39,061 nucleotides of DNA from Rhodospirillaceae bacterium. Its GTDB lineage: Bacteria; Pseudomonadota; Alphaproteobacteria; SMXQ01. Of the stretch, positions 1-39,061 are shown one piece after another (within the stretch, counting starts at the first letter, position 1; each line of letters starts with the position of its first letter). The stretch lies in contig CANJIM010000030.1 in the NCBI GenBank assembly GCA_947474495.1, positions 1 to 39,061 of the forward strand, read 5' to 3'. The position numbers were made by a program, and so were the translations under genes. The notes below the pieces were generated by a model. That model had not been told where the DNA came from. It did no database searches and saw only the letters and a list, made by a program, of their open reading frames with translations.

Positions 1-1
1 G

Positions 2-946
2 CAGCGCCATTCGGTGCTGGTCGATCAGCAGACCGAAGAGCGCTACGTGCCCTTGATGCATGTCGATGCCAAGCAGGCGCAGTTCGAAGTGGTCGATAGC
101 CCCCTCTCGGAAGCCGGCGTGCTCGGCTTTGAATATGGCTATTCGGTCACCGATCCCAATTCGCTGGTGCTGTGGGAAGCGCAGTTCGGCGATTTCGCCA
201 ATGGCGCCCAGGTCATCGTCGATCAGTTCATCGCGTCGTCGGAAAGCAAATGGCTGCGCATGAGCGGCTTGGTGATGCTGCTGCCGCACGGTTACGAAGG
301 CCAGGGTCCCGAACATTCGTCGGCCCGCCTCGAGCGCTATTTGCAACTCTGCGCAGAAGACAATATGCAGGTCGCTTATTGCTCGACGCCGGCGAACTAC
401 TATCACGTGCTGCGTCGCCAAGTGCGCCGCAACTTCCGCAAGCCGCTCGTCATCATGACGCCGAAATCGCTGCTGCGTCATAAACTCTGCGTCTCGACGC
501 TCGCCGACATGGGGCCGGGCACCAGCTTCCATCGCGTGATCGGCGAGACCAACAAGTTGGTGGCCGATGCCGAGGTGAAGCGCGTCGTGATTTGCACCGG
601 CAAGGTCTATTACGATCTCTGGCAGGAGCGCGAGAACCGCGGCCTGAAAGATGTCGCCATCGTCCGCGTCGAACAGCTGCATCCGTTCCCGGCCGGCACG
701 CTTGGCCTCGAGCTCGGCCGCTACGCCAACGCGGAAGTGGTGTGGTGCCAGGAAGAGCCGCAGAACATGGGCGCCTGGAGCTTCGTCGACCGCCGTATCG
801 AAGCGGTGCTGACCGGCCTTAAAGTGAAGGCCAAGCGCCCCGCTTACGCCGGCCGTCCGGAAGCCGCCTCGCCGGCCACCGGTTTGCTACGCCGCCACAA
901 TATGGAGCAGGCCAAGCTGGTGGACGACGCGTTGACCGTCAAATAA
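2..946 (+). CDS. sucA: 2-oxoglutarate dehydrogenase E1 component, C-terminal part (5' end outside window)
   Basis: E1 of the 2-oxoglutarate dehydrogenase complex decarboxylates 2-oxoglutarate with thiamine diphosphate and passes the succinyl group to the lipoyl arm of E2. The frame is open from the first bases of the window (QRHSVLVDQQTEERYVPL), so the gene starts upstream and only about 314 C-terminal residues are present. Recognisable family segments are GYSVTDPNSLVLWEAQFGDF, the LPHGYEGQGPEHSSARLERY stretch and the C-terminal CQEEPQNMGAWSF region. These belong to the transketolase-like pyrimidine-binding domain and the E1 C-terminal domain. It is followed by a hairpin terminator and then by the E2 and E3 genes, the usual alphaproteobacterial order. 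Nothing looks broken in the visible part. Confidence 0.96.
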   Translation, partial: QRHSVLVDQQTEERYVPLMHVDAKQAQFEVVDSPLSEAGVLGFEYGYSVTDPNSLVLWEAQFGDFANGAQVIVDQFIASSESKWLRMSGLVMLLPHGYEGQGPEHSSARLERYLQLCAEDNMQVAYCSTPANYYHVLRRQVRRNFRKPLVIMTPKSLLRHKLCVSTLADMGPGTSFHRVIGETNKLVADAEVKRVVICTGKVYYDLWQERENRGLKDVAIVRVEQLHPFPAGTLGLELGRYANAEVVWCQEEPQNMGAWSFVDRRIEAVLTGLKVKAKRPAYAGRPEAASPATGLLRRHNMEQAKLVDDALTVK

Positions 947-950
947 TGTC

Positions 951-982
951 CGCCCCCGCTGGATTTGGCGGGGGCGCGTTTT
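951..982 (+). terminator. Rho-independent terminator after sucA
   Basis: A perfect 9-bp stem (CGCCCCCGC at 951-959 with GCGGGGGCG at 968-976) closes an 8-nt loop and is followed two bases later by TTTT at 979-982. It starts 4 nt after the sucA stop. It should end most sucA transcripts, so sucB may rely on read-through or on its own promoter in the 110 nt that follow. Confidence 0.8.
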
Positions 983-1094
983 CAAGACCGCGGGTCCCCC
1001 GTTAAACTAAGGTGGACCGGCGGAAGACTGGCTCAGGCGACCAGGGTGCGATGACCGTTCCCGATATGTCGCCGGCATATAGGTGAAAGAAACA

Positions 1095-2369
1095 ATGGCT
1101 GTTGATATCGTCGTGCCCACCCTGGGCGAATCGGTGACCGAAGCGACCGTCGCGAAATGGTACAAGGCCGCGGGCGACCGCGTGGAGATCGACGAGCCGC
1201 TCGTCGAACTTGAGACCGACAAGGTCGCCGTCGAGGTCAACGCGCAGGCTGCCGGCGTGATCGATGAAATTCTCGTCCCGACAGGCGGCGAAGTCGCCGT
1301 CGGCGCCGTGCTCGGCCGCATCGTCGAAGGCGGCGCTGGCAAAGCTGCGCCCAAACCCGCCGCTGCTCCGGCTCCTGCCGTTGCCGCACCTGCTGCCGCG
1401 GCTCCGGCCCCGGTCGCTGCAGCGCCGGCTCCTGCGGCAGCGCCGGCCCCCATGTCTTCCGGCGACGCGCCGCTGGCGCCGGCCGTGCGCAAGCTGGTCG
1501 AAGAGAACAATCTCGATCCCGCCAAGATCAAGGCGAGCGGCAAAGACGGTCGCCTGACCAAGGAAGACGTGCTGACGCACCTCGAAAAGGCCGCTGCGGC
1601 GCCGGAAAAATCGATCGCGCCGAAGGCCGCGCCGGCTCCCGTGTCCATGCTCGCTCCCGCCGTGCCCGGCGTACGCGAAGAGCGCGTCAAGATGACGCGC
1701 CTGCGTCGCCGCATTGCCGAGCGCCTCAAGGAAGCGCAGAACACTGCCGCCATGCTCACCACCTTCAACGAGGTGGACATGACCAACGTGATGGCGCTGC
1801 GCAATAGCTACAAGGATCAGTTCGAGAAGCGTCACGGCATCAAGCTCGGCTTCATGAGCTTCTTCGTGAAGGCGGCGATCGCCGCGCTCAAGGAAATCCC
1901 CGAGGTCAATGCCGAGATCCAAGGCGACGAGCTGGTTTACAAGAACTACTACGACGTCGGCGTCGCCGTCGGCACCGAGAACGGCCTCGTCGTTCCCGTG
2001 CTGCGCAATGCCGACCAAATGGGCCTGGCGGATGTCGAGAAAAATATCGCCGCGTTCGGCCGCAAGGCGCGCGACGGCAAGCTGACGATCGACGACATGA
2101 CCGGCGGCACCTTCACCATCTCGAACGGCGGCATCTACGGCTCGCTGCTCTCGACGCCGATCCTGAACACGCCGCAGTCGGGCATCCTCGGCATGCACAA
2201 GATCCAGGAACGGCCCATCGTCGTCGCCGGCAAGATCGAAATCCGCCCGATGATGTATCTCGCGCTGTCCTACGATCACCGCATCGTCGACGGCCGCGAA
2301 GCCGTAACCTTCCTGGTGCGTCTGAAGGATTGCATCGAAGACCCGAGCCGCCTGCTGCTCGAGGTCTAA
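1095..2369 (+). CDS. sucB: dihydrolipoyllysine-residue succinyltransferase (E2 of 2-oxoglutarate dehydrogenase)
   Basis: E2 transfers the succinyl group from the lipoyl arm to CoA and forms the core of the complex. With the ATG at 1095 the protein has 424 residues, close to the family norm. The order is: lipoyl domain about 1-78 with the lipoylated lysine K43 in [11 protein letters not shown]; an Ala/Pro-rich flexible linker about 80-125; a peripheral-subunit-binding domain about 130-165 ([20 protein letters not shown]); and the catalytic acyltransferase domain from about 195, with the active-site HxxxD as H395 and D399 in [14 protein letters not shown] at 1083 would add four residues, but AGGTG at 1081-1085 lies at ribosome-binding distance from the ATG, so the ATG is preferred. 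The partner genes sucA and lpdA flank it. Confidence 0.97.
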
Positions 2370-2390
2370 ACGCGTCGCGTTTGTGTTTTG

Positions 2391-2433
2391 CTGCGCCCTG
2401 CCCATTGCCCTAAAAAGCATTAGGCGGGCGCAG
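2391..2433 (+). other. stem-loop between sucB and lpdA
   Basis: CTGCGCCC at 2391-2398 pairs exactly with GGGCGCAG at 2426-2433. The stem extends inward by a further GCC/GGC across a one-base bulge, leaving a loop of about 20 nt. There is no T-run after it, so it is not a standard terminator. It could stabilise the upstream message or set the ratio of E2 to E3. That role is inferred. Confidence 0.45.
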
Positions 2434-2468
2434 TCGTCTTAAGCCTCCTCTGATTAGGATCGCCACCC

Positions 2469-3884
2469 ATGGCCGACCAACCCACGTCTTTTGATCTCGT
2501 CGTCATCGGCTCCGGCCCCGGCGGCTATGTCTGCGCCATTCGCGCGGCGCAGCTCGGCCTCAAGACCGCCATCGTCGAAAAGCGCGAGACGCTCGGCGGC
2601 ACTTGCCTCAACGTCGGCTGCATTCCGTCGAAGGCGATGCTGCAGGCCTCCGAGAAATTCGAGGAAGCCGCCCATCATCTCGCCGCCTTCGGCGTGAAAG
2701 TCGGCAAGCCCGAACTCGATTTCGGCGGCTTCATGGCCCACAAGGACAAGACGGTGAAGTCGAACGTCGACGGCGTCGCCTTCCTGATGAAGAAGAACAA
2801 GATCGAATGGTTCAAGGGCGCCGCGTCGCTCGCCGGCGACGGCAAGGTGAATGTCGCGCTCAATGCCGGCGGCACGACCACGCTGACGGCCAAGAACATC
2901 GTGCTCGCCACCGGCTCGGATGTCGTGTCGCTGCCCGGCATCGTCATCGACGAGAAGACCATCATCTCCTCGACCGGCGCCTTGTCGCTGACCGCGGTGC
3001 CCAAGCGCCTCGTCGTCATCGGCGGCGGCGTCATCGGTCTGGAGCTCGGCTCGGTGTGGCAGCGTCTCGGCGCGAGCGTGACGGTCGTTGAATTCCTCGA
3101 CCGCATCCTGCCGCCGATGGACGGCGAAGTATCGAAGAACATGCAGCGCATCCTTGCCAAGCAGGGCATGGCCTTCAAGCTGTCGACCAAGGTGACCTCC
3201 GCCAAGACCGGCGCGAACGGGGTGACGCTGACGCTCGAAGCGGCGGCTGGCGGCTCGGCCGAAACGCTCGAAGCCGACGTCGTGCTGGTGGCCGTCGGCC
3301 GCAAGCCATACGTCGACGGCTTGGGGCTCGACAAGGCCGGCGTGAAGCTCGACTCGCGCGGCCGCATTGAGACGGATGGCCATTTCAAGACCAACGTGGC
3401 CGGCATCTATGCCATCGGCGACGTCATCATCGGCGCCATGCTGGCGCATAAGGCCGAAGACGAAGGCATGGCGCTCGCCGAGCGCCTCGCCGGCCAGGCC
3501 GGCCACGTGAATTACGACGCGATCCCGAGCGTCGTCTATACGGCGCCGGAAGTCGCCGCCATCGGCAAGACCGAGGAAGAGCTGAAGACCGCCGGCGTCG
3601 CCTATAAGGTCGGCAAGTTTCCCTACATGGCGAACGGCCGCGCCCGCGCCATGAACGCGACCGACGGCTTCGTGAAAATTCTGGCGGATGCCAAGACCGA
3701 TCGCGTGCTCGGCTGCCATATCGTCGGCGCCGACGCCGGCCATCTGATCGCCGAGATCGCCATCGCCATGGAATTCGGCGCGTCGTCGGAAGATGTCGCG
3801 CGCACCTGCCACGCCCATCCGACCCTGTCGGAAAGCGTGAAAGAAGCGGCGCTCTCGGTCGCCGGCCGCGCGATCCATATGTAA
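2469..3884 (+). CDS. lpdA: dihydrolipoyl dehydrogenase (E3)
   Basis: E3 is a flavoprotein disulfide reductase that re-oxidises the dihydrolipoyl arm of E2 and reduces NAD+. The 471-residue length is typical. The FAD-binding Rossmann motif is GSGPGGYV near residue 14. The redox-active disulfide is C46/C51 in GGTCLNVGCIPSKAM. An NAD-binding GGGVIGLELG motif lies near residue 185. The C-terminal dimerisation domain carries the catalytic His-Glu pair (H450 and E455 in HAHPTLSE). AGGA at 2456-2459 is a good ribosome-binding site 9 nt before the ATG. Its place after sucB shows it serves the 2-oxoglutarate complex; whether other dehydrogenase complexes share it cannot be told here. Confidence 0.97.
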   Translation: MADQPTSFDLVVIGSGPGGYVCAIRAAQLGLKTAIVEKRETLGGTCLNVGCIPSKAMLQASEKFEEAAHHLAAFGVKVGKPELDFGGFMAHKDKTVKSNVDGVAFLMKKNKIEWFKGAASLAGDGKVNVALNAGGTTTLTAKNIVLATGSDVVSLPGIVIDEKTIISSTGALSLTAVPKRLVVIGGGVIGLELGSVWQRLGASVTVVEFLDRILPPMDGEVSKNMQRILAKQGMAFKLSTKVTSAKTGANGVTLTLEAAAGGSAETLEADVVLVAVGRKPYVDGLGLDKAGVKLDSRGRIETDGHFKTNVAGIYAIGDVIIGAMLAHKAEDEGMALAERLAGQAGHVNYDAIPSVVYTAPEVAAIGKTEEELKTAGVAYKVGKFPYMANGRARAMNATDGFVKILADAKTDRVLGCHIVGADAGHLIAEIAIAMEFGASSEDVARTCHAHPTLSESVKEAALSVAGRAIHM

Positions 3885-3902
3885 CGCGACACCAGGCCCT
3901 GC

Positions 3903-4187
3903 ATGAACCGCCCGGCCTGGCTGACCGCGAACCTCAAGCGCAAGCTCTACCTTGTCGCCGGGACGTTCTTCGTCTTCCTCGGCGTCATCGGCTTGTTCTT
4001 GCCGATCCTGCAAGGCGTGCTCTTCCTATTCGTCGGCCTGGTGCTGCTGTCGAAGGGCTCGTCGCGCGTGCGCGCGCTCAAGCAGAAGTTCAAGCGGCGC
4101 TATCCCAAATGGGGCGTGAAGATCGAACAGGCCGAGGCCTGGGCGAAAGAAATGCCGGCTCGTATGAAGGCATGGTTCAAGCGTTAG
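3903..4187 (+). CDS. small inner-membrane protein of unknown function
   Basis: The 94-residue product has a short basic N-terminus, two adjoining hydrophobic segments at about residues 14-33 and 35-50 with a GLFLPILQG turn between them, and a basic amphipathic C-terminus rich in Lys, Arg and Trp. The layout resembles small two-helix proteins of the PGPGW or DUF454 type, but I cannot assign it firmly to either. It begins 18 nt after the lpdA stop and is probably cotranscribed. No function can be read from the sequence. A weak two-way hairpin separates it from the convergent gene downstream. Confidence 0.75.
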   Translation: MNRPAWLTANLKRKLYLVAGTFFVFLGVIGLFLPILQGVLFLFVGLVLLSKGSSRVRALKQKFKRRYPKWGVKIEQAEAWAKEMPARMKAWFKR

Positions 4188-4193
4188 CGCCCC

Positions 4194-4214
4194 GTCGGCG
4201 CTCTGCGCGCCGAC
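4194..4214. terminator. weak hairpin between convergent genes
   Basis: GTCGGCG (4194-4200) and CGCCGAC (4208-4214) form a 7-bp perfect stem with a 7-nt loop in the 30-nt gap between the stop codons of two convergent genes. The plus-strand side is followed by AATTTA, not a true T-run, so this is a modest terminator candidate for either direction. Confidence 0.4.
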
Positions 4215-4217
4215 AAT

Positions 4218-4679
4218 TTAACGACTATAGAGCCGCTCCAGGATGTCGGTGATCTCGACGATGTCGCGCACCGTATTCTTGGCATCGATCAGCATGATCA
4301 CATCGCCGGCGATGATGCGCACCAGGGCGACGCGCACCGGCAGGCTGCGCTCCAAGTCGGGCGGTAGGCCTTTCTTGGCGACGTCCGGCGGCAGCGGCGC
4401 ATTGACACGGATTGCGCGGGCGAGGCCCGGCGGTAGCTCGTCCTTGCGCGGCAGCCCTGCCGGCACGCCGCCGCCCTTGCCGCGGTTGGCGCGCGCCTTC
4501 TCTACCTGCATGCGGTAGTAGTCGCGGATGATCTGCGTCTCGCGCTGATCGAACACGGTGCTTCCGATCGGTGCCGACTGGGCGAACAGCCTGCGGCCAA
4601 AAAATGACGCGCCGAGCGCGATGGCGGCGAGGGCGAGCCCGCCTTGCAGAACGCTGCGGCGGGTGACGGTATCAGTCAT
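4218..4679 (-). CDS. exported CigR/RcnB-like protein with possible Tat signal
   Basis: The 153-residue protein starts with TRRSVLQGGLALAAIALG, a twin-arginine followed by a hydrophobic stretch, ending near FAQSAP. This suggests export by the Tat or Sec route. The mature part has FDQRETQIIRDYYR, then a Gly/Pro-rich stretch with the LPPGLARAI and LPPDLERSL motifs, and a C-terminal segment VALVRIIAGDVIMLIDAKN. This arrangement matches the family named after the Salmonella protein CigR and is related in layout to RcnB periplasmic proteins. The biochemical role of most members is unknown. It lies 45 nt downstream of xerC on the same strand and may share its transcript. The family call is from motif memory only. 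Confidence 0.6.
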   Translation of the reverse strand: MTDTVTRRSVLQGGLALAAIALGASFFGRRLFAQSAPIGSTVFDQRETQIIRDYYRMQVEKARANRGKGGGVPAGLPRKDELPPGLARAIRVNAPLPPDVAKKGLPPDLERSLPVRVALVRIIAGDVIMLIDAKNTVRDIVEITDILERLYSR

Positions 4680-4724
4680 GACAGTTCTCCTGACTCGGCG
4701 CGCAATTGAAAGCGAAGGTGGGCC

Positions 4725-5681
4725 CTAACGGGCCCGAGGATGCGCGGCGCGGTATACATCGAGCAGTTTCGCCGAATCGACGGCGGTGTAGCGCTGGGTG
4801 GTCGACAGCGACGCGTGACCAAGCAGCTCTTGAATCGTGCGCAGGTCGCCGCCGCCGCCGAGCAGATGAGTGGCGAAGCTGTGGCGCAGCGCATGGGGCG
4901 TCGCCGTGTCGGGCAGATTGAGCGCGCGGCGCACGGCGCGCATCTCCTTTTGCACGATGGCCGGATCGAGCGCCTTGCCGCGCTGCCCTAGAAACAGCGG
5001 ATCAGTGTCGCCGCCGGCATAGGGGCAGGATTCGAGGTAATCTCCGACTGCTTCAGCAACAACGCTCAGCACCGGCACCATGCGGTCTTTGTTGCCCTTG
5101 CCGCGCACCGTCATCGATCCCTTGGCCATATCTTTGAGGTGGCCGCGCGTCAGGCCCAAGGCTTCGCCGATGCGCAGGCCGCAGCCGTAGAGTAGCAGCA
5201 GCACGGCAGCGTCGCGCTTGGCGATCCAGGGTTCTTTCGCCATCGCCCCAACCGTCGCCATCACTTCGCGCGCGCCTTGCTCGCTCAAAGGCTTGGGCGC
5301 GCTTTGCGGCAGCTTCGGCGTGCGCACAGCGCGCACGGCGGGATTGCTGACGAGGTCGCGCTTTTCCAGGCGACGGAAGAAGCCACGCACGGTGGACATG
5401 GCGCGCGCCGTCGAGCTTTTCGCCAAGCCATCGCGGGCCCGTTGAGCGAGCCAAGCGCGAAAATCGGCGGCCTTCAGGCCGGCAAGATCAGGCAATGACG
5501 GATCGCCGCCAAGATGCGTGGCGAGAAAGCCGAGAAAGCCGGCGAGGTCGGTCTCATAGGCGGAGAGCGTGTGCGGCGAAGCGCGGCGTTCGTCGGCAAG
5601 CCAGGCGCGCCAATCCGCCAGCGCGCCGGCGAGCGCCGGATCGCGCGCGGTGAGGGTCAATCGCGCGGCAGACCCAGCCAT
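4725..5681 (-). CDS. xerC: tyrosine recombinase XerC
   Basis: XerC, with XerD, resolves chromosome dimers at dif during cell division. The 318-residue protein has an N-terminal SAM-like core-binding domain (about 15-110; SPHTLSAYETDLAGFL) and a C-terminal catalytic domain. The catalytic residues are visible: Arg in GCGLRIGEALGL, Lys in VRGKGNKDRMVP, His-x-x-Arg in HALRHSFATHLL, His in LGHASLSTTQ and the nucleophile Tyr at about residue 298 in QRYTAVD. I chose the ATG at 5681; a TTG four codons upstream (5693) is also possible. Either start lies inside the 3' end of the DUF484 gene, so translation is probably coupled. The neighbouring DUF484 gene supports XerC over other recombinases, and it does not look like a phage integrase. 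Confidence 0.93.
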   Translation of the reverse strand: MAGSAARLTLTARDPALAGALADWRAWLADERRASPHTLSAYETDLAGFLGFLATHLGGDPSLPDLAGLKAADFRAWLAQRARDGLAKSSTARAMSTVRGFFRRLEKRDLVSNPAVRAVRTPKLPQSAPKPLSEQGAREVMATVGAMAKEPWIAKRDAAVLLLLYGCGLRIGEALGLTRGHLKDMAKGSMTVRGKGNKDRMVPVLSVVAEAVGDYLESCPYAGGDTDPLFLGQRGKALDPAIVQKEMRAVRRALNLPDTATPHALRHSFATHLLGGGGDLRTIQELLGHASLSTTQRYTAVDSAKLLDVYRAAHPRAR

Positions 5682-6448
5682 GTGCGGATGCAAAGCTCGA
5701 GGATACGCGCCAGGAAGCCGAGCAGTTCGGTGCCCTGGCTGACGTCGAAGCGGCCCTCGTGGCGCGATCCCAAGGCTAAGAGGCCGGTGGGCGAGGTGGC
5801 CGATGGGCGCAAACGCAGCAGCGCTTCGGAGCGCACGAGCGTCGCGCCGCCGCCATAGACCGGGTTGTGATTGCGCAGCACCGGCAGCAACTGGATGTCG
5901 CGGCCATGGCCGAGGATTTCATCGACCTCGCCGGGCGCCAGAATATGTACGCCGGCGACGTCGTTGTGATGGTGGCCCGCCGGAGCCTCGACGCAGAGCG
6001 CGACGACGTCGACATCGAGCAGCACGGCGAGATCGGTGGTGATCGCCTGGATCAGATTCTCGAAGGTGGTGGCTTCGAGCAGCGCCAGGATGCCGGCATG
6101 GATGCGCTGCTGGCTCGACATGTTGGCGCGGCTGGTGGCGAGCAGTTCGGCCTGCAGGGTGGTGAGACGCGCGTTCTCGCCGCGCAAGCGGTCGACGACG
6201 GCCGATTGCAGATCGACCACGGCGCCCTTGCCGCGTTGCGTTCCGAAGCGCGCCGGAATTTTCAGCGTCTCGAGCAGTTCGGGATAATCGCCGAGAAAAT
6301 CGGGGTGGCGGCGCAGATAACTCGCGACGTGGTCGGCAGAAACCGCCTGGGCGAATTTCTCTTCGCGCTCGGCGCGCGCGTCAGCCGTCTCGCCGGCATC
6401 TTTCGATGGGGCGATATCCGCCGGCAGATCGCGCGGCCCGCGGGTCAT
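5657..6448 (-). CDS. DUF484 family (GAF-like) protein
   Basis: This 263-residue protein has the DUF484 hallmarks: an N-terminal VASYLRRHPDFLGDYPELLE segment near residue 40, a coiled linker of about 40 residues (VVDRLRGENARLTTLQAEL), then a GAF-like sensor fold ending in ALGSRHEGRF...GTELLGFLARI. The family is conserved next to xerC in many proteobacteria, but no ligand or reaction is established. Its start overlaps the tal stop by one base (TAATG) and its 3' end overlaps xerC, so the three genes look like one coupled operon. The link to chromosome segregation or division is inferred from context only. Confidence 0.85.
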   Translation of the reverse strand: MTRGPRDLPADIAPSKDAGETADARAEREEKFAQAVSADHVASYLRRHPDFLGDYPELLETLKIPARFGTQRGKGAVVDLQSAVVDRLRGENARLTTLQAELLATSRANMSSQQRIHAGILALLEATTFENLIQAITTDLAVLLDVDVVALCVEAPAGHHHNDVAGVHILAPGEVDEILGHGRDIQLLPVLRNHNPVYGGGATLVRSEALLRLRPSATSPTGLLALGSRHEGRFDVSQGTELLGFLARILELCIRTWLGLPRD

Positions 6449-7140
6449 TACTCGGCTGCGGCGGATTTGCCCGCCTTGTCGTCATCAAGGATCGACTGGC
6501 CGGTCTTCGCCCAGTCGGCGAGGAAGGAGGCGAGCCCCTTGTCGGTCAGCGGATGCTGGTAGAGCTGGCGGATCACCGAACCGGGTAGCGTTGCCACATG
6601 GGCGCCGAGCTTGGCGGCGGCGATCAGATGCACCGGATGGCGGATCGAGGCGACCAGCACTTCCGTCTTGAAGGCCGGGTACTGCTTGTAGATCTGGCAG
6701 ATGTCGGCGATCAGCTGCATGCCGTCCTGGCTGATGTCGTCGAGGCGACCAACGAAGGGCGAGATGAAGGTCGCGCCCGCCTTGGCGGCGAGGATCGCCT
6801 GGCCGGCGGAGAAGCAGAGCGTGACGTTGACCTGGCGGCCCTCGTCGGTCAGCACCTTACAGGTCTTGAGGCCGTCGGGCGTCAGCGGCACCTTGACGGT
6901 GACGTTGGGGGCGATGGCGGCCAGCTTGCGGCCTTCGGCCAGCATCGTCGCGTGATCGGTCGAGACCGCTTCGGCGCTCACCGGGCCCGGCACGATGTCG
7001 CAAATCTCGGCGATCACGTCGAGCATCTTGCGGCCGCTCTTGGCGATCAGCGTCGGGTTGGTGGTCACGCCGTCGAGCAGGCCGGTCGCCGCCAGTTCGC
7101 GGATATCTTTTGTGTCGGCGGTGTCGATGAAGAATTTCAT
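6448..7140 (-). CDS. tal: transaldolase of the small TalC/fructose-6-phosphate aldolase type
   Basis: The 230-residue protein is full length for the small, decameric class of transaldolases. It begins [17 protein letters not shown], with [14 protein letters not shown] near residue 23, and carries the Schiff-base lysine K83 in NVTVKVPLT. Other conserved blocks are [19 protein letters not shown] and the [11 protein letters not shown] loop. It acts in the cytoplasmic non-oxidative pentose phosphate pathway. Sequence alone does not separate transaldolase activity from fructose-6-phosphate aldolase activity in this class. It is the first gene of the tal - DUF484 - xerC run and is divergent from priA, with about 150 nt between the starts, so its promoter must lie in that gap. 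Confidence 0.92.
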
Positions 7141-7289
7141 GGGTCGGCTCTACTTGGCGATTATGGGTTCGACAATTGGGGGCGGGTGGAGCGCATCGGC
7201 GGCCTTTGCCACCGGAGCGCGTGATAAGCTATGGATCATCTCGCGAGGCCGCATGGCCTCCGCTGCGAAGCACGACTAGAGTGTATCCC

Positions 7290-9551
7290 ATGCCTGCGCG
7301 TCAAGCCAGTTTCCCGGGCGTTTCCAGCGCCACCGGCCGTACCGTCGACGATGCGACAAATGTCAAGCGCGTCAGCGTTTTGCTGCCCTTGCCGCTGGCC
7401 GGCGCCTACGATTATTTGGCGCCCGCCGACATCGCAGAACAGTTGACTCCGGGCGCTATCGTTGCGGTGCCGCTCGGCAGCAAGGAACGCGTCGGCGTCA
7501 TATGGGATCGTCCGGAAGACTCCGCAAGCGACGAAGCGGTGCCGCTGGCGAAATTGAAATCCATCATCGGCCGCTTGCCCGCCGCGCCGCTGTCCGACGT
7601 GCAGCGCAAATTCATCGATTGGGTGGCGAGCTACACGCTGACGCCGCCCGGCGCCGTGCTCAAGATGGTCTTGAGCGTGCCCGACGCGCTCGACGCGCCG
7701 ACGCCGGTCATGGCCTATCGCCGCGCCGATTCGTGGAACGACGAAGATCTGCGCCTGACGCCGGCGCGCGCTCGCGTCATGAAGGTGCTGCAGGACGGCC
7801 CGCCGCGCGTGGCCAGCGAACTGGCGCGCGAAGCCGGCGTCGGCGCCTCGGTCATTCACGGGCTGGTGACCGCAGGCGCGTTGCAGCAAGTGTCGCTAAC
7901 GCAGCCGTCGCCGTTCGATCAACCGGACCTCACGCGACCGTCGCCGACCTTCTCACCCGATCAAGGCGCGATCGCGGCCGATCTTGCGACCAAAACAAAA
8001 GCGCGCGCCTACAGCGCGACACTGCTCGACGGCGTTACCGGCTCGGGAAAAACCGAAGTTTATTTCGAGGCCATTGCCGCGGCCTTGGAAGAGGGCCGCC
8101 AAGCCCTGGTTTTGCTGCCGGAAATTGCTCTCTCGGCGCAATGGTTCGAGCGCTTCAAGGCGCGCTTCGGCGCCGCGCCGGCCGTGTGGCATTCGGAGGT
8201 GACTCCGGCCAGACGTCGCGCCACCTGGCGCGCGGCGGCAGACGGTTCGGCGCGCGTCATCGTCGGCGCGCGCTCGGCCTTGTTCCTGCCATTCCATGAT
8301 CTCGGCGTCATCATCGTCGATGAAGAGCATGACGGCTCGTTCAAGCAGGAAGAGGGCGTGCTCTATTCGGCGCGCGACATGGCGGTGGTGCGCGCCCATC
8401 TCGGCGCGATTCCCGTTGTGCTCGTCTCGGCGACGCCGTCGCTCGAAAGCCTGGTGAACGCGCAAGGCGGCCGCTACGCCCATCTGCATCTGCCCGACCG
8501 CCACGGCGGCGCCCGGCTGCCCGATGTCGAATTGATCGATCTGCGAAAAAATCCGCCGCCGCGCGGCCAATGGTTGTCGCCGCTGCTCCATGCGCGCCTG
8601 ACCGAGACGCTGGAGAGCGGCGGCCAGGCCATGCTGTTTCTCAACCGGCGCGGCTATGCGCCGCTCACCTTGTGCCGTACTTGCGGCCATCGTCTGCAAT
8701 GCCCCAACTGCACCGCCTGGATGGTCGATCATCGCGGGCGCAGCCGCCTCGAGTGCCACCACTGCGGCCATGTGATGAAGCTGCCGGAGCATTGCCCGAG
8801 CTGCAACGCCGAGCATAGCTGGGCGGCTTGCGGGCCCGGCGTCGAGCGGCTGGCGGAAGAGGCGGCGCTGCTATTCCCCGATGCGCGGCGCGCCGTCATG
8901 GCGAGCGACACTCTGACCAGCGCCCATGCCGCCGACGAGATGGTGCGCCAGGTGACCGACCATGAGATCGACCTGCTGATCGGCACCCAGGTGGTCGCCA
9001 AGGGCCATCATTTCCCCGGCTTGACCCTGGTTGGCGTGGTCGATGCCGATTTGGGCCTGGCGGGCGGCGATCTCAGGGCCGCCGAGCGGACCTTCCAGCT
9101 GCTGACCCAGGTGTCGGGCCGCGCCGGCCGCGCTGACAAGCCCGGCCATGTCTGTTTGCAGACCTACGCCCCCGAGCATCCGGTGATGCAGGCCTTGGCC
9201 CAAGGGGCGAGGGACGCCTTCATGACGGCGGAGGCCGAATCGCGCGAAGCGGCCGGCATGCCGCCCTATGGCCGGCTGGCCGCCCTGATCCTGTCGGGGC
9301 CCGACGCCGCAGCGGTCGATGCCCATGCCCGCCGGCTCGCCCGCATCGCGCCGGACGACCCCCATTTGCGGGTTCTCGGCCCGGCGCCAGCCCCCATGAG
9401 CCTGCTGCGCGGCCGCCATCGCCGCCGGTTCCTGCTACAGGCGCCGAAGAAATACGCCCTACAGGCGGCGATTCGGCGCTGGCTGGCGGCGGCCCCGGAA
9501 CCTGCCGCCGTGCGCGTCCAAGTCGACATGGACCCCTATAGTTTTTTCTAG
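7290..9551 (+). CDS. priA: primosomal protein N' (replication restart helicase PriA)
   Basis: PriA recognises abandoned replication forks and reloads the replicative helicase. With the ATG at 7290 the protein has 753 residues, near the usual size. The frame is open further upstream to a TTG at 7176, but those 38 residues are not PriA-like. The N-terminal fork-binding domain begins VKRVSVLLPLPLAGAYDYL. Walker A is GVTGSGKTEVY with K254, Walker B/DEEH is at 344-347, and helicase motif VI is SGRAGRADKPG. All eight zinc-binding cysteines are present as four CxxC pairs (CRTC, CPNC, CHHC, CPSC). It is divergent from tal and lies upstream of the atp operon, a common alphaproteobacterial order. Confidence 0.95.
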   Translation: MPARQASFPGVSSATGRTVDDATNVKRVSVLLPLPLAGAYDYLAPADIAEQLTPGAIVAVPLGSKERVGVIWDRPEDSASDEAVPLAKLKSIIGRLPAAPLSDVQRKFIDWVASYTLTPPGAVLKMVLSVPDALDAPTPVMAYRRADSWNDEDLRLTPARARVMKVLQDGPPRVASELAREAGVGASVIHGLVTAGALQQVSLTQPSPFDQPDLTRPSPTFSPDQGAIAADLATKTKARAYSATLLDGVTGSGKTEVYFEAIAAALEEGRQALVLLPEIALSAQWFERFKARFGAAPAVWHSEVTPARRRATWRAAADGSARVIVGARSALFLPFHDLGVIIVDEEHDGSFKQEEGVLYSARDMAVVRAHLGAIPVVLVSATPSLESLVNAQGGRYAHLHLPDRHGGARLPDVELIDLRKNPPPRGQWLSPLLHARLTETLESGGQAMLFLNRRGYAPLTLCRTCGHRLQCPNCTAWMVDHRGRSRLECHHCGHVMKLPEHCPSCNAEHSWAACGPGVERLAEEAALLFPDARRAVMASDTLTSAHAADEMVRQVTDHEIDLLIGTQVVAKGHHFPGLTLVGVVDADLGLAGGDLRAAERTFQLLTQVSGRAGRADKPGHVCLQTYAPEHPVMQALAQGARDAFMTAEAESREAAGMPPYGRLAALILSGPDAAAVDAHARRLARIAPDDPHLRVLGPAPAPMSLLRGRHRRRFLLQAPKKYALQAAIRRWLAAAPEPAAVRVQVDMDPYSFF

Positions 9552-9807
9552 CCGACCTCCTGGCCGGATCGGTTCTTTTCCGGACCAAGCCGGCGGCGGT
9601 TTTTCCCTGGCAAAACCGATAGTTGGGAGTCTGGCGAAAGCCGGCTTCGCGCGGTTGCAACGGGGCGGGGGCTATGGTAGCTAACGCACGCCCAAACGGG
9701 CGGCCAGCTGGGGCCGACGCGATGTCTCGCGCGCCCCAAACCGACCGTTTCCCGGGCAAACATCCCGCCGGCTGTGACCGCCGGCTCATTTCGGGAGCTT
9801 TTCCCAG
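9552..9807 (+). other. priA-atpH intergenic region; likely holds the atp operon promoter
   Basis: No convincing gene is present in these 256 nt. The best sigma70-like pair I can find is TTGCAA at 9655-9660 and TAGCTA at 9678-9683 with a 17-nt spacer, which is a poor match at -10. Short GC-rich inverted repeats around CCGG occur just after priA without a proper T-tract. GGGAG at 9793-9797 is the ribosome-binding site for atpH. Confidence 0.35.
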
Positions 9808-10367
9808 GTGCCTTCCAAAACGACAGGCGCAGCCGGCGTCGCCGGGCGCTACGCCACCGCGTTGTTTGAGCTCGCCGAGCGCGACAAGGCGTTCGATGCG
9901 GTCGCTGGCGATCTGCGCGCCCTGCGCCAGATGACGGTCGAGAGCGCCGATTTGCGCCGCCTCATCGTCTCGCCGGTGCTCAGCCGCGACGAGCAGGCGA
10001 AGGCCGTGACCACGCTGGCTGACAAGGCCGGTTTCAACGCCCTGACGCGCAATATCCTTGGCGTGCTGGCCCACAATCGCCGCCTGTTCGCGCTCGATGC
10101 CGTTATTTCCGATTTCCTCGCCCGGCTGTCCGACAGCCGTGGCGAAATGACCGCCGAGGTCACCTCCGCCGCTCCGCTCAGCGACAGCCAACTCAAGGCC
10201 GTCGCCGAGGCGCTCCGTGAATCCACGGGCGTCAAGGTGTCGGTCGAGACCAAGGTGGATGCCCGTCTGCTCGGCGGCCTCGTCGTGCGCGTTGGTTCGC
10301 GCATGGTCGATTCGTCGCTGCGTACCAAACTCCAGAAGCTTCAGCTCGCCATGAAAGGGATCGGGTA

Positions 10368-10368
<1 letters not shown>
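9808..10368 (+). CDS. atpH: F-type ATP synthase delta subunit
   Basis: The delta subunit joins the peripheral stalk to the alpha3beta3 head of ATP synthase. The 186-residue protein starts at a GTG preceded by GGGAG ten bases upstream. It shows the OSCP/delta pattern: [20 protein letters not shown] at the N-terminus, helices through residue 105, and the conserved C-terminal block [20 protein letters not shown] followed by [13 protein letters not shown]. It is the first gene of an atpHAGDC operon; the Fo genes are not here, as is usual in alphaproteobacteria. Its stop overlaps the atpA start by one base (TAATG), giving translational coupling. Confidence 0.95.
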
Positions 10369-11897
<1,529 letters not shown>

Positions 11898-11921
11898 CCG
11901 CTAGGACTCGAGCGCAAGCCG

Positions 11922-12821
11922 ATGGCCAGTCTCAAGGACCTCCGGGTCCGCATCAACAGCGTGAAGAACACGCGCAAGATCACCTCCGCCATGAAGATGG
12001 TGGCGGCGTCGAAGCTGCGCCGTGCGCAAGAGCAGGCGGAGGCCGCGCGGCCTTACGCCGAGCGCATGGAGCGTATGTTGGGCTCGTTGGCCGCCGCGCT
12101 CGGCACGGCCACCGGCGCGCCCGCGCTGCTGGCCGGCACCGGCAAGGATGACGTGCATCTCGTCGTCGTGCTGACGTCCGACCGCGGCCTGTGCGGCGGC
12201 TTCAATGGCTCGATCGTGCGCGGCGCCCGCGCCCATATCCGCCGCCTGCTCGCCTCGGGCAAGACGGTGAAGGTGCTGACCATTGGCCGCAAGGGCCGCG
12301 ACCAGCTCAAGGGCGAATTCGCGCCGATCATGTTCAAGGCGGTCGACGGCATCGGCAAGCCGCGCCTGCGCTTCGAGGAAGGCGCCGACGTCGCGCGCCT
12401 GCTCGTCGACATGTACGCCGCCGGCGAATTCGACGTCGCGACGCTGATCTACAACCGCTTCAAGTCGGCGATCACCCAGGAGCTGACGGTTCAGCAGCTC
12501 ATCCCGTTCCCGGTCCCCGCAGCGCCCGCCGAGCAGCTCGCCGCGCCGACCAGCGCCGGCGTGCCGGCGGTCTACGAATTCGAGCCGGACGAAAGTGAAA
12601 TTCTCGCCGACTTGCTGCCGCGCAACCTCGCGGTGCAGGTGTTCCGCGCGATGCTGGAAAGCTTCGCCGGCGAGCAGGGCGCGCGCATGGCCGCGATGGA
12701 CAACGCGACGCGCAATGCCGGCGACATGATCAACAAGTTGACCCTTATCTACAACCGCACGCGTCAGGCCGTTATCACCCGCGAGATGATCGAAATCGTC
12801 TCCGGCGCTGAAGCCGTCTAA
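11922..12821 (+). CDS. atpG: F-type ATP synthase gamma subunit
   Basis: Gamma is the central rotating shaft of F1. The 299-residue protein has the two long helices that form the coiled-coil axle: N-terminal [20 protein letters not shown] with [17 protein letters not shown], and C-terminal [20 protein letters not shown] with [20 protein letters not shown]. The Rossmann-like foot domain carries [12 protein letters not shown] near residue 90. It lies between atpA and atpD in the conserved order and is preceded by only a short gap. It is complete and unremarkable. Confidence 0.97.
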
Positions 12822-14309
<1,488 letters not shown>

Positions 14310-14330
14310 GGCGAGCGTAGGAACAGCAAG

Positions 14331-14753
14331 ATGGCGGACAGCAAGGTCACGTTCGAACTGGTGGCGCCCGAGCGGCTCCTGGTCTCGGCGGACGTCGACA
14401 TGGTCGTCGTCCCCGGCACCGAGGGCGACTTCGGTGTGTTGCCGGGCCATGCGCCGCTGATCGCTACGGTGCGCGCCGGCGTCATCGACATCTACGAGGG
14501 CAGCATCGACGCCAAGTCGATCACCCAGCGCATCTTCGTCGCCGGCGGCGTCGCCGAAGTGACCGAGACGCGTTGCACGGTGCTGGCCGAACAGGCTTCG
14601 CCGGTCGGCGACCTGACCGCCGCCGACGCCCAGGCCCGCCTGGACGCCGCCCGCGCCCGCGTGACCGAATCGGGCGCCGACGAGATCGCCCGCGACCGCG
14701 CCCTCAAGGACGTGGCCATCGCCGAAGCGATGTTGGCCGCCGTCGCGGCGTAA
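14331..14753 (+). CDS. atpC: F-type ATP synthase epsilon subunit
   Basis: Epsilon sits at the base of the central stalk and, in many bacteria, inhibits wasteful ATP hydrolysis. The 140-residue protein has the N-terminal beta-sandwich (KVTFELVAPERLLVSADVDM, GTEGDFGVLPGHAPLIATVR) and a short C-terminal helical hairpin rich in Ala, Asp and Arg. It closes the operon. The last codons read GCG GCG TAA, and that sequence is itself the first part of a 28-bp tandem repeat that fills the next 140 nt, so the stop codon lies inside repeat unit 1. Confidence 0.95.
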   Translation: MADSKVTFELVAPERLLVSADVDMVVVPGTEGDFGVLPGHAPLIATVRAGVIDIYEGSIDAKSITQRIFVAGGVAEVTETRCTVLAEQASPVGDLTAADAQARLDAARARVTESGADEIARDRALKDVAIAEAMLAAVAA

Positions 14754-14900
14754 GCCGCGCATTTCTTAAAACAGGGCGTAAGCCGCGCATTTCTTAAAAC
14801 AGGGCGTAAGCCGCGCATTTCTTAAAACAGGGCGTAAGCCGCGCATTTCTTAAAACAGGGCGTAAGCCGCGCATTTCTGAATGCCGGGCGTCAGCCGCGC
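14749..14900 (+). repeat. 28-bp tandem repeat, five units plus a partial sixth, starting on the atpC stop codon
   Basis: Units start at 14749, 14777, 14805, 14833 and 14861, each beginning CGTAAGCCGCGCATTTC. Units 1-4 are identical over all 28 bases. Unit 5 differs near its 3' end, and a decayed sixth starts at 14889. The unit is not a multiple of three, so it does not encode a peptide repeat. AAGCCGCG in each full unit is the reverse complement of CGCGGCTT at 14913-14920, so any copy could pair with that downstream site in the atp transcript. No T-run follows, so it is not a normal terminator. No spacers separate the units, so it is not CRISPR. Confidence 0.95.
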
Positions 14901-15068
14901 AAGCCACACGTCCGCGGCTTAAAGGCCACACCGCTAAGTCCCCGCACAATATTCTTTTTTGCAGCGAACCTTCGCCGTTATCCATCGTTTCTGTTCGGAT
15001 CGGGGCTGCGACTTTCGTCATAGGGCGTCAAGTCGCAGGGCTTTGATTTCCGGTCTCATTTTTGGTCC

Positions 15069-15098
15069 TGGTCAAATCCGCCGGGCTCTCCATATACT
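15069..15098 (+). promoter_or_regulatory. candidate sigma70 promoter for the ferritin-like gene
   Basis: TATACT at 15093-15098 matches the -10 consensus at five of six positions. TGGTCA at 15069-15074 is a weaker -35 with an 18-nt spacer. A start about 7 nt downstream would give a leader of roughly 50 nt before the ATG at 15158. The rest of 14921-15157 holds no gene I can support. Confidence 0.35.
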
Positions 15099-15157
15099 TT
15101 TATGACACGAGGGGTCACATCCTCTCCCCGTCACGCGTAGGAGCATCGACGACCGCC

Positions 15158-15970
15158 ATGAAACATTGGACAGCCGACGATATCCCCTGGGGCAGCTTCG
15201 ATGCCTCAAAGGTCGATCCGGACATCCTCAAGATCGTCAAAGCGGCGAGCATGGTGGAGAAGAACGGCGACGATTATGCCGTCTATCTCTGCAACGTGTT
15301 CTCCGACGACGCCGAGTTCCAGGGTGTGGCGCGCAATTGGGCTGAGGAAGAGGTCCAGCATGGCGACGTGCTCGGCCGCTGGGCCCAGATGGCCGACGCC
15401 TCGTTCGATTTTCCGGCCTGCTTCAAATCCTTCACCGACGGCTACAAGCTGCCGCTCGACGCGACCAAGTCAGTGCGCGGCTCGCGCGCCGGCGAACTGG
15501 TGGCGCGCTGCATCGTCGAGGTCGGCACCAGCTCCTACTACACGGCGCTCGGCGCGGCGACGGACGAGCCGGTGCTGAAAGCGATCTGCCAGCGCATCGC
15601 GGCCGACGAACTGCGCCACTACAAACTGTTCTACACGCACCTGCGCGAATATCTCGACCGCGAGGACCTCAACCAGTGGCAGCGCCTGAAAGTGGCGCTC
15701 AGCCGCATGGTCGAGACCGAGGACGACGAGCTGGCCTATGCCTATTACGCCGCCAACGGCAACGGCGAGGCCTATGACCGTGAGCGTTGGGCGCGCGAAT
15801 ATATGCGCCGCGCCATGCGCTTCTACAAACCGAACACGGTGGACCGCGCCGTGGCGATGACCTTGAAAGCAGCCGGCTTCAAAGGCAACGGCTGGCTGCA
15901 CCGCTGCGTCAGCACGGTGGCCTGGCGCTTCGTCAGCTATCGCCAGAAGAAGCTCGCCGCGGCGGCTTAA
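15158..15970 (+). CDS. ferritin-like (rubrerythrin-fold) diiron protein
   Basis: The 270-residue protein has two diiron signatures: EEVQH ending at H68 and DELRH at 150-154, with further acidic candidates E34 and E121 on the other helices. This is the four-helix-bundle carboxylate-bridged diiron pattern. It may be an oxidase, hydroxylase or iron-handling protein; the substrate cannot be told. The frame is open up to a GTG at 15062, but MKHWTADDIPW at 15158 is the likely start. TAGGAG lies at 15138-15143 with a long 14-nt spacing, and a -10-like box overlaps the upstream extension. Its TAA and the TAA of convergent rppH share the palindrome TTAA at 15967-15970. Confidence 0.72.
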   Translation: MKHWTADDIPWGSFDASKVDPDILKIVKAASMVEKNGDDYAVYLCNVFSDDAEFQGVARNWAEEEVQHGDVLGRWAQMADASFDFPACFKSFTDGYKLPLDATKSVRGSRAGELVARCIVEVGTSSYYTALGAATDEPVLKAICQRIAADELRHYKLFYTHLREYLDREDLNQWQRLKVALSRMVETEDDELAYAYYAANGNGEAYDRERWAREYMRRAMRFYKPNTVDRAVAMTLKAAGFKGNGWLHRCVSTVAWRFVSYRQKKLAAAA

Positions 15971-16479
15971 GGCTTCCCGGCGGCGACACGCTGCGCATAG
16001 GGCGCGAATTCGGCGACGATCTTGGCGTAGAGATCGCGCTTGAAGGGCACGATCAGGTCGGGCAGTTGCGCGACCGGCGCCCATTTCCAGGCGAGAAATT
16101 CCGGCTCCGGCGTATTGATGTTGATGTGGGCATCGTCGCCGGTGAAGCGCAGCACGAACCATTTCTGGCGCTGGCCGCGATAACGCCCGCCCCAGATTTT
16201 CCCGAGCAGTTCAGGCGGCAGATCGTAATCATGCCAGCCGGCGCTCTGTCCCAGAATCTCGGCCTTGTCGGTGCCGATCTCCTCACGCATCTCGCGGAAC
16301 ACCGCGATCTCCGGCGCTTCGCCCTCGTCGATGCCACCTTGCGGCATCTGCCAGGCTTCCGACGGCATATCGATGCGCCGCGCGACGAAGGCCTCGCCGC
16401 GCGCGTTGAGCAGCATCATGCCGACGCAGGGACGGTAGGGCAGAGCGGCATAGGCGGCGGGAATGTCGGTCGCGCTCAT
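15967..16479 (-). CDS. rppH: RNA 5' pyrophosphohydrolase (Nudix family)
   Basis: RppH removes pyrophosphate from the 5' end of triphosphorylated RNA and so triggers mRNA decay. The 170-residue protein begins near LPYRPCVGMMLLNARGEAFV and carries a complete Nudix box, GGIDEGEAPEIAVFRE followed by MREEIG, in the pattern G-x5-E-x7-REUxEExG. The AWQMPQGGID lead-in and the C-terminal WKWAPVAQLPDLIVPFKRD fit the RppH/YgdP group. I chose the ATG at 16479; the open frame continues upstream into the deacetylase gene, but those residues are its shadow. It starts one base after the deacetylase stop codon, so it is the last gene of the gpmI-envC-ctpA operon. Confidence 0.93.
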   Translation of the reverse strand: MSATDIPAAYAALPYRPCVGMMLLNARGEAFVARRIDMPSEAWQMPQGGIDEGEAPEIAVFREMREEIGTDKAEILGQSAGWHDYDLPPELLGKIWGGRYRGQRQKWFVLRFTGDDAHININTPEPEFLAWKWAPVAQLPDLIVPFKRDLYAKIVAEFAPYAQRVAAGKP

Positions 16480-16480
16480 T

Positions 16481-17710
16481 TTAATCTTTCTGTTTATCGA
16501 CGACGGCGCTGATCGGCGCCAGCGCGATGCCCTTGGCGTCGAGCTGCAGCACCCACTGGGCAACGCGCTCGATCGTCACCGGATAAGGCGCGCCGATGCC
16601 GACCGCGACGCCTTCGCTGCCCGCGATCTGCTCAAGCTCTTCCAGGCGCTTGTCGATGTCGGGGCGGGCCGCCTTGGTGTCGATGAAGCGATTGTTCACG
16701 GCGCGTGGCAGTTTGATCTCGCCAGCCATCTTGCCGGCGACGCTGGAAAGGCTCGATCGCGAATCGACGAACAAAAGCCCGCGCTTGTTCAACTCCTCGA
16801 GCACCGGCTTGAGCGGGCCGGCTTCGTTGGTGAAGCGCGAGCCCATTAGGTTGACGACGCCGGAGTAGCCGGCAAAGCGCGACATCAGCCAAGTGAGGCG
16901 CGCGCGGTTCTCCGCTTCCGGCAGCGAAACGAGCAGGGTATGCGGTCCGGGATCGTTGGCGGGATAGCCGACCGGCTCCATCGGCACGGTGAGCAGCACT
17001 TCATGGCCGGCGGCGCGCGACAGATCGACCCATTGCGGCAGATTGCGCGCGTAAGCCGTGTAGGCGAGCGTGACGGCGCCGGGTAGACGCTGGATCGCCG
17101 CTTCGGTGGCGGCGGAGGATTGCCCGAGGCCGCCGATGATCAAGGCGATGCGCGGGCGCTTGTCGTTGGGATCGAAGGGGCGGCCATAGACTTGCCAGGG
17201 CTTGCGGCCGTCGGCGCCGATCTTGGGCAAGAGGCCCTCGGCGGTGCGTTCGATCAGGCCCTCGTCCGGCACCGGCGCGAGGCCGTCGACCGTCGGGAAG
17301 GGCACGCGGGTCTCCGGCGTCGCGGTGGATGGCGGTGCTGGGGCCGGGGGCGGCGCGGGGATCGGTGCCGTGGCGGGCGGCTGCACCGCTGGCTGCGGCG
17401 GCGGCGCCGGAATGGCGGTGGGTGGTGCTTCGGCGGCGGGCGGCGCCGCAGGCTCAGGTACGGGCTCAGGCGCCGGTTCGAGCGGCGTGGCAGCGGGCGG
17501 TGTGAGGGCGAGATTGACTTCAGGTTCGCTCGGCGGCGCCGGCGGATGCAGCATGAGCCAGCCGACGGTGCCGACGCCGCCGGCGAGCAGCAGGCCGCCG
17601 ACGATTAGGGCCGAGAGCAAGCCCCAGGGGCGCCGCGCGGCGGACCGGGGCGGCGGGCGGCGGGGTGGACGGGGCCCGCTGGCGGGGGCGTCGAAGTCAG
17701 GCTCGCTCAT
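16481..17710 (-). CDS. divergent polysaccharide deacetylase family protein (YibQ/DUF610 type)
   Basis: The 409-residue protein is anchored in the inner membrane by one helix at about residues 29-52. A long Pro/Ala-rich linker (about 55-150) leads to a periplasmic deacetylase-like domain from about 188, beginning RPRIALIIGGLGQSSAATEA. Landmarks are LTVPMEPVGYPANDPGPHTL, GSRFTNEAGPLKPVLEEL, LLFVDSRSS and the NNRFID motif. The family is related to polysaccharide deacetylases, but its substrate is not established. It lies downstream of envC and ctpA and directly upstream of rppH, a block seen widely in alphaproteobacteria, which suggests an envelope-remodelling role. Confidence 0.88.
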   Translation of the reverse strand: MSEPDFDAPASGPRPPRRPPPRSAARRPWGLLSALIVGGLLLAGGVGTVGWLMLHPPAPPSEPEVNLALTPPAATPLEPAPEPVPEPAAPPAAEAPPTAIPAPPPQPAVQPPATAPIPAPPPAPAPPSTATPETRVPFPTVDGLAPVPDEGLIERTAEGLLPKIGADGRKPWQVYGRPFDPNDKRPRIALIIGGLGQSSAATEAAIQRLPGAVTLAYTAYARNLPQWVDLSRAAGHEVLLTVPMEPVGYPANDPGPHTLLVSLPEAENRARLTWLMSRFAGYSGVVNLMGSRFTNEAGPLKPVLEELNKRGLLFVDSRSSLSSVAGKMAGEIKLPRAVNNRFIDTKAARPDIDKRLEELEQIAGSEGVAVGIGAPYPVTIERVAQWVLQLDAKGIALAPISAVVDKQKD

Positions 17711-17775
17711 CGCATACCTTGCTGATGTGCTCCGCCGGACGCTGGCGCGTCCGGCGAGTCATTGGCCTGCCGAGA

Positions 17776-19146
17776 TTACGGCGTCGGCTTGTTGTTGTAG
17801 AGCGCGATGCCACGCAGCACGTCGAGGGCGCGGGTGAGTTGGTAGTCCTGCACCTCGGCGGCGACGGCGGCGGCGTTCTCACCGCTGGCACCATTGGTCG
17901 GCGCCACCGTCGTCGACGGGCCGGCCGGCGCGGCTGGCGCGTTCGGATTGCGCAGCGCGCCTTTCAGATCGGCCTCGCGCTGGCGACCGGTCTCGCTGAC
18001 CGCTTCGAGGCGCAGCTGCTCGACCTGGATGTCGGGCTCGATGCCGAGCGCCTGGATCGAACGGCCCGACGGCGTGTAGTAGCGCGCCGTCGTCAGGCGC
18101 ATGGCGCCGTGGCCGGGCAGCGGGATGATGGTCTGCACCGAGCCTTTGCCGAAGGACTTGGTGCCCATCAGGATGGCGCGGCGATGATCCTGCAAGGCGC
18201 CGGCGACGATTTCGGAGGCCGAGGCAGAGCCGGAGTTGATCAGCACGACGAGCGGCATCCCTTTGATCAGATCGCCAGGGCGCGCGTTGAAGCGTTGCGC
18301 GTCGTCGGCGCGGCGGGTGCGCGTCGAGACGATTTCGCCCTTTTCGAGGAAGCTGTCTGACACGGCGACCGCTTGATCGAGCAGGCCGCCCGGATTGTTG
18401 CGCAGATCGAGCACCAGGGCGCGCATCTTGCCCTTGCTGTCGGCCTGCAGCTTCTCGACGGCCTTGGTCAGGCCGGCATTGGTCTGCTCGCTGAACGAGG
18501 TGATGCGGACATAGCCGATGTCTTCGCCTTCCATGCGCGAACGCACCGATTGCACGGTGATGATGGCGCGCTGCAGCGTGACGTCGAACGGCTCTCTGGT
18601 ACCGCGGCGGATCGACAGCTTGATCGAGCTATTGACCGGGCCGCGCATCTTGTCGACGGCTTCCTGCAGACTGATGCCGACGACCTGCTCGCCGTCGATG
18701 GCAAGGATGAGGTCGCCCGGCTGCAGACCGGCGCGCGCCGCCGGCGTGTCGTCGATCGGCGAGACGACTTTCACCAAGCCGTTCTCCTGCGTCACCTCGA
18801 TGCCGAGGCCGCCAAACTCGCCGCGCGTCTGCACCTGCATGTCGCGGAAACTTTTTTCATTGAGGTAGCCCGAGTGCGGATCGAGCGCGCTGAGCATGCC
18901 GTTGAGCGCGTTCTCGACGAGCTCTTTGTCGTCGGTCGGCTCGACATAGTCGGAGCGCACGCGCTCGAACACTTCGCCGAACAGGTTGAGCTGCTGGTAG
19001 GTGTCGGCATTCTTCGCCGGGGCGCCGGCGGCCGGGCTGCGCGACGATTGCGCGTCGGCGAAGCCGACGAACGGCAAGGGGCCGTTGAGAAGCGCACCGA
19101 CCGCCGCGGCGGACAACAGAGCCGCAACCATATACTTCGTTTTCAT
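17776..19146 (-). CDS. ctpA: C-terminal processing peptidase CtpA (S41 family)
   Basis: CtpA-type proteases are exported serine peptidases that trim or degrade periplasmic proteins, often peptidoglycan hydrolases. The 456-residue protein has a signal peptide (1-32, MVAALLSAAAVGALLNGPL), a helical N-terminal segment (LNLFGEVFERVRSDYVEP), a PDZ domain from about 105-185 (FGGLGIEV, AGLQPGDLILAIDGEQ) and the S41 core. The catalytic Ser-Lys dyad is S309 in NSGSASASE and K334 in KSFGKGSVQT. The C-terminal tail after residue 385 is variable and Ala/Pro-rich. Its ATG overlaps the envC stop by four bases (ATGA), so protease and hydrolase activator are translationally coupled. Confidence 0.95.
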   Translation of the reverse strand: MKTKYMVAALLSAAAVGALLNGPLPFVGFADAQSSRSPAAGAPAKNADTYQQLNLFGEVFERVRSDYVEPTDDKELVENALNGMLSALDPHSGYLNEKSFRDMQVQTRGEFGGLGIEVTQENGLVKVVSPIDDTPAARAGLQPGDLILAIDGEQVVGISLQEAVDKMRGPVNSSIKLSIRRGTREPFDVTLQRAIITVQSVRSRMEGEDIGYVRITSFSEQTNAGLTKAVEKLQADSKGKMRALVLDLRNNPGGLLDQAVAVSDSFLEKGEIVSTRTRRADDAQRFNARPGDLIKGMPLVVLINSGSASASEIVAGALQDHRRAILMGTKSFGKGSVQTIIPLPGHGAMRLTTARYYTPSGRSIQALGIEPDIQVEQLRLEAVSETGRQREADLKGALRNPNAPAAPAGPSTTVAPTNGASGENAAAVAAEVQDYQLTRALDVLRGIALYNNKPTP

Positions 19147-20570
19147 CCGCTAACCTTACCAGTGAGTGTGCGCGTCGGGGCGGCGAGCCATGGGAGAGGA
19201 TTGACCGGCCGGTTGTTCTGCCGCAGCTCCAAATAGAGCCGCGGGTTGCCATCGGTCGGCCGGGCCATAACGCCCACCGGCTCGCCCGCCAGCAGCGTCT
19301 GGTTGACGGCGCTGTCGATGCGCTCCAACCCCGCCAAAAGACTATGGTATCCCCCGCCATGCTCGATGATCAAGAGAAGCCCGTAATCGCGGAAGGGTCC
19401 GGCGAAAACGACTTGCCCATCATAGGGCGCGATGACCTGGGCGCCGGGGCCCGTTTGGATGGTGATGCCGCGCGTCTCGCTCGACCCATCGCGTTCGCCG
19501 AAGCCGATCACCACCCGCCCTTGGGCCGGAAAGGCGAGGCTGCCCTGGGATTGGGCGAACGGCCGTGCCGGACGCAGGGTCGACAGCGAGGCCGCCTCAC
19601 TGGAAGTTGATGGGCGGGACGTTGAAGCCGGGCGGGGGGGCGCCGGGGCGGGTTCGGGGGTGATCTCGGCCTGCTGCTGGCCGCTCTGGCCGGCTCGGGC
19701 GCGGGCTTCGGCCTGGGCCTTGGCGCGCGCTTCAGCCTCCGCCTTGGCCTTGGCTTGCGCCACGGCGCGCGCCTGGGCTTCGGCGCGGGCGCGCTCCTCG
19801 GCTGCCTTGCGTTCAGCTTCCAGGCGCGCTTTGCGCTCGGCCTCGATGCGCACCATCAACTCGCGCAAGTCACCGGCCTCTTCGGCGAGCTTCTTGGCGG
19901 TGGCGGCGGCGCGTTCGCGTTCGGCGCGCGTCTGGGTTTCCAGCGAGGCCTTCTTGGCGAGCAATTGGCCGAGGCGGGCGCGTTCCTCGCCAAGCGCCTT
20001 GGCCTGCGATTCCTGCGCGCGGCGGCGCTCGTTGATCTCGTCGCGCAAGTCGGCGAGCGTGCGGATCTCGCCGCGCAAGGCGTTGGCCTGCTTTTCCAGT
20101 TCCGGCACCGCGTTACGCAGCAGGATGGCGCTGCGCAGCGTGTCGGTCGGCGCGGCGGGCAGGGCGATCATCGCCTCGGGCGGCAGGCGGGCGAGCCGCT
20201 CCAGCGCGCCGAGCAGTTCGCTCAACCGCTCGCGCTTGCCGACCAAGGCGGCGGATTTTTCACGTTCCTCGGCATTCAAGGCGGCGAGCGTCTGAGCGAT
20301 TTCGGAGAGCGCCTGCTCATGGCCCTGCGCCGTGCGCGCCGCCTTGATCAGTTCGGCGCGCATCTCGGCGACTTCCTCGGCGAGCGCGCCGGCCTTCTCC
20401 TGCAGGCTGCTGTCCTGCTTGCGGCTTTCGGCAAGCGCGCGCTCGATTTCTTTGATGCGGTCGTTGACCACGTCGGTGCGCGCCGGCGGCGGCTCGACTG
20501 CGGAGAATGCGGGCGGGCAAAAAACGCCCGTCGTCAGGGACAGCAGCGCGAGCGCGACGGCGCGGTTCAA
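19143..20570 (-). CDS. envC: murein hydrolase activator EnvC (degenerate M23/LytM protein)
   Basis: EnvC-type proteins activate amidases that split septal peptidoglycan. The 475-residue protein has a signal peptide (MNRAVALALLSLTTGVFCPP), a long coiled coil at about 30-270 rich in Ala, Glu, Arg and Lys, a Pro/Ser linker, and a C-terminal LytM domain from about 350 (GFGERDGSSETRGITIQTGP, GYHSLLAGLERID). The active-enzyme zinc ligands are missing: the HxxxD site reads SSETRG and the HxH site reads LYLELR, as expected of a non-catalytic activator. The start is a TTG two bases after the gpmI stop. It is the only start that leaves a clean signal peptide and suggests reinitiation by ribosomes finishing gpmI. 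Confidence 0.9.
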   Translation of the reverse strand: MNRAVALALLSLTTGVFCPPAFSAVEPPPARTDVVNDRIKEIERALAESRKQDSSLQEKAGALAEEVAEMRAELIKAARTAQGHEQALSEIAQTLAALNAEEREKSAALVGKRERLSELLGALERLARLPPEAMIALPAAPTDTLRSAILLRNAVPELEKQANALRGEIRTLADLRDEINERRRAQESQAKALGEERARLGQLLAKKASLETQTRAERERAAATAKKLAEEAGDLRELMVRIEAERKARLEAERKAAEERARAEAQARAVAQAKAKAEAEARAKAQAEARARAGQSGQQQAEITPEPAPAPPRPASTSRPSTSSEAASLSTLRPARPFAQSQGSLAFPAQGRVVIGFGERDGSSETRGITIQTGPGAQVIAPYDGQVVFAGPFRDYGLLLIIEHGGGYHSLLAGLERIDSAVNQTLLAGEPVGVMARPTDGNPRLYLELRQNNRPVNPLPWLAAPTRTLTGKVSG

Positions 20571-20572
20571 GA

Positions 20573-22162
20573 TCAGGCGGTGACGCGCGCGGCGCTGGCC
20601 ATCGGCCCGCCGGCTTTGATCAGCAGCGAATGGCCGCTCATCTCGCGGGGCTGCGGCAAGCCCATGAGGTCGAGCACGGTGGGCGCAACGTCGGCGAGCC
20701 TGCCGCCATCGGCGATCTTCGCCACCTCGGGCGCATTGACCAGCAGCAGCGGCACCAGATTGGTGGTGTGCGCCGTGTGCGGCTGATGCGTTTGCGGATC
20801 GCTCATCATCTCAGCGTTGCCGTGGTCGGCGGTGATGATCAGCACGCCGTTCATCTTTTTCACGGCGGCGGCGAGCCGGCCGACGCAGGCGTCAACCGCC
20901 TCGACGGCCTTCACGGCGGCTTCGAAAATGCCGCTATGGCCGACCATGTCGGTGTTGGCGTAGTTCACCAGCACGAAGTCGAACTTGCCCGATTCGACGG
21001 CGGCGACGAGCTTGTCGGTGACTTCGGGCGCCGACATTTCCGGCTGCAGATCGTAGGTCGCGACCTTGGGCGACGGCACCAGGATGCGCTCTTCGCCGGG
21101 GAATTGCTTTTCCTCGCCGCCGTTGAAGAAGAAGGTGACGTGCGCGTATTTCTCGGTCTCGGCGATGCGCAGCTGCGTCTTGCCGGCGCTCGCCAGCACT
21201 TCGCCGAGGATATGGCTGAGCGGCGTCGCCGGAAACAGCACGCCCATCAGCTTGCCGAGCGTCGAAGAATATTCGACGAGGCCGAGGGCGGCGGCGAAGC
21301 GCGGCGTTTTGGCGCGCACGAAGCCGTCGAAGGCAGGATCGAGCACGGCGGAGAGAATCTCGCGCGCGCGGTCGGCGCGGAAGTTGCCCATCAGCACGCC
21401 GTCGCCGTCCTGCATGCCCTGATAGCCGGGCAGGATGGTCGGCAGCATGAACTCGTCGGTCTTGCCGGCGGCGTAGGAAATGTCGATGGCGGTCTGCGCG
21501 TCGGCGGCGATCTGGCCCTCGGCAAACATCAATGCCTTATAGGCGAGCTCGACGCGGTCCCAGCGCTTGTCGCGGTCCATCGCGTAATAGCGGCCGCTCA
21601 CCGTGGCAATGGTCGCCTTGCCTTGTAGGTCCGCCTCGAAGGTCGCCATGAAGCCCTTGGCGCTCGACGGCGGCGTGTCGCGGCCATCGAGATAGGCGTG
21701 GATCAGCACCGGCACGCCGGCATCGGCGACGTAACGCGCCAGCGCGGCGATCTGGTTCTGGTGCGAATGGACGCCGCCGTCCGAGATCAGGCCCATGAGA
21801 TGACAGCTGCCGCCGCTGGCCTTGAGTTTGGCGACGAAATCGGCGAGCACCGGGCTGGCCTTGAGCGAGCCGTCGGCGATGGCGGCATCGATACGCGGCA
21901 GCTCCTGCATCACGACGCGGCCGGCGCCGAGGTTCATATGGCCGACTTCGGAATTGCCCATCTGGCCGGTGGGCAGGCCGACGAACAGCTCAGAGGCGTT
22001 CAGCAGCCCATGCGGCGAGCTTTCGCCGAGGGCGCAGAGGTTCGGCGTCTTGGCGTTGCGGATGGCATCGTCGGCCGCGAGGTGGTCGCGATATCCCCAA
22101 CCGTCGAGCACACAGAGGACGACGGGGCGGCGTGGACGCGAATTGAGGAGTATTTCGTTCAT
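20573..22162 (-). CDS. gpmI: 2,3-bisphosphoglycerate-independent phosphoglycerate mutase
   Basis: GpmI interconverts 3- and 2-phosphoglycerate in glycolysis and gluconeogenesis with two Mn ions and a phosphoserine intermediate. The 529-residue protein has the alkaline-phosphatase-type metal site (VVLCVLDGWGYR) and the catalytic serine S71 in MGNSEVGHMNLGAGR. The inserted phosphotransferase domain follows (LMGLISDGGVHSHQNQI, HAYLDGRDTPP), and the domain closes with NYANTDMVGHSG and IITADHGNAEMM. It heads the minus-strand operon with envC, ctpA, the deacetylase and rppH. The promoter should lie in the 150 nt before 22313, where I see short CACGG/CCGTG inverted repeats but no clear -35/-10 pair. 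Confidence 0.96.
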   Translation of the reverse strand: MNEILLNSRPRRPVVLCVLDGWGYRDHLAADDAIRNAKTPNLCALGESSPHGLLNASELFVGLPTGQMGNSEVGHMNLGAGRVVMQELPRIDAAIADGSLKASPVLADFVAKLKASGGSCHLMGLISDGGVHSHQNQIAALARYVADAGVPVLIHAYLDGRDTPPSSAKGFMATFEADLQGKATIATVSGRYYAMDRDKRWDRVELAYKALMFAEGQIAADAQTAIDISYAAGKTDEFMLPTILPGYQGMQDGDGVLMGNFRADRAREILSAVLDPAFDGFVRAKTPRFAAALGLVEYSSTLGKLMGVLFPATPLSHILGEVLASAGKTQLRIAETEKYAHVTFFFNGGEEKQFPGEERILVPSPKVATYDLQPEMSAPEVTDKLVAAVESGKFDFVLVNYANTDMVGHSGIFEAAVKAVEAVDACVGRLAAAVKKMNGVLIITADHGNAEMMSDPQTHQPHTAHTTNLVPLLLVNAPEVAKIADGGRLADVAPTVLDLMGLPQPREMSGHSLLIKAGGPMASAARVTA

Positions 22163-22312
22163 CGGCAGGCCTAAGAACGCGGGAAACAGGGTGAACGGCG
22201 CAAAGCACCGTCAAGTCCCCTGAATATAGGCCATCAAAGGCCGATTCGGTAGTCCGCCGCACGGATATAGCCGTGATATTTCCGTGTTCCTATCCGCTGA
22301 CGCGGAGTTCCG

Positions 22313-22768
22313 CTATTCGCGGTGATACGGGTGGCCGGCAAGAATCTGCTGGCCGCGATAGAGCTGCTCGGCAAGCAGGCCGCGCACCAGCATGTGCGGC
22401 CAGGTCAGCGCGCCGAGCGCCAATCTGCGGTCGGCGCGGGCGAGCAGCGCGGGGCCATGGCCGTCGGCGCCGCCGATGGCGAAGGCGACATCGGCGCCCT
22501 GGTCCTGCCATTGGCGCAGCCAGCCGGCGAACTCGGCGCTGGTGGCGGCGTTGCCATGCTCGTCGAGCGCGCAGAGCTTGGCGCCGGCGGGAAGCTGCGC
22601 CAGCAGCAGGTCGGCCTCGCGCGCCTTGAGCGCGTCGGCCGCCAGCTTGCGCTTCTCCTCGACTTCGATGAGGCGGAGCGGCCAGCGCAGGCGGCCGGCG
22701 TAATGCTCGTAAAGATCGCGCTGCGGTCCAGCCTTGGCCTTGCCGACGGCGAGGATCGTCACGCGCAT
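22313..22768 (-). CDS. rlmH: 23S rRNA pseudouridine-1915 N3-methyltransferase
   Basis: RlmH is a SPOUT-class methyltransferase that methylates pseudouridine 1915 of 23S rRNA on assembled 70S ribosomes. The 151-residue protein (E. coli 155) begins MRVTILAVGKAKAGPQRDLY. It has the SAM-binding knot segment FAIGGADGHGPALLARADRR and ends with the family signature HPYHRE. The upstream in-frame extension runs antisense through rsfS and is not part of the gene. It starts 7 nt after the rsfS stop and ends the obgE-to-rlmH run. Its pairing with rsfS is the widespread proteobacterial arrangement. Confidence 0.95.
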   Translation of the reverse strand: MRVTILAVGKAKAGPQRDLYEHYAGRLRWPLRLIEVEEKRKLAADALKAREADLLLAQLPAGAKLCALDEHGNAATSAEFAGWLRQWQDQGADVAFAIGGADGHGPALLARADRRLALGALTWPHMLVRGLLAEQLYRGQQILAGHPYHRE

Positions 22769-22775
22769 AGCGTTG

Positions 22776-23648
22776 TTAGTGCCGGCGCTTGCGGAAATCG
22801 GGCTTGCCGCCGCCACTCGGACGCTGGCCATCCCGTTGGCCGGCATTCGACCGCCCGTCGCGCTGATCGCGTTCTGCGATGCGTTCGTTGCGGTCCTTGA
22901 GCAGGCCTTCCATGCCGGTCGGGCTGTCGGCGAAGGGTTGGCTCCACATCTTTTCCAGATTGTAGACGCCGCGCACTTCGGGGCGGAACAGATGCACGAT
23001 GACGTCGCCGGCATCGAGCAGCACCCAGTCGCCCTGAGTCATGCCTTCGGGATGCGGGATGCGCTTGCCGGTCATCTTGAGCTGCGTGCGCAGGTTTTCG
23101 GCGAGCGCGGCGAGTTGGCGTTGCGAGCGGCCGGTGGCGATCACCATGTAGTCGGCGATGGCCGACTTGCCGGCCATGTCGACGGCGACGATGTCCTCGG
23201 CTTTGCCGTCGTCTAGGATGCGAGTGATCTGGGCGACCAGCTGCTCGACCGGCGAGAGAACCTTGGCAACTTTCGGTGCGGCTGGCTTTTTGGCCTTCGG
23301 CGCGACGATTTTCGGCGCAATCGCCTTTTTCGGTGCGGGCTTCTTGGCGGCGACGGTTTTCTTCGCCACAGCCTTCTTCGCTACAACCTTCTTGGCCACG
23401 GCCTTCTTTCCCAGAGCCTTCTTCGGTGCGGTGGCTTTTTTCGCCTTCGGCGCGGCAGATTTTTTCGCCGCGGCCTTCTTGGAAACGGCCTGCTTTTTTG
23501 CCGTGGCGACAGCCTTCGCCAGCGGCTTCTTCAGCGGCGGCCGCTTGGACGAGCTGTCCTTGGCGAGAAACTTGGCTGTCTTGCTGGCGGCTTTGGCTTT
23601 GGCAGTGGCTTTAGATTTGGCAGTGGGCTGGCGGGGAATGATCGTCAC
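22776..23648 (-). CDS. rsfS: ribosomal silencing factor RsfS with a long Lys/Ala-rich N-terminal extension
   Basis: RsfS binds ribosomal protein L14 and blocks joining of the ribosomal subunits when nutrients are short. The conserved domain is about residues 131-235: VEQLVAQITRILDDGKAEDI, YMVIATGRSQRQLAALAENL, GDWVLLDAGDVIVHLF and YNLEKMW. Unusually, about 130 residues precede it, made of AKK and PKK repeats (for example KKAVAKKVVAKKAVAKK), like a histone H1 tail. A polar tail ends KPDFRKRRH. I chose the GTG at 23648, 17 nt after the nadD stop. No start codon lies just before the conserved domain, but GTG codons inside the repeats (near residues 84 and 94) could be alternative starts. Total 290 residues; most relatives have about 110-150. 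Confidence 0.85.
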   Translation of the reverse strand: MTIIPRQPTAKSKATAKAKAASKTAKFLAKDSSSKRPPLKKPLAKAVATAKKQAVSKKAAAKKSAAPKAKKATAPKKALGKKAVAKKVVAKKAVAKKTVAAKKPAPKKAIAPKIVAPKAKKPAAPKVAKVLSPVEQLVAQITRILDDGKAEDIVAVDMAGKSAIADYMVIATGRSQRQLAALAENLRTQLKMTGKRIPHPEGMTQGDWVLLDAGDVIVHLFRPEVRGVYNLEKMWSQPFADSPTGMEGLLKDRNERIAERDQRDGRSNAGQRDGQRPSGGGKPDFRKRRH

Positions 23649-23665
23649 CTTGAGTGATGCAGCGG

Positions 23666-24319
23666 TTAAGCCGGGGTTTTGCCGAAGCGGCCGGCGCTTC
23701 TGCGCGCCCCTTTGGCGTATTGAGCACGAATACTGGTGGCCGAAGCCGGATGGCGGCGAATATGGAAATAGGCCCAAGCGGGCGGCGCGATCTTGGCAAG
23801 CCGGGCGGCATTTTCGACGCCGACGCGCTTGGCGCCATAGCGCCGTGCGGCCTTGCCCGACAAAGCGGGGAAAACATAGGTGCCGCGATCGAAGATCGCA
23901 ACCGGAACGGCGGCAAAGATTTCGGCCCAGCGTTCCCATTTCGGGATTTGCGCCAGATTGTCGGCGCCCATGATCCAGACGAAATGGGTGCGTGGATAGC
24001 GCCGCTTCAGCGCATGCAGGGTGTCGGCCGTGTAGCGCGTGCGCAACCGCGTCTCGATGTCGGTAACCAGGATGCGCGGATGGCGGGCGACGGCGCGGGC
24101 GGACGCCAAGCGCTCGGCGAAGGGCGCCATGTCGGCCTTCGATTTCAGCGGGTTCTGCGGCGAGACCATCCACCACAGCTCGTCGAGCTGCAGATATTTG
24201 AGGGCGAGCAGACTGATATGCCGGTGCCCTTCATGGGCCGGATTGAACGAGCCGCCGAGCAGGCCGACACGCAGGCCCGCCAGCGCGGGCGCCGAAAGGG
24301 GCGGTGCGGGGGCTTTCAT
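23666..24319 (-). CDS. nadD: nicotinate-nucleotide adenylyltransferase
   Basis: NadD makes nicotinic acid adenine dinucleotide from nicotinate mononucleotide and ATP in NAD synthesis. The 217-residue protein has the nucleotidyltransferase motif GGSFNPAHEGH at 22-32 with HEGH at 29-32, the family blocks WWMVSPQNPLKSK and FVWIMGADNLAQIPKWERW, and a C-terminal SATSIRAQ in the place of the second (S/T)xR motif. Its ATG shares one base with the proA stop (TGATG). The order proA-nadD-rsfS-rlmH is conserved in related bacteria. Confidence 0.94.
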   Translation of the reverse strand: MKAPAPPLSAPALAGLRVGLLGGSFNPAHEGHRHISLLALKYLQLDELWWMVSPQNPLKSKADMAPFAERLASARAVARHPRILVTDIETRLRTRYTADTLHALKRRYPRTHFVWIMGADNLAQIPKWERWAEIFAAVPVAIFDRGTYVFPALSGKAARRYGAKRVGVENAARLAKIAPPAWAYFHIRRHPASATSIRAQYAKGARRSAGRFGKTPA

Positions 24320-25611
24320 CAGGGGCGTATCTGCCCGGCGCCATGGATGACGTATTTGTAGCTGGTGAGCTGTTCGACGCCGACTGGGCCGCGCGCATGC
24401 AGCTTGTCGGTGGAAATCCCGATCTCGCCGCCAAAGCCGAACTCACCGCCGTCGGCGAACTGGGTCGAGGCGTTGTGCAGCACGATGGCGCTGTCGACTT
24501 CGGCCAAGAATTTTTCCGCCACGGCGACGTCGTCGGTGACGACCGACTCGGTGTGCTGCGAGCCGTGATCGCGGATATGGGCGATCGCCTCATCGACGCC
24601 CTTCACCACCTTGACGGCGATGATGGCATCGAGAAATTCCGTGTCCCAATCGGCGTCCACGGCAGGCTTCACGCCGTGATGAATTGCTTGGATCGTCTTG
24701 TCACCGCGGACTTCGCAGCCGGCGGCGATGAGATCGTCGATGATCGGCTTGGCGTGGCTGGCGAGCGCGCGGGCATCGATCAGCAATGTTTCGGCGGCGC
24801 CGCAGACGCCGGTGCGGCGCATCTTGGCGTTCATGACGATCTTGCGCGCCATCTCGAGATTGGCTTCGCCATCGACATACACGTGGCAGTTGCCTTCGAG
24901 ATGCTTGATGACCGGCACCTTGCTGTCGGCGATGACGCGCTCGATCAGCGATTTGCCGCCGCGCGGCACGATGATGTCGATCAGGCCTCTGGCGCTCAAC
25001 ATCGCGCCGACGGCGGCGCGATCCGTCGTCGGGATCGATTGGATGCAGGCGTCGGGCAGGCCGGCGGCCTTGAGGCCGTCCTGTAGCGCGGCGAGAATCA
25101 CCGCCGAGCTGCGGAAACTTTCCGAGCCGCCGCGCAAGATCACCGCGTTGCCCGATTTCAGCGTCAAGGCCGCGGCATCCGCCGTCACGTTGGGGCGCGA
25201 TTCGTAGATCACGCCGATGACGCCGAGCGGCACGCGTACGCGGGAAATTTTCAGGCCGTTGGGCCGCGTCCATTCGGCGATCGTCTCGCCGACCGGATCT
25301 TTCAGCTTGGCGATCTCATCGAGGCCTTTGGCCATGCTCTCGACGCGCGCGTCGTTCAATTCCAGGCGGTCGAGCATCGCCGACGAAAGATCGCCGGCGG
25401 CCGTCATGTCTTCGGCGTTGGCAGCAAGAATCTCGGCCTTGCGGGCGCGGATCGCGGCCGCGGCGGCGATGAGCGCTTTGTTCTTCTGCTCCGGCGTGGC
25501 GCGCGCCAAAGCGCGCGACGCGTCGCGCGCAGCCTTGGCCAAGCGCGCGATCAGCGCGACCGGCGTTTCATTGGGGGGCGTTTCGGACTTGGCAGAGGCA
25601 GCGACGGTCAT
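24319..25611 (-). CDS. proA: glutamate-5-semialdehyde dehydrogenase (gamma-glutamyl phosphate reductase)
   Basis: ProA reduces gamma-glutamyl phosphate with NADPH in the second step of proline synthesis. The 430-residue protein (E. coli 417) contains the catalytic cysteine C270 in [15 protein letters not shown], the cofactor-binding region [20 protein letters not shown], and the conserved GGSESFRSS and [13 protein letters not shown] blocks. I chose the ATG at 25611; the longer open frame upstream runs antisense over proB. It follows proB by 16 nt, and its stop overlaps the nadD start. No feedback or attenuation site is visible. Confidence 0.96.
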
Positions 25612-25627
25612 GACGGGCTCGGTTGCT

Positions 25628-27873
<2,246 letters not shown>

Positions 27874-27880
27874 TCAAGGC

Positions 27881-27914
27881 AAAAAAGAAGGGGAATGGCG
27901 GACCATTCCCCTTC
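27881..27914 (-). terminator. Rho-independent terminator after rpmA
   Basis: On the minus strand a perfect 12-bp stem (27887-27898 paired with 27903-27914) with a 4-nt loop is followed directly by six Ts (27886-27881). It begins about 45 nt after the rpmA stop and should end the rplU-rpmA transcript before obgE. Confidence 0.92.
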
Positions 27915-27958
27915 TCGATTTCTCAATCCCTGCCGACAGGGAAAGTGGCCGGCGGGAT

Positions 27959-28216
27959 TTACCCGCGCGGCAGAACCGACACGTACATGCGGTCTTTTTC
28001 TTTGCGCTGGAAGGTCACCTGGCCATCGATCTTCGCGAAGATCGTGTGATCGCGGCCCATGCCGACGTTGGCGCCGGGATGGTACTTGGTGCCGCGCTGA
28101 CGGATCAGGATGTTACCGGGAACTGCGATCTCGCCGCCGAACAGCTTCACGCCGAGACGGCGGCCTTCGCTGTCGCGACCATTGCGGGAACTGCCGCCTG
28201 CTTTTTTATGAGCCAT
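27959..28216 (-). CDS. rpmA: 50S ribosomal protein L27
   Basis: L27 sits near the peptidyl-transferase centre of the large subunit. The 85-residue protein starts [20 protein letters not shown] and contains the family blocks [15 protein letters not shown] and [14 protein letters not shown]. The N-terminal AHKKAGGS segment that reaches the active site is present without the cleaved leader found in Firmicutes. It lies 63 nt downstream of rplU and is followed by a strong terminator. Confidence 0.98.
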
Positions 28217-28279
28217 AACTCGATCTCCTCATTCTCGACCGACCCTGCGGGGTGCGACCGGCCCGATCGGGCTTAAACT

Positions 28280-28798
28280 TTACTTCGACGCTTTCGGCGC
28301 GGCCTTCTTGGCAGCAGGAGCCTTCGCTTTGGGCGCGGCGGCCTTCGGGGCAGCGGCCTTCTTCGTGGCGGCCTTTTCGGCGGCAGGCTTCTTCACCTGC
28401 TTGACCTGCTTGCCGGTGGGGGCAGCAGCGACCGGCTCGGCGGCGGGCTTCGCGGCCTTGGCCTTCCGCTCCGGACGCTTGGAGGCGTCGGCGAGGATGC
28501 CCGTGATGCGCACGACCGTCAGATCCTGACGATGGCCGTTCTTACGGCGGTAGTTCTGGCGGCGCTTCTTCTTGAAGATGATGACTTTGTCGCCACGGGC
28601 CTGCTCGAGCACCTCGGCGGTGACGAGCGCGCCGGAGACGAGGGGCTTGCCGAAGGTGGTGGCAGCGCCGTCATTGAGCGCGAGAACGTCGGTAAAATCG
28701 ATGTCGTCGCCGGCATCGACCAGCAACTTCTCGATGATAATGACGTCATTCTCGGCGACTTTGTACTGCTTGCCGCCGGTACGGATGACCGCGAACAT
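28280..28798 (-). CDS. rplU: 50S ribosomal protein L21 with a Lys/Ala-rich C-terminal tail
   Basis: L21 binds 23S rRNA in the large subunit. The conserved part is about residues 1-102: [33 protein letters not shown] and VRITGILA. E. coli L21 stops at about residue 103. Here about 70 more residues follow, low-complexity and rich in Ala, Lys and Pro (for example [16 protein letters not shown]), giving 172 residues. I chose the ATG at 28798, with AGGA 8 nt upstream; the open frame continues upstream only as leader DNA. Tails of this kind occur in other alphaproteobacterial L21 proteins, but their role is unclear. A strong promoter lies about 75 nt upstream. Confidence 0.95.
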
Positions 28799-28880
28799 AT
28801 CGTAATCCTGTTCTTCCAAAGGTCTGGGCACCCGGCCATGGGCCTGGGCACACCACTGGGAATTCCCGAAAAGTGGGCGA

Positions 28881-28908
28881 AATATATAGACGGTCCCCCA
28901 TGAGTCAA
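28881..28908 (-). promoter_or_regulatory. sigma70-type promoter of rplU-rpmA
   Basis: On the minus strand TTGACT (28908-28903) and TATATT (28886-28881) are spaced by 16 nt, each matching five of six consensus bases. The predicted leader of about 75 nt includes two direct copies of CTGGGCAC (plus-strand 28824-28831 and 28844-28851) and could fold, as leaders of ribosomal-protein operons often do. Confidence 0.7.
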
Positions 28909-29295
28909 TCGATTTCGACCCCGGGGGCGATGGCTCTGCCGGGGAAAATTGGCGGAATTCCGCCATTTCCCGTCAAGGGCGCGTCCACTGGGGGCGGGGC
29001 TGGAGCCGGCCTCCATATATAGAGGTCTAAACGGGCCATCCAGCCGCTTGCCCTAGTATAATATCGCCATCGCCCGCCGCGCCGCCAAACCGCGGATTTT
29101 TCGGGGGCCGCTCGCGCCTGCGGCTCCCTGTTCGCGAGGGCCGCTCCGGGTTTGCATCACCGGGAGAGATTGGGTAGTGTCCGCGCCCTTGATCACCCTC
29201 GGCCTTCGATTGGGCCGATGTGCCGGGTCCGGCTCGCTGCGGCGAGCTCGCGATGGACCTAATTTGCGCTGCCGGTTCCCGGCGGCGATCCCTGC
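28909..29295. other. gene-free region between the rplU promoter and tRNA-Ser
   Basis: I see no supportable gene in these 387 nt. It holds a perfect TATAAT at 29057-29062 without a matching -35, a short CCTC/GAGG inverted repeat around CATATATA near 29020, and GC-rich inverted repeats around 29100-29150. The tRNA promoter must lie here, but I cannot place it. Confidence 0.5.
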
Positions 29296-29385
29296 GGAGG
29301 GGTGCCAGAGTGGTCGATCGGGACGGTCTCGAAAACCGTTGTGCCTTCACGGGTACCGTGGGTTCGAATCCCACCCCCTCCGCCA
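29296..29385 (+). tRNA. tRNA-Ser (anticodon CGA)
   Basis: The 90-nt gene folds as a class II tRNA. The acceptor stem is GGAGGGG (29296-29302) with CCCCTCC (29375-29381), the discriminator is G29382, and CCA is encoded at 29383-29385. The anticodon stem ACGGT/ACCGT (29323-29327 and 29335-29339) encloses the loop CTCGAAA with anticodon CGA at 29330-29332. The long variable arm typical of serine tRNAs precedes the T arm with GGTTCGAATCC. It reads UCG codons, which are common in this GC-rich genome. It marks the boundary between the core block and the mosaic region to the right. Confidence 0.97.
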
Positions 29386-29400
29386 CATAATGTAATATAG

Positions 29401-29544
29401 TTGTTATAAAACAATGGGATAACCCACATCACGTGGGCCTTACCCACAATTTATCCCACAAATCGAGCTTCGTTCGCCCCCTTCGCCTTCGATGACGGGG
29501 GTCCGCATCAACATAGGCACGACATGTAAATGGTGCCGATGCGG
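29401..29544. other. cluster of inverted repeats just downstream of tRNA-Ser
   Basis: Several dyads lie in 144 nt. TTGTT/AACAA is at 29401-29414. TGGGATAA (29415-29422) pairs with TTATCCCA (29451-29458). Inside that pair, GTGGG (29433-29437) can pair with CCCAC on either side (29423-29427 or 29443-29447). CCGCATC (29503-29509) pairs with GATGCGG (29538-29544) around an inner GGCAC/GTGCC. The DNA up to 29460 is clearly more AT-rich than the core. It may be the tRNA terminator region, an old recombination site, or both. No gene is supported between the tRNA and 29642. Confidence 0.5.
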
Positions 29545-29571
29545 GGCAGCAGAGCGAACCACCCCCCGGCC

Positions 29572-29642
29572 GGCCGGATTTTACTCCGCCGCAGCCGCAA
29601 AATGCCGCCGCTTCAGTGGCCTAATTTGTCAGCGCCGTAAAC
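29572..29642 (+). repeat. 71-bp direct repeat, left copy
   Basis: This 71-bp segment (starting GGCCGGATTTTACTCC, ending GCGCCGTAAAC) matches 34445-34515 in the same orientation at 66 of 71 bases, with no gaps. It directly abuts the IS3-type transposase remnant. The two copies bracket about 4.8 kb of mosaic DNA. The source element is not recognised. Confidence 0.9.
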
Positions 29643-29838
29643 ATGACCGAGACACTGTTCGGCTCGCTGAAGGTCGAACGGCTCCACGGCATGCGCTTCG
29701 GCACGCGGCGTCAGGCCAAGGACGAGGTGATGGACTGGATTACCTTACCTTCACAACCATCGGCGGCTGCATTCGACGCTGGGCTATACCAGCCCGATGG
29801 CTTTCGAGCAGAAATGGCTTGCCGGCTTGGCAGCATAG
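29643..29838 (+). pseudogene. IS3-family transposase (OrfB) C-terminal remnant, frameshifted
   Basis: The first part reads MTETLFGSLKVERLHGMRFG and continues to KDEVMDWIT, typical of the C-terminal end of the DDE integrase core in IS3-family OrfB. Near 29750 the frame slips within TTACCTTACCTTC. In the next frame the ending is recovered as HNHRRLHSTLGYTSPMAF followed by EQKWLAGLAA and a TAG at 29836-29838. Only about 65 codons remain, the catalytic Asp residues upstream are gone, and the frame is broken, so it is inactive. Its 5' edge is the 71-bp repeat, which suggests the rest was lost by recombination there. Confidence 0.85.
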
Positions 29839-29925
29839 TGAGCACGTCAAGGGAGACGTTGAACGAGGGCAAGGTCCCTCAAGCTAAACATTTCGCGGTT
29901 CATATCTCCATCTTGAGGACGTCCT

Positions 29926-30852
29926 ATGCAGGTGACGGTTATTATACCCACCTATAACAGGCATGATCGCGTGGCCCAAGCAATTGAGAGTGTGCTCACG
30001 CAGACTCATCAAGACTTTGAATTACTAGTGGTTGATGACGGCTCTAATGACCACACATCCGAAATAATAAATAGATATAAGGATAAAAGAATCCGAGCTT
30101 TTTACCACACCGCAAACTATGGCCAGAACGCTGCCTTAAATACAGGTGTTGTTAATGCGCGTGGAGAGCTAATTGCATTTAATGATTCGGATGACATGCT
30201 GGCGCCAAACTATATCGAACGGTTTTTATTAAAATTTAGAGAAGATTCTGAACTTAGCTGCGTCTATTCAAAAAGATATTTATTTAAGACACAAACAAAA
30301 GAACAAAAAATTGCAATGAATTTTTGGGCCGAAGGTTACATCTATGACATCGTTTTGGCTCAGGGCTTTATGTCCCACATGGGCACCCTAATGGTAAAAC
30401 GCGAGTGCTTCAAAAAAACGGGACTATTTGATATTTATTTTACGAATCATCAGGATGATGATTTTTGCTTCAATCTAGCCCGCCATTTTAAGGTGGGCCT
30501 TATTCCTGAGCCCTTAGCTGTTGAAATGAACTACGGTCTGGGCGACCGCGTCACAGATAACCGTGACAGTTATTGTTTAGGCTTCGAGCGATTAATAGAG
30601 AAGCACAAGAGCGATATTATAAAAGTATGTGGGCACAGCGGATACATTAATCATAAAATCAAAGCAGCCGAATTAAGAATTAGAAATAACAATCCAGACG
30701 AGGCTTACCGACATCTTAATGATTCTAAATACCTCATGAATAAATTTGGTGAAGTGCCAAGTAGACTCAATCGAATTATCCGAAATAAACCTGCTTCGCA
30801 GCGACGCATTGCGGCCTGTTATTCCCACTTGGCTGGGGCTAAAAAAGACTGA
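29926..30852 (+). CDS. family 2 glycosyltransferase, recently acquired
   Basis: The 308-residue protein is a GT-A fold family 2 glycosyltransferase. It starts MQVTVIIPTYNRHDRVAQAI, has the nucleotide-binding LLVVDDGSNDHT (D37, D38) and the metal-binding DSDD at 87-90, and a later NHQDDDFCFNLARH stretch in the acceptor region. It probably adds a sugar to a surface polysaccharide or lipid carrier; the sugar is unknown. GAGGA at 29915-29919 is a strong ribosome-binding site. Base use is sharply different from neighbours: AT-rich, with many AAA, ATA, TTA and AAT codons, which indicates recent transfer. It is the only gene here reading rightward from the tRNA and has no intact partner on its strand. 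Confidence 0.9.
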   Translation: MQVTVIIPTYNRHDRVAQAIESVLTQTHQDFELLVVDDGSNDHTSEIINRYKDKRIRAFYHTANYGQNAALNTGVVNARGELIAFNDSDDMLAPNYIERFLLKFREDSELSCVYSKRYLFKTQTKEQKIAMNFWAEGYIYDIVLAQGFMSHMGTLMVKRECFKKTGLFDIYFTNHQDDDFCFNLARHFKVGLIPEPLAVEMNYGLGDRVTDNRDSYCLGFERLIEKHKSDIIKVCGHSGYINHKIKAAELRIRNNNPDEAYRHLNDSKYLMNKFGEVPSRLNRIIRNKPASQRRIAACYSHLAGAKKD

Positions 30853-30914
30853 GATGCAGATTTTATAGCGACCATCCGTAAATACTTAGGCTGAAAAGCA
30901 GCCTTAAACCCCGC

Positions 30915-31085
30915 TTAATGCAAACCGATGATGCCGATGCCGCCGATCACCGACGGCCAGAGGTTGACAGCGGCCAGCTCGCCGAGGCTGCGCGGCTGCA
31001 GCAAGCGCGCCATCAGGACGCCGCTACTAATATTAGATGCCTGTATCAGCGCCGTCGCCGTCAAGGACGAGACGATGTCTTTCAT
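30915..31085 (-). pseudogene. truncated polysaccharide flippase (Wzx-like) fragment
   Basis: The 56-residue frame reads MKDIVSSLTATALIQASNIS, then SGVLMARLLQPRSLGELAAV and NLWPSVIGGIG, then stops. This matches the first two membrane helices of polysaccharide export flippases, which normally have 12-14 helices and over 400 residues. Its ATG overlaps the galE stop by four bases (ATGA), so it was the next gene of a galE operon before the remainder was lost. It is too short to work. The nearby glycosyltransferase fits a former surface-polysaccharide locus. Confidence 0.65.
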
Positions 31086-32095
31086 ACGCCAGCGCTGTCT
31101 CGGCCGACGCCGCGCGGCGCAAAATGCATTTGATGCCAGCGCCAAGCATCAGCGATCTGCGTCTCGAGCGCGGCTCGTTGTGGCTTCCAGCCGAGCGTCG
31201 CCTTGGCCTGCGTCGAGTCCGCCACCAGCGATGGCGGATCGCCGGTGCGGCGGTCCGCAGGGCGGACGGCGAAGTCGCGGCCCGTCACCGCTTTGGCTGT
31301 GGCGATCACCTCGCGCACCGAAAAGCCGTTGCCGTTGCCAAGATTAAAAAAACGCGTGCTGCCGCCATCGATCAAGCGGCGCAGCGCCAGCACATGAGCC
31401 TCGGCCAAGTCGGCGACATGGATGTAATCGCGTAGGCAGGTGCCGTCAGGCGTCGGGTAATCTTCGCCGAACACCGCGATGTCGGGCCGGCGGCCGGCGG
31501 CAGCGTCGAGCACCAGCGGAATCAGGTGACTTTCCGGCATATGGTCTTCGCCGATCTCGGCAGCTGCGTCAGCGCCTGCGGCGTTAAAATAACGCAACGC
31601 CGTGGCGCGCAAGCCGTAAGCTGTAGAAAAGTCCGTGAGGATGCGTTCGACGGCTAGTTTGCTTTGGCCGTAGGCATTGATCGGCGTTTGAGTCTGGTCT
31701 TCGACGATTGGCACGTGCGCCGGAATGCCGAAAATCGCAGCCGACGAGGAGAAGACGAAATTCTCGACGGCGGCGGCATGCAGCGCTTCGAGCAAGGTCA
31801 GCGAACCGGCCACATTGACGCGCCAGTAGCGCGCCGGATCGCCCATCGATTCGGCGACTTGCGACAAGGCAGCAAAATGCAAGCCGGCCAAAGGTTTATG
31901 CTTCGCGATCACCGAATCGAGGCGCGCGCGGTCGAGCACGTCGCCTTCCTCGAGCGGGCCCCATTTTACCGCCCAGCGATGGCCGGTGCTAAGGTTGTCG
32001 TAAACGATCGGTAGAAAGCCAGCCGCCGCCAGGGCCTTGCAACAATGGCTGCCGACATAACCGGCGCCGCCCGTGACGAGGACCGGAATGCTCAT
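31082..32095 (-). CDS. galE: UDP-glucose 4-epimerase
   Basis: GalE interconverts UDP-glucose and UDP-galactose, supplying galactose for surface polysaccharide. The 337-residue extended short-chain dehydrogenase has the NAD-binding VTGGAGYVGSH at 7-17, the catalytic serine in FVFSSSAAIFG near 117-118 and the YxxxK pair Y142/K146 in NAYGQSKLAVE. Blocks LRYFNAAGAD and DGTCLRDYIHVADLAEAH are typical of GalE. The start at 32095 has an AAGGAAAAGGG ribosome-binding stretch; the open frame upstream overlaps another remnant. Base composition is like the core, unlike the AT-rich glycosyltransferase nearby. It overlaps the truncated flippase gene at its 3' end. Related epimerases acting on other UDP-sugars cannot be excluded. 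Confidence 0.9.
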   Translation of the reverse strand: MSIPVLVTGGAGYVGSHCCKALAAAGFLPIVYDNLSTGHRWAVKWGPLEEGDVLDRARLDSVIAKHKPLAGLHFAALSQVAESMGDPARYWRVNVAGSLTLLEALHAAAVENFVFSSSAAIFGIPAHVPIVEDQTQTPINAYGQSKLAVERILTDFSTAYGLRATALRYFNAAGADAAAEIGEDHMPESHLIPLVLDAAAGRRPDIAVFGEDYPTPDGTCLRDYIHVADLAEAHVLALRRLIDGGSTRFFNLGNGNGFSVREVIATAKAVTGRDFAVRPADRRTGDPPSLVADSTQAKATLGWKPQRAALETQIADAWRWHQMHFAPRGVGRDSAGV

Positions 32096-32106
32096 CGCCC
32101 TTTTCC

Positions 32107-32499
32107 TTAGGCCTTTTGGCAGAAGATGCCGAGCGACCAATAGTTCTCGCCTTGCGCAGCGCTGCAGTCATCGTCGAAAAATTTCTGCTGCTGTGTACGC
32201 CGGTTGTACAGCAGATTGTAGATACAATAGCCGAGCGTCGATTTGTAACGCATGTAAAAGCTCAGATTAGCCGGCGCGAAACTCAAAAATGACCCGCGCG
32301 TGATGATATTCAGGCCGTTTTCCTGCGTCATACCGGTAAGCGTTTCACGCAGCTAGCCCTTGCTGACATAGCCGTCGTCCTGGACCATGCTGATCTCGTC
32401 AAACGCCGGGATGTGGCGGCCAGCAGAGCAGGCCCTGCGATAAGGCCAAAAACCGTCGAACAGAGGACAAAACGCGTCCCAAACTGATGCGTCATAACT
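32107..32499 (-). pseudogene. unrecognised gene remnant with an in-frame TAG
   Basis: Reading the minus strand from 32499 gives SYDASVWDAFCPLFDGFWPY, then RRACSAGRHIPAFDEISMVQ, then DDGYVSKG, a TAG at 32355-32353, and the same frame continues LRETLTGMTQENGLNIITRG through a YMRYKSTLGYCIYNLLYN block to YWSLGIFCQKA and a TAA. The protein-like character on both sides of the TAG indicates one former coding region. The 5' end is cut off next to the 96-bp repeat at 32524. The portion after ATG 32331 could still be made as 74 residues. I do not recognise the family; the C-terminal end of a SAM-dependent methyltransferase or another polysaccharide enzyme are guesses only. Confidence 0.5.
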
Positions 32500-32523
32500 T
32501 CACTATTTACACGAGGTTAAGTC

Positions 32524-32619
32524 TGCGTCGTCAGATCACTTGAGACAGATGTGGTCGTGATTTAACCAAACGTCGGCCTCAGCTTGGGGGTGATATAATC
32601 TGCCCCCATCGAGTGGCCC
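32524..32619 (-). repeat. 96-bp repeat, copy A (contains an IS3-type terminal inverted repeat)
   Basis: It matches 34273-34368 in the same orientation at about 83 of 96 bases, with no gaps. The shared segment runs from TGCGTCGTCAGA through TGATATAATCTGCCCCC to GTGGCCC. Its inner part (from 32591) is one end of the small element at 32591-32750; its outer 67 bp lie outside that element. Both copies sit next to truncated genes. Confidence 0.9.
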
Positions 32620-32687
32620 TGCGCCAGCACGATCTCTGCCTCGCGCAGCTTACCGATAATCTCCTCAGGCCCGTGTCTCTTGCCCAT
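32562..32687 (-). pseudogene. IS3-type OrfA N-terminal fragment
   Basis: The frame starts MGKRHGPEEIIGKLREAEIV followed by LAQGHSMGADYI and ends after 41 codons. The first 24 residues match the start of the helix-turn-helix OrfA protein of IS3-family elements; the remainder is read through the right terminal repeat and beyond. AAGGAGAA lies just upstream. OrfA normally has about 90-100 residues, so this is a deletion product. Confidence 0.75.
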
Positions 32688-32750
32688 TTCTCTTCTCCTT
32701 CAGGGTCCACACTAAAATAGTCGATGGACCACTCTGAAGGGGGCAGATCA
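32591..32750 (-). mobile_element. internally deleted IS3-family element (MITE-like, 160 bp)
   Basis: GGGGGCAGATCA at 32739-32750 is the left end, and TAATCTGCCCCC at 32596-32607 (within TGATATAATCTGCCCCC) is the right end. Read inward, the two ends stay similar for about 25 bases (CTGCCCCCTTCAGAGTGGTCC against CTGCCCCCATCGAGTGGCCC). Between them are only the orfA start and its ribosome-binding site; the rest of orfA and all of orfB are gone. It lies 25 bp beyond the MFS gene stop. With both ends present it could be mobilised by a related transposase elsewhere, but none is intact here. Confidence 0.75.
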
Positions 32751-32775
32751 CCCGTTCCGAGAGGGGCGGGCCGCG

Positions 32776-34026
32776 TCACTCCGGTTTCTCGATGCGCCGG
32801 ATGTCCGGAAACTTCCAAATCCAGATGGCGACGATGGCCAGCACGGCGATGCCGCCGAACAGCGCCGAGCCGACCGCGCCGAGCCACACGGCGACCAGGC
32901 CCGACTCGAACTGGCCAAGCTGGCTGCCGACATTGACGGAGAGGCCATTCACCGCCGCCAGACGCCCGCGCATGTCGTCGGGCGTGCGCAACTGGATGAT
33001 CGTCTGGCGCAGCACTTGGCTCAGCATGTCGCCGGCGCCGAGCGTCAGCATGCAGGCGAACGACAGGGCGACGTTTTCGGACAAGGCGAAGACAACGGTG
33101 GATAGCCCATAGACGGCGACGCCGAGGAAAAACTTGCGGCCGGCGCCCGTCGTCACTGGCCAGCGCGCCAGCACCACGGCCATGAGCAAGGCGCCGACGG
33201 CCGGCGCAGAGCGCAGCAGCCCGAAGCCCCAGGGGCCGATCTCGAGCACGTCTTTGGCGAAAATCGGCAGCAGCGCCGCGACGCCGCCGAAGAACACCCC
33301 CATCAAGTCGAGCGACATCAGGCCTAGCATCACCGGATTGTCGCGGATCAGCTTGAATCCGGCGAAGACCGTGCCCCAATTGGCCTCGCGCTTAGCGCTT
33401 CCGCCGAAGCGCGGCGTCGGCAGCAGATAGCTCGCCGTCGCGGCGAGCGCGAGCAAGACGAAGCATGCGGCGTAGCCCGCCGTTCCGTTCGCCATGATGA
33501 TCAGCCCGCCGAGCGAGGGGCCGAGCAATTGCGACAGCTTCAAAGCCGAGGTGGAGAAGGCCACGGCCCGGCCGAAGACTTCGTGGCCGACCAGACTCGG
33601 CAGGATCGCTTGCAGGGCCGGTCCGGAGAAGGTGCGGCCCACCGCACCGACGAACAGCAAGAGGTAGAACGCGACGAGCGGCGGCGAGTCCGCCAGGCTC
33701 ACGGCGATGAATCCGATCGGCACGGCCGCCTCGACCGTGAAGCAGATGCGCAGCACCCGTCGGCGGTCGAAGCGATCGGCCACCTGCCCGGCGAACAGCA
33801 GCAACAGCAGCGGCGGCAGGAATTGCACCAGGCCGATCAGGCCGAGATGGAAGGCGCTGCCGGTCATCTCGTAGACCTGCCAGCCGACGACCACGCCCAG
33901 CATGTTGTACGACATGTTCCATGCGAAACGCATGGTGAAGAACAGCGCGAATGCGCGTTCGCGAAATAGCGCGTAGGACGAAGCCTTCGCTGCGGGCGGC
34001 GCTTCGGCGCTACCGGGGACGGTCAT
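32776..34026 (-). CDS. MFS transporter of the EntS/MFS_3 type
   Basis: The 416-residue protein has about twelve membrane helices in two six-helix halves. The loop 2-3 signature of the major facilitator family is GQVADRFDRRRVL near residue 80, with a PRFGGSAKREANW linker at mid-protein. The closest group by pattern is the EntS-like drug and siderophore exporters, but the substrate is unknown and no siderophore genes are nearby. Upstream are a strong stem-loop and the remnant of an oxygenase-like gene on the same strand, so it may have been cotranscribed with a catabolic gene. The deleted IS3-type element lies just beyond its stop. Confidence 0.85.
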   Translation of the reverse strand: MTVPGSAEAPPAAKASSYALFRERAFALFFTMRFAWNMSYNMLGVVVGWQVYEMTGSAFHLGLIGLVQFLPPLLLLLFAGQVADRFDRRRVLRICFTVEAAVPIGFIAVSLADSPPLVAFYLLLFVGAVGRTFSGPALQAILPSLVGHEVFGRAVAFSTSALKLSQLLGPSLGGLIIMANGTAGYAACFVLLALAATASYLLPTPRFGGSAKREANWGTVFAGFKLIRDNPVMLGLMSLDLMGVFFGGVAALLPIFAKDVLEIGPWGFGLLRSAPAVGALLMAVVLARWPVTTGAGRKFFLGVAVYGLSTVVFALSENVALSFACMLTLGAGDMLSQVLRQTIIQLRTPDDMRGRLAAVNGLSVNVGSQLGQFESGLVAVWLGAVGSALFGGIAVLAIVAIWIWKFPDIRRIEKPE

Positions 34027-34049
34027 GGGTGCCGCCTAGGATGGGAGAT

Positions 34050-34076
34050 GCGACGGCGACGTCGCGTCGCCGTCGC
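34050..34076 (-). other. 12-bp perfect stem-loop upstream of the MFS gene
   Basis: GCGACGGCGACG (34050-34061) and CGTCGCCGTCGC (34065-34076) are perfect inverted repeats around TCG. It lies between the oxygenase-like remnant stop and the MFS start, ending 24 nt before the ATG. No T-run follows in the minus direction, so it is either a poor terminator of the former upstream gene or a structured leader. Confidence 0.6.
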
Positions 34077-34089
34077 GATACCAAGCCGG

Positions 34090-34264
34090 CTATTCGGCGG
34101 CGTTGCGGAATAGATCCATACGTTCGTTGATATAGACCCATACGTTCGTTGATGACGTCGATGGCGATGATCTTGTTCTTCGCCGGGTCGCGGATCACGC
34201 CCATCGGGTCGCCGCCCTTCTGGACGATCTCGATTTGCTCCTTAACCAGCTTGCGCAGCATCAC
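34090..34264 (-). pseudogene. C-terminal remnant of an oxygenase-like gene with a 22-bp duplication
   Basis: From 34264 the minus strand reads MMLRKLVKEQIEIVQKGGDP, then MGVIRDPAKNKIIAIDVINE. In the original frame the end would be NERMDLFRNAAE with a TAG at 34092-34090. A direct duplication of CCATACGTTCGTTGAT (34116-34131 and 34138-34153, period 22 bp) shifts the frame, so the product now runs on as RMGLYQRTYGS. The first residues resemble the C-terminal end of Rieske-type ring-hydroxylating oxygenase large subunits, but the match is weak. The 5' part is missing and the break lies beside the 96-bp repeat. Confidence 0.55.
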
Positions 34265-34272
34265 GATACCTG

Positions 34273-34368
34273 TGCGTCGTCAGAACATTTGGGACAGATG
34301 CGGGCGTGATTTAACGGAGAGTCGGCCTCATCTTGGGGGTGATATAATCTGCCCCCATTAGGTGGCCC
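34273..34368 (-). repeat. 96-bp repeat, copy B
   Basis: Second copy of the segment at 32524-32619, with 13 differences and no gaps. It carries the same TGATATAATCTGCCCCC end and about 10 bases further inward, but no partner end lies nearby, so it is a solo element end. Its outer edge at 34273 abuts the truncated oxygenase-like remnant. The stretch 34369-34444 beyond it holds no gene. Confidence 0.9.
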
Positions 34369-34444
34369 AGCTTGCATTTTAGTCCGTTGTGTCCTGCTTG
34401 CCAATCGCGGGGCTGGAGGTGGGGCGTAGCTGACCCCGTGCACT

Positions 34445-34515
34445 GGCCGGCTTTTACTCCGCCGCAGCCGTAAACCGCCGCCGCTTCAGTGGCCTACTTT
34501 GTCAGCGCCGTAAAC
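34445..34515 (+). repeat. 71-bp direct repeat, right copy
   Basis: Right-hand copy of 29572-29642, starting GGCCGGCTTTTACTCC. It is followed by about 100 nt without a gene before the VOC gene stop at 34616. Together with copy B, the 350 nt from 34265 to 34615 is entirely mobile-element debris and non-coding DNA. Confidence 0.9.
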
Positions 34516-34615
34516 TCGCCGTAAAGCTTTTGCTCACCTGCCGGTGCTTACTTAACCGGGTGATCCCTTAAAGGGGCAGGCCAACTCCCATTCAACTCAG
34601 AAATGGATCGTATGT

Positions 34616-34996
34616 TTACGATCCGTCCGGATTAGCCAGCGGTTCCATCAGCTCTATGCGGTTGCCGAAGGGATCGTGGACGAAAGCGTGGGCGTAATCC
34701 TCTAGCGGCGAAGCCTTGCGCACATGGACCCCGACTTTCGTAAAGTGATCGCACAGATTATCGAGATCATCGACGACGAACGCCGGATGCGCGCGCAAGG
34801 CAGGTCGGAAATCCGGATCGGTCGCCAGCGTTACCTTGAGAGTCCCCGATTCGAACCAGCAACCGCCGCGTTCCGCCAGGTGCTTCGGCTTGACCACCTC
34901 GGGAATGCCGAGGATGCCGCTATAGAAGGCGCGTGCTTGCGCTTCACCACCGGCTGGCATGGCGAGTGCGATATGTTCGATAGCCTTGATCCTCAT
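34616..34996 (-). CDS. VOC-superfamily (glyoxalase/dioxygenase-fold) protein
   Basis: The 126-residue protein has the paired beta-alpha-beta-beta-beta modules of the vicinal oxygen chelate fold: MRIKAIEHIALAMPAGGEAQ, ARAFYSGILGIPE, RGGCWFESGTLKVTLA, HPAFVVDDLDNLCDHF and FVHDPFGNRIELMEP. Metal-ligand candidates are H8 near the start and the Glu in NRIELMEP. The family includes glyoxalases, antibiotic-binding proteins and ring-cleaving dioxygenases; the substrate is not identifiable. I chose the ATG at 34996, preceded by GGGAG; a GTG at 35008 is also in frame. Base use is core-like, so it probably belongs to the resident metabolism region. Confidence 0.82.
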   Translation of the reverse strand: MRIKAIEHIALAMPAGGEAQARAFYSGILGIPEVVKPKHLAERGGCWFESGTLKVTLATDPDFRPALRAHPAFVVDDLDNLCDHFTKVGVHVRKASPLEDYAHAFVHDPFGNRIELMEPLANPDGS

Positions 34997-35068
34997 GTCA
35001 TCTCCCACATTGGCAAATTTCCGCCAGGTAAAAATACCGAGCGCCCTTTGTCAGGACTCGATGAATGT

Positions 35069-35503
35069 CTAGGCATCGCGTTGCATCACTACCTTACCGT
35101 CAAGCTCCTCAATGAGATCGACGCGGATCAGCACGCCGACTCCTTTTTTATCCGGATCGCGCTTCTGTTCGTTGGGATGCGCCAGCTCATAGGCGCGATC
35201 ACGTTTGGCGCCATCGTCGGTGATCTGCGCCGTACCGTGAAAGCGCAGCGCCCCAGCACGCCAAGGCATCTCTGGAATGCGATGCGGATTGCGATAATAG
35301 ACCACCACATGCGGGTTTTCTGTTATGCGGGAAAAGCTGGTGCGGTAGCTCCGCTCCCAATAGCTCAAATGCTCGTCATCGAACACTGCGACGCTGCCCT
35401 TGGGGCTAATCTGCGGCCGGCCATCGGCCGATACGCTTGCCACCAGGCACGGGACTTCATCCGCCAAGGCGCTGGCAATCAGCCGGCGCATCAGATCGGT
35501 CAT
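35069..35503 (-). CDS. pyridoxamine-5'-phosphate-oxidase-like (PPOX) flavin-fold protein
   Basis: The 144-residue protein has the split-barrel flavin-binding pattern: a helical start (MTDLMRRLIASALADEVPCL), then VASVSADGRPQISPKGSVAV, the YWERSYRTSFSRITENPHVV block and LRFHGTAQI. Such proteins bind FMN, F420 or haem; which one cannot be told. The ATG at 35503 has no clear ribosome-binding site. A GTG at 35512 lies 8 nt after AGGA and may be the real start. It is divergent from the solute-binding protein gene across a 190-nt AT-rich gap with a dyad, so the two may be co-regulated. Confidence 0.78.
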   Translation of the reverse strand: MTDLMRRLIASALADEVPCLVASVSADGRPQISPKGSVAVFDDEHLSYWERSYRTSFSRITENPHVVVYYRNPHRIPEMPWRAGALRFHGTAQITDDGAKRDRAYELAHPNEQKRDPDKKGVGVLIRVDLIEELDGKVVMQRDA

Positions 35504-35639
35504 TTTGATCACGCGAAACGTCCTCTCATTGGGTGGCACGGGTGGCGCGCAATAGCCACTGCGGAAAAGCTATTATACCTAACAACGACTTGCTAAATTC
35601 GAAAAATATTTCTACTGCTTAACGTGCTAGCCGCGCAGA

Positions 35640-35654
35640 TGGTAGTCTCTACCA
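35640..35654. promoter_or_regulatory. perfect dyad, possible operator, in the divergent gap
   Basis: TGGTAG and CTACCA are separated by TCT, giving a 15-bp near-palindrome. It lies 44 nt before the solute-binding protein start and 137-150 nt before the divergent PPOX gene. Its form is that of a dimeric regulator site. No regulator gene lies in the window. GAGG at 35686-35689 is the ribosome-binding site for the rightward gene. Confidence 0.4.
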
Positions 35655-35697
35655 CCAAATAAGCTGGAAACGCAGTTTTTTCGTAGAGGTTGGCTTC

Positions 35698-36774
35698 ATG
35701 ATTAACGGGTTCGTTTATGGCCTGCCGGCTGAAGTACGTCGGTATTCCATGTTTTCGCGGACGGCTCTGGCCGGTGTAGTCACCTCCATGGCATTTTTCT
35801 GCCCGATGATGGCGGCGGCGCAAGGCGTCGAAGCCTTCTACCGAGGTAAGGTTGTCAATATGGTGATCGGCTATGCCTCGGGCGCGAGCAATGATCTCTA
35901 TGCCCGCGCTGTAGCCCAGCATATCGGCAAGCATATCCCCGGCGCACCGACCGTGGTGTCGCGTAACATGCCGGGCGGCGGCAGCCTGCTCGCGGCCAAT
36001 CACATCTTCAATGTCGCGGCCAAAGACGGCACCGTGCTCGGCCTTGTGTCGCCGACCATCCCGCTCGAAGAAAAACTCGGTGAGCCGAACATTATGTTCA
36101 AAGCCGAAGAGTTCAACTGGATCGGCCGCATCTCGCCATCGCCGACGGTGACCTTCGTTTGGCACACATCGCCGACCCAGACGATCCAGGATGCGATGAA
36201 GCGCGAGACCACGCTGAGTGCCACGGGCCGCAGCTCCGCCCTCACGATCTATCCCAGCGTGCTGAGCAACCTGGCTGATGTGAAGTTCAAGATGATCCTG
36301 GGCTACAGCGGTTCCGCCGAAGCCATGCTCGCCATGGTGCGTGGCGAGGTCGAGGGCAGTTCGACGAGTTGGGATAGCTTGAAGTCAACTCAGGGCGATT
36401 GGATTCGTGACAAGAAGGTCAATGTTCTCGTTCAGTACACATTGAAGCGCCATCGCGAACTACCCGACGTGCCGACTGCCGCCGAACTTGGCCGCAATCC
36501 GGAACAGGTGCAGATTTTGCGTCTGGTGTCGAGCGGCACGGAACTTGGCAAGCTCGTCCTGGCGACGCCGGCGACGCCCGCAGATCGCATCCAGGCATTG
36601 CGCCGCGCCTTCGACGCAACGATGAAGGATCCGGATTTCATCCGGCATCTGGAGCAGGCCGGCATGGATCTCAATCCGATGACCGGCGAGGATCTCCAGT
36701 TGCTCATCAAGGAGATCGTCAGCGCGCCGCCTGATATCATGGAAAAGGTGAAGGCCGTCTATTCGGCCAAGTGA
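35698..36774 (+). CDS. Bug/TctC-type periplasmic solute-binding protein
   Basis: Bug proteins capture carboxylated compounds in the periplasm, some for tripartite tricarboxylate transporters. The 358-residue product has an unusually long N-terminal region before its signal helix (MFSRTALAGVVTSMAFFC, cleavage near AAAQG). The mature domain begins VEAFYRGKVVNMVIGYASGA, with SRNMPGGGSLLAANHIFN and AKDGTVLGLVSPT as in the family, and a hinge and second lobe up to KAVYSAK. The ATG at 35698 has a good ribosome-binding site; an ATG at 35749 would give a standard signal peptide. No membrane transporter genes are in the window. It is the first of three consecutive plus-strand genes and likely imports the substrate of the enzymes downstream. 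Confidence 0.85.
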   Translation: MINGFVYGLPAEVRRYSMFSRTALAGVVTSMAFFCPMMAAAQGVEAFYRGKVVNMVIGYASGASNDLYARAVAQHIGKHIPGAPTVVSRNMPGGGSLLAANHIFNVAAKDGTVLGLVSPTIPLEEKLGEPNIMFKAEEFNWIGRISPSPTVTFVWHTSPTQTIQDAMKRETTLSATGRSSALTIYPSVLSNLADVKFKMILGYSGSAEAMLAMVRGEVEGSSTSWDSLKSTQGDWIRDKKVNVLVQYTLKRHRELPDVPTAAELGRNPEQVQILRLVSSGTELGKLVLATPATPADRIQALRRAFDATMKDPDFIRHLEQAGMDLNPMTGEDLQLLIKEIVSAPPDIMEKVKAVYSAK

Positions 36775-36837
36775 TGGATCGGCAGGACCGATCGACAGGC
36801 GGGTTTTGTCGCTTAACTTTTCCGGCAGGATTGAGAC

Positions 36838-38109
36838 ATGGATGAATTGAACAAAAAAGACCAGGATGCGGCGATCAACGCCGCCGACCTACCCGCGGCG
36901 CGTATGCAGCATGTCTTCGTCCCGGAGGAACCGCCGCCCTTCCTGTCACTTGCTGAGCGCGACCGTCGCCACAAAATGATTCGCGAGCGTATGACCGCGA
37001 GCGGTATCGACGTCTTGATCCTGCCGCCCAACGCCAATCGCTGGGAACAATGCATGGCTGATTCGCGCTATGTCACCGGTATAGGCGGCTTCGGCACCGA
37101 AACCCTGACAATCTTCCCGCGCGACCGTGAACCCACGGCCTATTTGTTCAACCGCTCGAGCTGGTGGCGTGCGGTGCAGCAGTGGATTCCCGACGTGCGT
37201 GACGGGCGTAACCGGTGGGGCCGCAATATCACCGAGCATCTCAAGGAGATCGGCTTCAAGGGTGGTACCATCGGCCTGTCGGGACTAGGCGGCCTACCGC
37301 GTACGCCCGACGGCATCGTGCCTCACCGCATGGTGCAGGCGATCATGGCGATACCCGGAGTCAAACTGATCGATGCCACCCCGCTGGTCCAGGAGTTGCG
37401 CTCGATCAAGAGCCCTGAAGAAGTGGCTACTCTCGAACGCTCAGCGGCCATCGCCGATAGGATGGTCGCAGCCATGGTTCGGCTCGCGCGCCCCGGCAAT
37501 ACAGAGCGTCAGGTTTATGCCGCGATGGTAGAGGCGATGATCGCTGAAGGAGGAGACCTTCCGGCGCTGATGATTTTCGCCAGCGGAACCGGCGTCAGCC
37601 ACGGCCAATTCGTGCCAACCGCGCGGGTCCTGAAGGCCGGCGATCTGATTGCCAACGAGATCGAGGCGCGCTATGCGGGCTATGGTGCCCAGACAGTGGC
37701 GCCCCTCAGCCTCGGCAAGCCCGAACCGGCGGTTGCCGAAGCCGGCCGTGTGGCGCTGGCCGCTTTCGAAGCCGTGCGCTCCGAAATGAAGCCGGGTGCC
37801 ACGATCCTCGGCCTGATGCGCACGTATCAGCGCACGACCGAAACGGAAGGCAAAGGTCGCTTTCGTGTCGGATTTCCGTTGATGCATGCGCGCGGCCTGG
37901 GCGACGAGGTTCCGGTCGTGCTCGATCATGATGATCTGCAAAAGCAAGGCGATATTGTGCTCGCGGAGAATATGGTCTTCGTTCTGAAACCGCGCGCAAT
38001 CAGCGCCGATGGCCACGCGCAGGTGCAATTGGGCGACACGGTCTGCGTGACTCCCGGCGGTGGGCGACGGCTTGGGCGGCGCGAACTGGGCTTGATCGTT
38101 GTCGGTTGA
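36838..38109 (+). CDS. M24-fold (creatinase/aminopeptidase P-like) protein with altered metal site
   Basis: The 423-residue protein has a creatinase-type N-terminal domain (RRHKMIRERMTASGIDVLIL, SRYVTGIGGFGTET) and a C-terminal pita-bread fold (about 190-423). Metallopeptidases of this fold use two Asp, one His and two Glu. Here the first site reads ANEIEARYAGYGAQT where the Asp pair would be, the histidine is present in MHARGLGDE, and the Glu sites read ENMVFVLKP and LGDTVCVTPGG. Most metal ligands are therefore missing, so a creatinase-like metal-free hydrolase, or a non-peptidase role, is more likely than an aminopeptidase. AGGA 7 nt before the ATG is a good ribosome-binding site. It lies 63 nt after the solute-binding protein gene. 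Confidence 0.8.
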   Translation: MDELNKKDQDAAINAADLPAARMQHVFVPEEPPPFLSLAERDRRHKMIRERMTASGIDVLILPPNANRWEQCMADSRYVTGIGGFGTETLTIFPRDREPTAYLFNRSSWWRAVQQWIPDVRDGRNRWGRNITEHLKEIGFKGGTIGLSGLGGLPRTPDGIVPHRMVQAIMAIPGVKLIDATPLVQELRSIKSPEEVATLERSAAIADRMVAAMVRLARPGNTERQVYAAMVEAMIAEGGDLPALMIFASGTGVSHGQFVPTARVLKAGDLIANEIEARYAGYGAQTVAPLSLGKPEPAVAEAGRVALAAFEAVRSEMKPGATILGLMRTYQRTTETEGKGRFRVGFPLMHARGLGDEVPVVLDHDDLQKQGDIVLAENMVFVLKPRAISADGHAQVQLGDTVCVTPGGGRRLGRRELGLIVVG

Positions 38110-38153
38110 GGTAACTTCTCAATGACGAGATGCGTTTGGATATGGAGAGTGTG

Positions 38154-39061
38154 ATGAGCGACGTGAAGAAGCACCGTGAATTCATGACCACCTGGCACAA
38201 TTCGACGCGCCCGGCGGTAGAAGCCTGGTCCGATCGCAACAAGGCCGACCTCATGGCCTCGACCCAGAGTACCCGTCATCTGCCGCTGTTCCGCGCCTTC
38301 GATCTACTGGCGCGGCCGAATGATTCCCTGCTGCTTCTGGAAAATCATGATCAGCGCATCGGTGTCGAAAGCGTTTGCGGCGCGCGCGAGGAGTTCTTGC
38401 GCCACGTCGATTTTGACACGGTCTATTTCCAATTCGCCGGCTATTCCATGCTGGAAACCGAGTTTGGCGAATATACCATGGCACCGGGCGACCTGATGCT
38501 GATCCCTGAGGGCATCGCCCACCGTTCCACCGGCACTGCCGACAGCCTGCGCTGGTACGCCTTGGTCAATGCGCCCTTTACCGAGTTTCAAACCGAGGAA
38601 GGTTATACCGGCCACACCACCTTCGACGTGAAGCGTCTCAATGGGCCGGACTGGAAAATCCCGGCTGGCGCGGAAAAACCGCTCAAAGGCGGCCGGGTAC
38701 GCGAACGGATGATTTGCTGGGACGACAAGCCGAGCGACGTCACCATCTCCGAGCGCGATTACAATTATCTCGTCGGAACCACCAGCACAGATCGCCTGTC
38801 GGCGAAATCGGGCATCCGCAAGCTGCGCGCATTCGATCTTTTCACCGGCATCGCCGGCAATGCGCGAGTCGAGCCGCTGATGCGCTCGCCGACGCTGGAG
38901 ATCAAGGTCTATAATATCGTTGGTGAGCAGCATGCCTTCCACCGCGCACTGCGCAGCGAGGAGGTTCGTATTAATTTCCGCGGCGACTCGATCGATCTGT
39001 CGGAAATCGAGAATGTGAAAATGTGGCCGGGCGCCGTGACGGTGATTCCACGCGGTATCGC
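38154..39061 (+). CDS. homogentisate 1,2-dioxygenase-like cupin protein (3' end outside window)
   Basis: The first 302 codons are present; the gene runs off the right edge. GGAGAG 6 nt before the ATG at 38154 fixes the start; an in-frame ATG four codons upstream is less likely. The product has a cupin-type stretch FQFAGYSMLETEFGEYTMAP followed by GDLMLIPEGIAHRSTG, and a second one with QHAFHRALRSEEVRINFRGD and WPGAVTVIPRGI at the end of the window. The two-cupin layout and these motifs recall homogentisate dioxygenase, which opens an aromatic ring using Fe(II). The metal ligands of that enzyme would lie mostly beyond the window, so activity cannot be judged. It follows the M24-like gene by 44 nt. 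Confidence 0.65.
   Translation, partial: MSDVKKHREFMTTWHNSTRPAVEAWSDRNKADLMASTQSTRHLPLFRAFDLLARPNDSLLLLENHDQRIGVESVCGAREEFLRHVDFDTVYFQFAGYSMLETEFGEYTMAPGDLMLIPEGIAHRSTGTADSLRWYALVNAPFTEFQTEEGYTGHTTFDVKRLNGPDWKIPAGAEKPLKGGRVRERMICWDDKPSDVTISERDYNYLVGTTSTDRLSAKSGIRKLRAFDLFTGIAGNARVEPLMRSPTLEIKVYNIVGEQHAFHRALRSEEVRINFRGDSIDLSEIENVKMWPGAVTVIPRGI

Follow-up and report, generated by a model that had tools for sequence, protein, structure and literature searches.

The 3' end of atpC, the gene of the ATP synthase epsilon subunit, lies within an array of 28-bp tandem repeats. With a probability of about 0.7, this array is a lineage-specific minisatellite of recent origin: the atpC end was duplicated in tandem at a pre-existing palindrome whose loop holds the stop codon, and the protein was left unchanged. 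Direct observation covers the array, its absence from a sister genome, the uniqueness of its unit, the hairpin around the stop codon and, across the genus, an excess of tandem arrays at stops over starts.

Structure of the array

The window is the whole stretch of DNA that was analysed (39,061 nucleotides). According to the list of open reading frames it carries the end of the atp operon with the genes of the alpha, gamma, beta and epsilon subunits. The last of these is atpC, with its TAA stop codon at 14751–14753. The next gene (15158–15970) encodes a ferritin-like/desaturase-type protein with a weak match to Pfam FA_desaturase_2; in several relatives a gene with a similar HWT..IPW start motif also comes after atpC. 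The features of the region are as follows.

14331–14753, + strand: atpC, ATP synthase epsilon subunit, 140 aa (open reading frame; Pfam PF02823 ATP-synt_DE_N, E=1.8e-25)
14744–14759, + strand: perfect 6-bp hairpin CGCGGC-GTAA-GCCGCG, its loop holding the atpC stop codon, about -12 kcal/mol
14747–14858, + strand: four identical 28-bp units GGCGTAAGCCGCGCATTTCTTAAAACAG (unit comparison)
14754–14960, + strand: 207-bp stretch facing just 20 bp in the sister genome, with a T-run at its end (alignment to the same-genus genome)
14859–14886, + strand: fifth unit, 24/28, initial 20 bases perfect (unit comparison)
14887–14914, + strand: sixth unit, decayed, 18/28 (unit comparison)
14893–14919, + strand: hairpin AGCCGCG...CGCGGCT at the 3' edge of the array, -12 kcal/mol

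From 14747 to 14850 each base is identical to the base 28 positions downstream without exception, and unit-by-unit comparison gives a perfect 28-bp periodicity over 132 bp (14747–14878, 4.7 copies). A chance origin of this periodicity is excluded. The units starting at 14747, 14775, 14803 and 14831 match at 28/28 positions each, followed by 24/28 at 14859 and 18/28 at 14887; the next stretch is at background (9/28). The earlier note had described four identical units, a diverged fifth and a decayed sixth, and this description is correct. It had also placed the array on the atpC stop codon, which holds, with a start at 14749, which does not: on its left side the array extends to 14747 at most, two bases earlier, although it is arbitrary where the unit of a tandem repeat is taken to begin. 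Tandem Repeats Finder (TRF) calls the array at 14747–14901 with a score of 275, far above all other repeats in the window, and its total length is ~155 bp. Minisatellites consist of head-to-tail units of ~10–100 bp with high identity, and the 28-bp unit in 4.7 perfect copies falls into this class. Of atpC itself the array includes the third base of the second-to-last codon, the final GCG codon and the TAA stop. Since 28 is not a multiple of three, stop codons are present in all three frames along the array, which is probably a by-product.

The array is restricted to one lineage

Allowing up to three mismatches, no copy of the unit is found outside the array in this genome or in 10 genomes of the family. 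The genome search that the earlier note had proposed as a check thus returns the array itself only. The exact 25-mer of the unit is absent from the contigs of GTDB r220, where the window's own record may be missing as well, and from plasmids.

The only genome of the same genus that was found is a metagenome assembly represented by the public contig CAMAVH010000004. Its database entry bears the name 'Rhizobium sp. Q54', which the contig's nearest relatives by atpC do not support. The atpC gene of this sister is 91% identical, it is followed by the same gene as in the window, and spacer and gene start can be aligned at 86% identity. In this alignment the 207 bp of the window correspond to 20 bp in the sister. 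The sister atpC end reads ATCGCCGCC-TAAAA-GGCGCCGAT and forms a hairpin with changed arms and the stop codon in the loop; a second hairpin follows directly. None of 107 alphaproteobacterial atpC ends, all from outside the window's genome and the sister's among them, has a tandem repeat (best score 11 versus 99 in the window).

The unique unit, the short sister spacer and the 0/107 atpC ends together argue that the array is lineage-specific and young. The simplest reading of the sequences is that it arose after the two species had split, which agrees with the lack of differences among the first units. Formally conceivable alternatives would be that the sister lost the array or that an older array was homogenised. 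The recent expansion suggested in the earlier note is supported by the identical units and by the absence in the sister genome.

Hairpins and the end of the atp transcript

A local hairpin around the stop codon had been overlooked in the earlier note. Its arms are CGCGGC (14744–14749, the gene's last codons) and GCCGCG (14754–14759, in the first unit). The 6-bp stem is limited to the first copy; the inner units form 3-bp GGC-GTAA-GCC stems only.

It is possible, yet rather unlikely, that the array has been selected as a 3'-end element, its tandem hairpins and surplus stop codons serving to end or protect the atp transcript and to insulate the gene that follows. The sister likewise has two hairpins directly after atpC and keeps the stop in the loop despite the changed arms, joint action of hairpin clusters in termination has been reported (PMC8355165), and the array provides stops in all three frames. 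However, the array is missing from all examined relatives, its inner units are confined to 3-bp stems, and its predicted RNA fold is not unusual. Compared with dinucleotide shuffles the fold of the whole array has no extra stability (z +0.5), and compared with arrays of permuted units there is no gain (-56.7 versus a mean of -57.1 kcal/mol). Thus, these comparisons give no support to the idea that the array exists because of its structure. The same comparisons bear on the alternative pairing partners proposed in the earlier note: AAGCCGCG is indeed complementary to CGCGGCTT at 14913–14920, but this pairing counts for little. Furthermore, no clear case was seen of the GC-rich stem with a directly adjoining U-tract that marks an intrinsic (Rho-independent) terminator. 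The terminator scan yields one site, a 6-bp stem followed by CATTTCTTAA, with 0.7 expected by chance, and the T-run near 14953–14958, at the end of the 207-bp stretch, has no strong hairpin just upstream. A search of the array for RNA families (Rfam) gave no match above threshold. The hairpin at the gene end may help to terminate or protect the atp transcript, whereas the additional copies probably contribute little. Most likely, the array is without large effect.

Tandem repeats and hairpins at other gene ends of the genus

The atpC array prompted a survey of sampled stretches from this genome (839 kb) and the sister (400 kb), 1.24 Mb in total, and is itself included in the counts. Several short arrays with units of 13–29 bp straddle stop codons (e.g. 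loci L054, L136, L139, L143, L162, L165, L167 and L174). By a uniform score, arrays are present at 10/910 stops versus 1/910 starts (Fisher p=0.011); these counts are approximate because genes were called by a simple method based on GC content by codon position. Under random non-coding placement in the 1.24 Mb, 2.1 stop-straddling tandem repeats are expected and 9 are seen, counting only repeats with at most 60% coding overlap; mid-spacer repeats stay below expectation. A few of the listed non-coding repeats, at contig edges, are probably coding, which makes this test conservative for stops. Both counts come from one sample and are not independent. Compared with other alphaproteobacteria (5/932 stops) the genus has no significant excess of stop arrays (p=0.20), and in atp-centred loci of other alphaproteobacteria 0/458 gene ends carry arrays. 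The atpC array is the strongest case of the genus's small-repeat habit at gene ends.

Judged by eye, most stop-straddling units include a GC-rich hairpin. Two orthologous gene-end arrays differ between the species, with 3 versus 2 copies (L174/L264) and 2 versus 3 copies (L136/L265); the pairwise alignments of L262 and L265 are poorly placed and were read by eye. One of the two compared arrays contains a compensating hairpin change (CCGCC-TAA-GGCGG versus CCGCT-TAA-AGCGG).

Three further repeats were observed. At L054:15432–15506 (genome G000, contig C19) a 27-bp repeat spans and follows the stop codon of the pyruvate kinase gene and forms GGGC-TCAC-GCCC mini-hairpins upstream of a strong terminator; the sister has the terminator without the repeat. 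At L162:19412–19471 (sister genome, G001) four perfect 15-bp copies of GCTAATAAGCGCCGG lie across a predicted stop; the search for a homologue of this region in the window's genome gave none. In the window, a 22-bp tandem duplication (34110–34153, 2 copies, 95%) is located near the 3' end of the minus-strand open reading frame 34010–34264. Its length is not divisible by three, the C-terminus of this reading frame looks frame-shifted by it, and it has no DNA-level match in the sister genome.

Stems of at least 6 bp whose centre falls within the last 10 bases up to and including the stop codon number 34, versus 8 in shuffled sequences. With swapped downstream tails as a stricter null the excess shrinks to a modest one (24 versus about 13 genes at a score of at least 18). 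Over 75 ortholog pairs, an automatic set outside which the atpC pair falls, the scores of stop-in-loop hairpins are weakly correlated (Spearman 0.29, p=0.012), and a strong hairpin is present in both species in 2/75 pairs, one of them with near-identical sequence. That these hairpins are a recurrent selected element of the whole genus, with amplification tuning transcript 3' ends and atpC as the extreme case, appears improbable. If it were true, gene ends would be fast-evolving regulatory minisatellites.

Assembly and dispersed repeats

The copy number is known from a single metagenome-derived draft assembly of 127 contigs, and short-read assemblies can miscount tandem units. An artefact or a wrong count is nevertheless very unlikely: units five and six have diverged and sit within unique flank, the array is just ~155 bp long, and similar arrays are present in the separately assembled sister genome. 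A copy of a dispersed REP-, MITE- or CRISPR-like repeat is suggested by 28-bp direct repeats with partial palindromy and by a sub-threshold Rfam CRISPR-DR match (E=0.62), but can practically be dismissed, as the unit is found at atpC only and that match (score 19 versus a gathering score of 42) lies almost wholly outside the array. A REP or MITE element is ruled out by the array being the sole occurrence of the unit in the genome, and a CRISPR array by units that abut with zero spacers between them.

Proposed origin of the array

Under the favoured reading as a young minisatellite, slipped-strand mispairing or unequal exchange would have duplicated the atpC end, possibly triggered by the gene-end palindrome whose loop holds the stop. 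A duplication that begins within the gene and extends past the stop would retain the original stop in the first copy. Because this stop is kept, the epsilon subunit is unchanged and the duplication can be tolerated, and such tolerance makes the stop side of a gene permissive for repeats. Once tolerated and nearly neutral, the duplication could persist and grow further. As the 6-bp hairpin is present in the first copy alone, later growth is not driven by a hairpin in each unit. Tolerance alone predicts equal numbers of mid-spacer repeats, and fewer are seen; the excess at stops is therefore not fully explained by it, which suggests that local palindromes are also implicated.

Comparison with known systems

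The atpC array is real, lineage-specific and ordinary in kind; it is probably young. The 20 bp in the sister versus 207 bp in the window represent a clean before-and-after case of a minisatellite that formed over a stop codon in a core operon. The excess at stops over starts is a simple, testable genome-wide statement on where duplications arise or survive, and merits a wider test. If its copy number varies, the array could serve as a strain marker. Published work describing tandem repeats as enriched at the stop codons of bacteria did not turn up in a literature search, although this does not prove that none exists.

VNTR3239 (ETR-F) of Mycobacterium tuberculosis, between rnc and fpg1, is likewise a lineage-specific tandem array in a spacer of only a few bp in related species, and expression of the gene downstream of it is correlated with its length (PMC2734929). 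Its unit measures 55–79 bp as opposed to 28 bp, and it begins 40 bp past the rnc stop, whereas the atpC array begins inside the gene and covers the stop; its length is variable (PMC2734929), while the atpC array is known from one genome of its species. In Borg elements, repeats also start within the ends of open reading frames, and most intergenic unit lengths are not multiples of three (PMC9879509). Borg arrays are numerous, A-rich and carried by archaeal extrachromosomal elements (PMC9879509); the atpC array stands alone, has a half GC-rich unit and is located on a bacterial contig that carries core genes. In E. coli, palindromes (inverted repeats) are concentrated around stop codons and transcript ends (PMC6060812). 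Most of them belong to terminators located past the stop (PMC6060812), whereas the atpC palindrome encloses the stop codon in its loop and this segment has been duplicated.
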